Shown here in pieces: positions 1 through 64,000 of a stretch of DNA of 64,000 nt. The DNA comes from Methylocystis sp. KS32 (GTDB lineage Bacteria > Pseudomonadota > Alphaproteobacteria > Rhizobiales > Beijerinckiaceae). The translations under genes were made by a program, and so were the position numbers. The notes under the pieces were generated by a model. The model had not been told where the DNA came from. It did not search any database and saw only the letters and a program-made list of their open reading frames with translations. Positions within the stretch are counted from its first letter, which is position 1. Every line of letters starts with the position of its first letter. The stretch lies in contig PHSQ01000002.1 in assembly GCA_002862095.1 (NCBI GenBank), positions 496,001 through 560,000 of the forward strand. Direction: 5' to 3'.

Positions 1-326
1 AGCGTCGCACGCCCGCGACGCTTGGCGATGTGGTTCTGCGACGGCGCAAGAGCGCTGTGCGCATCGTTATGGCTCGAAGACGGGAGATTGCGCCCGCGGA
101 CGTTTTAGAATGCGTGCATCTCGTGAGGATTGCTTTCGAAAGCCTCCGGCGTCGCCTCTTTCATGGGATCATGACGCGACCTGAGCCCTGCACCGGAATT
201 ACCGCGACATGTTCCAAGCTCGCTTTCCGCACAGACGCCCGCGCCCGCGACGATGAAAATGCGTATGAAAGAGCCTCGCGACCGAACGGGCGCTTAAGGC
301 CCGCGGCCTTGATGACGGTCGCCACG
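1..326. other. Region without a supported gene
   Basis: Long open frames cross this stretch on the plus strand, but they run through the antisense of the cytochrome gene that follows and have arginine-rich compositions typical of antisense frames in GC-rich DNA. I see no start with a convincing ribosome binding site, no RNA gene and no repeat. The beginning of a neighbouring gene outside the window cannot be excluded. Confidence 0.5.
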
Positions 327-656
327 CTATTTTTTAGCGAGGCTAACGATGTAGGCGGCGATTGCATCCGTCTCCTCTGGCGTCAGCATGACGTTCGGCA
401 TGGTTGGATGCGAGGAACGCAAAAATACTTTTATCGAGAGTTCCGTGGTCGACGCCATGCGGCCCACATCCACGAAGCTCGGCGCCTTGTTCTCCGGGCG
501 TTGCGCGCTCGCGTCAGGCGCGATCTGGTGGCAGGTGGCGCAATACTCCGCGGCAAGCCGAAAACCCGCCGAGGGATCGCTCATCTGGGCCTGGGCGGAA
601 TGGAAGATCGAGCAACAGACGATCAGACCGCTCGCCGCTATAAGAGCCGCTCTCAT
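327..656 (-). CDS. Small periplasmic mono-haem cytochrome c
   Basis: This 109-aa protein is a predicted exported class I c-type cytochrome, an electron carrier in the periplasm. A signal peptide covers about residues 1-23, ending AQA. One CATCH haem-attachment motif lies at residues 39-43. The HPTMPN stretch at about 83-88 offers Met86 as the distal haem ligand, as in small class I cytochromes, and a C-terminal helix (DAIAAYIVSL) completes the fold. It stands alone between an uncertain small frame and the window edge, so its redox partner cannot be named. The family assignment is seen directly from the motifs; the pathway is unknown. Confidence 0.88.
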   Translation of the reverse strand: MRAALIAASGLIVCCSIFHSAQAQMSDPSAGFRLAAEYCATCHQIAPDASAQRPENKAPSFVDVGRMASTTELSIKVFLRSSHPTMPNVMLTPEETDAIAAYIVSLAKK

Positions 657-685
657 CTCAACCCTCCCGAATTAATTCTAATATG

Positions 686-889
686 CTATACTCTGAAAAT
701 TGGCAGGTCCAGTTGCGGCGCCATGCCTGCTTCTCGCGAGCCAGTAAAAAGCCAACCAATCAGCGCGACAGGCGCCAATGTCCCTCCATCCAACCTCATG
801 ATGTGCTGCTGGAGCGCCTGCGCGGCGCGCGTCGTGATATCCCATTTTCCTCGAGATATCGAGATTGCGGAAATCTCCTGGAGCAGCAA
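686..889 (-). CDS. Possible small hypothetical protein
   Basis: A 67-residue frame with a TTG start, ending 29 bp upstream of the cytochrome c start. The frame stays open upstream to about 945 without an ATG. Its composition is protein-like (an amphipathic stretch around WDITTRAAQALQQH followed by a hydrophobic LAPVALIGWLF segment), unlike the arginine-rich shadow frames nearby. No family is recognised. It could be a small membrane-associated protein cotranscribed with the cytochrome, or the fragment of a decayed gene. Confidence 0.25.
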   Translation of the reverse strand: MLLQEISAISISRGKWDITTRAAQALQQHIMRLDGGTLAPVALIGWLFTGSREAGMAPQLDLPIFRV

Positions 890-974
890 GCTCAGCCGGC
901 CGTTCTTGAATCGCGACGCAGAAGCGAACGTCTTCTCCCGAGCGATTTAAAGGAAGTCAGAAACGCTCACGCCT

Positions 975-2330
975 TTATCCTGGCGCGGCTCCCAACTCGG
1001 CCCCTTCCCGCGCCTCGCCAGCGTGATTTGCGTTTGGGGTTCGCCGACTGTCGAGCGCACGCCTTGCATGTTCTATCGCTATTGACACCGGCGCGTGATC
1101 CGCCCCTCCGCTCCCCTGCAACAATTGGCTCACGCAGCTTGAGACGATGGCGTGGAACTCACGCTCCAAGGTCGCCAATTCGAGCGGCGTCGCCTTTACG
1201 GCTTCGTCCGCGATTACGAGCAAGCGGAAGACTCTTTGCTGATCGGCCGCCAAGCGCCTGTTTGTAATCAGGCCCGAGGCCACAGCGATCAGCGACCCCA
1301 TCAAACTCAGCGGTATGCCGATGGCGTAAAGATAAGTCTGTAGTTCGTCGAAAAAGCTTTGGTCGCCGTTAGACAAATAGGCGGAGACACCTGGATGGAT
1401 TGGCAAGATTGGGTTTTTTTCTTCAGGGTCGGGCGCCTCGATTTCCCCCGCCAACGGCGTGAGCGCCATCATTTTTCGTTTTGTCTTCAGGATCGAGCGG
1501 GCCAATGCGCCGGCGACGGCGTTGAGCATTCTCATGGGGACAACGAAACGATAGCTGACCGCCACTCCCTTGATATCGTCATCCGGCGTCGCCGGTCGCG
1601 CTTTGAACGCGCCCTTGGGAATGTCGATCTCCTCCAAGCCAGGATACCGCTTGCTGATGGCGTCGCCCTGATCGAGCGCAAGAATTTCGGGGGTCCCTCG
1701 CGTCGCTTTCGCCACCGCGTTGACGACGTCAACCGTCTGCCCTGGTCCGATCGGTCCAACCGCGAAAACGGCGACGGCCCGCTTTTCGCGAAGGGTCGTC
1801 CCAATCTCCTGGAGCGGGACAAAAATCCGCTTCACCGCTCCCGGCGAGACATTAAAATAATTGAGTATCAAGTCGAGAGCCCGCGCGTTTTCCTCCTGGA
1901 CCGGGCCTACCGGAATCACGACGGTTTTGCCTGAAAGCCGCGCGATGTTTTTTATCGGGGAAGCAGGGGGCAGAACCAGCGCCAGCACGTCCCGGCGCAA
2001 AATCACCAGCGACTGACCGTTAGTCGGAGGCGATACGTCGCTGCGCACCAGCGCGATATCGACATCGCCGTTTTCCAAAGCCTTTGAACTCGCAGCCAAG
2101 TCGGCGACGGCGACGGCTCCGATATGGATGCGAGGATGCTCGGCTTCCGTCGTTGAAATGAAGGTGGAAATGATGCGTTCGGCTTGGCTCCCGGCGGGCC
2201 CGGTCGCGATGTGCAGAGCGGCGTGCGGCGAGAACAGAAAAAAACCGGTCAAGACCAGAGCGACCAGGAGCATCCCGCCGGCTGTCAACATTATCGCCAA
2301 GCGAGGCAATCTCAGGCCGAACAAAGCCAT
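975..2330 (-). CDS. TAXI-family substrate-binding protein, membrane-anchored
   Basis: A 451-aa protein of the TAXI (TRAP-associated extracytoplasmic immunogenic) solute-binding family. An N-terminal membrane segment lies at about residues 12-33. The start of the binding domain reads LHIATGPAGSQAERI, the usual TAXI opening, and a second hydrophobic segment near residues 340-360 is followed by a cytoplasmic-type helical tail. Members of this subgroup are membrane-tethered, unlike free periplasmic receptors. No TRAP DctM/DctQ membrane subunits lie next to it, so it may act as a sensor or pair with a transporter elsewhere. The ligand is unknown. Confidence 0.8.
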   Translation of the reverse strand: MALFGLRLPRLAIMLTAGGMLLVALVLTGFFLFSPHAALHIATGPAGSQAERIISTFISTTEAEHPRIHIGAVAVADLAASSKALENGDVDIALVRSDVSPPTNGQSLVILRRDVLALVLPPASPIKNIARLSGKTVVIPVGPVQEENARALDLILNYFNVSPGAVKRIFVPLQEIGTTLREKRAVAVFAVGPIGPGQTVDVVNAVAKATRGTPEILALDQGDAISKRYPGLEEIDIPKGAFKARPATPDDDIKGVAVSYRFVVPMRMLNAVAGALARSILKTKRKMMALTPLAGEIEAPDPEEKNPILPIHPGVSAYLSNGDQSFFDELQTYLYAIGIPLSLMGSLIAVASGLITNRRLAADQQRVFRLLVIADEAVKATPLELATLEREFHAIVSSCVSQLLQGSGGADHAPVSIAIEHARRALDSRRTPNANHAGEAREGAELGAAPG

Positions 2331-2498
2331 AACTCCATCCCCGCCTACGTCGCCGATCCGAACGCGCGGCGGCGCCTATAGTCGTCATTCAAGGCTGGGG
2401 CCTTGTCAATATCACGGGCCCGCCAAACCAAAGGAGCGCGAGACCCACTGTGCTTAAGCGCAGGGATCCTGTAAGTGAATTGCAATGGGAGACAAACC

Positions 2499-2729
2499 AT
2501 GTGCCTCGCGATTCCAGCCAAGGTGATCGAGCTTCTGACAGACGAAATGGCTCGGGTCAGTCTCGACGGAGTTAGCGTGACCGTTTCGATTGCGCTCGTC
2601 GAAAACATCGCGCCTGGCGATTATGTCATAGTTCACGTTGGCTACGCTCTCGCCAAGCTCGATGAAAAGGAAGCCCAGGAAACGCTCGCGCTATTCAAAC
2701 AGGCCGCAGAACTGTCGCCCTCCGTCTGA
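2499..2729 (+). CDS. hypC: HypC/HupF-family hydrogenase maturation chaperone
   Basis: A 76-aa HypC family protein. HypC with HypD carries the Fe(CN)2CO unit to the hydrogenase large subunit. The diagnostic N-terminus MCLAIPAKV is present, with the essential Cys2; I start the gene at this Met rather than eight codons upstream because Cys must be residue 2. The GDYVIVHVGYALAKLD motif and a C-terminal helix are standard. Unusually, no hypABDEF or hydrogenase structural genes are nearby; the next gene is an EF2563/YqeB-like protein linked in other bacteria to molybdenum hydroxylase maturation. The assignment is firm, the partner here is unknown. Confidence 0.9.
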   Translation: MCLAIPAKVIELLTDEMARVSLDGVSVTVSIALVENIAPGDYVIVHVGYALAKLDEKEAQETLALFKQAAELSPSV

Positions 2730-2923
2730 CCCGCAGATCCAAATGCCGCAGAATATCTCTGCCGCGGGCGCGGCGTGATGCTCCTCGACTTCCAAATAGG
2801 CAAAATCGGCACGAATATTGAATGCGTTGCGCCTACCGCGCTCGATTCCCCCGCGCCCCCCCCAAGCGACGCCGGAGCCCTCTCCCCTATTTGCGGACGG
2901 AACAGGACGGCTGGAAAAGCCGT

Positions 2924-3772
2924 ATGTCAGGCAAAAAAATAATGCAGGCGATGATTATGACGACGCATGAAAAGACGGTTCTTGTCTGCGGGATCGGGGA
3001 GCGCGCCTCCGCGGTGACACGGCGCCTGGCAAGTGAAGGCTACGCCGTGGCGATTCATCAGGAATCCCCTCCAAAGACGTTGCGGCGGCGCATGAGCTTT
3101 TCGGACGCATGGTTCGACGTCCAGGCGTCGCTGGACGGCTTTACCGCCCGACGAGCCGATACGAGCTCCGAATTCCTGCTTGGTTTGCAATCGCGGAGAT
3201 TCATTCCGGTGCTTACTCAGCGGTTCTCGGACGTCGCCGGACGTTGGCCCTGGAACGTAATCGTGGCGACGGCGGAGGAAGAGGAGCCGCCGTTGGGACC
3301 TTTGCTCGATCTCGCGGAGCTCACAATCGGCATTGGCGCCGATTTTGTCGCGGGACGCGATTGCCATCTCGTGATCCAAACCGAGGGACCGGATCCCGGA
3401 GCCATCATCCGCCACGGGACGACGTCACGTTTCCCCGAGACCTCCAGGGAGGAAACGCGCAAGGTCTTGGCGGATTTCTCGGGAGTCTTTCGCGCCAACC
3501 AGACCATCGGCTCCGCCGTGGAGGCAGGAGATACTTTGGGCTTCATCAATAGTTTTCCGATCGCGGCTCCCATAGCGGGGCGCATCAAGGGAATGGCGCG
3601 CAAGGGCCTTGCGGTCAGAGCAGGAGCGCCACTCGCCGAGCTTTGCGCATCAGGCGGCGGGCGCGTGGCGGGCGTCGACGACAGAAGTTCGCTCATTTCC
3701 CGTGGCGTGGCCTTCGCCATTGAAGCCGAGCTTGAGGGCTGGGCCCCTCTCTCCTTCGAGAACTGGCGCTAA
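2924..3772 (+). CDS. EF2563/YqeB-like molybdenum hydroxylase maturation protein
   Basis: About 282 aa from the ATG at 2924 (an earlier in-frame start at 2822 adds an arginine/proline-rich stretch that looks spurious). The protein begins with a nucleotide-binding-like strand, VLVCGIGERASAVTRRL, then RRMSFSDAWFD, a central TIGIGADFVAGRDCHLVI, and a C-terminal half reading GFINSFPIAAPIAGRIKGM. This order matches the EF2563 family annotated as a selenium-dependent molybdenum hydroxylase system protein. Biochemical function is not established in the family. It follows hypC by about 195 bp on the same strand. The assignment rests on remembered family pattern, so moderate confidence. Confidence 0.6.
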   Translation: MSGKKIMQAMIMTTHEKTVLVCGIGERASAVTRRLASEGYAVAIHQESPPKTLRRRMSFSDAWFDVQASLDGFTARRADTSSEFLLGLQSRRFIPVLTQRFSDVAGRWPWNVIVATAEEEEPPLGPLLDLAELTIGIGADFVAGRDCHLVIQTEGPDPGAIIRHGTTSRFPETSREETRKVLADFSGVFRANQTIGSAVEAGDTLGFINSFPIAAPIAGRIKGMARKGLAVRAGAPLAELCASGGGRVAGVDDRSSLISRGVAFAIEAELEGWAPLSFENWR

Positions 3773-3992
3773 CCCGCCTTATTGAGCCGCATCTCGATCT
3801 TGGGTTGGCGGGTGTAGCATAGGATATTGATTTTGTGTAATAATTAGCTGCTTACACCGCTCCGCTGCGCCATCGCCTCCAAGCCATGCTCGTCGATAGG
3901 CTTGTTTCGTTTTCGTCTCCAGCCGTTGGCCGCAAGGAAATCACCGCCGCCTTCGATGTCGAGGCCGACGATCTCCGCGCCCGACGCGCGTT

Positions 3993-4040
3993 AGAGCGTT
4001 TGCCGACCAGAAGATTCCATCTGGTCGAAAAGCGCTCCAG
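3993..4040. repeat. Partial copy of the double-hairpin repeat (family A)
   Basis: Contains the family A start (TTAGAGCG), the arm CCGACCAGA, an AGATTCC loop and the returning arm TCTGGTCG followed by AGCGCTCCAG. Only the first hairpin of the family is present. It lies in the 639-bp stretch 3773-4411 between two genes, in which I see no supported coding sequence; short frames there are split by the repeat. Confidence 0.6.
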
Positions 4041-4166
4041 CAGATTTGGCATGACGCAAACGGCTGCGGAGACGTTGCTTGACGCCCAATCCGGCCTCGC
4101 CAATTAAAGCTTCGGCGTCGCGGTATCCGGCCAGCGCGCCGCGAACCAAAACTTCGGGGCGGCGCC

Positions 4167-4412
4167 TTACCAACCCCAGCCGGGACCCCAGCCGGGACCA
4201 GGCCCAAAAGAATTGAGGCTGTAGAGGTCGGCGCGCCGATCGGCCGAGCGATCGAGGGCGACGTCCAGCATACATTTGGCGAAAGCGTCGCTGCCGCGCC
4301 TGAAGCCATAGGACTGGCATCGCGCCTCGTCGGCATGACGTTGTTCCGCCGGACTCACTGTCGCGCATGCCCCCGCCATTAATCCCAATGTCGTCACAGC
4401 GACAAGCCTCAT
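4167..4412 (-). CDS. Small predicted lipoprotein
   Basis: An 81-aa exported protein. I choose the ATG at 4412 because GAGG sits nine bases upstream. The N-terminus (MRLVAVTTLGLMAGAC) is a signal peptide with a lipobox-like end at the Cys. The mature part has two further cysteines in C-x-S-Y-G-F-R-x-G and F-A-K-C, and ends in a glycine/proline/tryptophan-rich tail (GPGWGPGWGW). The arrangement of a Cys pair around a GxRxG turn resembles the lipoprotein at 41895-42215 in this window, so both may belong to one loosely conserved envelope family. Function unknown. Confidence 0.7.
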   Translation of the reverse strand: MRLVAVTTLGLMAGACATVSPAEQRHADEARCQSYGFRRGSDAFAKCMLDVALDRSADRRADLYSLNSFGPGPGWGPGWGW

Positions 4413-4523
4413 GGCCCGCATCCTCAAATCCTTTTGTTCGCGCCTGGATCGAATGAAAAAACGATCTGGAGAACGATAGCAAAAGTTATAGCCCCCGACA
4501 AAAAAAAATTAGAGCTTGCATAT

Positions 4524-5138
4524 TTACTTAGCCAGTTCCTTCAGGCCCCGCCGAATCAGCGCAGAGGCGTCGGCGCCCTCCCCCAGCGCCTTGACGCCGG
4601 CGGCTATGGCCGCCACCGCCTGCGGACGGGCGTATCCGAGATTGCACAGCGCGGAGATAGCGTCCCGCGCCGCGCCGGGCTCGACGGCGGATTCCTCCCC
4701 CGCGAGTCGCGCCGCGACCACGTCGGCGGCGCCAAAGGCCGGAGCCTTGTCCTTCAACTCGGCGACGATGCGCGCCGCCAGTTTCGGCCCCACGCCCGCG
4801 GCGCGCGACACCATCGCCTTGTCTTGTGTCGCGATCGCGCTGGCGAGTTCGCCCGGCGAGAAGATCGACAATATCGCCAGCGCGACCTTGGCGCCGACGC
4901 CCTGCACATTCTGCAGCAGGCGGAACCAGTCCCGCTCCGTCTCCTGCGGAAAGCCGAACAGACGGATGGAATCCTCGCGCACTTGGGTCTCTATCGCGAG
5001 CGCGACCGCCTCGCCGGCGCGTGGCAAATTTTGCAGGGTGCGCCCCGAGCAGGCGACCACATAGCCGACGCCATTCACATCGATGATGACGTGGTCCTCG
5101 CCAAAACTGTCCACCACGCCTCTGAGTTTTCCGATCAT
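4524..5138 (-). CDS. ruvA: Holliday junction helicase subunit RuvA
   Basis: RuvA tetramers bind four-way DNA junctions and load the RuvB motor. The 204-aa protein starts at MIGKLRG, the canonical RuvA start (24 codons inside the longest frame). The N-terminal OB fold includes [12 protein letters not shown], the two helix-hairpin-helix motifs appear at [16 protein letters not shown] and [14 protein letters not shown], and the C-terminal three-helix domain ends near [12 protein letters not shown]. It lies 7 bp after ruvC in the same direction. ruvB, often next in this operon, is not found downstream; a small lipoprotein gene lies there instead. Confidence 0.96.
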
Positions 5139-5145
5139 CGCCGCC

Positions 5146-5655
5146 TCACGCGAGCTTCCGCGCCAGGAGCCGCGCGCCGCGATGCTGGGCATGGCAGATC
5201 GCCACCGCAAGCGCGTCGGCTGCGTCCTTGCTGGCCGCGAAACTCGCCGGCAGCAGCACGCGCACCATCATGGCGATCTGCGCCTTGTCGGCGTGGCCGT
5301 TGCCGACCACGGTTTTTTTGACGAGATTGGCGGCATATTCCTCCACCTCCAGCCCGGCGAGAGCCGGAACCGTCAGCGCCACCCCGCGCGCCTGCCCGAG
5401 CTTGAGCGCCGATTGCGGATCGCGATTGACGAATGTCTCCTCCACTGCGGCCTCGTCGGGGGCGTGCCGCTCGATGACGTCGCGAAGCCCCTCATGTAAC
5501 TGGCGAAGCCGCGCTCCCATCGCAGCGGCGACATCGGAGTGGATGCAGCCGGAGGCGACAAAGGAAAGCCGTGCGCCCTGCGCGTCGACGATGCCCCAGC
5601 CGGTGTTGCGCAGGCCAGGGTCGACACCGAGAATGCGAATCGCGGGAATGATCAT
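5146..5655 (-). CDS. ruvC: Holliday junction resolvase RuvC
   Basis: RuvC is the metal-dependent endonuclease that resolves Holliday junctions. The 169-aa protein opens with [17 protein letters not shown], which holds the first catalytic Asp. A Glu follows in [12 protein letters not shown] and the C-terminal acidic residues in [14 protein letters not shown]. Length and motif spacing are typical. It is the first gene of a ruvC-ruvA unit, 7 bp before ruvA, and 10 bp after the stop of the IscU-like gene, so the three genes are probably cotranscribed. Confidence 0.96.
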
Positions 5656-5664
5656 GGCGCCAGA

Positions 5665-6120
5665 TTAGGCGTCTGTCTTCGATCCGGCCAGCGAAGCCGC
5701 TTCGATCTTTCCGAGTGCGTCCACCACTGCGTCAAATGGCAGCAGCGTCGAGGCGTGGCGGGCCTTATAGTCGCGAACGGGCTCCAGCACCGCTAGATCG
5801 GCCCATCGACCGTTGGGCGGAGGGCCGTTCTCCTTGAGCATTTTGCGCATCGTCTCGCGCAGTTCCCGCAATTCTTCCGGGGTGGAGCCGAGGATATTGC
5901 GCGCCATGACGGAGGCGGAGGCCTGGCCAAGCGCGCAGGCTTTCAGCTCTTGGGCATAATCGGCGACCCGGCCCTCTTCGAGCGTCAGGTCGATGGTTAT
6001 CGTCGAGCCGCAAAGCCGCGAATAGGCTGTCGCGCTGGCCTGCGGGCTGGCAAGGCGGCCAAGGCGCGGAATGTCGGCCGCGAGTTCCAGAATGCGCTTG
6101 TTGTATACGGAGTCGAGCAT
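5665..6120 (-). CDS. IscU/NifU-like iron-sulfur scaffold protein
   Basis: A 151-aa protein of the U-type scaffold family, which builds or carries iron-sulfur clusters. Two of the three usual cluster ligands can be recognised: Cys in YSRLCGST and Cys in ELKACALGQAS. The third, expected around RHASTLLPF (normally a Cys before the A-x-L-P-W/F), reads Ala here. That makes it a divergent member, commonly seen in alphaproteobacteria upstream of folE. It is transcribed away from folE and towards ruvC. The family assignment is good; whether it binds a full cluster is uncertain. Confidence 0.85.
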   Translation of the reverse strand: MLDSVYNKRILELAADIPRLGRLASPQASATAYSRLCGSTITIDLTLEEGRVADYAQELKACALGQASASVMARNILGSTPEELRELRETMRKMLKENGPPPNGRWADLAVLEPVRDYKARHASTLLPFDAVVDALGKIEAASLAGSKTDA

Positions 6121-6484
6121 GGGAGGAGAGACCGGGCGCGGGGGGCTTACGTTTATCTTTGGCGCCTATTATATAGGGACGAGACGGTCCACGCGAGAGC
6201 GCTGTGGCTCGTGGCGACGCCGGCGCAAGAGTTGCGACCTGCGCCCCAAAGCTGAGAATTTTCGCGCGAAGGGTAGTCCGTGTCGTCCGTTTTCCAACAT
6301 TTCGTGGCAATCCCGAAGTTCCGGGTCGCCGCCTCATGGACTGGCGGCATGGGAACCGAGCGTGGAGATTTGAGTCCGCCTGCCGTCGTGACATGCGCGA
6401 CGGATCTTCTCACTGGCGTATGCGGCCCGGTCAGCCTCCCAGCCGCGAGGCCTGGGCGCCCTGTCGCCGCATCGGAGGCGCCAC
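6121..6484. other. Intergenic region between divergent scaffold and folE genes
   Basis: This 364-bp stretch separates the divergent IscU-like and folE genes and must hold both promoters. I find no convincing gene; the short frames crossing it lack recognisable protein character. No repeat or terminator stands out. Confidence 0.5.
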
Positions 6485-7117
6485 ATGGATGACGTGGTTA
6501 AGTCCTTGATCTCTCGACCTCAAAGAGTCCTCGCCGCCACCGCTGGCAAGCCGAGCCGACAAGAGGCCGAGGAGGCCGTGCGCACGCTGCTGCGCTGGGC
6601 GGGCGATAATCCCGAGCGGGAAGGCCTGCTTGAAACCCCGGCGCGGGTGGTCAAAGCCTATGAAGAGCTGTTCAGCGGCTATGGCCAGGATCCCAAGGAG
6701 GTTCTGGAGCGCGTCTTCGCTGAGGTCGAAGGATATGACGATCTCGTGCTCGTGCGCGACATCCCCTTCTTCTCACACTGCGAGCATCATATGGTTCCCT
6801 TCGTCGGCAAGGCGCATATCGCCTATTACCCGACCGACGGCGTGGTCGGGCTCTCGAAGCTCGCGAGACTGGTGGATGTTTTCGCCAAGCGCCTCCAGAC
6901 GCAGGAAGCCATGACGGCCCAGATCGCCTCGACCATCGAAACCGAACTCAACCCCCGCGGCGTCGCCGTGCTGGTGGAGGCGGAGCACATGTGTATGTCG
7001 ATGCGCGGGGTGCTGAAACAAGGCGCATCCACCGTCACGGTGCAATTTTCCGGCGCCTTCAAGGATGACCCCAGCGAGCAGGCGCATTTTTACACGCTGC
7101 TGCGCGGCGCGCGCTGA
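6485..7117 (+). CDS. folE: GTP cyclohydrolase I
   Basis: Converts GTP to dihydroneopterin triphosphate, the first step of folate/pterin synthesis. The 210-aa protein shows the zinc and active-site motif [11 protein letters not shown], the [15 protein letters not shown] segment, a second zinc-ligand region [10 protein letters not shown], and C-terminal [10 protein letters not shown]. The start is the ATG at 6485 within a GCCACATGG context. hisI follows 14 bp downstream on the same strand, a conserved pairing in alphaproteobacteria. Confidence 0.97.
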
Positions 7118-7131
7118 AGGCCTCGACGCCA

Positions 7132-7521
7132 ATGTCGCACGATCACAAGCATGCGCTGGAAGAGGGCGCGGAATTCGCGCCCCGCTTCGACGCCAATGGA
7201 TTGGTCGTTTGCGTCGCCGTCGAGGCGGCCACAAAAGAAGTTTTGATGGTCGCCTATATGAACCAGTTGGCGCTCGACAAAACCATCGAGACCGGAGAGG
7301 CCCACTATTGGTCCCGGTCGCGCCAGTCCCTCTGGCGAAAAGGGGACACTTCCGGTCAGGTCCAGCGGGTCGTCTCCATCGGCGTCGATTGCGATCAGGA
7401 CGCCTTGCTGCTCGAAGTGGAGCCCGGCGGCGACGGCAAGGCGTGCCACACCGGCCGCAAATCTTGTTTTTACCGCAAACTGGAAAGAGGCCCCTTCCGG
7501 CGCCTGATTTTTTTGCATTAA
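7132..7521 (+). CDS. hisI: Phosphoribosyl-AMP cyclohydrolase
   Basis: Catalyses the third step of histidine synthesis, opening the adenine ring of phosphoribosyl-AMP. The 129-aa single-domain protein carries LMVAYMNQLALDKT, the HYWSRSRQSLWRKGDTSG substrate loop, the metal site CDQDALLLEVE and the ACHTGRKSCFYR zinc-binding end. There is no fused HisE phosphohydrolase domain, which is normal for alphaproteobacteria. It lies directly after folE and before a patatin gene. Confidence 0.97.
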   Translation: MSHDHKHALEEGAEFAPRFDANGLVVCVAVEAATKEVLMVAYMNQLALDKTIETGEAHYWSRSRQSLWRKGDTSGQVQRVVSIGVDCDQDALLLEVEPGGDGKACHTGRKSCFYRKLERGPFRRLIFLH

Positions 7522-7646
7522 CGGCTTAAGCTCTCCTTTCTTTAATAAATCCGCCACTTTCGAAGAGCACGCTTGCTTCCCAAATAGACTTGCAAGGGCG
7601 GAGAACAGCTCGTTTGAAGGCGGGAGAAGCGCGCAGGAGCAGCGCC

Positions 7647-8687
7647 ATGTTTTCGTTAATGCGGAAGAGTTTCGATATGTCAGGCGACCGTGGAGCCGTC
7701 ATGTATTCAACGCCCCAGGAGCCGCGCGACAAACAGACCGACGTAAAGAAAGGCCCAAGGCCGAAAATCGGTCTCGCTCTTGGCGCCGGCGCCGCGCGCG
7801 GCTGGTCCCACATTGGGGTTTTGCGCGAACTCGCGGATAATGGGATCAAGCCCGATGTGGTGGCCGGGACCTCGATCGGCGCGGTGGTGGGCGGCTGCTA
7901 CGCCGCGAACAAACTCGATCAAATCGAGACCTTTGCCCGTTCGCTGACCAAGCGGCGCGTTTTCGCGATGATGGATCTCTCCTTCTCCGGCATGAGCCTG
8001 ATTAACGGCGACAGATTGAAAACGGCCTTGGAGCGCGAGTTGGAGAGCATCAAGATCGAGGACTTGCCGATCCCTTTTGCGGCGGTCGCGACCGAAGTCG
8101 GCACGGGTCATGAATTGTGGCTCCAGCGTGGTCCGCTGGCGCTCGCGATCCGCGCATCCTATGCGCTGCCAGGCGTCTTTGAGCCCATGCGCATCGGCGA
8201 CCATTTTTTGTTCGACGGCGCTCTGGTAAATCCAGTGCCCGTGACTGTTTGCCGGGCGTTGGGCGCGGATTTCGTCATCGCCGTGAACATCACCGCCGAC
8301 ACGATGTATCGTTCGAAGGTGATCCCCAACCAGTCGGCGGCGGCGCAGCCGACCGAAGCCGGCGCCAAAGGGCCCTTCGCCGGTCGCTCCAGCACCGGAA
8401 TCGAAGACAGACTCCTGCCGCGCTATTTCGAAAGGAGAGCCGGCGACGCTCCCAATGTCGCGACCGCGATGATCGACGCCTTCAACATCATCCAGGATCG
8501 CATATTGCGCTCGCGGTTGGCTGGCGATCCGCCCGACGCGACGATCAACGCGCGACTCGACGACGTTGGAATGTTCGACTTTCACAAGGCCGATCAGTTG
8601 ATAACCCTTGGACGGGCCGCCGCCAAACGGGCGCTCCCCAACATCTTCCAACATACGCCAATCGCCGAGTTTAGCGACGAATGCTAA
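7647..8687 (+). CDS. Patatin-like phospholipase / NTE-family esterase
   Basis: A 346-aa serine lipid hydrolase. I start at 7647 because AGGAG lies seven bases upstream; a frame start at 7590 is weaker. The oxyanion loop is LGAGAARGWSHIG, the nucleophile elbow is AGTSIGAVVGG (GxSxG), and the catalytic Asp lies in LFDGALVNP. The order and spacing are those of the RssA-like subgroup of patatins. The C-terminal part is poorly conserved. It overlaps the end of the convergent rhomboid gene by four bases. The substrate is not predictable from sequence. Confidence 0.92.
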   Translation: MFSLMRKSFDMSGDRGAVMYSTPQEPRDKQTDVKKGPRPKIGLALGAGAARGWSHIGVLRELADNGIKPDVVAGTSIGAVVGGCYAANKLDQIETFARSLTKRRVFAMMDLSFSGMSLINGDRLKTALERELESIKIEDLPIPFAAVATEVGTGHELWLQRGPLALAIRASYALPGVFEPMRIGDHFLFDGALVNPVPVTVCRALGADFVIAVNITADTMYRSKVIPNQSAAAQPTEAGAKGPFAGRSSTGIEDRLLPRYFERRAGDAPNVATAMIDAFNIIQDRILRSRLAGDPPDATINARLDDVGMFDFHKADQLITLGRAAAKRALPNIFQHTPIAEFSDEC

Positions 8688-9469
8688 TCGCGGCTCCGCT
8701 TTCCCGCCATATCGAACAGGCCAAAGAACAGCAGCCCGGCGACAAACCCGCCGATATGCGCTTCCCACGCAATGACGCCGACGCCGCCCGACGCTTGAGG
8801 GACAAGCCCGAACAGGAGATTGGCCCCTAGCCAGGTCAGAACGAATAAAGTGGCGCGCTGGTTGGAAAACACGCGCCCCAGGGAAAGAGACTGGCGCGGC
8901 CTTCGGTCGCGGGGTCTGGCGTCGTATTCCGGCTCGCCTAGAACTTCGCCGCTTGAAAAAGCGAAACGAACGATCCCGCCCATCGCGCCCGAAATGGCGG
9001 CCGAGGCGCCAATGACCGGGACGAGATCGAAGGGGTGCGCGGCAAGATGGACGAGCGCGCCCGCTATCGCGGTGACGGCAAAAAAAGCGAGGAAGCGCAG
9101 GGAGCCCAGCCGTCTGGCGACGGGCGCGCCAAAAGCCGTGAGAGTCAGGCAGTTGACGCCGAGATGAGTCCAGTTGGCATGAAGAAAGGCGTAGCTGAGC
9201 GGCGTCCACCAGGCGTTCTGCGTCGTATTCAGGAAGGAAGCCAGATCGTCGCCGTCGAGTTCAAGCGCGGTGAGCGCGTTAAGCACACTATTGGGAGCGA
9301 AAAGAAAACTGACGCGGGCGGGGATGAAGGAGCCATATATCATCAACGGCGCGCCGATCGATCGCGGGAAAAGGTCCGACGCAACCTGGATGGCGACCAG
9401 AATAATGACGAGGGCGCTGACGACGCCCGGTAGATTAACAATCCTCTCCCGGTTCACGCCGTCTCCCAA
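8684..9469 (-). CDS. Rhomboid-family intramembrane serine protease
   Basis: A 261-aa polytopic membrane protein. The catalytic Ser sits in VIGASAAISGAMGG (GxSx motif) and the partner His in AWEAHIGGFVAGLL, the last membrane segment. The HANWTHLGVNC motif marks the conserved membrane loop region. A loop of about 35 polar residues (EPEYDARPRDRRPRQ region) interrupts the helices on the cytoplasmic side. It is convergent with the patatin gene. Substrates unknown. Confidence 0.93.
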   Translation of the reverse strand: MGDGVNRERIVNLPGVVSALVIILVAIQVASDLFPRSIGAPLMIYGSFIPARVSFLFAPNSVLNALTALELDGDDLASFLNTTQNAWWTPLSYAFLHANWTHLGVNCLTLTAFGAPVARRLGSLRFLAFFAVTAIAGALVHLAAHPFDLVPVIGASAAISGAMGGIVRFAFSSGEVLGEPEYDARPRDRRPRQSLSLGRVFSNQRATLFVLTWLGANLLFGLVPQASGGVGVIAWEAHIGGFVAGLLFFGLFDMAGKRSRD

Positions 9470-9943
9470 TCACATCTTTAACGGATCGACCCACCGATCG
9501 TGGGGTCCCTGATCCAATTTAGCACAAGAGGCCTGATTTTCCGCACCCTCCCGGGACGCACCCGCTTTCCCTTCCGGTCTCGCGAGCGCGTTCCATGCTG
9601 TGGTTTGGTTCTCCGCCAAAAGAGCGTCTGCGCTGGAGCGGACGCATCCTTTCTCTTCAGGCGTGTGGTCAAGCCTCCGGGCTTTGTTGAGAGGACGGCT
9701 TTTTACTGAACATTTTTAGCGCGTTCCTCGAGAAACCCCGGCCATCGGAGCATTGCACCGAAGCTCTCGGGAACAATCTCAGAATGTCACGCCATCGCTT
9801 CCGGCGCAATCAAACGCTTTCAAAACGGTTAACCGGGGGGGGGGGCTGGCACATGGGCTGCAATTAACCTGGCAGAGCGCGGGGACACCTCCCTTCGCGT
9901 GCCGAAGCGGCGCACAACCGCTTCAAAAAGCGCAGCAGGGCCC
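9470..9943. other. Intergenic region with an 11-base G run
   Basis: No gene is supported in these 474 bases. Positions 9835-9845 are eleven consecutive G residues, directly after AACC and about 100 bases upstream of the PAS-protein start, so the run probably lies in its promoter or 5' leader. Such runs can change length by slippage. Confidence 0.55.
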
Positions 9944-10570
9944 ATGATGAGACACCCGGTCAGCAAGGATCTATTCGCCTATTGGAACGGTTTGCGCGGC
10001 GCGCGCGCCGCCCCGGACCGAAGCGATATAGACCCAGCCGCGATCAGACACGTCCTCGCCGACAGCTTTATCATTGAGGTCGACTCCGCGTGCCTCTTTC
10101 CGATCAGGCTTTGCGGAACGCGCGTCAACGCCCTGCGGATGTCGGAACAGAAAGGCGAGTCCTTTCTTGGCTTATGGACACCGGAAGATCGCCGAAGCGT
10201 AGCGGCGGCCCTGCTGACAGTGGTCGACGGAGCGACGCCCATCGTCGCGGGGGCGAGGTCACGCTCTCCGCTTGACGCGCCAAGGCAAGACATGACTTTC
10301 GAACTGCTGTTGCTCCCGCTCCGGCACTTCGGCAAAACCCATTCTCGACTCCTCGGCTCGCTTGCTCCATGCGAACAGAAAGACTGGTTCGGGAAAGTCA
10401 CGACGCCCGGCCTCGACCTCGTTTCGATGCGCGTAATCAGGCCCAACGAAACGCCGGCGCCGGGCTTAAAGCGCGCTCCGGCCTTGTCCAGTTCAAACCC
10501 GAGGAGCATCGCACCCAGGCTTGTGGTGTATCAGGGAGGAAAGTCTCAGTTTCACAGCGGCCTTTCGTAG
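9944..10570 (+). CDS. Single-domain PAS protein (PAS_5-like), copy 1
   Basis: About 208 aa; the ATG codons at 9944/9947 are preferred to a start at 9899 because homology with the second copy (50859-51497) begins here. Shared blocks include SDIDPAAIR, LADSFIIEVD, CGTRVNAL, a TH-SRLLGSLAP stretch and a conserved C-terminal tail LVVYQGGKSQ. The pattern fits the PAS_5 family of small alphaproteobacterial signalling proteins with no attached output domain. A PilZ gene follows 68 bp downstream on the same strand, suggesting a link to c-di-GMP signalling. Ligand unknown. Confidence 0.75.
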   Translation: MMRHPVSKDLFAYWNGLRGARAAPDRSDIDPAAIRHVLADSFIIEVDSACLFPIRLCGTRVNALRMSEQKGESFLGLWTPEDRRSVAAALLTVVDGATPIVAGARSRSPLDAPRQDMTFELLLLPLRHFGKTHSRLLGSLAPCEQKDWFGKVTTPGLDLVSMRVIRPNETPAPGLKRAPALSSSNPRSIAPRLVVYQGGKSQFHSGLS

Positions 10571-10638
10571 TTAGCGTAATCCGTTGTTAAGCCGATACTT
10601 CTAAATTGACGGCCAGACGAGATTTTCCCAAATCTTTG

Positions 10639-11253
10639 ATGGCGATCATGACACTCCAGTTGCAAAACCATTTTGATGACGCCGAGAATCGTAGATTTCA
10701 GCGTGTCCCCGTCACTCTTTTTGGAAGATACATGCTTGAATCAAAGAGCGAATTTCCATGTCAAACGGTGGAAATGTCGCCCGGAGACATGTTGCTTTTC
10801 GCTCCCGTGAAGGCTCATATCGGCGAGAAGGTCATCGTTTACCTGGATGAACTCGGTCGCTTCGCCGGCGTGGCGACCCGCCAGGAAACGACCGGCTTCG
10901 CGATCTCAATGAATCTGCCGGCGCTCAAGCGCGACAAACTCGCCGACCAACTGACCTGGTTCGCCAACCGCCACGATGTCGGCCTGCCCGAGGATCGCCG
11001 TCATGAGCGTATCGTGCCCTTGATGCGCCGAGCAAATCTAAGACTGCCCGAGGGGCGCGAGCAGATCGTCAAAATTGTCGATATTTCCGTCTCCGGCGTC
11101 GGCATCGAAACGGAATCCTTGCCGCCCATTGGAACCAATGTGGTGATCGGATCGACGCCCGCGACCGTCGTCCGCCATTTCCGGGGGGGGTTCGCGGGAG
11201 AATTCGCCAAGCCATTCGCGCCAGGTCAGATCGACGAAGCCACCCGTCTTTAA
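10639..11253 (+). CDS. PilZ-domain protein with two PilZ-like repeats
   Basis: About 204 aa, a predicted c-di-GMP receptor. Two PilZ-like halves are visible: RRFQRVPVTLFGRYML near the N-terminus and RRHERIVPLMRRANLRL in the middle, each with an RxxxR-type start; the second is followed by VDISVSGVGIE, matching the D/N-x-S-x-x-G element. The first half lacks a clear second element (it reads VEMSPGDM), so only the second may bind ligand. Start at 10639 or 10648; the longer frame uses TTG at 10606. An eight-G run near 11182-11189 lies inside the coding region. Convergent 4-bp overlap with the next gene. Confidence 0.82.
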   Translation: MAIMTLQLQNHFDDAENRRFQRVPVTLFGRYMLESKSEFPCQTVEMSPGDMLLFAPVKAHIGEKVIVYLDELGRFAGVATRQETTGFAISMNLPALKRDKLADQLTWFANRHDVGLPEDRRHERIVPLMRRANLRLPEGREQIVKIVDISVSGVGIETESLPPIGTNVVIGSTPATVVRHFRGGFAGEFAKPFAPGQIDEATRL

Positions 11254-12434
11254 TTTTTGGCCACGATAACGCTCGCGACCACCGGCATTCGCGTCTTCAG
11301 CAATCTCGCGTCGAAGAATCCGGCCGCAAGCAAGAGTTCCCGGATTTCTGCAAAAGTCCTCGGCTCGCCCCGCCCCATCGCCAAGGTGTAAAATCCATAA
11401 TAGGCGTCGAGCGGCTCCACTGCTTTTTGCCCGGAAATCGCCTCGATCACCAGCAGCGTTCCGCCAGCGGGCAGCGCGCGTCGGACCTTGCGCAGCAAGG
11501 TCAGGGCGCTCGCGTCGTCGTGGTCGTGAACAATGCGCACCAGGGAAATCACGTCGGCGCCAAGTGGCAAGGCGTCCCTCAAGAAATCTCCCCCGAAAAT
11601 CTGGGCTCGCGACAACATGCCCGCCTCGTTCAGCCGCGCTTTCGCGCGTTCCGCGACGGCCGGAAGATCGAACAGCGCGAGTTCAAGATCAGGCGCCCGC
11701 GCCGCCGCCCGCGCCAAAAACACGCCTTCGCCGCCGCCGACGTCCATGAGCCGGCTATGCCGATGGATAGGATAGACCGCAAGCGCCTCCTCCGCCACCA
11801 TGGGCTGAGACGCCGCCATTAACGCGCTGTAGGCGGCGACCGCTTCGCCGCCGAGGGCGCCGGGACGATCCGCCGTGGAATAGGGCCAGTAATCCGCGAG
11901 GCTCGCCTTTCGCGCGCCGCGCAGCAACGCCACGGGATCGGAAAGGTCCGCGTAAAGCATCGGCTGATGCTCGATCAAGGCCAAGGCCGGGGCGTTGCCG
12001 ATCAAGGCGGCGCCGAGCTGCCCGAGGCCATAACGATCAGTTCCCCGGCGCTCCGCGAGGCCCAAGGAAGCCGCCGCGTCGAGGAGTCGCCGGACCGAAT
12101 CCAGCGGCAAATCGAGCCTCGGGGCGAGATGTTCGCTCGTCAGCGGCCCGTCCTTGAGTATTTCGAACAGCCGCAGGCGCACACATGCCAATAGCACCTG
12201 CGAATATACGAAACCGGCGCAAAGATCGAGCATGGCGCGCCCCCGCCGCCGCGCGATCGCGCGCGTGAGGGGATTGCGGAGGCTCCATTGCTGAAAGCGC
12301 GGGTCGGCGATGAGCCTATCGCGCCGGGTCCGCAACCAATCATTTAACCGCAACGCCGCCGCCTTGATCTCCAACGCTCCGCCCTTTTCTTGGAATCTTG
12401 GAAATCGCGCCGCGCCTGCGACGATTCCCCTCAT
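11250..12434 (-). CDS. CrtF-like O-methyltransferase
   Basis: A 394-aa SAM-dependent class II O-methyltransferase. An N-terminal winged-helix dimerisation domain (LDLCAGFVYSQVLLACVRL, then LDSVRRLLDAAASLGL) precedes the SAM-binding core with LMDVGGGEGVFL and a catalytic region VRIVHDHDDASA. Length and the N-terminal half strongly resemble demethylspheroidene (1-hydroxycarotenoid) O-methyltransferase CrtF of purple bacteria. No other carotenoid or photosynthesis genes are in the window, so the substrate could also be another hydroxylated lipid or phenol. Convergent with the PilZ gene. Confidence 0.82.
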   Translation of the reverse strand: MRGIVAGAARFPRFQEKGGALEIKAAALRLNDWLRTRRDRLIADPRFQQWSLRNPLTRAIARRRGRAMLDLCAGFVYSQVLLACVRLRLFEILKDGPLTSEHLAPRLDLPLDSVRRLLDAAASLGLAERRGTDRYGLGQLGAALIGNAPALALIEHQPMLYADLSDPVALLRGARKASLADYWPYSTADRPGALGGEAVAAYSALMAASQPMVAEEALAVYPIHRHSRLMDVGGGEGVFLARAAARAPDLELALFDLPAVAERAKARLNEAGMLSRAQIFGGDFLRDALPLGADVISLVRIVHDHDDASALTLLRKVRRALPAGGTLLVIEAISGQKAVEPLDAYYGFYTLAMGRGEPRTFAEIRELLLAAGFFDARLLKTRMPVVASVIVAKN

Positions 12435-12556
12435 CCCGCAATGCTTAGCGAATTCCGCAAAAGTTGATAGGCTTTCGCAATCGGAATTCGCTCCAGCATT
12501 TTGATCTCGCGCGAATTCTTATGCCTCGGACGATTCCATCCGAGGCATAAGCGCGA
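12433..12556. repeat. Variant palindromic repeat related to family A
   Basis: Contains the blocks ATCGGAATTCGCTCCAGC and GCGAATTCTTAT that also occur in the element at 55755-55854, and a perfect 12-bp hairpin (TTATGCCTCGGA / TCCGAGGCATAA, 12519-12550). It fills the gap between the divergent methyltransferase and cytochrome genes. Confidence 0.55.
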
Positions 12557-12668
12557 CAGCCGCTTGCTTCTTGAAATGTAAAGTCCGGAAAGCCGAAAAC
12601 CCAACAGACGCTCGCCCCGCGCTCCACATGCGAAAAGCCGCGAAGGCCGCGAGCGGAAAGAAACGAGC

Positions 12669-13187
12669 ATGAAAGCAACCACGATAATCGCCTCCGCCGG
12701 CATTCTGGTTCTCGGAGCCGTAGGCGTCGCCGCGCAACAGCAGGACCATATGTCCATGGCCCCAGACACGCGTCGACCGCTCGATTTTCCCGATCACATG
12801 CGCCGGCACTTGCTCATGAACATGAGGTCTCACTTCGAGGCGCTGGGGGATATCGTCTCCGCGCTCGGCGCAGGAGACGGCCCGAAGGCGGGCCAAATCG
12901 CCAAAGAGCGCCTTGGCCTGGAGTCGCCAGCGGCGGCCGCTTGCCAGAAGCCGGGCGCCAAGGCGGATAGCGAGTCCAGCCATATGAGCCACATGGCCGC
13001 CATGATGGGCGAATTCATGCCAGAACAAATGCGGGCAATGGGCTTCGCGATGCACGAGGCCGCCAGCGACTTCGCGGTGGAAGCCGCGAAAATGCCTCCC
13101 GGCGGCGACCCAAAACCGGCGCTGATCGCTTTGGCGAAAGTGACGCAAAACTGCGCCGCCTGTCACGCCGCCTACAGGTTGAAATAA
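12669..13187 (+). CDS. Exported cytochrome with C-terminal haem site and Met/His-rich middle
   Basis: A 172-aa predicted periplasmic protein. The signal peptide covers about residues 1-22. The single haem motif CAACH lies at the extreme C-terminus (about residues 163-167), as in cytochrome c-prime and cytochrome c-556 type four-helix proteins, and a helical body precedes it. Unusual is the high Met and His content: DHMSMAPD after the signal peptide and HMSHMAAMMGEFMPEQM in the middle, which resemble copper-binding segments. It stands alone on its strand. The cytochrome assignment is secure from the haem motif; any copper role is inference. Confidence 0.78.
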   Translation: MKATTIIASAGILVLGAVGVAAQQQDHMSMAPDTRRPLDFPDHMRRHLLMNMRSHFEALGDIVSALGAGDGPKAGQIAKERLGLESPAAAACQKPGAKADSESSHMSHMAAMMGEFMPEQMRAMGFAMHEAASDFAVEAAKMPPGGDPKPALIALAKVTQNCAACHAAYRLK

Positions 13188-13648
13188 ACGCGATCCGCGG
13201 GCCGAGACGCAGGGCGCCGCGCCACACGCACGCGAAGATCGCCGCCGTTGCGGTTCTTCGTTGTATGTCGCGACCCGATCGAATTGATCATGTTTCGCGG
13301 CGTCGTCCGCCATCGTGTCCAGCGTTGCGGCGGCGCCGTTTGTTCGTTTTGGATTTATCGAGACAGGACAAGTCGATTCGCTATCGATGTCCGCGAGCAT
13401 GAACGGTTATCCCGCGAATGCGTGGCGAAGACTCTCTCGATCTAGCGCCGCATCCTTGGCCGCATCGCCGAGCGCTCCGGAGTCGGCCTCGACCGGCGGC
13501 GCACCCTCCAATTCGAGGATAAAGACCGCGCCATTGAAGTCGGGGATCAAAAACCGATGTTCGCCTTCCCTCAAGGACAAGGCCGGGGCGGCGTGCTAAC
13601 CAGCGCGGGGCAAGAACGACCGTTACGAACCGCCGCAAGGAACGCGCC
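13188..13648. other. Intergenic region with a possible gene fragment
   Basis: No complete gene is supported. On the minus strand, about 13440-13590, a 60-residue frame without ATG reads GEHRFLIPDFNGAVFILELE in its middle, which has normal protein composition, and it may be the remains of a larger gene. No family is recognised. Confidence 0.35.
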
Positions 13649-15448
13649 ATGCCCGAACTCCCGCCCAACGCGCGAGCGCTGCTCAAATCCGTATTCGGCT
13701 ATGACGATTTTCGGCCCGGCCAAGCCGAGATCGTCGGCGCGGTGTTGAATGGCGGCCCCGTGCTGGCGGTAATGCCGACTGGCAGCGGGAAATCCATGTG
13801 CTACCAATTGCCGGCCCTCCTTGGCGGGGGACTAACCATCGTCGTCTCGCCGTTGATAGCCCTGATGCGGGATCAAGTGCAGCAGATGCAGGCTCTGGGA
13901 GTCGCGGCCGCGACGCTCAATTCGCAAAACGACGCCGGCGAGAATGCGCTGACGCGGCGCGCCTTGCGCGGCGGAGAACTTCGGCTGCTGTTCGTTTCGC
14001 CCGAGCGGCTGATGATGGACGGCTGCATCGACGAACTGCGCGGCGCCACGCTCTCGCGTCTCGCTATCGACGAGGCGCATTGCGTCTCCGAATGGGGTCA
14101 TGATTTTCGACCCGAATATCGCGAACTCGGTCGCGCCGCGCGAATGCTGGGCGGCGTGCAAGTGATCGCCTTTACCGCCACCGCCGACAAGGCGACGCGC
14201 GCGGACATCGCCCGGCGATTATTCGACAAAGAGCCGCAAATCTTCCTGCACAGTTTCGATCGGCCCAATATCGAATTGAATTTCGCGGTTAAAGAACAGC
14301 CTCGCCAACAATTGTCGCGGTTTCTTGCGCGACATAGGGGCGAGAGCGGCATCGTCTATTGCGGTTCGCGCAAGCAGACCGACCAGCTTGCGGAATTCCT
14401 CTCCTCCGAAGGCCATGACGCCATCGCCTATCACGCCGGTCTCGATCATGCCGCGCGCGGACGCAATCAGGACCGCTTCCTGCGCGAAGACGGCGTCGTG
14501 GCCGTGGCGACCATCGCCTTTGGCATGGGCGTCAACAAGCCGGATGTGCGTTTCGTCGCCCACGCGGACATGCCCTCTTCCGTCGAGGCTTATTATCAGG
14601 AGATCGGACGCGCTGGCCGCGACGGTTTGCCCGCCGATACGCTGACGCTCTATAGTCTCGAGGACATGGCGTTCCGTCGCCGCCAGATCGACCAGAAGGA
14701 ACAGCCGGAAGAACGCCGCCGCGTCGATCATGCGCGCCTTACGGCGTTGACCATGCTTTGCGAGTCGCCGCGCTGCAGGCGCCAGACGCTGCTGGCCTAT
14801 TTTGACGAAGACAGTCCGCAATGCGGACGCTGCGATTATTGCCTCGGAAAGATCGCCGTTCGCGACGGCGCGATCGAGGCGCAAAAGGTCCTGTCCGCGG
14901 CGATGCGCACCGGCCAGCGTTTTGGCGCAGGCTATCTCGCCGACATCCTCACCGGCGAGGCCAGCGCGGCGGTGTTGCGCAACGGCCATGACTCGATCAA
15001 AACCTTCGGCGCTGGCAAGGAACATTCGAAAGCGGCGTGGGCCTCCATCATTCGCCAGCTTGTCGCGGCCGGCGCGCTGCTCGTCACGGAACATGGTGGT
15101 TTTGCGCTGTCTCGAACGGGCGAGGAAATTTTATTCGGCCGTGAAACCATCGCGCTGCGCAACGATCCGGCGAGGCCGCGCGAGCGCAAGCCCGCCCGCC
15201 GCCCCTTCCCCGCTGGCGAAGAAGCCGCGGATGGCGTGCTGACGGCGCTCAAGCGAAAGCGGCTCGATCTTGCGCGCGAGCAAAATGTTCCCGCCTTCAT
15301 GATCTTCGCAGACCGAACACTGATCGACATGACCGAGAAACGCCCCGCCACGCTGGACGATATGCGCCGCGTCCATGGAGTCGGCGAACGCAAGCTCGCG
15401 CTCTATGGCGAAGCGTTTTTGGAAGCGCTTGAACAGGCGCTGGGGTAA
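13649..15448 (+). CDS. recQ: ATP-dependent DNA helicase RecQ
   Basis: A 599-aa superfamily 2 3'-5' DNA helicase acting in recombination repair. Motifs in order: FRPGQAEIV (motif 0), MPTGSGKSMCYQLPA (Walker A), DEAHCVSEWGHDFRPEY (DEAH plus aromatic loop), ITFTATADKAT-like motif III, and QEIGRAGRDG (motif VI). A zinc-binding region follows (CESPRCRRQ to CGRCDYC), then a winged helix and a C-terminal HRDC domain (DMTEKRPATLDDMRRV). All hallmarks of full-length RecQ are present. gyrB follows on the same strand after 249 bp. Confidence 0.96.
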   Translation: MPELPPNARALLKSVFGYDDFRPGQAEIVGAVLNGGPVLAVMPTGSGKSMCYQLPALLGGGLTIVVSPLIALMRDQVQQMQALGVAAATLNSQNDAGENALTRRALRGGELRLLFVSPERLMMDGCIDELRGATLSRLAIDEAHCVSEWGHDFRPEYRELGRAARMLGGVQVIAFTATADKATRADIARRLFDKEPQIFLHSFDRPNIELNFAVKEQPRQQLSRFLARHRGESGIVYCGSRKQTDQLAEFLSSEGHDAIAYHAGLDHAARGRNQDRFLREDGVVAVATIAFGMGVNKPDVRFVAHADMPSSVEAYYQEIGRAGRDGLPADTLTLYSLEDMAFRRRQIDQKEQPEERRRVDHARLTALTMLCESPRCRRQTLLAYFDEDSPQCGRCDYCLGKIAVRDGAIEAQKVLSAAMRTGQRFGAGYLADILTGEASAAVLRNGHDSIKTFGAGKEHSKAAWASIIRQLVAAGALLVTEHGGFALSRTGEEILFGRETIALRNDPARPRERKPARRPFPAGEEAADGVLTALKRKRLDLAREQNVPAFMIFADRTLIDMTEKRPATLDDMRRVHGVGERKLALYGEAFLEALEQALG

Positions 15449-15607
15449 GTTTCCGGCTCGTCTTCGCTTTGCGGCTCAAACTCGAAGCCGTCGCGCCACG
15501 CCGCGCTTTTCCGCCGCGCTTGGCAATATTCTGGATTTTTCAACGGAATCGATGAACCGCCGGGCTGATCGGAGCGCCATAAATCGTGCAATCCGGGCGC
15601 TTTCTAG

Positions 15608-18142
<2,535 letters not shown>

Positions 18143-18190
18143 GCAGCGGTAGCGACTTTATATAACTCCACGCCGATAGAGCCACACCCC

Positions 18191-18391
18191 ATGCCCAGGC
18201 TTCTCATCCTCGTCGGAATCGTCCTCGTCGTCATCGGCCTCTTGTGGCTCGTCGGCGAGAGGTTTGGGCTTGGCCATCTGCCCGGCGACATTGTGTACGA
18301 GCGCGGCAATGTAAGGATTTACATCCCCATCGCCACGTCCTTGCTCGTCAGCGTCGCCCTGAGCGTCCTGTTCTGGCTTTTCAATCGGTAA
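18191..18391 (+). CDS. DUF2905 small membrane protein
   Basis: A 66-aa protein with two membrane helices: residues about 4-22 (LLILVGIVLVVIGLLWLVG) and 46-64. The central GLGHLPGDIVYERGNVRIYIP motif is characteristic of the DUF2905 family. It lies 48 bp after gyrB on the same strand and may be cotranscribed. Function unknown. Confidence 0.88.
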   Translation: MPRLLILVGIVLVVIGLLWLVGERFGLGHLPGDIVYERGNVRIYIPIATSLLVSVALSVLFWLFNR

Positions 18392-18460
18392 GCGCTGCGC
18401 GGAGCCAACAGGTTGCCGCGGCCATGACGCCAAAGCCCCCAAATATTAGCGCACCCACAA

Positions 18461-18700
18461 TTACGCCCCGGGTTCGGCGTTGACCGACCACGCCAACACG
18501 GTGATCGGCGTCGCGCTGCAAAGAGCGCCCGCCGCGAGACAGGTCGAAAAGCTCAGACAACCAAAACGAGAAATGAGCATGAGTAACGGATAAAAGACTG
18601 CCCGGCCGATCAGGGATCCTATGAGCGCGCCAAAATACAGAACTCCGAGAAAGACGATGAGAACTCCGCCTTTGTCGAAAAGCAGCCCCAGAGCAGAGCT
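18461..18700 (-). CDS. Possible small membrane protein without a clear start
   Basis: A minus-strand frame of about 79 residues that is strongly hydrophobic, e.g. GGVLIVFLGVLYFGALIGSL and PLLMLISRFGCLSFSTCLA, unlike typical shadow frames. It has no ATG, GTG or TTG at its apparent beginning, and the frame runs on upstream into the antisense of other DNA. It could be a real two-helix membrane protein with an unusual start or a truncated remnant. The rest of 18392-18828 shows nothing else. Confidence 0.35.
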   Translation of the reverse strand, partial: SSALGLLFDKGGVLIVFLGVLYFGALIGSLIGRAVFYPLLMLISRFGCLSFSTCLAAGALCSATPITVLAWSVNAEPGA

Positions 18701-18828
18701 AGGGTTGCCGCCGCCGGGCTCGGAACCAGCGGCGCAATCAGCGGCGCGCGATAGAATTACGCAGTGAAGAGATTTGGGCGCATCGCCCTGAACACATCGG
18801 GCTTCTCTCCCCTGCCCCGCCGCGGCTC

Positions 18829-20691
18829 TTACGTCTCCTGCGCATCCGCCGCAAGCTCCAGCCATTGCTCCTCCGCCCCGGCCAGCGCCTTCGCAAGCTC
18901 CTCGCGTTGCGTGGCGAGGCGCGCGGCCTCCTGCGGATTGCGCGCGAAGGCGTTCGGGTCCGATAGCGCCGTATCCACCCGCGCGAGCAGTTCGGTGTAT
19001 TTGTTCATCTTCTCCTCGGCGGCCGCGAGTTGGCGGCGCATGAAGCCGGCGTCGCGCCGGGGCTTCGCGGGCGGCGCCTTTTCGGGTTTCTCCCGCGCCG
19101 GGGCGGGCGTTGCGCGTTCTTCCTCGCGGGATTTCGCGAGCACGTAGCGCGCATATTCGCCCATATCGCCGTCGAAATTGCGCACGCGGCCGTCCTCGAC
19201 CACCCACAGCCGGTCCGCGCAGGCCTCCAGCAGATAGCGGTCGTGCGAAACCATCACCACGGCGCCCTCGTATTCGTTGATCGCGGTGATGAGCGCGGCG
19301 CGGCTGTCGATGTCGAGATGGTTCGTCGGCTCGTCCAAAATCAGCAGATGCGGGGCGTGGAACGAAGCGACGCCGAGCAGCAGCCGCGCCTTTTCACCGC
19401 CCGAGAGCCGCTCGACCCTGGTGTCGGCGCGCGCGCCGGAAAACCCCGTTCGCGCCGCCATCGCGCGCACCCGCGCCTCGGGCGCGTCAGGCATCAGCCG
19501 GGAGAACACGCTATAGGGCGTATCGTTGAGGTTGAGATCGTCGACCTGATGTTGGGCGAAGAAGCCAACCTCCAGCTTGGGCGCGCGAACCGCCTTGCCG
19601 GCGAGCGGCTCCAGCCGTCCCCCGAGCAGCTTGGCGAAAGTCGATTTGCCGTTGCCATTGGCGCCAAGAAGGCCGATGCGATCCTCTTCGGTGAGACTGA
19701 GCGAGAGGCGCGACAGCACCACCCGTTCGCCATAGCCGACGCTGGCGTTTTCAAGCGAGATGATGGGCGGCGACAGCGGCCTTTGCGGCGAAGGCAGATG
19801 GATCGGCAGCACGGCCTCGTCGACGATCGCCACGACCTCCTGCATTTTGGCCAGGAGCTTCATGCGCGATTGCGCCTGCCGCGCCTTGGTCGCCTTGGCG
19901 CGGAAGCGGTCGACGAAAGCCTGCAGATGCTTGCGCTGCTCCTCCTGCTTCTTGCCGGCCTTGGCGGCGAGTTCCTGGGCCTCGCGCCGCTGCTTTTCGA
20001 AAGAGGAGTAATTTCCCTTGTAGAGCTGCAGCTTTCCGCGCTCAAGGTGCAGAATATGCGTCGCGACGTCGTCCAGAAGGTCGCGGTCGTGGCTGATGAC
20101 GATCACCGACGCCGGATAGCGCGAAAGATAATCGACCAGCCAAAGCGTGCCTTCAAGGTCGAGATAATTGGTGGGCTCGTCGAGGAGCAACAGATCGGGC
20201 CGCGCGAACAACACCGCGGCGAGCGCGACGCGCATCCGCCAGCCGCCCGAAAACTCCGCGAGCGGGCGCTGCTGGGCCTGCGAATCGAAACCAAGCCCGT
20301 GCAGGATCGCCGCCGCGCGCGCGGGCGCGGCATGGGCTTCGATATCGGCGAGACGGGTCTGGATTTCCGCGATTTCATGGGGATCGGTTTCCGTCCCGGC
20401 GCGCCCCAGCAAAGAGGCGCGCTCCAGATCGGCGGCGAGAACGAAGTCGATCAACCTCGTCGGGCCTCCCGGAGCCTCTTGCTCGACCCGCCCCAACCGC
20501 GCCCGCGCCGGTATGGAAATGGTTCCGCTTTCGGGCGCGATTTCGCCGGCGATCAGCCGGAACAGCGTGGTTTTTCCGGCGCCGTTGCGCCCGACGAATC
20601 CGGCGCGTCCCCGCGTCGGCAGGGCGACGCCCGCCTTGTCGAAGAGGATGCGCTCGCCGAGCCGGTAAGTGAGATCGTTGATGGTGAGCAT
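18829..20691 (-). CDS. ABC-F family ATPase (YheS/Uup-like)
   Basis: A 620-aa protein with two ABC ATPase cassettes and no membrane domain, the ABC-F type that acts on ribosomes or in DNA metabolism. Cassette 1: Walker A GRNGAGKTT, signature EFSGGWRMR, Walker B LLLLDEPTNYLD. Cassette 2: GANGNGKST, RLSGGEKAR, LLILDEPTNHLD. The linker between them (about residues 240-300) is charged and helical (KRREAQELAAKAGKKQEEQRK region), and the C-terminus has a coiled-coil extension (about 550-615). The overall plan is closest to YheS. Substrate state on the ribosome cannot be told from sequence. Confidence 0.93.
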   Translation of the reverse strand: MLTINDLTYRLGERILFDKAGVALPTRGRAGFVGRNGAGKTTLFRLIAGEIAPESGTISIPARARLGRVEQEAPGGPTRLIDFVLAADLERASLLGRAGTETDPHEIAEIQTRLADIEAHAAPARAAAILHGLGFDSQAQQRPLAEFSGGWRMRVALAAVLFARPDLLLLDEPTNYLDLEGTLWLVDYLSRYPASVIVISHDRDLLDDVATHILHLERGKLQLYKGNYSSFEKQRREAQELAAKAGKKQEEQRKHLQAFVDRFRAKATKARQAQSRMKLLAKMQEVVAIVDEAVLPIHLPSPQRPLSPPIISLENASVGYGERVVLSRLSLSLTEEDRIGLLGANGNGKSTFAKLLGGRLEPLAGKAVRAPKLEVGFFAQHQVDDLNLNDTPYSVFSRLMPDAPEARVRAMAARTGFSGARADTRVERLSGGEKARLLLGVASFHAPHLLILDEPTNHLDIDSRAALITAINEYEGAVVMVSHDRYLLEACADRLWVVEDGRVRNFDGDMGEYARYVLAKSREEERATPAPAREKPEKAPPAKPRRDAGFMRRQLAAAEEKMNKYTELLARVDTALSDPNAFARNPQEAARLATQREELAKALAGAEEQWLELAADAQET

Positions 20692-20849
20692 GGCCGCTTT
20701 CGGGGGCCGCCCCTTTGGTGGAAGGCGGCGCGTTTTCCCCGGTTTAGGGCATTTCCGGCAAGTTGCGCAAACCGAACTCCGAGACCCTTGTCATCCGCCC
20801 CCGGCCCCTCTATAGATCACCCCGCTTCGACGCCTCGCGGCGAAGCCTC

Positions 20850-20925
20850 GCGCCCATCGTCTAGAGGCCTAGGACGTCGCCCTTTCACGGCGAAAACAGG
20901 GGTTCGAATCCCCTTGGGCGCGCCA
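20850..20925 (+). tRNA. tRNA-Glu (UUC)
   Basis: A full cloverleaf can be drawn: acceptor GCGCCCA pairs with TGGGCGC, the anticodon stem TCGCC/GGCGA encloses the loop CTTTCAC with anticodon TTC at 20884-20886, and the T arm reads AGGGGTTCGAATCCCCT. A genome-encoded CCA ends the gene. Confidence 0.97.
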
Positions 20926-21115
20926 ATAAAATCAATGAGTTGCGATTTGGCTCGGCGCCGACTGGCGCGGCGTTCGCGGTAACCGCCCGGCATGACCGCG
21001 GCCGGATCGTATCCGCCGGCAGGCTGAGAAGCGCGCTCATTCCACGCGCCGCCCATTATGCGGCGGGGCGCCCCCTGTGAGCGCCCTCATCCGCGATGCG
21101 CGAGACGATAACAGC

Positions 21116-21140
21116 AAAAAGGCCGTCCCGAAGGACGACC
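21116..21140 (-). terminator. Intrinsic terminator after the glycine-rich protein gene
   Basis: On the minus strand GGTCGTCC, a TTCG tetraloop and GGACGGCC form an 8-bp stem (one G-T pair), immediately followed by five T residues. It lies about 70 bp after the stop of the gene at 21211-21513. Confidence 0.85.
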
Positions 21141-21210
21141 ATGTACTGTCCGCTGAACGCATCAAACACAACGCTAGCCAAGCAGGGACCGCCGAGTCAT
21201 TTCAGAAACC

Positions 21211-21513
21211 TCAGTGGCGATGATCGTCACCCCAGCCACCGCCGCCGTAGCCACGCCCCCAATCGCCGCCGCCCCAGCCGCCGCCACCGTAGCCGTGACC
21301 CCGCCCGCCGCCGTAGCCTCCACCCCAGCCGCCATGGCGTCCGCGATTGCCATACCCCCCGCCATAGTGGCCATGTTTCCATTTTACCCGTAAGATCGCT
21401 TCGTCGGTTTGCCCTGCGATTACTTGCGACGATGGGGTGAATGGCGTGGCTCCGGCGGGCGCGGCGAAAGCGACGCCCAAGGCGAGGAGCGCGCTGGCAA
21501 TAATGGGCTTCAT
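21211..21513 (-). CDS. Secreted glycine-rich protein
   Basis: A 100-aa protein with a clear signal peptide (residues 1-22, ending AGA) and a short mature head (SSQVIAGQTDEAILRVKW). The last half is almost only Gly, with Tyr, Trp, Arg, His and Asp (HYGGGYGNRGRHGGWGG and similar). Such low-complexity secreted proteins are frequent in Hyphomicrobiales and their roles are unknown. A strong intrinsic terminator follows. The single reading direction with signal peptide and terminator supports a real gene. Confidence 0.72.
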   Translation of the reverse strand: MKPIIASALLALGVAFAAPAGATPFTPSSQVIAGQTDEAILRVKWKHGHYGGGYGNRGRHGGWGGGYGGGRGHGYGGGGWGGGDWGRGYGGGGWGDDHRH

Positions 21514-21794
21514 GGCTATTCTCCAATTCAGTTATGTATATCGTACACGGTAGAGAGCCTTCACGGCGAGACTCGGAAACTACTCAATCCGATGGATCGG
21601 AAACAGTGAGGATCGGATAGAGTTTGGCGCCGAAGGCTTCCACGAAAGGTTGGAAAGTAAACGGCCCGTCGCACCATCCGCGCTCGCATCGCATTTAACG
21701 CGTCTCGTCCGGCGGGTGAAACGGCCTCGCGCTGATCTACCTATCTTCCGCACGCCATCGTGGTTCGACGCACATGACAAAAGGAGACGCCCTA

Positions 21795-22007
21795 ATGAAC
21801 GACGTTCACTTCTCCCGCCGGGCGATATTGGCCGGTCTCGCCGCCGCAGCGGGGTTAGGCGCGTTCGCGCCGGAAGCGTTGGCGCTCAATCCCCAGCCGC
21901 TGCCTCCCGGCCTGCGCGCTAGCGGAGCGGTCACGCACAGGCGCCAACATGGCCTGACCATGCGGACGCAACGCAAGGGCGCCAAGGGCCGCGGAGCGGC
22001 GCATTAA
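21795..22007 (+). CDS. Small protein with twin-arginine signal
   Basis: A 70-aa product from the ATG at 21795 (AAGGAG lies just upstream at about 21780; an in-frame ATG at 21774 precedes it). The N-terminus SRRAILAGLAAAAGLGAFAP has the twin-arginine and hydrophobic region of a TAT signal. The mature part starts LNPQPLPPG and is short and basic. No family is recognised. Cofactor-bearing TAT proteins are normally larger, so this may be a small envelope peptide or a truncated protein. Confidence 0.55.
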   Translation: MNDVHFSRRAILAGLAAAAGLGAFAPEALALNPQPLPPGLRASGAVTHRRQHGLTMRTQRKGAKGRGAAH

Positions 22008-22060
22008 ACCCGAAAACGAATAAATGGAGACGAAGCCGGGCGGATGCGGGAAGCGATCCG

Positions 22061-22510
22061 TTAAATCTCTTTCCGATCGGAAATCATGTCGAGATGCGCC
22101 TCGAACAGATCGCCGATATCCAGCGGATGAGCCCTGTCGAGAAGACCGTGACGAATGACGCCGAACCAAATCGGCGCGCTAAGGAGTTGAGGATATTCGA
22201 TCAGCCTGTCGTTGCTCAATTCCCCTCTCGCTCGCGCGGACGACGCCAGCTTTTTGATTTGCTCGAGAAGCGAATCGAACATTTCACGGCGGTAAATCTC
22301 GACGAGCGCCGGAAACCTGACCCCTTTGGCCAGGACAAGCCTGGCGATCGCCGCGCGGTGTCGGCGTTGTCAATGGTGGAATCGCCGAATGACGCGCTGG
22401 AACGAATGGCCGGTTTTTACGCCAGAATACTCTTCGCGCTGTGGCGCAATAAGACTTGCCAGAGCGCGCCGCGCCGCAAACGCGGACAGGTGAGGCGGAG
22501 TTGGTTGGCG
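22061..22510 (-). pseudogene. Decayed TetR-type regulator, C-terminal part
   Basis: Pieces of a TetR-family C-terminal domain appear in different frames of the minus strand. The 3' part is open (VRFPALVEIYRREMFDSLL onwards to 22061, with the typical IWFGVIRHGLLD). Upstream, RHRAAIARLVLAKG continues it in frame, but the preceding sequence LSAFAARRALASLIAPQ is in another frame and ends at a stop near 22375. No helix-turn-helix part is found. At least one frameshift and loss of the 5' end are therefore implied. A repeat element (22657-22752) lies at the broken end. Confidence 0.4.
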
Positions 22511-22656
22511 TGACCATGTCAGGCGAGACCATACCACGCTCCCCGGCCGGCGCCGTGCAAGATCAGGTTGAATTCGTTGACGACTTTCTGAACCGCGTTT
22601 TTGCCGCGACTTGCGCCCCAAGCGGGTTCAGTCTTTGACCAATGGTGCGCTTGGGT

Positions 22657-22752
22657 TACGGCGACAGGGGTACGGCGACAGTGAACTTAATTGAAAAGCT
22701 CGCCTGCAAACCACATCGAGTGAACTGTCGCCGCCCCCCTGTCATCACCGTA
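22657..22752. repeat. Inverted pair of family B repeat ends
   Basis: The left arm reads TTACGGCGACAGGGG then TACGGCGACAGTGAACT. The right arm, read on the minus strand, gives TTACGGTGATGACAGGGG then GCGGCGACAGTTCACTC. The arms enclose about 25 bp. The structure is that of a small non-autonomous mobile element; no transposase is present. Confidence 0.6.
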
Positions 22753-22845
22753 AACTCTCGATAGGTCTTCGAGCTTCGTTCGTGGCGGGCTTGGAACGCG
22801 GCGAAAAAACGATAGGGGCTTGGAGGAAGATTCCAGCTTCAGCTC

Positions 22846-23667
22846 TCATAATCCCGCGAGGGCTGAAAGCACTTCCGGCGCTATAATCACCAGACCGCCG
22901 CCGACCGACAAAATAACCGCTGTGGCCCGAGCCAATGGCCGCACCCGAGGCAATGTTTTTTCCGCAAAAACAACGACGGTCAACGTCGCCAGGATGGCCA
23001 GGTTGATCATGCCTAGCGGGAACATGATGGCGCACAGGAGCCAACAGCACCCCAGGCAATAAACGCCGTGAAGCACGCCCATCTGCACGGCGCCCTTCAC
23101 GCCGTCGCGCCAGGACGTCATGATGAAGCTGAGCGGCGTCCGGCACTTGGACAGGCACAAATCCTTGATGGGGGTCAACTGGTAAAGGCCCGCCGCAACA
23201 AGGATCGCGCCGCCGAAACGTAACGTCGTCTCCGCCGAGAATGCCGCGCGAGCGGCGAGGGCCTCGAAGGCGACAGCGCCAAGGTAAGCGGCGACGCCCG
23301 ACAGCATCCAGACAATCATATATCCGGCCAGGAACGCCCAGGTCGCGACAAAAGCTTGGCCTCGCTGACGCTTATTTTTCTGCATATTGTGAAAGGTGAG
23401 CAACATCGGCGCGGCGGTGGGAAACATCATGGCGACGGTCATCGCCATCCACATCGCGACGAACGGCGGCGCCTGCATCCCCATGGTTGGCAAGGCCATG
23501 GGCGGCTCGAGGTGCTGGTGCATCCCCGCCCTCTGCCAGACGAGCCACGCCCAGGCCCCCGCGCAGAGCGCGATGAGAATGCCCAAAATGACGTTTCGTT
23601 GCGCCGAAATGGGGTCTATCCGGGAGTCTTCCATTTTCACTGCTTGAGCCGCCGTCAGTTCGCCCAT
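22846..23667 (-). CDS. DUF2182 integral membrane protein
   Basis: A 273-aa membrane protein of the DUF2182 family (predicted metal-binding membrane protein). About seven hydrophobic segments; family motifs include MAMTVAMMFPTAAPML, a KDLCLSKCRTPL cysteine pair and HGVYCLGCCWLLCAIMFPLG. It overlaps the end of the DUF1326 gene by 13 bp, so the two are translationally coupled; this pairing recurs in many bacteria. An internal ATG at about 23634 is an alternative start. The cysteines and histidines suggest metal handling, but no function is established. Confidence 0.88.
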   Translation of the reverse strand: MGELTAAQAVKMEDSRIDPISAQRNVILGILIALCAGAWAWLVWQRAGMHQHLEPPMALPTMGMQAPPFVAMWMAMTVAMMFPTAAPMLLTFHNMQKNKRQRGQAFVATWAFLAGYMIVWMLSGVAAYLGAVAFEALAARAAFSAETTLRFGGAILVAAGLYQLTPIKDLCLSKCRTPLSFIMTSWRDGVKGAVQMGVLHGVYCLGCCWLLCAIMFPLGMINLAILATLTVVVFAEKTLPRVRPLARATAVILSVGGGLVIIAPEVLSALAGL

Positions 23668-24278
23668 TCAATGGGCGCGTAATGGCCGTTTCGACCGGAA
23701 TTGTTCCAGTTCATGCCGTGGTCGACGAAGCTGTTGCCCTCGCGGCCGACAGCGAGAGCGATTTTTTCCGGGGCGACGGGATGGCCGCTCATCGCCCAAA
23801 TTTCGCCGCTCGGATGCATGCCGGTCAGCGGGTCCACGGCCATGGCCAGCACCCCCGGGATTTCAACGGAGCGCGACTTTCCGTCGATCGCATATTTGAT
23901 CGCGGCCTTCTTCACCCCGAGATGCGTTCCGACCAGCGGTGCGAAGGCCGCCATCGGCCCGCCTTCGGCGCCGCCGAAGATCGCCCCGATCGCGGCGGTT
24001 TGTGCGTCGCTCGCGCGTTCATCGACATAGACCGCGAGAGTCCAGTCGCCCTCGGCCATAGGGCCGGGCGTATGGGCCGCAAGCGCCACATTGAGCCCAT
24101 CGAGCGCAACGTCGCCGTAGCTGCCCTTTTCGATATGAAAAGCCATCACGACGTCACAGAAGCCCTGCGACGGCTGCTCGGCCATGGCCTTGGTCGAGAA
24201 CACGCAGGGGCAGACGACGTTGCAGTTGCAATTCTCGAAATAGTCGCCGATGAGGCGCCATTTTTTTTGAGCCGTCAT
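23655..24278 (-). CDS. DUF1326 domain protein
   Basis: A 207-aa soluble protein of the DUF1326 family. The N-terminus carries the conserved cysteine cluster ENCNCNVVCPCVFS, a likely metal or redox site, followed by a beta-rich domain of about 180 residues (GDWTLAVYVDERASD, then SGHPVAPEKIALAVG). It is cotranscribed with and overlaps the DUF2182 membrane protein. A GGAGACACAAAT leader precedes its ATG. Function unknown; a role with the membrane partner in metal or thiol chemistry is inference. Confidence 0.88.
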   Translation of the reverse strand: MTAQKKWRLIGDYFENCNCNVVCPCVFSTKAMAEQPSQGFCDVVMAFHIEKGSYGDVALDGLNVALAAHTPGPMAEGDWTLAVYVDERASDAQTAAIGAIFGGAEGGPMAAFAPLVGTHLGVKKAAIKYAIDGKSRSVEIPGVLAMAVDPLTGMHPSGEIWAMSGHPVAPEKIALAVGREGNSFVDHGMNWNNSGRNGHYAPIEWAN

Positions 24279-24308
24279 TTGTGTCTCCTTGCCTTCAGAG
24301 CCGCGTCG

Positions 24309-25055
24309 TCAGAAGGGCTCCTTGAATGGCCTTAGATCCAGTTCATGCGTCCAGGCGCTGCGCGGCTGGCTATGTAGAGTCCAATAGGCGTCCGCGATGG
24401 CGTCGACGGCGAGCAAACCGTCGGCGCCCTTGGAGCGGACATATTCGGCGAAATTGGTCGCGGCATAGTCGCCCTCGATCACGCCGTCAATGACCACATG
24501 GGCGCAATGAACGCCCTGCGGGCCGAATTCGCGCGCCAGCCCCTGCGCCACGGCGCGCAATCCGGCTTTGGCGGCGCCGAAAGCGAGGAAGGGCGGGCGG
24601 GTTCTCAATGAGGCGGTGGCGCCGGTGAAAAGGACCGTCCCCTTCCCACGCGGAGCCATGCGGCGCGCCGCCTCCCGGCCGACGACGAAGCCGCCGAAGG
24701 CGTTTTGGCGCCAGAGGCGCTCAAAGAGTTCCGGCGTCGTCTCCAAGGCGGAGGCGGCGACATTGCTGCCGACATTGTAGGCCACAAGCTCCACGCCGCC
24801 GTCCCCGTCCGCATCCTCGAAGAGGGTGGCGACGTCCGCCTCATTGGCGGCGTCGGCGACTTTGGCGGAGACCGCGCCGCCGGCCGCCGCGATTTGCTCC
24901 GCGACGACGCGCAGCCGCTCGGGCGTGCGACTTGCAATGGTGACGCGCAGGCCCTCTTGCGCGAAACGTCTCGCCAGCGCGGCGCCGAGACCTGTCTCGG
25001 CGCCGACGCCAATCACGACCGCCGCGCCGTTAGGCGGCGCTTTTTTCTTCTTCAT
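24309..25055 (-). CDS. SDR-family oxidoreductase with Phe for catalytic Tyr
   Basis: A 248-aa short-chain dehydrogenase/reductase. The nucleotide-binding motif is GVGAETGLGAALARRF with SRTPERL after beta-2, the NVG segment replaces NNAG, and GTVLFTGATASL holds the usual Ser region as Thr/Ala. The catalytic YxxxK is FLAFGAAKAGL here, so Tyr is replaced by Phe while Lys remains. This suggests altered or lost catalysis or a binding role. It is 31 bp upstream of the DUF1326 gene in the same direction and may share its transcript. Confidence 0.88.
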   Translation of the reverse strand: MKKKKAPPNGAAVVIGVGAETGLGAALARRFAQEGLRVTIASRTPERLRVVAEQIAAAGGAVSAKVADAANEADVATLFEDADGDGGVELVAYNVGSNVAASALETTPELFERLWRQNAFGGFVVGREAARRMAPRGKGTVLFTGATASLRTRPPFLAFGAAKAGLRAVAQGLAREFGPQGVHCAHVVIDGVIEGDYAATNFAEYVRSKGADGLLAVDAIADAYWTLHSQPRSAWTHELDLRPFKEPF

Positions 25056-25087
25056 GACGCTCTCGAACCTCCCCGGCGGCCGTTTCG

Positions 25088-25747
25088 TTACGCCCGTCCG
25101 AAGAGGAGGATGAAGTTGTTCGCCGGCATGTCCAAGATTTTCTTCAAAGCGATATTATGGACGTTGGCGGCCTTCTCGAGATCCTTCACGTCCTTGAGGC
25201 CCCATTCGGCAACTTTGGGCGCGAGAATTTCCTGATCGAATGCCGCGTTTGACTCTGTCGTGTATTGGCCGCCGACCTTGAACGGGCCATAGATCGCGAC
25301 GAAACCATCTTTGGTGAGGACTCGATCGGCTACCTGAGCGATGCCGTCGCAGATGGAGACGGGCGCCACCTGGAACAGATTGACGACGAAAATCGCGTCA
25401 TAGAGCCGGTCGTCGGCGCTGGGCCATGTCTCCGGAGCCGTGAGGTCAATCTTGATCGGATCGGCGATATTGCCATTGCCGTGGTCTGCCCGCTTCTTCT
25501 TGATCGCGTCGAACACCCCGACGTCATAGTCGGAAGGTTGGAAGGTCACGCCAGGAAAATGCGGCGCGAAGTAATTGACGTGATTGCCGGAGCCGCTCGC
25601 GAGCTCCATCACGTTTCCGCTTGCTGGAAAAATCTCCTTGAAGACGGATAGGATCGGCTCCCGGTTGCGATTTCCCGCCCATGCGACATAGGGGCTGAGC
25701 GGATGCGGATCGATCGGCGGGCGGTCAGCGGGCACGTTGACGGTCAT
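25088..25747 (-). CDS. DUF938 SAM-dependent methyltransferase-like protein
   Basis: A 219-aa protein of the DUF938 family, a methyltransferase fold. The SAM-binding motif is VMELASGSGNHVNYFA, followed by FQPSDYDVGVFDAI, FVVNLFQVAP and GFVAIYGPFKVGG, and the C-terminal ANNFILLFGR. Substrate unknown. It runs in the same direction as the SDR, DUF1326 and DUF2182 genes, 32 bp before the SDR, so the four may be one operon. Confidence 0.88.
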   Translation of the reverse strand: MTVNVPADRPPIDPHPLSPYVAWAGNRNREPILSVFKEIFPASGNVMELASGSGNHVNYFAPHFPGVTFQPSDYDVGVFDAIKKKRADHGNGNIADPIKIDLTAPETWPSADDRLYDAIFVVNLFQVAPVSICDGIAQVADRVLTKDGFVAIYGPFKVGGQYTTESNAAFDQEILAPKVAEWGLKDVKDLEKAANVHNIALKKILDMPANNFILLFGRA

Positions 25748-25995
25748 GGCGAAACTCCTCGTTTTTTATTATTGCTTGCAGAGGCGGAGCGATACGGCTC
25801 GAATACTAGCCGACGGCTCTATCCTGGCTTTTTGCTGCGGTGCTATGCCGCAGGGAAGCTTTAAAGATCGGCGCCCAAGCCGTAAAATTCGAAAATTTCA
25901 TAAGCCCATTAAAAGAATTAAACCTCTAGACGAGATAGTGTTTGACCGGCGAGGCGAATGATCGAGCCACAACTCGAGGACATGGAGTTACAGGG

Positions 25996-26045
25996 TTACG
26001 GGGATTACGGCGACAGTCCACTCCATCGACTTACGGGGGAGGCTT
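25996..26045. repeat. Family B repeat, single end
   Basis: Reads GGATTACGGCGACAGTCCACTCC, sharing the core GCGACAGTCCACTC with sites near 49588 and related versions near 50037 and 51676. It lies in the 423-bp stretch 25748-26170, in which no gene is supported. Confidence 0.55.
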
Positions 26046-26170
26046 CGGAGCCGGTGGCGCGATCAGGGGGGGCCGACGCGGCCTTGGGCGTCTTCGACCA
26101 CGACGACATCCCCCTGCTCCGCAGGCGCGCCATGAATTCAAGGATGTGAATTCATGGATGTTGCGCGACT

Positions 26171-26980
26171 CTACTTTATAGCAACACTATAGATGACGTT
26201 CGCGGCGATGGCGTCGCACGGCCCCAACAGGGCGAGATTCCGATCTCGGACCCGCCCGAGCGTTGGAAGATCCAACTGCGCGAGCGTTCCGCGATAGCCG
26301 CTGCCCATGGCGACCAGCCACCAATCTTCGGGCGCGTTGATGGGATGACTTTCGGCTTCCTCGACGATTTCCGCATCCACGATCCCAGCTTCGGAGAGCA
26401 TCTCGCGCAGGCCCGAAGGCGTGGAAATCCGCTCCCAGGGATTGAAGCCGTTCAGGAGGTCGGGGCGTTCCTCGCCGATCGCGCTCCAGAAAGCCGTATT
26501 TGCCGGCTCGAATAAATCCGGTCCCCATGTCGTGATGGCGAGCCGCCCATTCGGGCGCACCATTCGCCACAGCTCCTTGGTGGCCGCAACCATGTCGGGG
26601 ACAAAGAAAATCCCGAAGACGCAGACCACGACGTCGAAACTCGCATCGGGGTAGCCGAGAGCCAGCATGTCGCCCACCTCGAACCGAATATTTCCAAGAC
26701 CCTTCTCGTGGGCCTTTGCTTCCCCCAAGGCGACGAGCCGCTCGGCCAGATCGACCGCGATGACCTTTCCTTCCGGCCCGACAGCTTCGCCGGCGGGCAA
26801 AGCCGAGCCGCCGCTCCCACAGCAAACGTCGAGGACGGTTTCGCCCGCGCACAGCCCGAGACGATCGACCGTGCGACGCCCGAAGCGATGCCAGAAGGAA
26901 CTGACCGGATGGTCGAAATAATCCGCCGCCGCATTGTAAGCGGCGGCGGTCTTGGCCTTCGCCAGTTCCAATTTGTTCAT
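26171..26980 (-). CDS. Class I SAM-dependent methyltransferase (UbiE-like)
   Basis: A 269-aa protein from MNKLELAK; the frame is open 34 codons further upstream but that part is arginine-rich and unlike the family. Motif I is VLDVCCGSGGSALPAG, post-I VIAVDLAERL, then FEVGDMLALGYPDASFD and VRPNGRLAITTW, an order typical of UbiE/Coq5-type enzymes. It follows acr3 in the ars operon direction but lacks the spaced cysteines of arsenite methyltransferase ArsM; the two Cys next to each other in motif I are not the ArsM set. Substrate unknown. Confidence 0.85.
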   Translation of the reverse strand: MNKLELAKAKTAAAYNAAADYFDHPVSSFWHRFGRRTVDRLGLCAGETVLDVCCGSGGSALPAGEAVGPEGKVIAVDLAERLVALGEAKAHEKGLGNIRFEVGDMLALGYPDASFDVVVCVFGIFFVPDMVAATKELWRMVRPNGRLAITTWGPDLFEPANTAFWSAIGEERPDLLNGFNPWERISTPSGLREMLSEAGIVDAEIVEEAESHPINAPEDWWLVAMGSGYRGTLAQLDLPTLGRVRDRNLALLGPCDAIAANVIYSVAIK

Positions 26981-27117
26981 TTGATGCTTCCGCTTATTCT
27001 CTCGGCGCCAGGTCCGGCGCGAAACCGGACCCGACATAGAGAACCTCCGCCAGCTGCTTGGCGGCGATTGCAATCGAGACAACAGTCTCGTCCAAATGCG
27101 TTTTCTTCTTTACGGGC

Positions 27118-28203
27118 TCACGCAATTTTGGCGCGTTCGTACCATTTTCTCGACCGGCGGACGATATGGACCACAGAGAGCATGACCGGCACCTCGACAA
27201 GGACGCCGACGACCGTCGCGAGCGCGGCGCCGGACTGGAAGCCGAACAGCGCGATTGCCGTCGCGACGGCGAGCTCAAAGAAGTTGCTCGCGCCGATCAG
27301 CGCCGAAGGACCGGCGATGCGCCATTCTACGCCGAGGGCGCGATTGAGCAGATAGGCCAGGCTTGCATTGAAATAGACCTGAATCAGGATCGGCGCCGCC
27401 AGCAGGCCGATGACGAGCGGCTGGCGAATAATTTGTTCGCCTTGCAAGCCGAACAGGATGACGAGCGTCAGCAGCAGGGCGGAAAGCGACAGCGGGCCGA
27501 GCCTATTGAGCGTCTTCTTCAAGGCGTCCTGCCCGCCTTGCGCCAGCAGCGCGCGCCGCCAGAGTTGCGCGATTATCACCGGCACGACGATGTAAAGCAC
27601 GACCGACAGCAGCAGCGTGTTCCATGGCACGGTAATGGACGAGAGACCGAGCAGCAGGGCGACAATCGGCGCGAAGGCGACCACCATGATGCTGTCATTG
27701 AGGGCGACCTGCGACAGCGTGAAATGCGGCTCGCCATCCACGAGGTTCGACCAGACGAAGACCATGGCCGTGCAGGGCGCGGCGGCCAGCAGGATCAGGC
27801 CCGCGATATAGCTGTCGATTTGGTCGGCAGGCAGGAAGGGCCTGAAGAGGTGCGAAATAAAAACCCAGCCGAGCAGCGCCATGGAGAAGGGCTTCACCAG
27901 CCAGTTAATCCCGACCGTCACGGCGATCCCGCGCCAATGCTCCTTGACCTGCCCGAGGGCGCCGAGGTCGATCTTGAGCAGCATCGGGATGATCATGAGC
28001 CAGATCAGCACGGCGACCGGCAGATTGACCTCGGCGACCGTCGCGCCGCCGATTGCATGAAAGACGGCAGGCAGGGCTTGGCCCAGGACGACGCCTGCGA
28101 CGATGCACAGCGCCACCCAGAGCGTCAAAAACCGCTCGAAGAGGCCCATGGCGGGGGGCGTGCTGATTTCGGGCGCCTTCTGGCTGGCTGTCGCTTCACT
28201 CAT
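27118..28203 (-). CDS. acr3: Arsenite efflux transporter Acr3
   Basis: A 361-aa ten-helix membrane carrier of the Acr3 family (bile acid/arsenite permease superfamily) that exports arsenite. The conserved Cys lies in LLAAAPCTAMVFVWSNL (helix 4) and the essential Glu in IGASNFFELAVATAIALFG (helix 9). Other family marks are MIIPMLLKIDL and NWLVKPFSMALLGW. It is the third gene of arsR-arsC-acr3, 159 bp after arsC. Confidence 0.95.
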   Translation of the reverse strand: MSEATASQKAPEISTPPAMGLFERFLTLWVALCIVAGVVLGQALPAVFHAIGGATVAEVNLPVAVLIWLMIIPMLLKIDLGALGQVKEHWRGIAVTVGINWLVKPFSMALLGWVFISHLFRPFLPADQIDSYIAGLILLAAAPCTAMVFVWSNLVDGEPHFTLSQVALNDSIMVVAFAPIVALLLGLSSITVPWNTLLLSVVLYIVVPVIIAQLWRRALLAQGGQDALKKTLNRLGPLSLSALLLTLVILFGLQGEQIIRQPLVIGLLAAPILIQVYFNASLAYLLNRALGVEWRIAGPSALIGASNFFELAVATAIALFGFQSGAALATVVGVLVEVPVMLSVVHIVRRSRKWYERAKIA

Positions 28204-28362
28204 GGCCGCTACTCTTTCTCGAATGATCAGGCGGGTTCGGCGACGAGCGTCGCCAGTTCGAGCTAACGATCCACCCCAAAGGCTGCTCCTCGCCGCTTTG
28301 CAGACCCATGGCCCCCATATTGCGCGAGGCGCCGCAAGCAGCGTTATGATAGCCGACGATTG

Positions 28363-28890
28363 TCACGATCGAGATTCCGCTTTGTCGGTCGCGCCTTCCG
28401 ATTGGCCGATTTCGCGCAAGCGGTTTTTGAGCGCCATTTTGTCGAGACGGGCGATCGGCGTCGCAAGCAGCAACGAAATTCTGGTCTTCAAGTAGCGGAA
28501 CGCGAGATTGAACGCGCGGCGCTTTTCGACGTCCGAGCCTTCGACCGCCGCCGGGTCTTCGATACCCCAATGCCCCGTCATCGGCTGCCCCGGCCATACG
28601 GGGCAAACTTCTCCCGCCGCGTTGTCACAGACCGTGAACACAAAATCCAGCGTCGGCGCGTCAGGAGTCGCAAACTCCTCCCAGTTCTTCGAGCGAAAAC
28701 CATCCGTCGGATAACCGTAAGCCTCAAGAGTCTTGATAGCATAAGGGTTGACTGCGCCCTTCGGTTGGCTCCCCGCCGAAAAGACATTGAAGCGGCCAGC
28801 GCCGTCCTTGCGGAGAATGCTTTCGGCCATGATCGAGCGGGCGCTGTTGCCGGTGCATAGAAACAGGGCGTTGTATAGGCGGTCAGTCAT
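28363..28890 (-). CDS. arsC: Arsenate reductase, low-molecular-weight phosphatase type
   Basis: Reduces arsenate to arsenite for export by Acr3. The 175-aa protein starts at MTDRLYNALF; its ATG overlaps the end of arsR by 8 bp. The phosphatase P-loop is FLCTGNSARSIMAE (CX5R). FVFTVCDNAAGEVCP provides two redox cysteines of the thioredoxin-linked class, and HWGIEDPAAVEG is a family motif. The C-terminal extension after about residue 140 (NRLREIGQSEG) is common in alphaproteobacteria. Confidence 0.94.
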   Translation of the reverse strand: MTDRLYNALFLCTGNSARSIMAESILRKDGAGRFNVFSAGSQPKGAVNPYAIKTLEAYGYPTDGFRSKNWEEFATPDAPTLDFVFTVCDNAAGEVCPVWPGQPMTGHWGIEDPAAVEGSDVEKRRAFNLAFRYLKTRISLLLATPIARLDKMALKNRLREIGQSEGATDKAESRS

Positions 28891-29239
28891 CGACGTGAGC
28901 CTTTGCTTCGCAGCAGGTGGCGATGTCGGCGACGAGCGGCGCGCAAGTTTCGGCGCGCCCACCGCAGCAATCCTCGAGGAGAAAAAGCGTCAGTTCACTC
29001 AGTCGCGAAAGGTCGGCGCGGAAGATGATTGAACGGCTCCGGCGTTCGCCTTTGACTAAGCCGGCGCGCGCCAACACCGCCAAATGAGCCGACATTGTGT
29101 TTTGGGGCACGGCCAGCAGGCGTGCGATTTCTCCCGCGGGCACGCCTTCCGGCTCCCGGGTCACCAGGAGTCGGAATGTCTCCAGGCGGGTCGGTTGGGC
29201 TAGCGCGGCGAGCGCCGCGATTGCTTCATAATTTTCCAT
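28883..29239 (-). CDS. arsR: ArsR-family arsenic-responsive repressor
   Basis: A 118-aa winged-helix repressor, first gene of the ars operon. The DNA-recognition region reads AGEIARLLAVPQNTMSAHLAVL. The arsenite site is not in the DNA-binding helix as in the E. coli plasmid protein; cysteines sit at the C-terminus instead (EDCCGGRAETCAPL and TCCEAKAH), as in the alphaproteobacterial type. It overlaps arsC. Autorepression and release by As(III) are expected from the family. Confidence 0.93.
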   Translation of the reverse strand: MENYEAIAALAALAQPTRLETFRLLVTREPEGVPAGEIARLLAVPQNTMSAHLAVLARAGLVKGERRSRSIIFRADLSRLSELTLFLLEDCCGGRAETCAPLVADIATCCEAKAHVDD

Positions 29240-29431
29240 ATATCGAGATTATAGGATATCATTGACCGGCGCAAGACGCCATAAGATGTCTTACGCCGCC
29301 ATGCCGGGGTTGCTCGGCCGCGCCTTATCCTTTCGCATGGCGCCTTCGTCCTATGCAGGAGATGTCGGTCGCGGAGCCCGACGCCATTACGCAGCTATAT
29401 GTTTTTATAATATGAGCGAGAATATCGCTCT

Positions 29432-29448
29432 TGGCGCCATTCGTGCTT
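29432..29448 (+). promoter_or_regulatory. Sigma-54 type promoter upstream of the outer-membrane protein/nasTS leader
   Basis: TGGCGCC, four bases, GTGCTT: GG at -24 and GC at -12 are spaced exactly as in the sigma-54 consensus. The predicted transcript start (about 29458-29461) falls just before the first ANTAR-type hairpin. Use of this promoter fits control of nitrate assimilation by NtrC; no activator site was identified. Confidence 0.65.
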
Positions 29449-29462
29449 GATCGTTAGCCGAA

Positions 29463-29498
29463 ACGTCAGGGATGACGTCATGGGCCCAATGGCGGGCC
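29463..29498 (+). promoter_or_regulatory. ANTAR-type double hexaloop RNA motif, leader 1
   Basis: Hairpin 1 (29463-29478): stem ACGTC/GACGT, loop AGGGAT. Hairpin 2 (29483-29498): stem GGCCC/GGGCC, loop AATGGC. Both six-base loops have A at position 1 and G at position 4, the features recognised by ANTAR-domain proteins, and the linker is 4 bases. An intrinsic terminator follows 10 bases later. NasT, encoded 2.2 kb downstream, is the obvious binder. Confidence 0.85.
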
Positions 29499-29508
29499 TT
29501 GCAGCAAC

Positions 29509-29570
29509 GCCGCTGTTCCGAAAGTCGCCGCACGCAAAGCGGAGGCATTCGGACAGCGGCTTTTTCGTTT
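29509..29570 (+). terminator. Intrinsic terminator in the leader (antitermination target)
   Basis: The arm GCCGCTGTTCCGAA returns as TTCGGACAGCGGC (13 pairs with one bulged T), enclosing a 25-base apical part that can form its own small stem (CCGC/GCGG), and is followed by TTTTTCGTTTTC. It ends 47 bases before the chosen start codon of the outer-membrane protein, so it stops the operon before its first gene unless an antiterminator acts. Confidence 0.85.
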
Positions 29571-29616
29571 TCAAGCCGTGCGACACCACCTCCTCGCCGG
29601 CGCCGGAGTGAACGAC

Positions 29617-31548
29617 ATGCGACGGATCGCAGCTGAATTTTCCCCCGTCCGCTATCGGCGCAAGCGGCTCCATTGGCTACTGTCCGCGGCAATGGCGACG
29701 CCGATGGGCGTTGCGGCTGCTCATGCGGGCGATCTTTCCACGGTCGATACGCCGACGCAGCCGGCTCTCGCGCCGGTCCCGCTCGGCGTGTTCGGCGACA
29801 CGCTTCCGGGGGCCGGCAATCTCCTGCTGACGCTGTCGCCGCAATTTGTCGGAAGCGCGAACTCGCTGATCGGGACCAGAGCCGTGTCGTCGCAACAGAT
29901 CGTTGCGACCACGCCTTGGTACTGGAGTCCTTTGGTTCCGGTGCGCCTGGTTCCACAGCGACGGTTGGATGAGCTCCAATCGGCGACGCTGGGCTATGGC
30001 GTCACCAAAGACATCTCGGTGGTGCTAAATGCCGGCTGGATCGAAAAGCACGTCGATCTCATGACGTTCAATGGGACTTCGGGAATAATTCCGCGCGGGA
30101 TGAGCAATGTGGGGACCGAAAGTCTCCAAGACACGCAGCTCGCCGGAATTTGGCGGGTCTATCAGGATCCGATCCATCGTGTTCAGCTCAATCTCGGCAT
30201 GTCCTTCCCGACCGGGAGCGACCACAATCTCGCGACCAATCTCCAACCGACCGGAACCTGGTCAACGGGTCGAGCCTTCTACATCATGCAGACGGGAACC
30301 GGAACCTTCGACGTCATGCCGGGCGTGCTCTATGGCGGTGCGCTGGGACCATGGTCCTGGGGTCTTTCCTATCGCGCGCGCCTGCCGCTGGGCGTCAATC
30401 CAGAGGGATATATGTGGGGCAATTATCAGGAAGCCAACGGCTGGGCCGGCTACGCTTGGTTGCCGGGCTTCACGACCACGTTTCGCATCACCGGCAACAT
30501 TCAGGACCACATCGTCGGCGCCGATCCGTTGATCGTGGGGAGGATTCAGGCCGCCGATCCGAACCTCTATGGCGGCAAGCGCATCGAATTGTTTGGCGGC
30601 GCGTCGCTCGACGGCAAGCTCGTCGGCGTTCCGGCGGTGAGCATGTTGATCGAGGCCGGAATGCCGGTCTACCAGAATCTCAACGGCCCGCAGCTCGCAA
30701 AGGCCTGGCAAGCAACGATGGCGCTGCGCTGGAAGGTCGGCGATGCGCCGGCGCCGGTTGTGGGATCTGGCCTTCCCGCGCGGAAAAGTCCGCCGGAGGC
30801 CAGTCCATCGCGGGAAGGAAGCTGGAACGGCCTCTATCTCGGCCTCGATGCGGGCCATGCTTGGAGCGCCGATAACGCGACGACCTTCAACTATGTCGGC
30901 TCAGGCGGCGGTTTCGTCGCGCTTTCCGCGGCGGGCGTCCTGCCGTCAGGGTTCAATCTGAGCAGCAATGGCTTCATGGGCGGCGGAGAGATCGGCTATA
31001 ATTATCGCATCGACGACAGGCTGGTCGCCGCTATCGAAACCGACATCGAGGGCGTCGCGGTCGGCGTGACCCAAGCGAACCGGGTGGCCGGCTCGCCCCT
31101 CGTTTACGTCCAGGGCCAGCGCAGCCAGCACAGTTTCGGGACGGTTCGTGGTCGCGCCGGCTTCCTGGTCACGCCGACATTGATGGCTTTTGGAACAGGC
31201 GGTCTCGCTTATGGCGAAGCCGATCTGAGCGCGGCCTGGTTCAGCCCATCCCTTAAGCCCGCGCTCAATGCGGGCGGGAGCGCATTCGGCTATCAGGACA
31301 TGCGGACCGGATGGACGGCTGGAGCCGGCGTCGAGTGGATGTTCCTGCCAAAATGGAGCGCCAAGCTCGAATATATTTACTATGACCTTGGGACGGCGAC
31401 GATGCTTCCGCTGCAGGCGGTCTATGGAGTGAAAGGGCTTTTCTCAAGCGCCTCTTATCAAGGGCGCTTCAACGGCGACATTGTCCGCGTCGGCGTGAAC
31501 TATCACTTCAACTGGGGCCTCTCGGAGCCGGCGATCGTTAAAATCTGA
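29617..31548 (+). CDS. Two-barrel outer-membrane protein heading the nitrate region
   Basis: A 643-aa exported protein; GGAG lies nine bases before the ATG at 29617. A signal peptide (to about residue 38, AAHA) is followed by a first beta-barrel domain (about 45-390) of the MetA-pathway/transporter-like type (GMSFPTGSDHNLA, GTFDVMPGVLYGG). A proline/serine linker (about 395-410) leads to a second complete small barrel of the Omp25/RopB type (about 412-643: WNGLYLGLDAGHAWS, MGGGEIGYNYRID, AKLEYIYYDLG, ending VGVNYHFNW with the C-terminal aromatic pattern). Its ANTAR leader suggests a role in nitrate or nitrite uptake across the outer membrane; that role is inference. Confidence 0.8.
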   Translation: MRRIAAEFSPVRYRRKRLHWLLSAAMATPMGVAAAHAGDLSTVDTPTQPALAPVPLGVFGDTLPGAGNLLLTLSPQFVGSANSLIGTRAVSSQQIVATTPWYWSPLVPVRLVPQRRLDELQSATLGYGVTKDISVVLNAGWIEKHVDLMTFNGTSGIIPRGMSNVGTESLQDTQLAGIWRVYQDPIHRVQLNLGMSFPTGSDHNLATNLQPTGTWSTGRAFYIMQTGTGTFDVMPGVLYGGALGPWSWGLSYRARLPLGVNPEGYMWGNYQEANGWAGYAWLPGFTTTFRITGNIQDHIVGADPLIVGRIQAADPNLYGGKRIELFGGASLDGKLVGVPAVSMLIEAGMPVYQNLNGPQLAKAWQATMALRWKVGDAPAPVVGSGLPARKSPPEASPSREGSWNGLYLGLDAGHAWSADNATTFNYVGSGGGFVALSAAGVLPSGFNLSSNGFMGGGEIGYNYRIDDRLVAAIETDIEGVAVGVTQANRVAGSPLVYVQGQRSQHSFGTVRGRAGFLVTPTLMAFGTGGLAYGEADLSAAWFSPSLKPALNAGGSAFGYQDMRTGWTAGAGVEWMFLPKWSAKLEYIYYDLGTATMLPLQAVYGVKGLFSSASYQGRFNGDIVRVGVNYHFNWGLSEPAIVKI

Positions 31549-31727
31549 TCGATCCGAGAAGGAGTCGAGGCGTGCGCGCCAGCTTGGGCGTTCGCAGTTG
31601 CCTATCGCCTCCTCCAACGGCAGGATGCACGCACGCGAACTGGCGCGACAACGCGCCCTCCATCCCCGAATCACAAGACGCCGGAAGAGCGTTTTCCTCC
31701 AGTCTCCAACCGACCGGAAGCAGAAGT

Positions 31728-32300
31728 TTGAAGATCGTCATCGTCGACGAAAGCCCGATCCGCGCGGCGATCCTGGAGGAGGGATTGCGCGACGCCGGCT
31801 TTGAGGATGTTGAACGGCTCGGCGAGATGCACAACCTTCTGAAGCGCATCTACGCGATAGACCCTGACGTGATCTTGATCGACATCGAGAACCCGTCGCG
31901 AGATATTCTCGAGCAAATGTTCCAGGTCAGTCGCGCCGTACGCCGGCCCGTGGCGATGTTCGTCGACCAGAGCGACGCCGCCTCGATCGAGGCCTCCGTA
32001 GACGCCGGCGTTTCCGCCTATATCGTCGACGGGCTCAGGAAGGAGCGGATCAAATCCATCCTGGACCTCTGCATATCGCGTTTCAAAGCTTTCTCCCGAT
32101 TGCAAGACGAACTCGCGCGCGTGAAATCCGATCTCGAGGGCAGAAAGTCGATCGATCGCGCCAAGGGCATACTGATGAAGAGCAAGAACTTGACGGAAGA
32201 CCAAGCCTATGCGGCGATGCGTAGCGCCGCCATGCGAGAAAACAAGAAGATCGCGGAGATCGCACGGGCGATCGTAACCGCCGCGGAACTGCTGAAATGA
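31728..32300 (+). CDS. nasT: NasT-type ANTAR antitermination regulator
   Basis: A 190-aa RNA-binding response regulator. I start at the TTG at 31728 (GGAAG seven bases upstream) because homology begins at LKIVIVDESP; the ATG at 31572 would add 52 unrelated residues. The receiver domain (1-120) keeps the phosphorylatable-type Asp in VILIDIENPS. The C-terminal ANTAR domain (about 128-188) shows the typical DRAKGILMKSKNLTEDQAY and AAMRSAAMRENKKIAEIA helices. Its ATGA-type overlap with nasS supports coexpression with its partner. Targets are most likely the two hexaloop leaders at 29463 and 33667. Confidence 0.93.
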   Translation: MKIVIVDESPIRAAILEEGLRDAGFEDVERLGEMHNLLKRIYAIDPDVILIDIENPSRDILEQMFQVSRAVRRPVAMFVDQSDAASIEASVDAGVSAYIVDGLRKERIKSILDLCISRFKAFSRLQDELARVKSDLEGRKSIDRAKGILMKSKNLTEDQAYAAMRSAAMRENKKIAEIARAIVTAAELLK

Positions 32301-33457
32301 ACGAAGCGAGACCCATGCGGATCGGTTTCATGCCTCTCGTCGACGCCGCCGCGCTGATCGTCGCGGTCGACAAGGGCTTCACGAAAGCCGAAGGGCTTGA
32401 CGTCGAACTCGTCCGCGAGGCGTCCTGGTCCAATATTCGCGACAAGCTCGCCGTCGGCCTCTTCGACGCCGCGCATTTGCTGACGCCCATGGCGATCGCG
32501 TCGCATCTGGGTCTCGGCCATGTCAGGGTTCCGCTCGCGGCGCCGGTGAACCTCGCGTTGAATGGCAACGCAATCACCGTGTCGCCGGCGCTGTTCGAGG
32601 CGTTGCGCGATGTCGCCGACGCAAGCCTCGAAAACCCGGCAGTCAGTGCGAAAGCGTTAGGCGCGCTCGTGAAGCTGCGGGAGGCGCAAGGTCTCGAGCC
32701 CTTGACCTTCGGCATGACCTTCCCTTTCTCGACCCACAATTATCAGTTGCGCTATTGGATGGCCGAAGGCGGAATTGATCCCGACCACGATTTGCGGCTT
32801 GTCGTGCTGCCGCCCCCTTTCATGGTCGAAAGCCTGCGCGAAGGCCTTGTGGATGGGTTTTGTGTCGGCGCGCCCTGGAACTCCGTCGCTGTCGACGCGG
32901 GTCTCGCCGCGATGCTGCATTTTGGTCGCGAGATATTCGCGCGCGCGCCGGAAAAAGTTTTGGCGCTGCGCAAAAGCGGCGTCGACGCCGATCCGCTACC
33001 CGCGCTCGCTCTCGTCCGTGCGGTCATCGCCGCCGCGGAATTCGTAAAGCAAGCGGAAAATCACGCGGAAGTCGCCGCGCTTCTCGCGAAAGTGGACCGT
33101 GTGGGCGTCGACGCCGCGCTGATCGCTGGAACCCTCGAAGGGTATCTTCGCATCAACATGCCAGGCGAATATCGGCGCGCACCGGACTACCTCATCATCG
33201 GAGAGGAAGGCTCCTGCCGACCGGATCCCCGTCAGGCCGCATGGGCTTACGCGCAGATGGTCCGCTGGCGGCAGGCGCGCTTTTCAACCGAGGCCCTGAC
33301 CGAGGCCCAAGCCGTCATGCGCGCAGATCTCCATGACGCGGCCGTCGGCCGAACGCTTCCGTCGGCGGCGGCGATCGGCGCCTTTGCCGGGCCGGCCTTC
33401 GAGTCCGGCGATGTCTCCGGCTATCTCGCTGCTTTTCCGATTGGCGCGAAAATATGA
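32297..33457 (+). CDS. nasS: NasS-type nitrate/nitrite sensor (NrtA/CmpA-like)
   Basis: A 386-aa protein of the nitrate-binding NrtA/CmpA family without a signal peptide, which points to the cytoplasmic sensor NasS rather than a transporter subunit. Family segments: RIGFMPLVDAAALIVAVDKG, LTFGMTFPFSTHNYQLRYW, VDGFCVGAPWNSVAVDAG and FSTEALTEAQAVMRADL. In the known system NasS holds NasT inactive and releases it when nitrate or nitrite binds. It overlaps nasT by four bases. No nrtB/C transporter genes are present. Confidence 0.92.
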   Translation: MNEARPMRIGFMPLVDAAALIVAVDKGFTKAEGLDVELVREASWSNIRDKLAVGLFDAAHLLTPMAIASHLGLGHVRVPLAAPVNLALNGNAITVSPALFEALRDVADASLENPAVSAKALGALVKLREAQGLEPLTFGMTFPFSTHNYQLRYWMAEGGIDPDHDLRLVVLPPPFMVESLREGLVDGFCVGAPWNSVAVDAGLAAMLHFGREIFARAPEKVLALRKSGVDADPLPALALVRAVIAAAEFVKQAENHAEVAALLAKVDRVGVDAALIAGTLEGYLRINMPGEYRRAPDYLIIGEEGSCRPDPRQAAWAYAQMVRWRQARFSTEALTEAQAVMRADLHDAAVGRTLPSAAAIGAFAGPAFESGDVSGYLAAFPIGAKI

Positions 33458-33639
33458 AAACGCAAAATATTTACGCGATACGCTCGCAAATGATGATCTT
33501 ATTGCCCGAAAGGACGGCGCCGTGCTTGCGCTCGGAAAGCGTCGAACTTCCTCAATCACTCTTCGCATAACTCCCAACACTTCAGGTTTTACGCGCGATC
33601 CGAACATCATCCCTCATATTCGCGCACTCCCGCGTCACA

Positions 33640-33656
33640 TGGCGCGCCTTTTGCTT
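33640..33656 (+). promoter_or_regulatory. Sigma-54 type promoter upstream of nirB
   Basis: TGGCGCG, four bases, TTGCTT, a near-consensus -24/-12 element with correct spacing. The expected transcript start (about 33665-33668) coincides with the first hexaloop hairpin at 33667, the same arrangement as in the leader at 29432. Confidence 0.75.
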
Positions 33657-33666
33657 CCTTGTTACC

Positions 33667-33759
33667 GGTCAACGGCGACCTCCGGTTCCCGGAAGGAGTC
33701 CAGTGTCGGACTTCTTATTCGCGGGCAGCGCGCATAACCCTCACGGTGAGGAAATGCGC
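33667..33759 (+). promoter_or_regulatory. ANTAR-type double hexaloop RNA leader of nirB, leader 2
   Basis: Hairpin 1 (33667-33680): GGTC/GACC, loop AACGGC. Hairpin 2 (33697-33712): AGTCC/GGACT, loop AGTGTC. Both loops have A1 and G4. A further hairpin follows at 33730-33759 (GCGCAT/ATGCGC outside CCTCA/TGAGG). It has no clear T run, so whether it acts as terminator is open. The rest of 33458-33837 shows no gene. Confidence 0.8.
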
Positions 33760-33837
33760 CAACGCGGTCGTCTGGCCATTCTCCGAAGATGAGCCGACGT
33801 CAATCGCGCCGTGAACGGAACCTTCGAGGTTGCGTAT

Positions 33838-36345
33838 ATGGAGCGTTCGATGTCGCAACAGCAGGGCTCTCGCGAGAAGCCGAAACTCGTCGTAATCGGC
33901 AACGGCATGGCGGCCGGCCGGGTGCTCGAGGAATTGTTCGAGCGTGGGTCAGATGTCTTCGATGTCACTGTCTTCGGCGCCGAGCCACGCACAAATTACA
34001 ATCGCATCATGCTCTCTCCGGTGCTCGCGGGGGAGAAAACCTACCAAGAGATCGTCATCCATGATGAGGCTTGGTATCGCAAGCGCGGCGTGACCCTGCG
34101 CAAGGGCGAGAAGGTGATCGCGATCGACCGCGACGCCAAGACAATCTCGACGGCGTCAGGCCGCGTCGAAACCTACGACAAACTTCTGATCGCCACCGGT
34201 TCGACGCCGATCGCCATTCCCGTCCATGGCGTAACCCTGCCGGGCGTCGTGACCTTCCGCGACCTCGACGACGTGGACGCCATGCTGCGAGCCGCGGAGA
34301 AAGGCGGACCCGCCGTCGTCGTCGGCGGCGGGCTGCTCGGCCTGGAAGCAGCGGCCGGCCTCAAAGCCAAAGGAATGGAAGTCACCGTCATCCACCTCAT
34401 GCCCACGCTGATGGAGCGTCAGCTTGATCCTTCCGCCGGATACTTGCTGAAAAAGGCCATCGAGCAGCGCGGCGTCAAGGTGCTGACGAGCGCCAACACA
34501 AAGGCCATTCTGGGCGAGCGGCGCGTGACCGGCGTGCTACTCGACGACGGCCGCGAAATCCCCGCCGACATGGTGGTCATGGCGGTCGGCATCCGCCCCA
34601 ACGCCAGGCTCGCGAAGCCGACGGGGCTCGCCGTCGAGCGCGGCATCAAGGTCGACGATCGTATGCGCACGAGCGATCCGGACGTCTATGCGGTCGGAGA
34701 ATGCGTCGAGCATCGCGGCCTCTGTTATGGACTCGTGGCGCCGTTGTTCGAGATGGCCAAGGTCGTCGCCGCGCAGCTTCACGGCGAAACGGACACGGTT
34801 TACACAGGTTCTGTCACTTCCACCAAGCTCAAAGTATCGGGCATCGACCTCTTCTCCGCCGGAGACTTTTCGGAAGGCGACGACAGCGACGAGATCGTCC
34901 TGCGCGATCCCTCGCGCGGGATCTATAAACGCATTGTGCTGAAGGACGACCGTGTCAAAGGCGCCGTGCTCTATGGCGAGACGGAAGACGGCCCCTGGCT
35001 CTTCGATCTCCTCAAGAAGGAGACCAACATCAGCGCCATGCGCGACACGCTGATCTTCGGTCAGGTTTATCAGGGAGGCGCCCCCCTCGACCCTATGGCG
35101 GCCGTTGCAGCCTTGCCGGATGATGCGGAGATCTGCGGTTGCAACGGCGTATGCAAGGGAACCATCGTCTCCGCGATCACGAAGAACGGTCTTTCATCAA
35201 TCGATGAAGTGCGCGCGCAGACCAAGGCATCGGCCTCGTGCGGCCAATGCACTTCCAAGGTCGAAGCGCTGATCGCGATTAAGCTCGGCGTGGCCTATCA
35301 AGCCTCGAAACGCAAGCCGATGTGCAAATGCAGCGACCTCACGCATGAGGAGGTGCGCGCGCTCATTGTCTCGCGTGGTCTCGACTCCATGCCGGCCGTC
35401 ATGCAGGAACTCGGCTGGAAAACCTCCTGCGGCTGCCCAGCCTGCCGGCCAGCGCTCAATTACTATCTAATCTGCGCATTCCCGCTCGAATATAAAGACG
35501 ACGCGCAGTCGCGCTTTATCAATGAGCGCGTCCACGCCAATATCCAGAACGACGGCACGTTCTCCGTCGTGCCGCGCATGTGGGGCGGGCTGACGACGCC
35601 GAATGAATTGCGCGCCATCGCCGACGTCGCCGACAGGTTCAAAATTCCAACCGTGAAGGTCACCGGCGGTCAACGCATCGATCTCCTCGGCGTCAAGAAG
35701 GGGGACCTGCCAGCGGTTTGGGCGCATCTCAACGCCGCCGGCCTCGTCTCGGGTCACGCCTACGCCAAGGGGCTGCGCACGGTGAAGACCTGCGTCGGCA
35801 AGGAATGGTGCCGCTTCGGCACGCAGGATTCGACCGGGCTCGGCGTCAAGCTGGAGCGACTGCTCTGCGGTTCCTGGACGCCGGCGAAAGTAAAGCTCGC
35901 GGTCTCGGGTTGCCCCCGAAATTGCGCCGAGGCGACGGTCAAGGACATCGGCGTCGTCTGCGTCGACTCGGGCTACGACATCCATGTCGCTGGCGCGGCC
36001 GGTCTGCATGTGCGCGCCACCGATCTCTTGGGTCACGTCGAAACCGAAGAAGAAACGCTCGAGCATGTCGCGGCGATCATGCAGCTCTATCGCGAGGAGG
36101 CCGCCTATCTCGATCGACTCTACAAATGGATCGAGAAAGTGGGTCTCGAACGCGTGCGTAACGTGATCATGCACGATCACGAAGCACGGAAGGCGCTGGT
36201 CGAACGCTTCCTGGTGTCGCAGCGCGCCATGCGCAAGGATCCCTGGGCCGAACGCGCGGCAGGCTTCGGCGCCAATGAATTCATGCCGCTCGCCGTGGTT
36301 GCGTCCATTGAAGCGCCGGTTGACCTCGCCGTCGCGGCCGAATGA
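33838..36345 (+). CDS. nirB: Assimilatory nitrite reductase large subunit
   Basis: About 835 aa; reduces nitrite to ammonium with NAD(P)H. I start at the ATG at 33838 (GAGG eight bases upstream); GTG at 33811 is possible. Domains in order: FAD/NAD(P)-binding reductase (LVVIGNGMAAGRVLEEL, AVVVGGGLLGLEAA; about 1-300), two BFD-like [2Fe-2S] regions (CGCNGVCKGTIVSAI to CGQCTSKVEALI, and CKCSDLTHEEVRALI to CGCPACRPALNYYL), then the nitrite/sulfite reductase half with cluster/sirohaem cysteines in KTCVGKEWCRFG and SGCPRNCAEATV. nirD follows 11 bp downstream. Confidence 0.96.
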   Translation: MERSMSQQQGSREKPKLVVIGNGMAAGRVLEELFERGSDVFDVTVFGAEPRTNYNRIMLSPVLAGEKTYQEIVIHDEAWYRKRGVTLRKGEKVIAIDRDAKTISTASGRVETYDKLLIATGSTPIAIPVHGVTLPGVVTFRDLDDVDAMLRAAEKGGPAVVVGGGLLGLEAAAGLKAKGMEVTVIHLMPTLMERQLDPSAGYLLKKAIEQRGVKVLTSANTKAILGERRVTGVLLDDGREIPADMVVMAVGIRPNARLAKPTGLAVERGIKVDDRMRTSDPDVYAVGECVEHRGLCYGLVAPLFEMAKVVAAQLHGETDTVYTGSVTSTKLKVSGIDLFSAGDFSEGDDSDEIVLRDPSRGIYKRIVLKDDRVKGAVLYGETEDGPWLFDLLKKETNISAMRDTLIFGQVYQGGAPLDPMAAVAALPDDAEICGCNGVCKGTIVSAITKNGLSSIDEVRAQTKASASCGQCTSKVEALIAIKLGVAYQASKRKPMCKCSDLTHEEVRALIVSRGLDSMPAVMQELGWKTSCGCPACRPALNYYLICAFPLEYKDDAQSRFINERVHANIQNDGTFSVVPRMWGGLTTPNELRAIADVADRFKIPTVKVTGGQRIDLLGVKKGDLPAVWAHLNAAGLVSGHAYAKGLRTVKTCVGKEWCRFGTQDSTGLGVKLERLLCGSWTPAKVKLAVSGCPRNCAEATVKDIGVVCVDSGYDIHVAGAAGLHVRATDLLGHVETEEETLEHVAAIMQLYREEAAYLDRLYKWIEKVGLERVRNVIMHDHEARKALVERFLVSQRAMRKDPWAERAAGFGANEFMPLAVVASIEAPVDLAVAAE

Positions 36346-36356
36346 GGAGCGCTCCC

Positions 36357-36695
36357 ATGAATGTGATCTCCCCGACCTGGTTCGACATCGGTCCAATCGA
36401 GAAAATTCCTTCACGCGGCGCACGTCTCGTAAAGACGCCGCGCCGGGACATCGCGGTGTTTCGCACTGCAAGCGACGAGATCTTCGCGTTGGAGAATCGC
36501 TGCCCCCATCGCGGCGGCCCTTTGAGCGAGGGCATCGTGCATGGCCGCAAGGTTGCTTGCCCGCTGCACAATTGGATCATCGATCTCGAAAATGGCGAGG
36601 CCACGGGCGCTGACGGCGGCTGTGCGCGGCGCTTCGACGTGAAGGTAGAAAAGGGGCGCATCTTCCTCGATATGGCCCAAGCGGTGATCCCATGA
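36357..36695 (+). CDS. nirD: Nitrite reductase small subunit (Rieske type)
   Basis: A 112-aa partner of NirB carrying a Rieske-like fold. The cluster-binding pairs appear as ENRCPHRGGPLSEG and KVACPLHNWIIDLENG, so both Cys-His pairs are present, unlike some NirD proteins that have lost them. Start at the ATG at 36357, with GAGG upstream in the nirB stop region; its stop overlaps the nasA ATG by four bases (ATGA), showing translational coupling in nirB-nirD-nasA. Confidence 0.95.
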   Translation: MNVISPTWFDIGPIEKIPSRGARLVKTPRRDIAVFRTASDEIFALENRCPHRGGPLSEGIVHGRKVACPLHNWIIDLENGEATGADGGCARRFDVKVEKGRIFLDMAQAVIP

Positions 36696-39409
36696 GCGTC
36701 GCCCCGCGAATTGTCCACACAACTTGTCCTTACTGCGGAACCGGCTGCGGCGTCGAAGCGCGGATCCTGCCTTCAGGCGCGGTCGAGATCGCGGGCGATC
36801 CAAACCATCCCGCGAATTTCGGTCGCCTTTGCGTCAAGGGCGCGACGCTCGCCGAGACTCTAACGCTCGAAGGACGACTGTTGCATCCAACGATCGATGG
36901 CGCGCGCGCGTCATGGAGCGACGCAATCGGTCTCGTCGCCCGGCGCTTTCGTGAGACGATCGAGGAGCATGGCCCGGATTCGGTCGCCTTCTATGTCTCG
37001 GGCCAGATGCTGACTGAAGATTATTACGTCGCCAACAAGCTCATGAAGGGTTTTATCGGATCGGCCAATATCGACACCAATTCTCGTCTATGCATGGCGT
37101 CCTCCGTCGCGGGCCACAAGCGCGCCTTTGGCGCCGACGTGGTGCCAAACGTCTACGAGGACATCGAGCAAGCCGATCTCGTCGTTCTGGTCGGCTCCAA
37201 TCTCGCCTGGTGCCATCCGGTGCTGTTTCAGCGCCTGGAGCGGGCCAAGACGGCGCGGCCTCACATGCGCGTCGTGAATATCGATCCACGCCGCACGGCG
37301 ACCAGCGAGCTTGCCGATTTGCAATTGTCGCTGAAGCCGGGCTCCGACGTGGCGCTTTTTCTTGGCCTTTTGCGCTTCCTGGAGCGCGCCGGCCGCCGCG
37401 ACGCGGCCTATGTCGCACAACACACGGGCGGCGTAGACGACGCGCTCGCAGCGGCGCGCGACTGGGGTCCCGCGAAGGTCGCCGCGGCGACGGGACTGGA
37501 CGAGGATCTGATCAGGGAGTTCTACGAAGATTTCGCCGCGACGGACCGCACGTTTACGATCTATTCGCAAGGCGTCAATCAGTCCGCGGCGGGAACCGAT
37601 AAGGTCAACGCCATCATCAACTGCCATCTCTTTACTGGCCGTCTCGGGCGACCGGGCGCGGGACCGTTCTCGGTCACGGGTCAGCCCAACGCGATGGGCG
37701 GACGCGAGGTTGGCGGCCTTTCCAACCAACTCGCTTGCCATATGGAGCTCGAAAACCCGCATCACCGCGAGATCGTGCGCCGCTTCTGGGGAGTCGACCG
37801 CGTGGCTGCGACGCCGGGGTTGAAGGCGGTCGAGCTTTTCGATGCAGTCGCCGACGGTCGAATCAAGGCGCTGTGGATCATCGGCACCAATCCCGTCGAC
37901 AGCCTGCCCGAGGCGGACAAAGCGAAGCGCGCGCTCAAGCTCTGTCCCTTCGTCGTGGTCTCCGACGTGATGGCGCGGACGGACACAACCGCCCTCGCCC
38001 GCGTGCTGCTGCCGGCCCGGCCGTGGGGCGAAAAGGACGGCGTCGTCACCAATTCGGAGCGTCGCATCTCCCGTCAGCGCGCTTTACGGCCCGCCGCGGG
38101 CGAGGCCATGCCGGATTGGTGGATTTTGTGCGGGGTGGCGCGCGCGATGGGCGCGGAAGGGTTCGACTATGCCGGCCCCGCCGACGTGTTCGCCGAATAT
38201 GCGGCGCTCTCCGGCCATCTCAACGGCGGCGAGCGGGATTTCGACATCTCCGCCTGTGGAGCCCTCGGCGCCGCCGCCTATGAACGATTGCAGCCATTCC
38301 AATGGCCCTGGCGCAAGGGCGATCCCTCTTCCGTGGCCCCAAAACGGTTCTTCGCCAACGGCGGCTACTTCACCCATGACGGCCGGGCGAACTTCGTCGC
38401 CACCCCCTATCGCGCGCCCCAAAGCCGTATAACCGCCAAAACCCCTTTTTTGTTCAACACCGGGCGTGTGCGCGACCAATGGCACACGATGACGCGCACC
38501 GGCGTCGCGCCGAAGCTTTCGCAGCATTTCGCCGAGCCTTTCGTCGAGGTTCATCCCGAAGACGCCGCGCGCGTCGGCGTCGAGCACGCAGGGCTGGCGC
38601 GCGTGTCTAATGGGCACGGCGCTGTCGTCCTGCGCGCGCTGGTCACGGAGCGTCAGCAAAAAGGCGTGCTGTTTGCGCCAATACATTGGACCGACCAGAA
38701 CGCCTCCAGCGCGCGCGTCGATACGCTTGTGGCCGCGCATGTCGATCCGATCTCCGGTCAGCCCGACTCGAAGGCCTCCGCGGCGCGGATCGACCCCTGG
38801 CCCGCCGCGTGGTTCGCTTTCGCATTGGCGCGCGAGAGGCCGAAGGAGATCGCCGCCGACTATTGGGCGGTCGCGCGCACGAGCTTTGGCTGGCGCATCG
38901 AGTTCGCCGGCAAGCAGGAGCCAACCGATTGGGACGCCTTCGCATGCGCCTTTCTCGATCTCGACGAGGCGCGCGGAGCCGTGATCGCTCAGATGCACGA
39001 TTCCCGCGCCGGCGCACACCGCTGGCTCGTCATGAAAGACAGTCGTCCAACAGGACTGCTTTTTGTCGCGCGTGAGCCTGTCCTCGCCTCCCGCGCCCTT
39101 CTTTGCGCCGAATTCGAGAAGTCAGAGCCTCGCGACGCCCGAGCGCTGCTCGCGGGCCGAGCGCCGGCGGGCGTCCTGGATCGCGGCCGCACGATCTGCG
39201 TTTGCCACGGTGTCGGCGCGAGGGAGATCGAAGCGGCCTTGGTTGCTCATGACGGGGCGGACGCCAACGCCATCGGCCAACTCACCAAGGCCGGAACCGG
39301 CTGCGGCTCCTGCCGCCCCGAAATCCAACGCATCGTGAAGGACCGGGCTGAGCGCGGGCCTGCGCGGCGATGCGCGCCGCTCGTTCACGCGCTCGAACCG
39401 GCGGAATGA
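36692..39409 (+). CDS. nasA: Assimilatory nitrate reductase catalytic subunit
   Basis: A 905-aa cytoplasmic molybdopterin enzyme that reduces nitrate to nitrite. The N-terminal [4Fe-4S] site is TTCPYCGTGCGVEARI to GRLCVKG. Molybdopterin motifs include NIDTNSRLCMASSV (the Mo-ligand Cys), GPFSVTGQPNAMGGREVGG and LFNTGRVRDQWHTMTRTG. The C-terminus (about 830-890) carries a BFD-like [2Fe-2S] domain, TICVCHGVGAREIEAAL to GTGCGSCRPEIQR, which links it to NasA/NarB forms that accept electrons through a reductase or ferredoxin. The transporter gene follows after 41 bp. Confidence 0.96.
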   Translation: MSVAPRIVHTTCPYCGTGCGVEARILPSGAVEIAGDPNHPANFGRLCVKGATLAETLTLEGRLLHPTIDGARASWSDAIGLVARRFRETIEEHGPDSVAFYVSGQMLTEDYYVANKLMKGFIGSANIDTNSRLCMASSVAGHKRAFGADVVPNVYEDIEQADLVVLVGSNLAWCHPVLFQRLERAKTARPHMRVVNIDPRRTATSELADLQLSLKPGSDVALFLGLLRFLERAGRRDAAYVAQHTGGVDDALAAARDWGPAKVAAATGLDEDLIREFYEDFAATDRTFTIYSQGVNQSAAGTDKVNAIINCHLFTGRLGRPGAGPFSVTGQPNAMGGREVGGLSNQLACHMELENPHHREIVRRFWGVDRVAATPGLKAVELFDAVADGRIKALWIIGTNPVDSLPEADKAKRALKLCPFVVVSDVMARTDTTALARVLLPARPWGEKDGVVTNSERRISRQRALRPAAGEAMPDWWILCGVARAMGAEGFDYAGPADVFAEYAALSGHLNGGERDFDISACGALGAAAYERLQPFQWPWRKGDPSSVAPKRFFANGGYFTHDGRANFVATPYRAPQSRITAKTPFLFNTGRVRDQWHTMTRTGVAPKLSQHFAEPFVEVHPEDAARVGVEHAGLARVSNGHGAVVLRALVTERQQKGVLFAPIHWTDQNASSARVDTLVAAHVDPISGQPDSKASAARIDPWPAAWFAFALARERPKEIAADYWAVARTSFGWRIEFAGKQEPTDWDAFACAFLDLDEARGAVIAQMHDSRAGAHRWLVMKDSRPTGLLFVAREPVLASRALLCAEFEKSEPRDARALLAGRAPAGVLDRGRTICVCHGVGAREIEAALVAHDGADANAIGQLTKAGTGCGSCRPEIQRIVKDRAERGPARRCAPLVHALEPAE

Positions 39410-39450
39410 CGCCCCATCCCCGTCACCTCACCCCAAGGGAGTCTCCACGC

Positions 39451-40710
39451 ATGAAATGCGAACGCTTCAAGAACGTTGGCCATTGGCCGACTCTGCTCGC
39501 GGCCTTTCTCTATTTCGACATCAGCTTCATGACTTGGGTTTCGCTAGGGCCGCTGATGATCTACATCGCCAAGGACATGCAACTTTCGGTCGAGGATAAG
39601 CTGTCGCTCGTCGCCATCCCGGTGCTCGGCGGCGCCTTCTTCCGAATGCCGCTCGGCCTGATCGCCGATGCGATCGGCGCCAAGATCACGGGGGTCATGG
39701 CGCAGATCGTCGTATTGTTCGCCGTCACCCTCGTTTATGTATTCGGGCTTTCCAATCCGCTGTCTATCTCGCTCTTCGGACTCTCGTTGGGCGTCGCCGG
39801 CGCGGCCTTCGCGGTCGCGCTGCCACAGGCGAGCCGCTGGTATCCGCCGCAATATCAAGGCGTCGTAATGGGCGTCGCAGGCGCCGGGAACATGGGCGTC
39901 GTGCTCGACACGCTGCTCGCGCCTTCGATCGCCGAAAATTGGGGCTGGCGCGCGGTTTACGGCCTATTGATGGTCATGATGGCGATCGTCTTGGCCGTCT
40001 ATGCCGTCGCCGCGAAGGACGCGCCCGCGACGCGCGCCAGCAACCGCCCCGTCGAATACGGGCGGATTCTTCTCGACGGCGATAGCCGCTGGTTCATGTT
40101 CTTTTACTTCATCACCTTCGGCGGCTTCGTCGGACTGGCCTCCGCGCTGCCGCTCTATTTCACCGTCCAATATCACGCGACCGGCGTCGCCGCTGGCCTC
40201 GTCGTCGCGCTAATCGTGGCGCTCGGATCGGGTTTCCGCCCCATCGGCGGCTATATCGCCGACCGCATCGGCGGCATCAGGACGCTCTCCATTCTTTTCG
40301 GCGTCGTGTCGCTATGCTATTTCGGCGTGGCGGCGATGCCCGAGGGGCCGGCGCCCGCCGGCGCCGCCGGATGGACCCTCGCCCAGCTACCGCCGATCGC
40401 CTGGGCTGCGGTCGGCCTGTTCTCGGTCGGAGTGCTGAGCTTAGGCATGGGCAACGGAGCCGTGTTTCAGCTCTTGCCGCAGCGTTTCCGCAACGAGATC
40501 GGCGTAATGACCGGACTCGTCGGCGCAGCTGGCGGTTTCGGCGGCTTTCTCCTCGCAAAGACCTTGGCCTTCTCCAAGGGCGCGACCGGCGGCTTCCCGG
40601 CGGGCTTCTCATTTTTTGGTCTTCTTGCGCTCCTTGGGCTGCTCGGCCTGTTGTTCGTCAAATCACGCTGGCGCACGACCTGGGGCGCCGCCTCGGGAGC
40701 GCGCATCTAA
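39451..40710 (+). CDS. narK: MFS nitrate/nitrite transporter
   Basis: A 419-aa twelve-helix major facilitator of the NNP (nitrate/nitrite porter) family, taking up nitrate or exchanging nitrite. The start MKCERFKNVG follows AAGGGAG with good spacing; the longer frame overlaps nasA in part and is rejected. Family signatures: FYFITFGGFVGLASALPLYF and GVAGAGNMGVVLDTL in the two nitrate-signature regions, and RMPLGLIADAIGAK after helix 2. Last functional gene of nirB-nirD-nasA-narK. Confidence 0.94.
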   Translation: MKCERFKNVGHWPTLLAAFLYFDISFMTWVSLGPLMIYIAKDMQLSVEDKLSLVAIPVLGGAFFRMPLGLIADAIGAKITGVMAQIVVLFAVTLVYVFGLSNPLSISLFGLSLGVAGAAFAVALPQASRWYPPQYQGVVMGVAGAGNMGVVLDTLLAPSIAENWGWRAVYGLLMVMMAIVLAVYAVAAKDAPATRASNRPVEYGRILLDGDSRWFMFFYFITFGGFVGLASALPLYFTVQYHATGVAAGLVVALIVALGSGFRPIGGYIADRIGGIRTLSILFGVVSLCYFGVAAMPEGPAPAGAAGWTLAQLPPIAWAAVGLFSVGVLSLGMGNGAVFQLLPQRFRNEIGVMTGLVGAAGGFGGFLLAKTLAFSKGATGGFPAGFSFFGLLALLGLLGLLFVKSRWRTTWGAASGARI

Positions 40711-40758
40711 CGCGCCGGAAGAAACGCCCTGCTCGCCCGCTACGATTATAATCCGCCC

Positions 40759-40996
40759 ATGGAAGTCGCCTTTCGCTCGGCGACGGGCGGGCGGCGGGAT
40801 AATCAGGACTATGTGGCAACCTGCTCGGGTCGGTTCGGCCCCGGCGGGCGTCACGGAATCGTCGCCGTCGTGGCCAACGGCGTCGGGCCGCCACAAGGGC
40901 GGGCGCGAAGCCGCCGAGACGGCGGTGGGGACTTGCCTATTGCGCTCTACCCGAGACGCGCGGCGTCGCGCGCCCTCCGCGATTTGGCAAAGGTGA
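40759..40996 (+). pseudogene. Remnant of a PP2C-type protein phosphatase (kinase/phosphatase fusion)
   Basis: The frame from ATG 40759 reads GGRRDNQDYVA then VAVVANGVG, the start of a PP2C phosphatase, then loses sense. One base later the next frame continues the family pattern as HKGGREAAETAVGTCLL, so a +1 frameshift after NGVG is implied, and a stop at about 40996 ends it. Only about 75 residues remain of a protein that in other bacteria is several hundred residues, often fused to a Ser/Thr kinase and placed after the nitrate transporter gene, as here. The expected VADGVGG has Asn for the metal-binding Asp. Confidence 0.65.
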
Positions 40997-41162
40997 CGCC
41001 AAAGACCGCAAGCTCCGCGTCAAGCGACGTCGCCAACACTCTGTATTCGTGGACATCGGCGCCGGCGCGCCGTTTTTGGGCTCGTTGATCGTGTGGCGCA
41101 TCCGATATAAGATGGTGGAGATGGCTCCGCCATCGAACCCGTACCACAACGAGAGACTCCGG

Positions 41163-41561
41163 ATGGACAAGAAGACAGTCGGCTTTGTGGGAGCAATTTC
41201 AGCTCTTGCGCCACTGGCCGCCGCCACGCCTGTCGTGGCCAAAGCCCTCGACGAGGTCATGAATCCTCGTTCCTATACGGAACTGCTTCAGCCTGTTCCC
41301 AATGCGGCGACTGTGCTGAAAGAAATGGAAGCGAAACAGAGGCCGCATCTTCGCGCAACGCAAATACAGTCCACGCCAGCGGCGCCGGACGGCACATCGA
41401 AGATCCAGACAGCCCAATATTATTACCAACCTAATTACGGCTACTACCACCCTCTTTGGGGCTACTCAAATCCCTATAACGGCGGATATGGTTACGGCAA
41501 CGGTTATTATCGACGGCGATGGCATCATCATCACCACCATCATCACCATCACTGGCGTTAG
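41163..41561 (+). CDS. Secreted Tyr/Gly-rich protein with natural poly-His tail
   Basis: A 132-aa protein starting at the ATG at 41163 with CCGG upstream. The N-terminal FVGAISALAPLAAATPVVA is a signal-peptide-like segment. The middle (NPRSYTELLQPVPNAATVLK) is conserved-looking, followed by a region rich in Tyr, Asn and Gly (NPYNGGYGYGNGYY) and a tail of ten consecutive His residues before WR. The tail could bind nickel, zinc or copper. No family with known function is recognised. It follows the phosphatase remnant and is probably transcribed separately. Confidence 0.7.
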   Translation: MDKKTVGFVGAISALAPLAAATPVVAKALDEVMNPRSYTELLQPVPNAATVLKEMEAKQRPHLRATQIQSTPAAPDGTSKIQTAQYYYQPNYGYYHPLWGYSNPYNGGYGYGNGYYRRRWHHHHHHHHHHWR

Positions 41562-41765
41562 TGATATATCCGCCAAGACGCGCCCGCCGCTTCGTCAACG
41601 AGCGCCGGCAAGGGATTATAGTCCCCCCGGCCTCGTCAGATCGGGCGCGCTTCCTCCCATAGCCGTTCGAGACGTTCCATCCCCTGGCCGCAGACGGCGT
41701 CAGCGCGCCCAACGGCTGATTTGATCAGGCTCATGCATCCACCGTGATTGCATGACGGAATGCCT

Positions 41766-41883
41766 AGAGCGCTTATCGACCATACGAAATCGTCTGGTCG
41801 ATAAGAAATCGCTCCAGATTCAAAAAGTTGGAGCAAAATCTAACCGAAAAAGTCTATCAACTTTTTCGGATTTTGCTCTAGAG
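41766..41883. repeat. Family A double-hairpin repeat, full copy
   Basis: First hairpin: GCTTATCGACCA-ACG / CGTCTGGTCGATAAG around an AAAT loop (one mismatch here). Second hairpin: GGAGCAAAATC...CGAAAAAG / CTTTTTCGGATTTTGCTC around TCTATCAA. It lies directly after the 3' end of the lipoprotein gene 41895-42215, within the 333-bp gap 41562-41894. Confidence 0.9.
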
Positions 41884-41894
41884 TTTAGCAGAGC

Positions 41895-42215
41895 TCAATA
41901 AGGCCCGAATCCATAGGGGGAGCCGTAATAAGGCCCACCGTAATAAGGCGGGCTGGCCACGGCGGCTCCGACGAGTGCGCCTCCGACGACGCCCGCGGCA
42001 ACGCCTGTCGCGACGGCGGCGGCGGCCTGGTTCGATTGTTGCTGGCTCTGCTGGTAGTTCGCATTCACGCACCGGGCGTAACGGTGCGTCCCCGGCCTCA
42101 GTCCCGCGGACTGACAAACATATTGGGCGCTCGCCAGCGAATCCTGAGTCGATTGGCATCCTGTCAGAGCAATGGCCGCCCCTGCGAAAATCAAAGCCTT
42201 GGCAATCGGACGCAT
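41895..42215 (-). CDS. Small lipoprotein with glycine-zipper-like segment
   Basis: A 106-aa predicted lipoprotein: signal peptide ALIFAGAAIALTGCQS with lipobox LTGC. After it come two cysteines around a GLRPGTHRYARC turn, a Gln/Ser stretch, and then a membrane-like segment alternating Gly and Ala (AAVATGVAAGVVGGALVG) as in glycine-zipper proteins. The tail is rich in Pro, Tyr and Gly. It resembles the lipoprotein at 4167-4412 in its cysteine-turn motif. Function unknown. Confidence 0.75.
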   Translation of the reverse strand: MRPIAKALIFAGAAIALTGCQSTQDSLASAQYVCQSAGLRPGTHRYARCVNANYQQSQQQSNQAAAAVATGVAAGVVGGALVGAAVASPPYYGGPYYGSPYGFGPY

Positions 42216-42629
42216 GAGGAAATCCTTTTCGTTCCCGCTTCGAGGATTACAGACCGTTCCTTCGATGCCGAGTATCGTGACTCAATCGGGTTCTGGCAAC
42301 GCCAAAATCTCGAGATTGAGCTAATAAGGTTTACCCCGGATCAGAGAAGCCGAGAAATCCGATTGCTCGACTTTAAGAATTCGATTCGACTTCCACCATG
42401 AAGCGCGCCGGCGTCTTTTTGTGAAGCGGCACGCGGCTTGACCCCGGATCGACGTCGAACGTTGACCTCTCTCCATAGGGCTCAACTATATGCACTGCCG
42501 AGATAAATGCCGCTCTGTGCGGGGCTAGCGTTGGACATCGAAAAGAGTCAATATTGAGAGTCGAAAAAGCCCCGCGTAATGCCGGCCTCACCGGCGTTAT
42601 CGGCAAAGTCTGCGGATTCAGGGAATGCG
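42216..42629. other. Intergenic region, no gene seen
   Basis: These 414 bases lie between the lipoprotein and tRNA-Gln. A minus-strand frame crossing the tRNA is not credible. A hairpin at about 42581-42601 (AATGCCGG/CCGGCGTT), followed on the minus strand about ten bases later by TTTTT, may end the tRNA-Gln transcript. Confidence 0.45.
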
Positions 42630-42704
42630 TGGCTGGGGCGGGAGGATTCGAACCTCCGTATGGCGGAATCAAAATCCGCTGCCTTACCACTTGGCGACGC
42701 CCCA
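42630..42704 (-). tRNA. tRNA-Gln (UUG)
   Basis: On the minus strand the acceptor TGGGGCG pairs with CGCCCCA, the anticodon loop TTTTGAT gives anticodon TTG, and the T arm is GGAGGTTCGAATCCTCC. CCA is encoded. Confidence 0.96.
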
Positions 42705-42798
42705 ATAGCTCCGAGTCGTGAAGCACGGCGCTACCCTTAATGCGAGCGGGGCCGCTCCGCAACACCCATCTGCCCCGAGCGGATCAGGAGCCGCCGGC

Positions 42799-44286
42799 TC
42801 ACGCCCCCCGGCAAAAATCCCACGCGTGCAGAGGCGTATAGCGTGCGAATTTTTTTGCATAGTGGCGATCCATCCGGCTCAGCACATCGCTCAAAAAAAC
42901 CACCCCCTCGGCCAGATACGGTCCTTTGTTCAGCATGACGCAATCCGCTCCCCGAGCCATCGCCGCGTCGGTCGTCTCGGCGCGACTCGCCACGCCCTCG
43001 CGGACGAAATTATCCAGAACCTGCGTCGCCCAGATGACGGGGATATGAGCGGCTTCACAAAGCCAAAGAATCTCCTCCTGAATTTCGGATAGCCGCGCGA
43101 AGCCCAGCTCCACGGCGAGATCGCCGCGCGCGATCATCACGCCGGTGGGATTGTGGAGCGCCGATTGAAAAACGAGCCTCGGCAAATTGCGCAATGCCAG
43201 AGGCGTTTCGATTTTCAGAATAATCGCCTGTGACGCCAGCTCCTTGCGCCGCGCCGCAAGATGATCCTGAAGCAACTCGATATCGGAAGGATGTTGAACG
43301 AAAGAGAAGCCTATCAGATCGGCGTTGAGCGCGACGAAATCGAGATCGACGAAATCCTTAGACGTCAATGGAGCCAGATTCAATTCCGTGGTTGGAAAGT
43401 TCAATCCCTTTTCCAGCTTCAACCGCTCGCCCTTAGCCCGAGCGCTGAACACTTCGAGTTCCACCTGTCCTTTCGCTTTCGCGACCACGCGCGTTCCGAT
43501 TTTCCCGTCGTTAATCCAAACTTCGGCGCCGGGTTCGAGCTGCTCGACGATTTGCGGGAAGTTCGGCGCGATACAAATTGGCCCCCTGGCCGCGGGATCG
43601 ACTTTCTCGGCGAGCAGAAAACGGTCGCCCCGATGCGCGCGGAATTTTTCGGGGGTCCTGAGCGCGGCGATGCGGCATTTTGGCCCGGCTATATCCATCA
43701 ACACGCGACAGGAACGCAGCAATTTCCGTTCGGCCGCGCGAATATGCGCGATCATTTTCGCCCAGGCGCCGGCGTTGTCGTGAGCGCAATTGATGCGGGC
43801 GCAATCCATTCCCGAAAGAAGGAGACGCTCCACCAACTCGGGATTGGTCGCGGCCTCGGTCGGCAATGTGGCCATCACGCGCGCGTGAGGCGCCCCTTCC
43901 CTGCGCGGCCCAAACAATATGTCGCAGGATTCGCGGAGCGCCGTCTCTCCGGCCAGCATGAGCTCGCTAGGAGGATAAGGAGCGTCGAGGTCTCCGCAAA
44001 GCCTGCTCAGCGTCGCAATCAAGGCGTCCAACGCCGTGAGAGTCCTGGCCTCGCTGCGCCCTAAGGACGACAATCCATAGGTCGCCAGCCTGCGCTGGAC
44101 ATCGCAGAGGTCGTGGCGCCGCAGCGCGAGATAGTCCGAGAGATTACCCATGTCGGCGAGAGCGGCCCCATTGTCGGCCGATACGCCCCAGTTCGACCGC
44201 AACGCCTCGCCGTCCCGCGCGACCGTTTCGCGCAACTGGCTCAATTGACCAAGGAGATCGCGCAAATCCGGCAGGGACCTGTCCAT
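42799..44286 (-). CDS. Pyruvate-kinase-like protein with extra N-terminal domain
   Basis: A 495-aa divergent pyruvate kinase relative from MDRSLPDLRD. Residues 1-130 form a helical extension absent from ordinary enzymes. Then come TLPTEAATNPELV, CARINCAHD, MDIAGPKCRI (for LDTKGPEIR), the lysine motif ILKIETPLALRN, MIARGDLAVELGF, and ASRAETTDAAMARGADCVMLN. The usual MLSGET reads MLNKGPY, and the C-terminal allosteric domain is missing, the protein ending about 35 residues after this motif. It is the last gene of the Calvin-type block. Catalysis is plausible (key Lys, Glu and Asp present) but unproven. Confidence 0.82.
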   Translation of the reverse strand: MDRSLPDLRDLLGQLSQLRETVARDGEALRSNWGVSADNGAALADMGNLSDYLALRRHDLCDVQRRLATYGLSSLGRSEARTLTALDALIATLSRLCGDLDAPYPPSELMLAGETALRESCDILFGPRREGAPHARVMATLPTEAATNPELVERLLLSGMDCARINCAHDNAGAWAKMIAHIRAAERKLLRSCRVLMDIAGPKCRIAALRTPEKFRAHRGDRFLLAEKVDPAARGPICIAPNFPQIVEQLEPGAEVWINDGKIGTRVVAKAKGQVELEVFSARAKGERLKLEKGLNFPTTELNLAPLTSKDFVDLDFVALNADLIGFSFVQHPSDIELLQDHLAARRKELASQAIILKIETPLALRNLPRLVFQSALHNPTGVMIARGDLAVELGFARLSEIQEEILWLCEAAHIPVIWATQVLDNFVREGVASRAETTDAAMARGADCVMLNKGPYLAEGVVFLSDVLSRMDRHYAKKFARYTPLHAWDFCRGA

Positions 44287-44419
44287 TGCAATTCCGCCAT
44301 GCATGCCGAGACTTCCGCTTTGACGGCAACCCAATAACCGCCGTTCGTAGGATGGGTGTCCTCCAGCAATGTGACAGGCGTGTTACAAGAAATCGGGCGC
44401 GGCTTTCCGCCGCGAAAGA

Positions 44420-45106
44420 TCAGACCTCGATCGCGCCAGCGGAGCTTGCGGCGCGACGCAGTTCCTCGATATTTGTCGCATAATGGGCGCTATCCCCGCC
44501 GCGAAAAACCGCCGATCCGGCCACCAATGTGTCCGCTCCCGCCTCGACGATGCTGGCGATGGTCTGGATCGAGACCCCGCCGTCGACCTGCAAACGAATT
44601 GGGCGCCGCCCTATTTTTTCGCGGATGGCGCGAATTTTGTTGAGTTGCGAGACGATGAAACTTTGCCCCCCGAAGCCTGGGTTCACGCTCATCGCCAGGA
44701 TGAGATCCACTTCGTCCAGCACATAGTCGATGACGTTCTCCGGAGTGGCCGGATTAAGCGAGACGCCGGCTTTTTTGCCCAAGGCGCGGATCGTTTGTAA
44801 TGAGCGGTGAAGATGGGGACCCGCCTCGGCGTGGACGGTGATGATGTCCGCCCCGGCTTCGGCGAAGCTGGCGATGTAAGGATCGACCGGCTCGACCATC
44901 AAATGGACGTCGAATGGCAAAGCGGAATGCGAACGCAACGCTTTCACCACGCCCGGCCCGAAGGTGATGTTCGGCACGAAATGGCCGTCCATGACGTCGA
45001 GATGAATCCAGTCCGCGCCGGCGGCCGCGACATCGCGCACTTCCTGCCCGAGCTTGGAGAAATCGGCGGAAAGGATGGAGGGCGCGATGACGAGCGTATT
45101 ATCCAA
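44420..45106 (-). CDS. rpe: Ribulose-phosphate 3-epimerase
   Basis: Interconverts ribulose-5-phosphate and xylulose-5-phosphate in the Calvin and pentose-phosphate pathways. The 228-aa TIM barrel begins [15 protein letters not shown] and includes [16 protein letters not shown] with metal-binding His and Asp, [23 protein letters not shown] and LQVDGGVS. It lies 133 bp before the pyruvate-kinase-like gene; a family A repeat (45121-45237) separates it from fba upstream. Confidence 0.96.
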
Positions 45107-45120
45107 AACCAGCTCCGGCT

Positions 45121-45237
45121 TAGAGCGCTTATCGACCAGACGAAATCGTCTGGTCGATAAGGAATCGCTCCAGATTTAAAAAGCTGGAGCAAAATCTAAT
45201 CGAAAAAGCCGATCAACTTTTTCGGATTTTGCTCTAG
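45121..45237. repeat. Family A double-hairpin repeat, full copy
   Basis: Perfect first hairpin (CTTATCGACCAGACG / CGTCTGGTCGATAAG, loop AAAT) and second hairpin (GAGCAAAATC, TAAT bulge, CGAAAAAG / CTTTTTCGGATTTTGCTC). It lies between fba and rpe within one operon, so it is probably transcribed into the polycistronic mRNA. Confidence 0.92.
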
Positions 45238-45276
45238 CCGCGCCGCGGTCCATGAGACCGCGGAATCGCGCGTTTC

Positions 45277-46347
45277 TCACTTGCCCGCGATGCGCGGATC
45301 GAGCTTGCCCGAAGCATAGCGCTTCGCCATTTCCGCAAGCGGGATCGGCTTGATTTTAAACGCCTGCCCGGCCGTGTTGAACTCTTCGTAACGCTGCTTG
45401 CAGACCTTGACCATCGCCTCTTGCGCGGGCTTGAGATATTTGCGCGGGTCGAACTCGCCCTTGTTTTTGCCGAGCGTCGCCCGTATCGCCGCCGTCATGG
45501 CGATACGGCAATCCGTGTCGATGTTGATTTTCCGCACGCCAAATTTAATGCCACGTTGAATCTCCGCAACCGGCACGCCCCAGGTCTGCGGCATCTCGCC
45601 GCCGGCGGCGTTGAAGGCGTCCTGCAACTCCTGCGGCACCGACGACGAGCCATGCATGACGAGATGCGTGTTGGGCAGGCGGCGGTGAATTTCCTCGACG
45701 ACATTCATCGCCAGGATCGCGCCATCGGGCTTGCGCGTGAATTTATAGGCGCCGTGGGACGTGCCCATCGCGATGGCGAGGGCGTCGACCTTCGTCTTGG
45801 CGACGAAATCAACCGCCTGCGTGGGGTCAGTCAACAATTGGTCGTGGCCGAGCTTGCCCTCGGCGCCGTGCCCGTCCTCTTTCTCGCCCTCTCCTGTCTC
45901 GAGAGAACCGAGCACGCCCAGTTCTCCCTCGACCGAGGCGCCGACCCAATGGGCGAAATCGACCACCCTTCTCGTGACCGCCACATTGTAGTCATAGCTC
46001 GCCGGAGTCTTGCCGTCGGCTTCGAGCGAACCGTCCATCATCACCGAGGAAAAGCCGAAACGGATGGCGCTGGCGCAAGTCGCTTCACTGTTGCCGTGGT
46101 CCTGATGCATCACGATCGGAATATCGGGATACATGATGACCAAGGCTTCGATCATCTTGGCGAGCATGACGTCGTTGGCGTAGGAGCGAGCGCCGCGGCT
46201 GGCCTGAATGATGACCGGCGCGTCGACCGAAGAGGCCGCTTCGAGAACCGCGAGCCCCTGCTCCATGTTGTTGATGTTGAAAGCAGGCACGCCGTAGTCG
46301 TGTTCGGCGGCGTGATCGAGCAATTGTCGCAATGTAACAAGCGCCAT
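45277..46347 (-). CDS. fba: Fructose-bisphosphate aldolase, class II
   Basis: A 356-aa zinc-dependent aldolase of the Calvin-cycle subtype (CbbA-like). Start at [10 protein letters not shown] with GACGAGGGA upstream. Motifs: [11 protein letters not shown], the zinc ligand region [29 protein letters not shown] (the insert typical of this subtype), GTSHGAYKF and VMHGSSSVP, and a C-terminal [15 protein letters not shown]. It lies 32 bp after the transketolase gene in the same direction. Confidence 0.96.
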
Positions 46348-46379
46348 GATTCCCTCGTCCTTTTCCGTTCGGCCCGTTC

Positions 46380-48356
46380 TTAAAGTAGCGCGGCCGCCGT
46401 CTGCGCCACAGTCTGCGGCGTTATGTTGAAATGCTCGTAAAGCGCGTCCGCCGCTCCGCTCGCTCCAAAGCCGGTCATGCCGACGAAGGCGCCATTGTCG
46501 CCGAGCCAGCGCTCCCAACCGAATTGGACCGCGGCCTCCACGCCGACACGCGGCGCCGAGCCCAGCACCGAGGAGCGATATTCCGGCGATTGAGCCGCGA
46601 AAAGCTCGAAACTCGGCATTGAGACGACCGCCGCGCGCTTGCCCAGCAACTCCAGCAATTTAGCTGCCTCCAGGGCGATCGACACCTCGGAGCCGGTGGC
46701 CAGCAAAGTGACGTCGCGCCCGGCGTCCGGCTCGCGCAGGACATAGGCGCCGCGCGCGGAAAGATTCTCGGACACCGGCCGGTCGAGCGTGGGAAGGTTC
46801 TGGCGCGAAAGGCTGAGCGCCGAAGGCGTCGCCTTCGCCGCAAGGGCGAGTTCCCAGCATTCCGCGATTTCGATCGCATCGGCGGGACGGAACACATTGA
46901 GATTGGGCATGGCCCGCAGGCTGGCCAGATGCTCGACCGGCTGATGGGTGGGGCCGTCCTCGCCAAGCCCTATGGAATCGTGGGTGAACACGTAGATCAC
47001 CCGCAATTTCATCAGCGCCGCGAGCCGGATGGCGGCGCGCGCATAATCGGAAAACACCAGGAATGTGCCGCCATAGGGGACGAAACCGCCATGCAGGGCG
47101 ATGCCGTTCATCGCGGCCGCCATGCCGAACTCGCGCACGCCGTAATGGACATAGCGACCGCTGAAATTCTCGCGCGTCACCGAACCCATGCCTTTGGTGA
47201 TGGTGTAGTTCGAATGGGTCAGATCGGCCGAACCGCCGATGGTCGCGCGGGTGGCGCCATTGATGACGCCAAGCGTCATCTCCGAGGATTTGCGTGTCGC
47301 GACCTTCGGCTTGTCGCGCGCGAGCTCCTCCCGGAAAGCCTTGAGAGCCGCCGCCGTGTCACTGGCGACGTCGCCCCGCATGAAATGCTCGAAATCCGCG
47401 CGTTTCGTGGAGGCTTCGAGGCGTTGCTCCCAGGCGGCGCGGGCAGGCGCCCCGCGCTGGCCGGCCCTGCGCCACTCCGCCAATATTTTAGCAGGGATTT
47501 CGAAGGGCTGGCTGCCCCAGCCGAGCGCCGCCCGCGCGGCGGCGACTTCATCCGGCCCAAGCGGCGCGCCGTGGGCGCTCTCCTTGCCCTGCTTGTTTGG
47601 AGCGCCAAAGCCGATGATCGTCTTGCAGGCGATCATGGAGGGGCGTGGGTCCGCCTTGGCCGCCGCGATCGCCTCGGCTATCCGCGCGAAATCATGGCCG
47701 TCGATTTTCTGGACATGCCATCCCGAAGCGGCGAAACGCGCCCCCTGGTCGGTGGAGGTGGCGAGGCTGGTCGGGCCGTCGATGGATATTTCATTGTCGT
47801 CCCAGAAAAGGATCAATTTGCCGAGCCGCAAATGTCCGGCAAGATCGATGGCTTCGTGGCTCACTCCCTCCATCAGGCAACCGTCGCCGGCGATGACGTA
47901 AGTGAAATGGTCCACGAGATCGTCGCTAAAACGCGCGGCTTGCAGGCGCTCCGCCAAGGCCATGCCGACCGCCGTTGCGAGCCCCTGCCCCAACGGCCCC
48001 GTCGTGGTCTCGACGCCGGGCGCATGACCATATTCGGGATGGCCGGCCGTTTTAGAGCCGAGTTGCCGGAAGTTCTTCAAATCCTCGAGATCGAGCCCCG
48101 GATAGCCGACGAGGTAGCCCAGAGCGTAAAGCAGCATCGAGCCATGTCCGGCCGAAAGCACAAAACGGTCGCGATCGGGCCAATGAGGCTCCGCCGCGTC
48201 GAACTTCAAAAAAGCGCGAAACAGGACGCTTGCGACATCCGCCATGCCCATAGGCATCCCGGGATGGCCGGACTTGCATCTCTCCACCGCGTCCATCGCC
48301 AGGGCGCGAACGGCGTTGGCGTCTTCCCGGCTGGTTTCCACAGACTGACTGGACAT
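46380..48356 (-). CDS. tkt: Transketolase
   Basis: A 658-aa thiamine-diphosphate enzyme moving two-carbon units between sugar phosphates. TPP/Mg motif: [20 protein letters not shown]. Others: [54 protein letters not shown] and the catalytic-region [17 protein letters not shown]. Length is standard. It follows phosphoribulokinase by 10 bp and precedes fba, the usual Calvin cluster order. Confidence 0.97.
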
Positions 48357-48366
48357 CGATACTTCC

Positions 48367-49242
48367 TTAACTGACGCTCTTGCGGCGCGTTACCAGATCG
48401 AGAATCCTCGGCGTCAGAACGAGCTGCATCGCGAGGTCGAGCTTGTTTCCGGGAATGACGATCGAATTGGCGCGAGACATCCAACTGCCGGCGATCATCG
48501 TCACGAGATAGGGAAAGTCCACCCCTCGCGGGTCGCGGAAGCGGATCACCACGATGGATTCGTCCGGCGTGGGTATCGAACGGGCGACGAAGGGATTGGA
48601 GGTGTCGACCGTCGGCGCGCGCTGAAAATTAATGTCCGTTTCCGAAAACTGCGGGCAGATGTAATACACATAGTCGTGCATGCGACGCAGAATCGTCTCG
48701 GTCACGGCCTCGGTGGTGTATCCGCGCGACTGCCGGTCCCGCAGCAGCTTTTGGGTCCACTCGAGGTTAATGACGGGCACGACGCCGATCTTGAGGTCGG
48801 CGTGGCGCGCGACATTCACTTCGTCGGTGACGACAGCCCCGTGAAGCCCTTCGTAGAACAGCAGATCGGTATTGGGCGGCAACTCTTCCCAGGGCGTGAA
48901 AGTGCCCGGAGGCGCGCCATAAATCGCCGCCTCGTTCTCATCGTGGACATAATGGCGACAACGACCCGAACCCGTCTCGCCATATTCCCGAAACATTCCC
49001 TCCAGATCGGAAAGGAGATTGGCCTCGGGACCAAAATGACTGAAGTGATAATTGTTCCGGGCCTGCGCCTCCTGCATCGCGTGCTTCATTTCGTCCCGGT
49101 CGTAGCGATGGAAGGAGTCGCCCTCCACGTAGGCGACTTCGATGCGTTCGCGGCGAAAAATCTGCTCGAATGTCGCCTTGACCGAACTCGTGCCTGCTCC
49201 CGACGAGCCGGTGATGGAAATGATGGGGTGCTTGGCTGACAT
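48367..49242 (-). CDS. prk: Phosphoribulokinase
   Basis: Makes ribulose-1,5-bisphosphate, the Rubisco substrate. The 291-aa proteobacterial (octameric) type starts at [10 protein letters not shown]; the open frame extends about 137 codons upstream but that part is arginine-rich and not protein-like. P-loop: [16 protein letters not shown]. Others: [43 protein letters not shown] and [15 protein letters not shown]. First gene of prk-tkt-fba-rpe-pyk-like. No Rubisco, FBPase or CbbR gene occurs in the window. Confidence 0.96.
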
Positions 49243-49582
49243 GGCGCGGCTATCGCATGACTGTTGACGTTTGTCTCGAACGATGAATTTTCGGCGCCTC
49301 TGTCCGGCTTCGTGGCGATCGTCGCGGCCGCCAAAGCGCGCCAAGGGCGAAGCCATGACGGAGGCCAAGGCGCGCGGTTGTCGCACGCCGCCGCCACACC
49401 GCGCAAGCGCGCTATTGCGGCGGCAGCATGGCGCGGATCGAGCGGCGAAGGGGCGGATGGATCGCGACCGGCGGTTCGCGAGGGGCGAAGGCCGGAATTG
49501 CGGCCCGCACGCGGGGGGATGACGGGCATAGGCGCCAGGACGAGGCTCCGAGGGGATATTGGACCTGCAATTTTCGTTTTCC

Positions 49583-49626
49583 GGCCTGTCAGGGCGACAG
49601 TCCACTCCAAGCTCGGGGGAAAGGCT
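49583..49626. repeat. Family B repeat
   Basis: Reads GGGCGACAGTCCACTCCAAG followed by CGGGGGAAAGGCTTTCAATT, the same core and trailing GGC-T-CAATT block as the copy near 50037. Confidence 0.55.
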
Positions 49627-49884
49627 TTCAATTGAAAAACGGCGACCGCCCAAGCGGCGTCATCGCCGCCCCAGCGTCCCATTCGACACGAAATGGCCCA
49701 GTGAAACGAGCCACGTTCACGCCGGGCGGAAGACCTTGGTCTGCAACCGCTGATTGATCACCCAACGGGTGAAGCCGAGAGAGCGCGAGATTAAGCGTCA
49801 TGACGCTGATAATGCATGATTCTGACCAACCCAAAAACGCGCCAAACGCCGAAAGTGGGCTTAAAGGACCGTCACCGCGATTCC

Positions 49885-49966
49885 ATTATTGCGAGGAGGC
49901 GAAGCCGACAAAGCAATCCAGAGGGTTGCCCCCGCCCTGGATTGCTTCGCTGCGCTCGCAATGACG
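49885..49966. repeat. Family C palindromic repeat
   Basis: Starts TTATTGCGAGGAGGCGAAGC, has GCAATCCAG near its middle, and returns as CTGGATTGCTTCG and CTCGCAATGACG. The arms are inverted repeats. A related copy lies at 61858-62002. Confidence 0.7.
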
Positions 49967-49988
49967 GCAAGGCTCCGCTCGTCATTGC

Positions 49989-50040
49989 GAGTTACCGCCG
50001 GCGAGTTACCGCCGGCGAGTTATCGCCGGCGAGTTACCGC
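49989..50040 (+). repeat. 14-bp tandem repeat, 3.7 copies
   Basis: The unit GAGTTACCGCCGGC is repeated from 49989; the third unit has one change (TTATC) and the fourth is cut after GAGTTACCGC, where it merges with a family B core (GCGACAGCCCACTC). Confidence 0.85.
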
Positions 50041-50085
50041 GACAGCCCACTCTATTGTCCTGCGGGTGAGGCTCGCAATTATGTG
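50037..50085. repeat. Family B repeat
   Basis: Reads CCGCGACAGCCCACTCTATT followed by CGGGTGAGGCTCGCAATT. It aligns over about 42 bases with the copies at 49583 and 51672. Confidence 0.55.
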
Positions 50086-50269
50086 GACCGCCACCATAAT
50101 TCGCTCCGCGATGGTCTGCCAACAGCTTAAATTTTATCGTTCAATTAAATATTTTGGTCAGACGTTTACTTTAGATAGTCTTGCATCTGATTAGCACTTT
50201 TGTAACCTAGTTTACGCTGCTGGCGCTTGTGCGGCGTCCGTAACGAGCATCTCGCGTGAGGAGCTAACT

Positions 50270-50752
50270 ATGAACCGCCTATCTAAATCTGCGCCGATTA
50301 TCGGATCGAACCAGAGTTTTAGCGTGATCTTAAAAATAATGCTGCAAGAGCTTGGATTAAACTATGTTTTTGCAACATGCGATTCGGAGCCCGGATGGAG
50401 TCAGCTAAATCTCATGCAGTTTGATGTTGTCTTGAGTAATTGGCGCAAGGAGCCCATAAATGAGCTCCAATTTTTGGAGCATGCACGCTCAATTACACAA
50501 CTTTATGTAACACTCTTTGTGTATATATCAGCAGATCTCCCCCCTATTTTAAAACAAGCCGCGGCCAATGGGAAAGCCACAAGCCTTCTGGTGAAACCCG
50601 TTGATTGGCGACGATTGCATGAAACGGTCGAGGCTGCCTTTGGCGTGTCCTCTGTCGTCTGCGGCAATGTTTTCGAATTTCTTAGCTTAAAAGGCTTGCT
50701 CGATGGTCGCGCTTTCAGGAGCGCCCATCCCCGACAGAATTTTGGTCGATAA
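50270..50752 (+). CDS. Degenerate receiver-domain protein
   Basis: A 160-aa protein resembling a CheY-type receiver that has lost its phosphorylation site. The first strand reads APIIGSNQSF where an acidic pair is expected, the third strand DVVLSNWRKEP has Asn in place of the phosphoacceptor Asp, while the Lys-Pro of strand five is kept (SLLVKPVDW). An AGGAG ribosome site precedes the ATG. Codon and base composition are clearly more AT-rich than the surroundings, suggesting transfer. A PAS_5-like gene follows 107 bp downstream on the same strand and may be a functional partner. Confidence 0.6.
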   Translation: MNRLSKSAPIIGSNQSFSVILKIMLQELGLNYVFATCDSEPGWSQLNLMQFDVVLSNWRKEPINELQFLEHARSITQLYVTLFVYISADLPPILKQAAANGKATSLLVKPVDWRRLHETVEAAFGVSSVVCGNVFEFLSLKGLLDGRAFRSAHPRQNFGR

Positions 50753-50858
50753 ATTCGACTGAAAACTTTGACGCCTCCCAACCGTAAAATTCGCTGAAGT
50801 CGGTTCACCGTGCTGTTGCGGCGCAGCAACCGCCCAACTCAACCTGCTTGATGGTCCC

Positions 50859-51497
50859 ATGAAACAGTCTGTCACGAGAGAGCTTTACGCCTATTGGACG
50901 CGCACGAGGGGAGAGCGTTCAGCGCCTGACCACTCGGACATCGATCCGCTCGCGATCAGAGAACTGCTGGCGGACGTGTTCATCATTGAAGTCGACCCAC
51001 AACGCGCGTATCCGATTGCGTCATGCGGCACTCGCCTGAACGCGCTCTGGCTGAGCGAACAACGGGGGAAGTCTTTTCTCGAGCTCTGGCAAGAGAGCGA
51101 CCGACGCCATGTGGCGGCAACTCTCCTCGCCGTCGTCGACGAGACCACGCCCCTTGTGATTGGCGCAGCCAGCCATGCGCCCGATCTCCGGCCGCTCGGA
51201 CTTGAGTTATTGCTACTGCCGCTGCGACGCTTCGGCAACACGCATTCGCGACTGCTCTGCTCGCTCGCGCCAACTCACGAACCGCTCTGGTTTGGTCGGG
51301 TGCCCGTGAAAGCATTAGGAATTTGCTCAATGCGCGTGATTCGTGAAAGCGCCAGCGCTGTCGCCAACCATTCAGTTCCACGAAACGCTGCGCCTGCGAC
51401 TCGAGGAGCCCGAAAAGGACCAACCCTCGTCGTATATATGGGAGGAAAATCCCAGTCGGATTCAACCAACCACAGGAGTAGCGGCCAGGATGGCTAA
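50859..51497 (+). CDS. Single-domain PAS protein (PAS_5-like), copy 2
   Basis: A 212-aa protein, paralogue of the one at 9944-10570. Shared: ELYAYWTRTRG near the start, SDIDPLAIRELLADVFIIEV, CGTRLNAL, a THSRLLCSLAP segment and a conserved tail LVVYMGGKSQ. No output domain is fused. Here it follows a degenerate receiver gene, whereas copy 1 precedes a PilZ gene, so both copies sit among signalling proteins. Ligand and partners unknown. Confidence 0.75.
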   Translation: MKQSVTRELYAYWTRTRGERSAPDHSDIDPLAIRELLADVFIIEVDPQRAYPIASCGTRLNALWLSEQRGKSFLELWQESDRRHVAATLLAVVDETTPLVIGAASHAPDLRPLGLELLLLPLRRFGNTHSRLLCSLAPTHEPLWFGRVPVKALGICSMRVIRESASAVANHSVPRNAAPATRGARKGPTLVVYMGGKSQSDSTNHRSSGQDG

Positions 51498-51552
51498 CGG
51501 CAGGTCAGGATGACAGGTTACTGGACGGCATCCTATTGAATCGCGGGGAATT

Positions 51553-51730
51553 ACGTCGCCAGTCCGCTTAATGGAAAGCCTCGCCCGCGCTTTTTTGTCA
51601 TAGCCCCTCGCATCTTACGCAAGCTCCGCCCAAGGCCGAACCGGCCGCCGGGTCCGGTCCCGCTGGCGAATGGAGGGTTACGGCGACCGTCCACTCTGTC
51701 GCCCCGCGGGAGAAGTTTGCAATTCTGTCG
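51553..51730. repeat. Family B repeats, two degraded copies
   Basis: At 51553 the sequence TTACGTCGCCAGTCCGCTTAA and at 51672 GGTTACGGCGACCGTCCACT, followed by CGCGGGAGAAGTTTGCAATT, match the family B core and trailing block. They lie in the 382-bp gap 51498-51879, which holds no gene. Confidence 0.45.
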
Positions 51731-51742
51731 ACTGTCCCCGTA

Positions 51743-51856
51743 AAGCGCTTTCCGACCAGACGGAATCGTCTGGTAGATTAAGAAATCGCTCCAAATTCAA
51801 AAAGCTGGAGCAAAATCTAATCGAAAAAGTCTATCAACTTTTTCGTATTTTGCTCT
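51743..51856. repeat. Family A double-hairpin repeat
   Basis: Full-length copy with the first-hairpin arms CCGACCAGACG / CGTCTGGT and the second-hairpin arms GAGCAAAATC...CGAAAAAG / CTTTTTCGTATTTTGCTC. It lies just beyond the parC stop codon. Confidence 0.88.
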
Positions 51857-51879
51857 GGTTGGATGGAGGGCGGCGCCGG

Positions 51880-54138
51880 TCAGCCGAATTTATTGTTCTT
51901 CGGGAAGCCTCTCGGCGGCAGGCGTCCGGCCTCGGCTCTGTGGCCCATCCATTCCTTCAATTCGGCTTTCCCAACATTGAACACGCGCCCGGAGGAATCG
52001 GTCCAACTCAGCCCTCCGGCGAGGGCGAAAACCCTGGCGTCGGCGACGCCGCCATCCTTGTAGCGCTGCATCCGCACCCCTTTGCCGCGCGCCATGCGCG
52101 GCGCTTCCTCTAGCGGAAACACCAGCAGCTTGCGGTTTTCGCCGATGATCGCCACATGATCTCCCTCGGCCGCCGCGACGATTTTCAGCCGCGCCGGCGC
52201 GTCGAGGTTAAGGGCGGCCCGGCCCTTTCGGGTGGTCGCGACGAGATCGTCCTCGCCGGCGACAAAGCCGCGTCCATCGTCGCCGACAAGCAGCAGCGAG
52301 GCGCCGGGCGTATGCGCCATCACCCGCACCAGGCTCGCGTCATCGTCGATATCGGCCAGCAACCTGATCGGCTCGCCATGCCCGCGCCCTCCCGGAAGCT
52401 TGGCGGCGTCGAGAGTGAAGACCTTGCCATTGGAGGCGAAAGCGAGAATTTTCGAGGTGGTCTGGGCGAAAAACGCGGTCAGCAAGGCGTCGTCGCCCTT
52501 ATAGGCCAACCCCGAAACATCGGGGGCGTGTCCCTTGAGGGAGCGAATCCAGCCCTTTTGCGAAACGACCACGGTGATCGGTTCGCGCTCGATCATCGCC
52601 TCGGTCAGATCGACGTCGGCGGGGGCGGGAGCATCCTCGAAGGTGGTGCGCCTGCGGCCTAGCGCCGTCTGCGGCCCGAAGGTCTTTTTTAGCTCGCGTA
52701 TCTGACCCGTGATGGCGCGCCACTGCTTCGACTCGTCGCCAAGCAAGGCTTCGACCTCGGCGCGCTCCGTCACCAGTTGGGCGTGCTCCTTGCGCAGCTC
52801 CATTTCCTCGAGTTTTCTCAGGGCGCGCAAACGGGTGTCGAGGATGTAGTCGGTCTGAAGGTCCGTCAGGTCAAAGGCGGCTTTCAAGGCGCTCTTGGCG
52901 TCGTCTTCCTCGCGGATGATGCGGATCACCTCGTCGAGATTGAGGAAGACGACGATCATGCCCTCGAGTTGCTCGAGCCGCCGCAATATCGCCGCCAGCC
53001 GATGGCGCGACCGGCGCAGCAGCACCTCGCGCCGGTGATCGAGCCATTGCCGCAGCGCCTCGTCCAGGGACACGACGCGGGGCGTCACGCCCCCGACCAG
53101 CACGTTCATGTTGACGGAGAAGCGGGTCTCCAGTTCGGAGAGTTTGAACACCGTCTCCATCATCAGAGCCGGGTCCACGTTTCTCGCCCGAGGCTCCAGA
53201 ACGATACGAACGTCCTCGGCGGATTCGTCGCGAACGTCGGCGACCAAAGGCAGTTTCCGCTCCATGACGAGTTCGGCCAGCCGCTCGATCAGGCGCGACT
53301 TCTGCACCCCGTATGGAATTTCGGTCACGACCGCGACCCAGCCCCCCCGCGGCAATTCTTCCTTGATCCAGCGGGCGCGCAGCCGAAAAGAACCCCGGCC
53401 CGTGCGATAGGTCTCGACGATGTCTTCCCGCTTATCGACCACGACCCCGCCGGTCGGAAAATCCGGCCCCTGAACGAAAGTCAGCAATTGTTCCGCCGTC
53501 GCGTCGCGGTGCGCGATCAAATAAAGCGCCGCGTCGCACAGCTCCGCCAGATTGTGCGGCGGCGCCGAGGTGGCCATGCCGACCGCGATCCCCTGCGAGC
53601 CATTGGCCAGCAGATTGGGCAGCGCGGCGGGAATGACGACGGGCTCTTTTTCCTCGCCCGAATAATTGGGCTTGAAATCGATCGCGTCGTCCTCGATCCC
53701 CTCGAGCAAAAGCCGGGCTACGGCGGTCATTCGCGCTTCTGTGTAGCGATAGGCCGCCGCCGAATCGCCGTCGATATTGCCAAAATTGCCCTGGCCGTCG
53801 ACCAGCGGATAGCGTGACGAAAAATCCTGCGCGAGCCGCACCAGCGCGTCGTAGATGGCCTGATCGCCATGAGGATGGAACGAACCCATCACGTCGCCGA
53901 CGATCTTCGCGCATTTTTTGAAGGCCGAGGCGGGATCGAGACGCAGCACGTGCATCCCGTATAAAATCCGCCGATGCACCGGCTTCAAGCCATCGCGAGA
54001 ATCCGGCAAAGCGCGATCGGTGATCGTCGAGAGGGCGTAGCGCAGATAGCGCTCCTCCAGCGCCTTCCGCAGCTCGACGGGCGCCACGGACTTGTCTTCG
54101 CCCGAGCCGCCGCCAAATCCAGCGCCTTTTTGCGCCAT
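51880..54138 (-). CDS. parC: DNA topoisomerase IV subunit A
   Basis: The 752-aa DNA-breaking subunit of topoisomerase IV, which separates daughter chromosomes. Start at [10 protein letters not shown]; upstream in-frame codons are an extension. Conserved: [20 protein letters not shown], the quinolone-region [20 protein letters not shown] and the catalytic Tyr in [11 protein letters not shown]. The long coiled-coil and C-terminal beta-propeller follow. The GyrA-box of gyrase (QRRGGKG) is absent, which supports ParC rather than GyrA. The matching parE is not in the window. Confidence 0.94.
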
Positions 54139-54456
54139 ATCGCCAATCTCCCTATCAAACGAGTCGCGGGCCAATCCGCTCCCCGGCTCCAACCGCCCGG
54201 CAGCGCTGAGTTTTCGTCAAAACGGAGGCGTTCGGCTCCGCCTTTGCGCGAGAATTCCGGAGCGATTCGGTCCGCCGACGGGTTCGCTGCTTTTATGAAG
54301 GTCAAGGAGGCCGACGCAAGTTTCGCGGATGGAGACGAGAGCCAACCGTTAAGCAATTCCTCATACAATGTTTTTGTTTTTTTAGAGATTTTTGCGATAA
54401 ATTTTGCTTGTGAACCCCGCGCCCAGTCGCCTAAAACTCGGCTACGCCGCGCCCTG

Positions 54457-54568
54457 GAGCGCTTTCCGACCAGACGGAATCGTCTGGTCGATAAGAAATC
54501 GCTCCAGATTCAAAAGCTGGAGCAAAATATAGTCGAAAAAGTCTATCAACTTTTTCGGATTTTACCCT
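54457..54568. repeat. Family A double-hairpin repeat
   Basis: Full copy (CCGACCAGACGGAAT / CGTCTGGTCG, then GGAGCAAAATATAGTCGAAAAAG / CTTTTTCGGATTTTA). It lies in the 471-bp gap 54139-54609 upstream of parC and just before a small secreted protein gene. The AT-rich part near 54360-54420 (GTTTTTGTTTTTTTAG) probably contains the parC promoter. Confidence 0.88.
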
Positions 54569-54609
54569 GGGGGCGCGTTTCGCGCTTTCTGCAAATAGAG
54601 TCGCACGAA

Positions 54610-54858
54610 ATGAAATATGGGCTTCCCGCAATGATATTCGCCTTTGTCTCCTGCGCCGATTGCGCGGCCGCGCTCGACGCGTCGCTGGCCTCGGCGGAGG
54701 CCCGCCAGACCGTGCGGGGAGACGCAAATCAAAATTCCGAATCGACCCGCAATGTGGCCGCGAGCGTCTCCTGCCGGGAAGTGGACGTTGCTCTGGACGA
54801 AGGCTACGGCGTCAGCCGCCACGAAACGCGTTATGAATGCGAAACGCGCGCTCACTGA
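54610..54858 (+). CDS. Small secreted cysteine-containing protein
   Basis: An 82-aa frame with a signal-peptide-like start (MKYGLPAMIFAFVSCADCAA). The mature part is Ala-, Ser- and Glu-rich with two cysteines (SVSCREVDVALD and TRYECETRAH) that could form a disulfide. VDVALDEGYGVSRHETRYEC has the look of a small periplasmic protein of the kind found in Hyphomicrobiales, but I recognise no named family. It begins 42 bp after a family A repeat. Confidence 0.6.
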   Translation: MKYGLPAMIFAFVSCADCAAALDASLASAEARQTVRGDANQNSESTRNVAASVSCREVDVALDEGYGVSRHETRYECETRAH

Positions 54859-55078
54859 CGTGAAACGCTGGTTTCGGCCTCCTCTTTCTAACAAGGATCG
54901 CCGCCCGCGCGGTCTGCTTGGACGCGCAAACTAGCCGCCCGAGGACGAAAAATCATTCGGATGGGAATCCCGCGGTCAGCGCGCGCCTCGATTTATCGAT
55001 CAGGAGGCGCTTTGGTCGACAACGCCAACTCCCTCGCGCTCGACCCACGAAAATTTTGAGCTTTTATAATGGTTTTAA

Positions 55079-55153
55079 TGGTGGGCGCGACAGGGATTGA
55101 ACCTGTGACCCCTTCGATGTCAACGAAGTGCTCTCCCGCTGAGCTACGCGCCC
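55079..55153 (-). tRNA. tRNA-Val (GAC)
   Basis: Minus strand: acceptor GGGCGCG pairs with CGCGCCC, the anticodon stem CTTCG/CGAAG holds loop TTGACAT (anticodon GAC), and the T arm is ACAGGTTCAATCCCTGT. CCA is encoded. Confidence 0.96.
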
Positions 55154-55423
55154 GAGCGCCTTGCCGGCGTCTCGTGTGAAGGGGCGTATAATGGCTCCCA
55201 GTTCGTTGCGCAAGCGTTTTTAGCCCCGACGCGCCCTGCGAAAAAAAAGCGTCCGTCCAAGAACGGTTTGCGAACGCCTTTCGTTAAAGAAGATTTAAAA
55301 AAGCGTCTTTAAGGCGCCAAAAAACGCCAGCCCCCGGCCAAAACTTGAGCTTGCTGGCCGCAATAATTGTGTCACACTAGACAGGCCGGAAAGGACAAGT
55401 CCGGTCTAGCAGGGAGGTTCCTG

Positions 55424-55603
55424 ATGTCCTTACAGAGCCATATCGTTGAGCTTCGGCGTCGCCATGAGGCGCTAGAGAAGGAAATCGAGAGGGAACAACT
55501 TCATCCGCGCACCGACGAACAAAAATTGCACGAATTGAAGCGAAAGAAGCTCCACATAAAAGATGAGCTTTCCAAGTTAAAGCAACCCGAAACGCTGCAT
55601 TGA
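55424..55603 (+). CDS. DUF465 (YdcH-like) coiled-coil protein, copy 1
   Basis: A 59-aa helical protein; start MSLQSHIVEL chosen because GGAGG lies nine bases upstream, with the longer frame starting in non-conserved sequence. The pattern LRRRHEALEKEIEREQ and HELKRKKLHIKDELSKL is typical of the DUF465 family of short, charged hairpin helices. Function unknown. A second family member lies at 57560-57778, on the other side of selO. Confidence 0.88.
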   Translation: MSLQSHIVELRRRHEALEKEIEREQLHPRTDEQKLHELKRKKLHIKDELSKLKQPETLH

Positions 55604-55638
55604 TTTCCACCCGGACGCGGAATCATATCCGCGGAACT

Positions 55639-55755
55639 TAGAGCGCTTTCCGACCAGACGGAATCGTCTGGTAGATTAAGAAATCGCTCCAGTTTCAAAA
55701 AGCGGGAGCAAAATCCAATCGAAAAAGTCTATCAACTTTTTCGGATTTTGCTCCA
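55639..55755. repeat. Family A double-hairpin repeat
   Basis: Full copy with the arms CCGACCAGACG / CGTCTGGT and GGGAGCAAAATC...CGAAAAAG / CTTTTTCGGATTTTGCTC. It lies within the 416-bp gap 55604-56019 and is followed directly by a variant element. Confidence 0.88.
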
Positions 55756-55854
55756 GAGCGCTTTCCGCGAAAAGCGGATATGCCCATGCGATCGGAATTC
55801 GCTCCAGCCCGTTGATTTTGAGCGAATTCTTATCGTTCGAACGGAAAGCGCTCC
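55755..55854. repeat. Variant palindromic repeat adjoining family A
   Basis: Begins GAGCGCTTTCCGCGAAAAGC, contains ATCGGAATTCGCTCCAGC and GCGAATTCTTATCG, and ends TTCGAACGGAAAGCGCTCC, the inverse of its start. The same blocks occur at 12433-12556, and the last block also ends the element at 61319-61417. Confidence 0.65.
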
Positions 55855-56019
55855 AAGAATGCCGCGCCGCGGCTATAATTTCGATTCCAACCTCGGCGCG
55901 ACCCAGGGCGGGGAGAAATCTCCGCCTTTCGGTTTTTTGGCGCCCGCCAAACCACTCTCGCCACCGGCTATTGGCGCGCGAAGCGCCTGCGGTCTCTGGT
56001 CTAATCCAGGCTTTGCTTC

Positions 56020-57441
56020 ATGCCCCTATCCGAGCGCTATCGCGCCGAAACTCTGCACGGTTCCCTTGGCGAGGGTTTTTTCGACGAAGTCGAGCCTGCG
56101 GTCTTCCCCCAACACATTCTGCGTTTCCGCGACCAACGCTGGGCCGCGCGGGTGGGGCTCGACAGGCTGACCGACGAGGAATGGATCGCTCACTTCGGCG
56201 AATTCGAGCCCCTGCCCGGCTCCTTCTCCAAACCTCTCGCGCTTCGCTATCATGGCCATCAATTCCAAACCTACAATTCGGATCTAGGAGACGGGCGAGG
56301 TTTTCTCTTCGCCCAACTGCGGGATTTGACGGATGGGCGGCTGCTCGATCTCGGCTCCAAAGGCAGCGGACAAACGCCCTGGTCGCGGCGCGGCGACGGT
56401 CGCCTGACGTTGAAGGGCGGCGTTCGCGAGATTCTGGCCACACAGATGCTCGAGGCCATCGGAGTGGACACGTCCAAGAGCTTCAGCCTGATCGAGACCG
56501 GCGAGCAACTCATTCGCGCCGACGAGCCCTCGCCGACGCGATCGAGCGTCCTGGTGCGGCTCTCCCACTCGCACATCCGTATCGGGACCTTTCAGCGACT
56601 GGCCTATCTCAACGACAAGCCCGCCATCGAGCGGCTCCTCGATTACTGCATAACCCATTATTTTCCCGGGATCGTCGCGGAGCCCGCCGAGCGTCGCGCG
56701 GTTTCGTTCCTACAGACGGTTACGGCGCGCGTCGCCCGCCTTGCCGCGAGCTACATGGCGGCGGGGTTCGTCCACGGCGTGCTCAATTCCGACAATATCA
56801 ATATTACCGGTGAGAGTTTCGACTATGGCCCCTGGCGCTTCGCGAGCCGCTGGGACGTCCGTTTCACCGCCGCTTATTTCGACCAAACAGGGCTTTACGC
56901 CTTCGGGCGGCAAGCTGGCGCAATCGGTTGGAATCTGGCTCGGCTCGCGGAATGCCTGCTGCCGATGACCGGACTGGCGCCGGCTCAAGCAGCCATCGAC
57001 GCCTTTCCAGGCCTCGCCCGCGCGGCGTTTCACGACATTCTGGCGCGGCGCCTGGGGCTTGCTTCGCAAGGCGCGGATCGCGACGCCAACCTAGCGTCGG
57101 CCTTCACCAATTTTCTGATCGCGTCGCAAGCGCCGCTGGAACAGGCCATCTTCGATTGGCGAGGAGGTCTCGCGAGCGAACCGCGCGCGCGGAGCGGTCC
57201 GGCGGCGTCCTATTATGAAACAGCCGAGTTCTTGCAATTCCGCGAGGCATTGGAGGGCTACGCGCCGAGCGAGACCCCCCGGCTTGACCACCCCTATTTT
57301 TCGCGCTCCGAACCCTGCGCCATGCTCATCGACGAGGTGGAGGCGATATGGAGCGCCATAGCCGAACGCGACGATTGGACAATCTTTAACCAGAAACTCG
57401 AACGCATCGCGGAAATGCGCGACGCCTATAGCCAGGATTGA
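56020..57441 (+). CDS. selO: Protein adenylyltransferase SelO (YdiU)
   Basis: A 473-aa pseudokinase-fold enzyme that transfers AMP to proteins. Family motifs: RYHGHQFQTYNSDLGDGRG, LLDLGSKGSGQTPWSRRGDG, LSHSHIRIGTF and FVHGVLNSDNINITGESFDYG, the last with the metal-binding Asn and Asp. The C-terminus has PYFSRSEPCAML; the terminal selenocysteine/Cys of some members is absent, the protein ending MRDAYSQD. Start at the ATG at 56020. Confidence 0.94.
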   Translation: MPLSERYRAETLHGSLGEGFFDEVEPAVFPQHILRFRDQRWAARVGLDRLTDEEWIAHFGEFEPLPGSFSKPLALRYHGHQFQTYNSDLGDGRGFLFAQLRDLTDGRLLDLGSKGSGQTPWSRRGDGRLTLKGGVREILATQMLEAIGVDTSKSFSLIETGEQLIRADEPSPTRSSVLVRLSHSHIRIGTFQRLAYLNDKPAIERLLDYCITHYFPGIVAEPAERRAVSFLQTVTARVARLAASYMAAGFVHGVLNSDNINITGESFDYGPWRFASRWDVRFTAAYFDQTGLYAFGRQAGAIGWNLARLAECLLPMTGLAPAQAAIDAFPGLARAAFHDILARRLGLASQGADRDANLASAFTNFLIASQAPLEQAIFDWRGGLASEPRARSGPAASYYETAEFLQFREALEGYAPSETPRLDHPYFSRSEPCAMLIDEVEAIWSAIAERDDWTIFNQKLERIAEMRDAYSQD

Positions 57442-57559
57442 GCCGGCGCCAATGATTCGGTCTTGCTGGCGAAGCCTCTCGAACGCAATAATGAGACTAA
57501 CGATTCCTTTTAATTGACGCGCAATCGCTTGGCGCAAGCGATTGCGCAGGCGACAATTG

Positions 57560-57778
57560 ATGAACGACAATCGGGACGAAGCCGAAAACGCCGCGCTGCG
57601 CGCCGAGTTGGAGCATCTCCGCCTCGAACACCATGACTTGCAGGCGGCGATCGACGCGCTGCTGGCGGTCGGAGGGGCGGACCAACTTCAAATCCAGCGG
57701 CTGAAAAAACGCAAGCTCTTGCTGCGCGACCGCCTCCAACGCCTCGAAGACGAAATCACCCCGGACATTATCGCCTGA
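57560..57778 (+). CDS. DUF465 coiled-coil protein, copy 2
   Basis: A 72-aa protein from MNDNRDEAEN. The helix pair LEHLRLEHHDLQAAIDAL and QIQRLKKRKLLLRDRLQRLE matches DUF465 and the copy at 55424-55603. It lies 118 bp after selO on the same strand. Function unknown. Confidence 0.85.
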   Translation: MNDNRDEAENAALRAELEHLRLEHHDLQAAIDALLAVGGADQLQIQRLKKRKLLLRDRLQRLEDEITPDIIA

Positions 57779-57926
57779 GCCCCGAGATCGGAAAGGCGGG
57801 GCGACTCCCGAGGCTGTTGCGCCAGAACGGGATGGCGCGATGATTGAAGCGGTGGCGCTGGAACGTCTGCATCGGCTCGTTTTGAAACGAGCGCCAGACG
57901 TTGGATCAGCAAGAGAGGGTATCTCC

Positions 57927-58163
57927 ATGCCGCGCTTCGCCATTTCCATCAACCATTCCTACAGCTCCAGCCAAGCGAATTTCCGCGCGCATCGCAATGT
58001 GCGCGGCCTTCAAAATGTGGAGGCGCTGCTTGCAACGACCCACGACGCCGCGTCTTACACGATATTCTCTCCCCGACTGCTGAAATGGATCGGCCTCCTG
58101 ACGGGCCTCGCTGCCATCAGCCTGATTGGCGCTCTCTGGCGCCTGTCCCATTTCACCCATTAA
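57927..58163 (+). CDS. Small membrane protein, hypothetical
   Basis: A 78-aa frame beginning MPRFAISINHSYSSSQANF; GAGAGGG lies eight bases upstream of the ATG, which favours this start over one at 57840. The C-terminal half is a single membrane helix (LLKWIGLLTGLAAISLIGALW). No family recognised. It precedes purE on the same strand. Confidence 0.55.
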   Translation: MPRFAISINHSYSSSQANFRAHRNVRGLQNVEALLATTHDAASYTIFSPRLLKWIGLLTGLAAISLIGALWRLSHFTH

Positions 58164-58286
58164 GGGCGGCGGCGGGCCGAATTAGCCGAATAAGGCAAGC
58201 CGCGCCCGCGGGGAATCGCGGCTTGCATGAGGCAGCCGCTTCGGCTATGGCGCACACTCTCAATTTCCCAGCCTGCCGGAAACGCC

Positions 58287-58784
58287 GTGACGAAGTCCGC
58301 AAAGCCAGTCGCTGTCATCATGGGATCGCAATCCGATTGGGCGACAATGCGCCACTGCGCGGAGACGCTTGACGCCCTCGGCATTGGCCACCAGGCTCGC
58401 ATCGTTTCGGCGCACCGCACCCCCGATCGCCTGGTCGCATTCGCGAAAGGCGCGGAGAGCGAAGGCTTCGAGATCATCATCGCCGGCGCTGGAGGCGCGG
58501 CGCATCTGCCAGGGATGACCGCCGCCATGACCGCCTTGCCCGTGCTCGGCGTGCCAGTGGAGTCCGCGGCTTTGTCTGGAATGGATTCGCTGCTTTCTAT
58601 TGTGCAAATGCCGGGAGGCGTCCCCGTCGGCGCCCTCGCCATCGGTAAGGCCGGCGCAATCAACGCCGCGCTTCTGGCGGCCGCGATTCTGGCCGGACAC
58701 GACTCCGACCTAAAGAAGCGTCTATTGGAATTTCGCTCCCGGCAAACCGACAATGTGGCGCTAACGCCAAGCGATAAGGGATGA
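58287..58784 (+). CDS. purE: N5-carboxyaminoimidazole ribonucleotide mutase
   Basis: A 165-aa purine-synthesis enzyme that moves the carboxyl group made by PurK. The GTG at 58287 is chosen since class I PurE starts just before [15 protein letters not shown]; the upstream ATG adds 20 residues. Active-site motifs: [10 protein letters not shown] and [18 protein letters not shown]. The C-terminal LLAAAILAG is standard. The purK start lies 3 bp after the stop. Confidence 0.95.
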
Positions 58785-58787
58785 CCC

Positions 58788-59870
58788 ATGCTGGAGCCTG
58801 GCGCGACCATCGGTATCCTGGGGGGCGGCCAGTTGGCGCGAATGCTCGCCATGGCCGGCGCTCGGCTCGGTCTCAAGAGCCATATTTATTCCCCGACCGC
58901 GAACGAACCCGCATTTGACGTCTGTGCGGGCCAGACCATAGCCGCTTATGAAGACGAAAGCGCGCTGAGCCATTTCGCCGAGCGAGTGGACGTCGTGACC
59001 TATGAATTCGAGAACGTGCCCGCCGCCACGGCCGATTTTCTCGCCGCGCGGAAACCGGTGAGACCGAACCCAAAGGTTCTCGCGCTCACCCAAGACCGGC
59101 TGGCGGAGAAACAATTCGTCCAGAGTCTCGGTATTGAAACCGCCGAATTCGCCGATGTCGCCGACGCGGGAGCACTCGCCCGCGCCGTCGCGCGTCTCGG
59201 GCGCCCATCGATCTTGAAAACCCGCCGTTTTGGCTATGACGGCAAGGGGCAGGCGTTGCTCCAGGGCGGCGCCGATCTCGCGACCACCTTCCGGGCGCTG
59301 GGCGGCGTCCCTTGCATACTGGAAGGTTTTGTCCCTTTCGCAAAGGAAATCTCGGTGGTGGCGGCGCGCTCCGTCGACGGAGCCTTTCGGGCTTACGACA
59401 TTTGCGAGAACGCCCACGAGCACCACATTCTTGCGACCACAACGGTTCCTGCGAGCCTCCGACCCGAGACAGCCGCGCAAGCCGCGCAGATCGCGCGGAA
59501 AATAGCCGAGGCGGCCGATTACGTCGGCGTGCTGGCGGTGGAAATGTTTTTGGTGAAGGAGAAAGCCGGGGACGAGGAAAAGCTGGTGGTCAACGAGATA
59601 GCGCCACGGGTGCACAACTCCGGCCACTGGACCATCGACGCCGCCCTAACCTCTCAATTCGAACAACATATGCGCGCGGTCGCGGGGTGGCCGCTGGGCG
59701 ACGCCCGGCGCATCGGAACAGCGATCATGAGGAACCTGATCGGCGAGGAGGCCAAACGGTGGCGCGAGATCCTGGAAGAGGACGGAGCCTGCCTTCACCT
59801 TTACGGGAAAGCGGAGATCAGGGCCGGGCGTAAGATGGGCCATGTGACTTACGTCGTCCCCGACAGGTAA
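58788..59870 (+). CDS. purK: 5-(carboxyamino)imidazole ribonucleotide synthase
   Basis: A 360-aa ATP-grasp enzyme that carboxylates AIR using bicarbonate and ATP, working with PurE. Order of motifs: IGILGGGQLARMLAMAG, VVTYEFENVPAA, KTRRFGYDGKGQ, VVAARSVDGAFRAYDICEN and VNEIAPRVHNSGHWTIDA. Full length. It is the second gene of purEK. Confidence 0.96.
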   Translation: MLEPGATIGILGGGQLARMLAMAGARLGLKSHIYSPTANEPAFDVCAGQTIAAYEDESALSHFAERVDVVTYEFENVPAATADFLAARKPVRPNPKVLALTQDRLAEKQFVQSLGIETAEFADVADAGALARAVARLGRPSILKTRRFGYDGKGQALLQGGADLATTFRALGGVPCILEGFVPFAKEISVVAARSVDGAFRAYDICENAHEHHILATTTVPASLRPETAAQAAQIARKIAEAADYVGVLAVEMFLVKEKAGDEEKLVVNEIAPRVHNSGHWTIDAALTSQFEQHMRAVAGWPLGDARRIGTAIMRNLIGEEAKRWREILEEDGACLHLYGKAEIRAGRKMGHVTYVVPDR

Positions 59871-60033
59871 TAAGGCCACGAAGGACATATTGTCTCGACG
59901 ATCGATCGCGCGAGCGCCGCATGGCTCGTTTTTATTCTTTTGCAACTTTTGGTTAAATGGTTATCCTTAGGATAAGGCGGCCTGTGCCTGAGATGGGGAT
60001 GCGCCATACCATCAACTCGCCGGGAGGGTAATC

Positions 60034-61320
60034 TTGTTCAAGCCATCCGGGGGCATGAATGAATATCTGGTTCTACCGCGGGAGATGTTCGCCTTTGCTA
60101 TAGAAGGCGGCTTTTTCACCGGGATCATTCTCGTGAAGATGGGCGTCGCGGTTGCCGCCATACCCTATTCTATTCTCTCCTATATCCTTACCACCGTGGC
60201 CTTGAGCCTGTATTCGAAACCCCAGGCGGCCGCACTCCCTGGCCACGATCACTGGAGTTCGGTTGGCGGCCGGCCATCGCTTTCGTCGAGATTTTCTCGC
60301 CCGTCGCGCTTCATTTCGGCGGTATTGCTGACGGCTGCAAGCATTGGGGCCAATCTCGCGCTCGACACCGATCCCCGCGAACATGCTTACTTTTCCATGT
60401 CCGCGCCGATCGTCGTAAGCGCGCTGTTTTTTGGATTTGAGGCCGCAAGCTTCGCGCTGCTGATAGCCTGCATCGCCAGTCTTTATTTCTTTATTCCGCC
60501 TAAATTTGATCTCCGTATCGAGGATCCACGCGACATTGGACTTCTGTGTGAATTCGCGGCATTCGTATTTCTTTGCTCTTGGATTTTGAAATCCATGTTT
60601 GAAAGAGCGACCAAGGCTGGGGCTCTTGCCGCGAAAGTCGCTGGAGGCGCATGGATCATAGAAGATGATTCAAAACCAGAGGCTTCCAAAACGTCTTGGT
60701 TGAATGCGCAACTGACGTTAAATGAAAAGCAATTGCACGAAGCGATTAGGCGTCATGACGAATTACGCCACAGAGTGAAAAACGAGTTCCAGGCCTTTAT
60801 AATTCTCGCGGCGAAGGAAGCGGACGCAAGCCAGAACCCCGAAGAATTTCATCGGTGGATTTTGCGGCTCCGTAGCGCTGCCGAGTTGCATAATCTGTTG
60901 GACGATGCTGAAGAGGCCATCTCGATGGCGAGTTATTTCGAAAGTCTTTCCAACTCGATAATGAAAACATTCGACGGTCGCCTCGCCATCGAAACCGAAG
61001 TGGATCGCGACATCTGTCTGGACCAGCAGAGAGCCCGATATCTCGGACTGATTTACATGGAGACAGCGATCAACGCGCTCAAACATGCTTACCCGGAAGG
61101 AGAGTCGGGCAATATAAATGTGAAACTGCAAATATTCGGAAACGACATCAAATTCTCGATCGCTAACGATGGCGCCGGCTTCAACCCGAAGTCGGTCCGG
61201 CCCGGCTTCGGCTTCCTCCTAATCGAAGAAAGCGTCGCCAGCCTTGGCGGCGCATTACGCTGGGAAAAATCGACGCAGGGATCAAGCCTGACCGTCACCT
61301 TCACGCATCGCCGCAACTAG
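60034..61320 (+). CDS. Membrane histidine kinase with DUF4118 sensor, HWE/HisKA_2 type
   Basis: A 428-aa sensor kinase. TTG at 60034 follows GGGAGGG by six bases and is preferred; ATG at 60055 is possible. One hydrophobic region (about 20-60) precedes a DUF4118 four-helix sensor (about 90-190: AVLLTAASIGANLAL, PIVVSALFFGFEAASFALLI, FIPPKFDLRIEDP). The phospho-acceptor region HDELRHRVKNEFQAF (about 250) is of the HisKA_2/HWE type, and the ATPase has ETAINALKHAYPEG and NDGAGFN then RPGFGFLLIEESV. No response regulator is adjacent. Its stop codon lies inside a family A repeat. Confidence 0.88.
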   Translation: MFKPSGGMNEYLVLPREMFAFAIEGGFFTGIILVKMGVAVAAIPYSILSYILTTVALSLYSKPQAAALPGHDHWSSVGGRPSLSSRFSRPSRFISAVLLTAASIGANLALDTDPREHAYFSMSAPIVVSALFFGFEAASFALLIACIASLYFFIPPKFDLRIEDPRDIGLLCEFAAFVFLCSWILKSMFERATKAGALAAKVAGGAWIIEDDSKPEASKTSWLNAQLTLNEKQLHEAIRRHDELRHRVKNEFQAFIILAAKEADASQNPEEFHRWILRLRSAAELHNLLDDAEEAISMASYFESLSNSIMKTFDGRLAIETEVDRDICLDQQRARYLGLIYMETAINALKHAYPEGESGNINVKLQIFGNDIKFSIANDGAGFNPKSVRPGFGFLLIEESVASLGGALRWEKSTQGSSLTVTFTHRRN

Positions 61321-61417
61321 AGCGCTTATCGACCAGACGGAATCCTCTGGTCGATAAGAAATCGCTCCAACCTTCTGAGTTTGAGAGATTTCTTATCGTT
61401 CGAACGGAAGGCGCTCT
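61319..61417. repeat. Family A/variant hybrid repeat
   Basis: Begins with the family A first hairpin (GCTTATCGACCAGACGGAAT / TCTGGTCGATAAG) but continues with the variant ending GATTTCTTATCGTTCGAACG and GGCGCTC. The stop codon TAG of the histidine kinase gene forms the repeat's first bases. Confidence 0.85.
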
Positions 61418-61857
61418 TCTGTAACGGGCCTTTCGTTGTCAACCCCTCACGCTCTTCCCTTCGCCGCTTCACTCTTCTGTCCGTGGCCGGCGCCGAAGCT
61501 CAGCGGGCCGCCACTTGATGGGATCAGATGAGGATGAGGCCGGCCAATCTGATTGCGCGTGGTCGTGAGCCACTGAGCGCCTTGCGGTCTGACCTCATCC
61601 ATCGTCCCGGCGAGGGGCGAACGCTTCGGGAAGGCTGGTGCTCGCCCGGCCCGAAACCCTTGTATCTCCCCTCCTTACGCTGCCGCCACGACCGCAAAGG
61701 CCGCCTTGCGAGCGCTACCGTTGCGCGCTACGACCAAACAGCGGGTTTTGGACGCCGATTGACACACCTCACCGCAAAGCCGAAGCCCTGCGGCGGCCCG
61801 TTACGCCATCTAATTCCGCTGCGTCACGAAGCAGAAACCGGAGCGGTGAAGGACAAC
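61418..61857. other. Intergenic region, no gene seen
   Basis: Frames in both directions are short or arginine/proline-rich. I see nothing that supports a gene, RNA or terminator between the family A/variant hybrid repeat and the family C repeat. Confidence 0.5.
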
Positions 61858-62002
61858 GTCATCGCGAGCCGAAAGCGTGGTGGGAGGCAATCCTTAAGCC
61901 GCGCCAGCCCTCTGGATTGCTTCGCCTTCGGCTCGCAATGACGGCGTGGGTCGGCCCGCTGGATCGCGCGCACGTCATTGCTTCGCTGCGCTCGCAATGA
62001 CG
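61858..62002. repeat. Family C palindromic repeat plus partial copy
   Basis: GTCATCGCGAGCCGAAAGCG with GGCAATCC, then TCTGGATTGCTTCG and GGCTCGCAATGACG; a shorter second part, GTCATTGCTTCGCTGCG with CTCGCAATGACG, follows at 61973. The same family is at 49885-49966. Confidence 0.7.
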
Positions 62003-62070
62003 AAACCGCCGGCGAATTCGTTCGTGACGCAGTAGAATTATGCCGCTGGGTTCTTCTTTGCTTTTCCCGA

Positions 62071-63996
62071 TCAGGCCGCCCGCTTGTGCTGCTCCCAGAC
62101 GCGTCGCGCCGGCTCTGGTCTTCCAAACAGCCATCCTTGCGCTCGATCGGCGCCTATCGACTGGATCGCAAGTTTCTGCGCTTGAGACTCAATGCCTTCG
62201 ACCACCACGATCAGGTCTATGCGCTTGGCGAGCGCGCAAACCGCCTCCACGACGGCGTACGACGTTGTGTTGAAATTGATATCCCGAGACAATGACTGAT
62301 CTATTTTGACAATGTACAGAGGCAAGCGGCTAAGGTTCGAGAGCGAGGAATACCCCGTTCCAAAATCATCAAGAGCAAACCGTATGCCCAATGCTTTGAG
62401 ACTCTCGATCGTCCGCAAAGTCGCCTCGAATTCGTCGATGAAGAGACTTTCGGTGATTTCCAACGTCAGTCGTCGTGGGTCGAGGCGGTTGCTGGCCAAG
62501 GCGTTCTTGACGCATTCGATCAGCACGTTCGGATTTCTAAATTGAAGCACGGAAACATTGACGCAAACGCTTATGTCTTCTTGCCAGGTGGCTACATCCG
62601 CGCAAGCCTGACGGATTGCGAAGCAGCCGATTTGTTCGATGCGCCCTGTCTGCTCGGCGATGGGAATGAATATATTCGGCGGCACGTAGCCTCGAGTGGG
62701 GTGAGGCCAGCGCATCAGCGCCTCATAGGAAACCACTTTGCCTGTGGCCAGATCGCAGATGGGTTGATAGTGAAGCTCGAAAGCGCTCTCCGCGGCGGCG
62801 GCCGCCAGATCCGTTTCGAGGACTAGGCGCTCCGTAAGCTCAGCAGCCATGCTTTCATCGTAAACCACGGTCACGCCGCGGCCATTCGCCTTGGCTCGAT
62901 AGAGCGCTATATCCGCGTGCCGCAGGATGGTTTCCGGCGTCGAACCATGCTCGGGGGCAAAGGCGACGCCAATGCTGGCGCTGATCCTGACCGTGTTATT
63001 TCTCAGACAGAACGGCTCCTTGAGAGCCGCCGCGATCTCCTGGGCAATGTTAACGATCGTCTCTGGATTGTTCATAAGGTGAATTGCGGCGAACTCATCT
63101 CCGGCGAGCCTGCTGATGACGGCTTCGGCGTCTCTCTTGCGGTGCATTCTTTTGGAGACTTCGACGAGCAGTTCATCCCCGACTTCGTGCCCCAAGGTAT
63201 CATTGACTCTCTTGAAGCCATCCAGATCGACATAAAAGACCGCGAAAGACGGCCCTCCCTTGGCGAGCGCCTCGAAGGCGCAGGACAAGCGCTGCCCAAA
63301 CTCGTGCCTGTTCGGCAAACCCGTCAGCGTGTCGAAACGCGCGAGCCTCTCGATCTTCGCCTCCGCGCTCCTTCGCTCGGTCGCATCCTCGGTTAACATA
63401 AGAACACCCCCTTCGACGGCGGGGGTGAAGCTGATAATCAAATTTGATCCCTCGGACGTCACAAGCTCGACTTCCAACGCTCTTCGCTCTGCGAGGCTTT
63501 GGCGACAGGCGCTATAGAGGGATACGGCGTCATTTCGCGAAATCAGATGCGATCGGACAAGGTGGCGCTCGGTTGCAGCGAAGCTTTTGAGAGCGGAAGG
63601 CTCCTTCAAGGAGAACAAAGCATAATGTCGCTCATTCGCGACGGCCAATTGTAGGTTCTCATCAAACATGGCCAACCCATGCAGCATTGTATTTATGGCC
63701 GCATCAAGGGTTAGATTCTGGAGGTGAAGCTTATTTGATAGATTATCTGCGGTCTTATTTGCTTTTATCAACGCAACCAAGTTACGATGAACGCTCATAA
63801 CGACGGATATGTTACCTATTATGAATAATATTCCAGATAAGCCTACGTATATATAAAATATATTATTCGACATAACAAGTGCTAGGCAGAATGGAGACAT
63901 AATCAATATAAGTTGAAGCAGCACGAATTTCGGGCGAGCCGCGTTTCTTGCGACATAAGCCGAGGCCAGCGCAACGTTATAGGCGACGATGGTCAA
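62071..63996 (-). CDS. GGDEF-EAL c-di-GMP signalling protein with membrane sensor
   Basis: At least 641 aa; the ATG at 63996 is four bases from the window edge, so the true start may lie outside. Two or more N-terminal membrane helices (FVLLQLILIMSPFCLALVM, then IFYIYVGLSGILFIIGNIS) precede a short coiled segment and a PAS-like domain (LDAAINTMLHGLAMFDENL). The GGDEF domain has RLAGDEFAAI, the AGDEF variant usually still active, and the EAL domain has YEALMRWPHP, TLEITES and LDDFGTGYSSL, all catalytic residues retained. It may make and break c-di-GMP. It connects with the PilZ protein at 10.6 kb only by pathway. Confidence 0.92.
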   Translation of the reverse strand: MTIVAYNVALASAYVARNAARPKFVLLQLILIMSPFCLALVMSNNIFYIYVGLSGILFIIGNISVVMSVHRNLVALIKANKTADNLSNKLHLQNLTLDAAINTMLHGLAMFDENLQLAVANERHYALFSLKEPSALKSFAATERHLVRSHLISRNDAVSLYSACRQSLAERRALEVELVTSEGSNLIISFTPAVEGGVLMLTEDATERRSAEAKIERLARFDTLTGLPNRHEFGQRLSCAFEALAKGGPSFAVFYVDLDGFKRVNDTLGHEVGDELLVEVSKRMHRKRDAEAVISRLAGDEFAAIHLMNNPETIVNIAQEIAAALKEPFCLRNNTVRISASIGVAFAPEHGSTPETILRHADIALYRAKANGRGVTVVYDESMAAELTERLVLETDLAAAAAESAFELHYQPICDLATGKVVSYEALMRWPHPTRGYVPPNIFIPIAEQTGRIEQIGCFAIRQACADVATWQEDISVCVNVSVLQFRNPNVLIECVKNALASNRLDPRRLTLEITESLFIDEFEATLRTIESLKALGIRFALDDFGTGYSSLSNLSRLPLYIVKIDQSLSRDINFNTTSYAVVEAVCALAKRIDLIVVVEGIESQAQKLAIQSIGADRAQGWLFGRPEPARRVWEQHKRAA

Positions 63997-64000
63997 ATGC

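What the first reader, a model, noticed from the sequence alone, without database searches (positions are those of the whole stretch)
29432..29570. ANTAR-type antitermination leader in front of an outer-membrane protein and nasTS
The sequence shows in a row: a sigma-54 type -24/-12 promoter, two hairpins with six-base loops AGGGAT and AATGGC (A1 and G4 in both), and a strong 13-bp intrinsic terminator with T run ending before the first gene. ANTAR proteins are known to bind exactly such paired hexaloop hairpins and prevent termination. NasT and NasS are encoded downstream in the same direction, so the leader implies nitrate-dependent control of a porin-like protein and probable autoregulation of the regulators. 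I know of no described NasT target that begins with such a fused outer-membrane protein.
Basis: partly seen in the sequence, partly recalled or inferred. Interest (0 to 1): 0.9.

Follow-up and report, generated by a model that had tools for sequence, protein, structure and literature searches.

The report
Nitrate RNA switch before its regulators
In Methylocystis methane-eating bacteria, a conserved RNA leader that likely acts as a nitrate-controlled on/off switch sits in front of an outer-membrane barrel gene and the genes for the nitrate regulators NasT and NasS, so the regulator would likely control its own production together with a predicted surface channel.

Summary
Window 29431-29565 holds a sigma-54-type promoter site, three hairpins and an intrinsic terminator. 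P2's 3' arm and half its loop are the terminator's 5' arm, so the two exclude each other, as in EutV leaders. Leader, OMP and nasT share a contig in 28 of 31 nasT-bearing genus genomes. NasT is the only ANTAR protein found in this 92.8%-complete genome and keeps the EutV residues reported to hold G4. Outside Methylocystis, exact P2 words followed by a T run lie downstream of nasS. A second, different leader without a T-run terminator precedes nirB (33639-33772). Verdict: new variant of a known kind, NasT antitermination extended to its own operon, headed by an outer-membrane barrel. NasT binding and nitrate control are inferred, not shown.

The parts
29431..29448 (+). sigma-54-type promoter site, GG-N10-GC
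   Evidence: sequence; same spacing in 27 of 27 upstream leader copies. Activity not shown
29463..29478 (+). hairpin 1 (upstream stem; A1/G4 of the loop not conserved)
   Evidence: 92.1% of cells paired, 1 of 5 pairs changed on both sides; A1/G4 in 2 of 26
29483..29498 (+). P1, first ANTAR hexaloop hairpin, loop AATGGC
   Evidence: A1 and G4 in 26 of 26 with 13 different loops; 97.5% of cells paired, 2 of 5 pairs changed on both sides
29501..29516 (+). P2, second ANTAR hexaloop hairpin, loop AACGCC; overlaps the terminator
   Evidence: upper four pairs invariant in 26 of 26, lowest pair absent in 20 of 26; A1/G4 forced by the collecting word
29509..29565 (+). intrinsic terminator, arms 29509-29522 and 29548-29560, then TTTTT
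   Evidence: 95.3% of cells paired, 6 of 13 pairs changed on both sides
29614..31548 (+). outer-membrane protein of two fused barrels, first gene of the operon
   Evidence: C half matches PF13505; AlphaFold2 model mean pLDDT 80.6; first barrel resembles 4rl8
31719..32300 (+). nasT, receiver plus ANTAR domain
   Evidence: PF03861 and PF00072; only ANTAR match in the genome
32297..33457 (+). nasS, nitrate-sensor-like (NMT1_2 family)
   Evidence: PF13379
33639..33772 (+). second leader, before nirB: promoter-like site 33639-33656, hexaloop hairpins 33667-33680 and 33697-33712, possible long-range partner 33766-33772; no TTTT between 33667 and nirB

Best explanation
This is a leader in which two A1/G4 hexaloop hairpins precede and overlap an intrinsic terminator, which NasT likely binds when nitrate frees it from NasS, and it would let RNA polymerase read through into an outer-membrane barrel gene and into nasT and nasS themselves. 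Shown from sequence: promoter-like site, P1, P2, a terminator that excludes P2, conservation with compensatory changes, and the OMP-nasT-nasS order. Predicted by folding: P2 forms before the terminator's 3' arm is made; then the terminator wins by about 4 kcal/mol, so without help transcription would stop near 29565. Inferred from known NasT, EutV and NasR systems: NasS holds NasT in the absence of nitrate; free NasT binds P1 and P2, stabilises P2 and so blocks the terminator. Inferred: sigma-54 with a nitrogen-limitation activator starts the transcript, so the gate needs nitrogen hunger and nitrate together; reading through nasTS raises NasT (positive feedback) and its inhibitor NasS (damping). 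The barrel may admit nitrate or another nitrogen solute; its substrate is a guess.
For: P2's 3' arm and loop GCC form the terminator's 5' arm, the arrangement described for ANTAR leaders in PMC3369931 and PMC8934654 (passages). P1 A1/G4 in 26 of 26; covarying P1 and terminator stems. Partial-chain folds: P1 and P2 both present in 4 of the 5 ends from 29518 to 29556 (29530 lacks P1); terminator from 29562; -55.5 with terminator, -51.2 with P2 forced. NasT is the one ANTAR protein found, aligns with EutV over residues 5-187 (E 1e-17) and keeps R142, K149, E160 and Y164, reported to contact G4 (numbering matched by me). Paracoccus NasT binds its nasA leader and nitrate frees it from NasS (PMC3795266, passages). 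OMP paralogues away from nasT keep the leader (L152, L153).
Against: No binding or transcript data. The P1-P2 linker is 2 nt; in eut leaders it is 5-12 nt and a 3-nt linker cut induction (PMC3369931). Single-fold energies favour the terminator and give P2 a probability near 0 in the full leader, as expected of a switch but no proof. The number of further pair types was not above shuffles (495 and 395 of 500), nor the number of pairs changed on both sides (177 of 500). No NtrC-type palindrome (up to 2 mismatches) was found near the promoter. The OMP-nasT gap is 176 nt here and 82 to 412 nt in 30 loci where an upstream frame was measured, one of which (L078) has no OMP, so a separate nasT promoter is possible. 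In Bradyrhizobium most NasT-dependent genes lack such hairpins and an outer-membrane gene rises in the nasT mutant (PMC6759348, passages). G026 and G037 hold intact nasT copies with no OMP or P2 word upstream.
Confidence: 0.82

Rival explanations
1. The leader gates only the outer-membrane gene; nasT and nasS are mainly transcribed from a weak promoter of their own, so there is little real autoregulation.
For: 176 nt between OMP and nasT here and about 290-410 nt in several genus loci; in Paracoccus nasTS is expressed apart from nasABGHC, at low level on all nitrogen sources (PMC5424462, passages). Some regulator must be made before the gate opens.
Against: The gap is about 90 nt in the commonest arrangement; the consensus scan found no terminator-like site on the plus strand between OMP and nasT; OMP, nasT and nasS stay together in the genus.
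Confidence: 0.3
2. Hairpin 1 is a third NasT site in this species (loop AGGGAT has A1 and G4), so the leader is a triple-hexaloop switch.
For: A1/G4 in the window and in L063 (AGAGAT); the stem itself is conserved with a compensatory change in 7 rows.
Against: A1/G4 in 2 of 26, as chance gives; the fold closes the loop with an A-U pair, leaving four bases.
Confidence: 0.1
3. Ordinary attenuator or chance hairpins with no link to NasT.
For: Hexaloop stems are short and terminators are common; no Rfam family matches.
Against: 2 hits in 60 shuffles against 1 in the window, at a nas operon; A1/G4 fixed in P1 while the other loop letters change; the same module recurs before nrt-type genes in relatives.
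Confidence: 0.04

Closest known systems
NasT target leaders: nasA of Paracoccus denitrificans; nosR, nirA and narK of Bradyrhizobium
   Same: NasS-NasT pair encoded nearby; leader hairpins; NasT as antiterminator (PMC3795266, PMC5424462, PMC6759348; passages)
   Different: There the leaders described precede reductase, transport or denitrification genes, and in Paracoccus nasTS is a separate unit; here the leader precedes an outer-membrane gene and nasTS
EutV dual-hexaloop leaders (Enterococcus eut operon)
   Same: Two hexaloops with A1 and G4, the second overlapping the terminator (PMC3369931, PMC8934654; passages)
   Different: Linker 2 nt instead of 5-12; nitrate and NasS instead of ethanolamine and EutW
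NasR-nasF leader of Klebsiella
   Same: ANTAR protein, nitrate, terminator in the leader (PMC3369931, passages); NasT aligns with the ANTAR domain of NasR (4akk)
   Different: NasR carries its own nitrate domain; the target operon there is nasFEDCBA
COG4313 outer-membrane channel Pput2725 (4rl8)
   Same: Barrel fold of the first domain, TM 0.74 by target length
   Different: About 10% identity; fused here to a second, OmpA-like barrel; Pput2725 is of unknown function (PMC4493636, passages)

Membership tests
ANTAR dual-hexaloop antitermination leader | Two nearby hairpins with six-base loops, A at 1 and G at 4 | tested here: met
   P1 AATGGC and P2 AACGCC; P1 kept in 26 of 26, P2 in 26 of 26 but forced by the collecting word
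ANTAR dual-hexaloop antitermination leader | Second hairpin overlaps an intrinsic terminator | tested here: met
   29509-29516 belongs to both
ANTAR dual-hexaloop antitermination leader | Linker of the right length between the hairpins | tested here: inconclusive
   2 nt here; 5-12 in eut; short also where the motif occurs in other Rhizobiales
ANTAR dual-hexaloop antitermination leader | An ANTAR protein in the genome with the residues that hold G4 | tested here: met
   one ANTAR protein; R142, K149, E160, Y164 kept
NasS-NasT regulon | NasT binds the leader and nitrate controls it | not testable with these tools
   needs binding and transcription assays
NasS-NasT regulon | nasT and nasS present, beside nitrate-assimilation genes | tested here: met
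   nasT, nasS, nirB, nasA-like, narK-like on one strand
COG4313 channel (first barrel of the OMP) | 12-strand barrel and a family sequence match | tested here: inconclusive
   model with about 12 long strands and 4rl8 as best fold, but no Pfam match for the N half or for 3 single-barrel homologues

The most novel reading that the evidence does not exclude
Methylocystis has put its nitrate regulators behind their own antitermination gate: NasT switches on an outer-membrane channel and itself through a P1-P2-terminator leader, while the reductase operon nirB-nasA-narK carries a second leader that NasT works without an intrinsic terminator. One ANTAR protein thus drives two different RNA mechanisms within 5 kb, a self-priming nitrate circuit.
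Probability: 0.4. Interest if true: 0.66.

Novelty: new variant of a known kind. Interest (0 to 1): 0.5.

Why it matters
The NasT systems in the papers I saw switch on reductase, transport or denitrification genes, with nasTS a separate unit in Paracoccus. Here the same RNA module stands ahead of the regulators and of an outer-membrane barrel, across a genus of methane oxidisers. It makes three things directly testable: whether NasT antitermination is autogenous; whether nitrate induces an outer-membrane channel; and whether the terminator-less leader before nirB shows a second way for an ANTAR protein to act.

Tried and rejected
Rfam at gathering threshold on the window gave 3 tRNAs only, and nothing at E <= 10 on 29300-29700. 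A first tandem scan without the overlap rule picked several alternative pairs. A search for an NtrC-like palindrome gave 11 matches in the window against 24.6 expected, none near the promoter. Weaker R1 matches in the own genome (E 0.6 and worse) were treated as chance. R1 matches in L168 and L170 (E 4e-4 and 3e-3) were not counted as leaders: by eye they lack the two hexaloops; a further weak match, G084:C281 (E 0.005), was not followed. For the nirB leader, the long-range pairing GACGACC/GGTCGTC is 98.7% paired but hardly varies, so it proves nothing, and a second long-range helix reached only 56.1% on this alignment. The hit names Ail, FadL and others were not used. Literature: 6 searches; no listed paper, by title or abstract start or by the passages I opened, puts a NasT leader before an outer-membrane gene or before nasTS, or treats NasT in Methylocystis. 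Only an open-licence library was searched, no supplements were seen, and the Azotobacter and Klebsiella originals were not read, so this is no proof of absence.

Rows left out of counts: the two identical copies L079 and L084; G001, G014 and G033, whose nasT loci show no P2 word (contigs start 272, 1246 and 1423 bases before nasT), stay in the 31 as misses. Two of the 28 (G026, G037) have the leader and OMP beside a nasT copy with an in-frame stop, and an intact nasT elsewhere; in G035 the OMP is split.

Full report
What is there. The window lies in a 3.36 Mb genome, G000:C7:496001-560000, estimated 92.8% complete. On the minus strand before the leader are an ArsR-like regulator (HTH_20; HTH_5 just under its cut-off), an LMWPc-family protein and an SBF-family transporter. 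On the plus strand follow the leader, an outer-membrane protein, nasT, nasS, nirB, a nasA-like molybdopterin reductase and a NarK-like transporter (nirB is over its NCBIfam cut-off, the last two are not). The genus is Methylocystis: named loci L173, L174, L177 and protein records of M. bryophila, M. heyeri and others match contigs of the unnamed genus genomes by length, which is my inference.

Three hairpins, not two. Coordinates: promoter-like site 29431-29448; hairpin 1 29463-29478; P1 29483-29498; P2 29501-29516; terminator arms 29509-29522 and 29548-29560, then TTTTT. P2's loop letters GCC and its 3' arm begin the terminator's 5' arm. Ramesh et al. (PMC3369931; passages) and Walshe et al. 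(PMC8934654; passages) describe this arrangement for ANTAR switches: P1 folds freely while P2 and the terminator exclude each other.

Folding. In folds of partial chains, P1 and P2 are both present at ends 29518, 29545, 29550 and 29556; at 29530 the best fold has P2 without P1; from 29562 the terminator replaces P2. The whole leader is -55.5 kcal/mol with the terminator and -51.2 with P2 forced. The terminator is the default, and a modest binding energy could hold P2.

Conservation. Leaders were collected by the P2 word CAGCANNGCCGCTG, giving 26 distinct upstream leaders. P1 loops have A1 and G4 in 26 of 26, with 13 different sequences; P2 loops also, but there the word forces it; hairpin 1 loops in 2 of 26. 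P1: 97.5% of cells paired, two pairs changed on both sides. Hairpin 1: 92.1%, one pair. P2: 84.6%, because its lowest pair is absent in 20 of 26; the upper four never vary. Terminator: 95.3%, 6 of 13 pairs changed on both sides. In both tests 0 of 500 shuffles reached the paired percentage or the covariation score; the number of further pair types was not unusual (495 and 395 of 500), and nor was the number of pairs changed on both sides (177 of 500; 1 of 500). Relatedness inflates such scores. GG-N10-GC spacing was present in 27 of 27 upstream copies and in 39 of 43 copies at any position.

Distribution. nasT was found in 52 of 101 genomes, 31 of them in the genus, own genome included. The leader precedes an OMP-nasT pair on one contig in 28 of these 31. 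In two of the 28 (G026, G037) that nasT copy has an in-frame stop and an intact nasT stands elsewhere without OMP or P2 word upstream; in G035 the OMP is split. The three misses are G001, G014 and G033; G014 and G033 have R1 matches near the ends of other contigs. Of 21 unnamed nasT loci outside the genus (L093-L114 without L097), 0 show the OMP; 6 hold the exact P2 word, all downstream of nasT. Of the other 76, 12 hold the exact P2 word followed by a T run, all at +1932 to +2592 from nasT, in Methylosinus, Afipia, Rhodopseudomonas, Pseudolabrys and unclassified Rhizobiales. A looser scan of my own found the motif upstream in 3 of 80 named loci (all Methylocystis), 0 of 21 outside loci and 22 of 32 genus loci, and downstream only in 2 of 80 and 6 of 21; it is insensitive, so absence elsewhere is not firm.

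Other sites in the genus. Model R1 matched in 35 of 61 genomes. I looked at 15 further places: an NMT1_2-family substrate-binding gene with permease and ATPase frames (L154, L155, L156; family checked for L156 only); OMP homologues away from nasT (L152; L153, with a short OMP frame and an IstB-family frame after it); an OMP with leader beside nasS in pieces (L154); and an isolated copy 0.4-1.5 kb ahead of a 573-aa frame (4 loci; MFS_1 in L157) or a 477-aa frame (3 loci; saccharopine-dehydrogenase family in L162). L168 and L170 were dropped. An OMP that keeps the leader away from the regulators argues that the OMP itself is a target. In the own genome R1 finds only this leader with confidence: E 2.5e-25, next 0.6.

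The protein partner. NasT is the only ANTAR protein found in the genome. It aligns with EutV over residues 5-187 (E 1e-17) and with the ANTAR domain of NasR. Matching that alignment by eye to the contacts reported in PMC8934654 (passages; the chain is numbered two ahead of the paper), R142, K143, K149, E160, Y164, R168 and M172 are kept; K147 is R, N173 is R, R175 is N and R177 is K. Paracoccus NasT binds its nasA leader and is freed by nitrate (PMC3795266; passages). That this NasT binds this RNA is inferred.

The outer-membrane protein. Pfam sees a barrel only in the C half. AlphaFold2, with 52 of the 120 listed homologues, mean pLDDT 80.6, pTM 0.65, gives a barrel of about 12 long strands (69-374), a loose linker and a barrel of about 8 long strands (405-630). 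The best solved folds are the COG4313 channel 4rl8 and FapF. Directly before nasT the fused form is seen in the window, L062 and L063; other genus loci have the first barrel alone, and L092 has a fused copy 2.7 kb before one nasT. Pput2725, the COG4313 channel, was mostly non-conducting below 150 mV and allowed uptake of small polar molecules (PMC4493636; passages), so a nitrate-porin role is a guess.

The second leader. Between nasS and nirB lies another promoter-like site (33639-33656), then GGTC-AACGGC-GACC, a CCGG hairpin and AGTCC-AGTGTC-GGACT, with no TTTT from 33667 to the nirB frame. In 22 loci collected by the first hairpin's word, the second loop keeps G4 in 22 and A1 in 19; its stem has two pairs changed on both sides, the first stem never varies. 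A downstream GGTCGTC could pair with the first hairpin (98.7% of cells) but hardly varies. Ramesh et al. noted ANTAR motifs without terminators that may act otherwise, such as on translation. The word occurs in 1 of the 77 named loci L175-L251, a Methylocystis. In 8 genus loci (L078, L082, L086, L088, L089, L091, L092, L097) and the duplicate L079 the place downstream of nasS is held by the P2 word instead. That NasT works this leader is inferred.

Verdict. It works like a NasT antitermination switch and meets the features of that family that sequence can test, except that its short linker departs from the eut figures. What is new is the place: ahead of an outer-membrane barrel and of its own regulators, kept across a genus. 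In 6 searches of an open-licence library I saw no report of this.

Noticed in passing
33639-33772: A second leader before nirB with its own promoter-like site, two hexaloop hairpins and no T-run terminator; conserved in 22 genus loci.
   Followed up: partly
L157-L163: An isolated copy of the P1-P2-terminator element 0.4-1.5 kb ahead of an MFS_1 or a saccharopine-dehydrogenase-family gene, perhaps a small NasT-binding RNA; not found in the window's genome.
   Followed up: partly
L154: A second OMP locus keeps the leader while the adjoining nasS is in pieces.
   Followed up: no
L155 (genome G011): A strong leader match (E 3e-15) in a genome of 97% completeness where no nasT was found.
   Followed up: no
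P0065, P0067 and other single-barrel homologues: Public records name them alpha-amylase, though 3 of them have no Pfam match and the related window protein models as a barrel; likely a misannotation.
   Followed up: partly
27118-29239, minus strand: Divergent arsenic-type cluster: ArsR-like regulator, LMWPc-family and SBF-family proteins.
   Followed up: no
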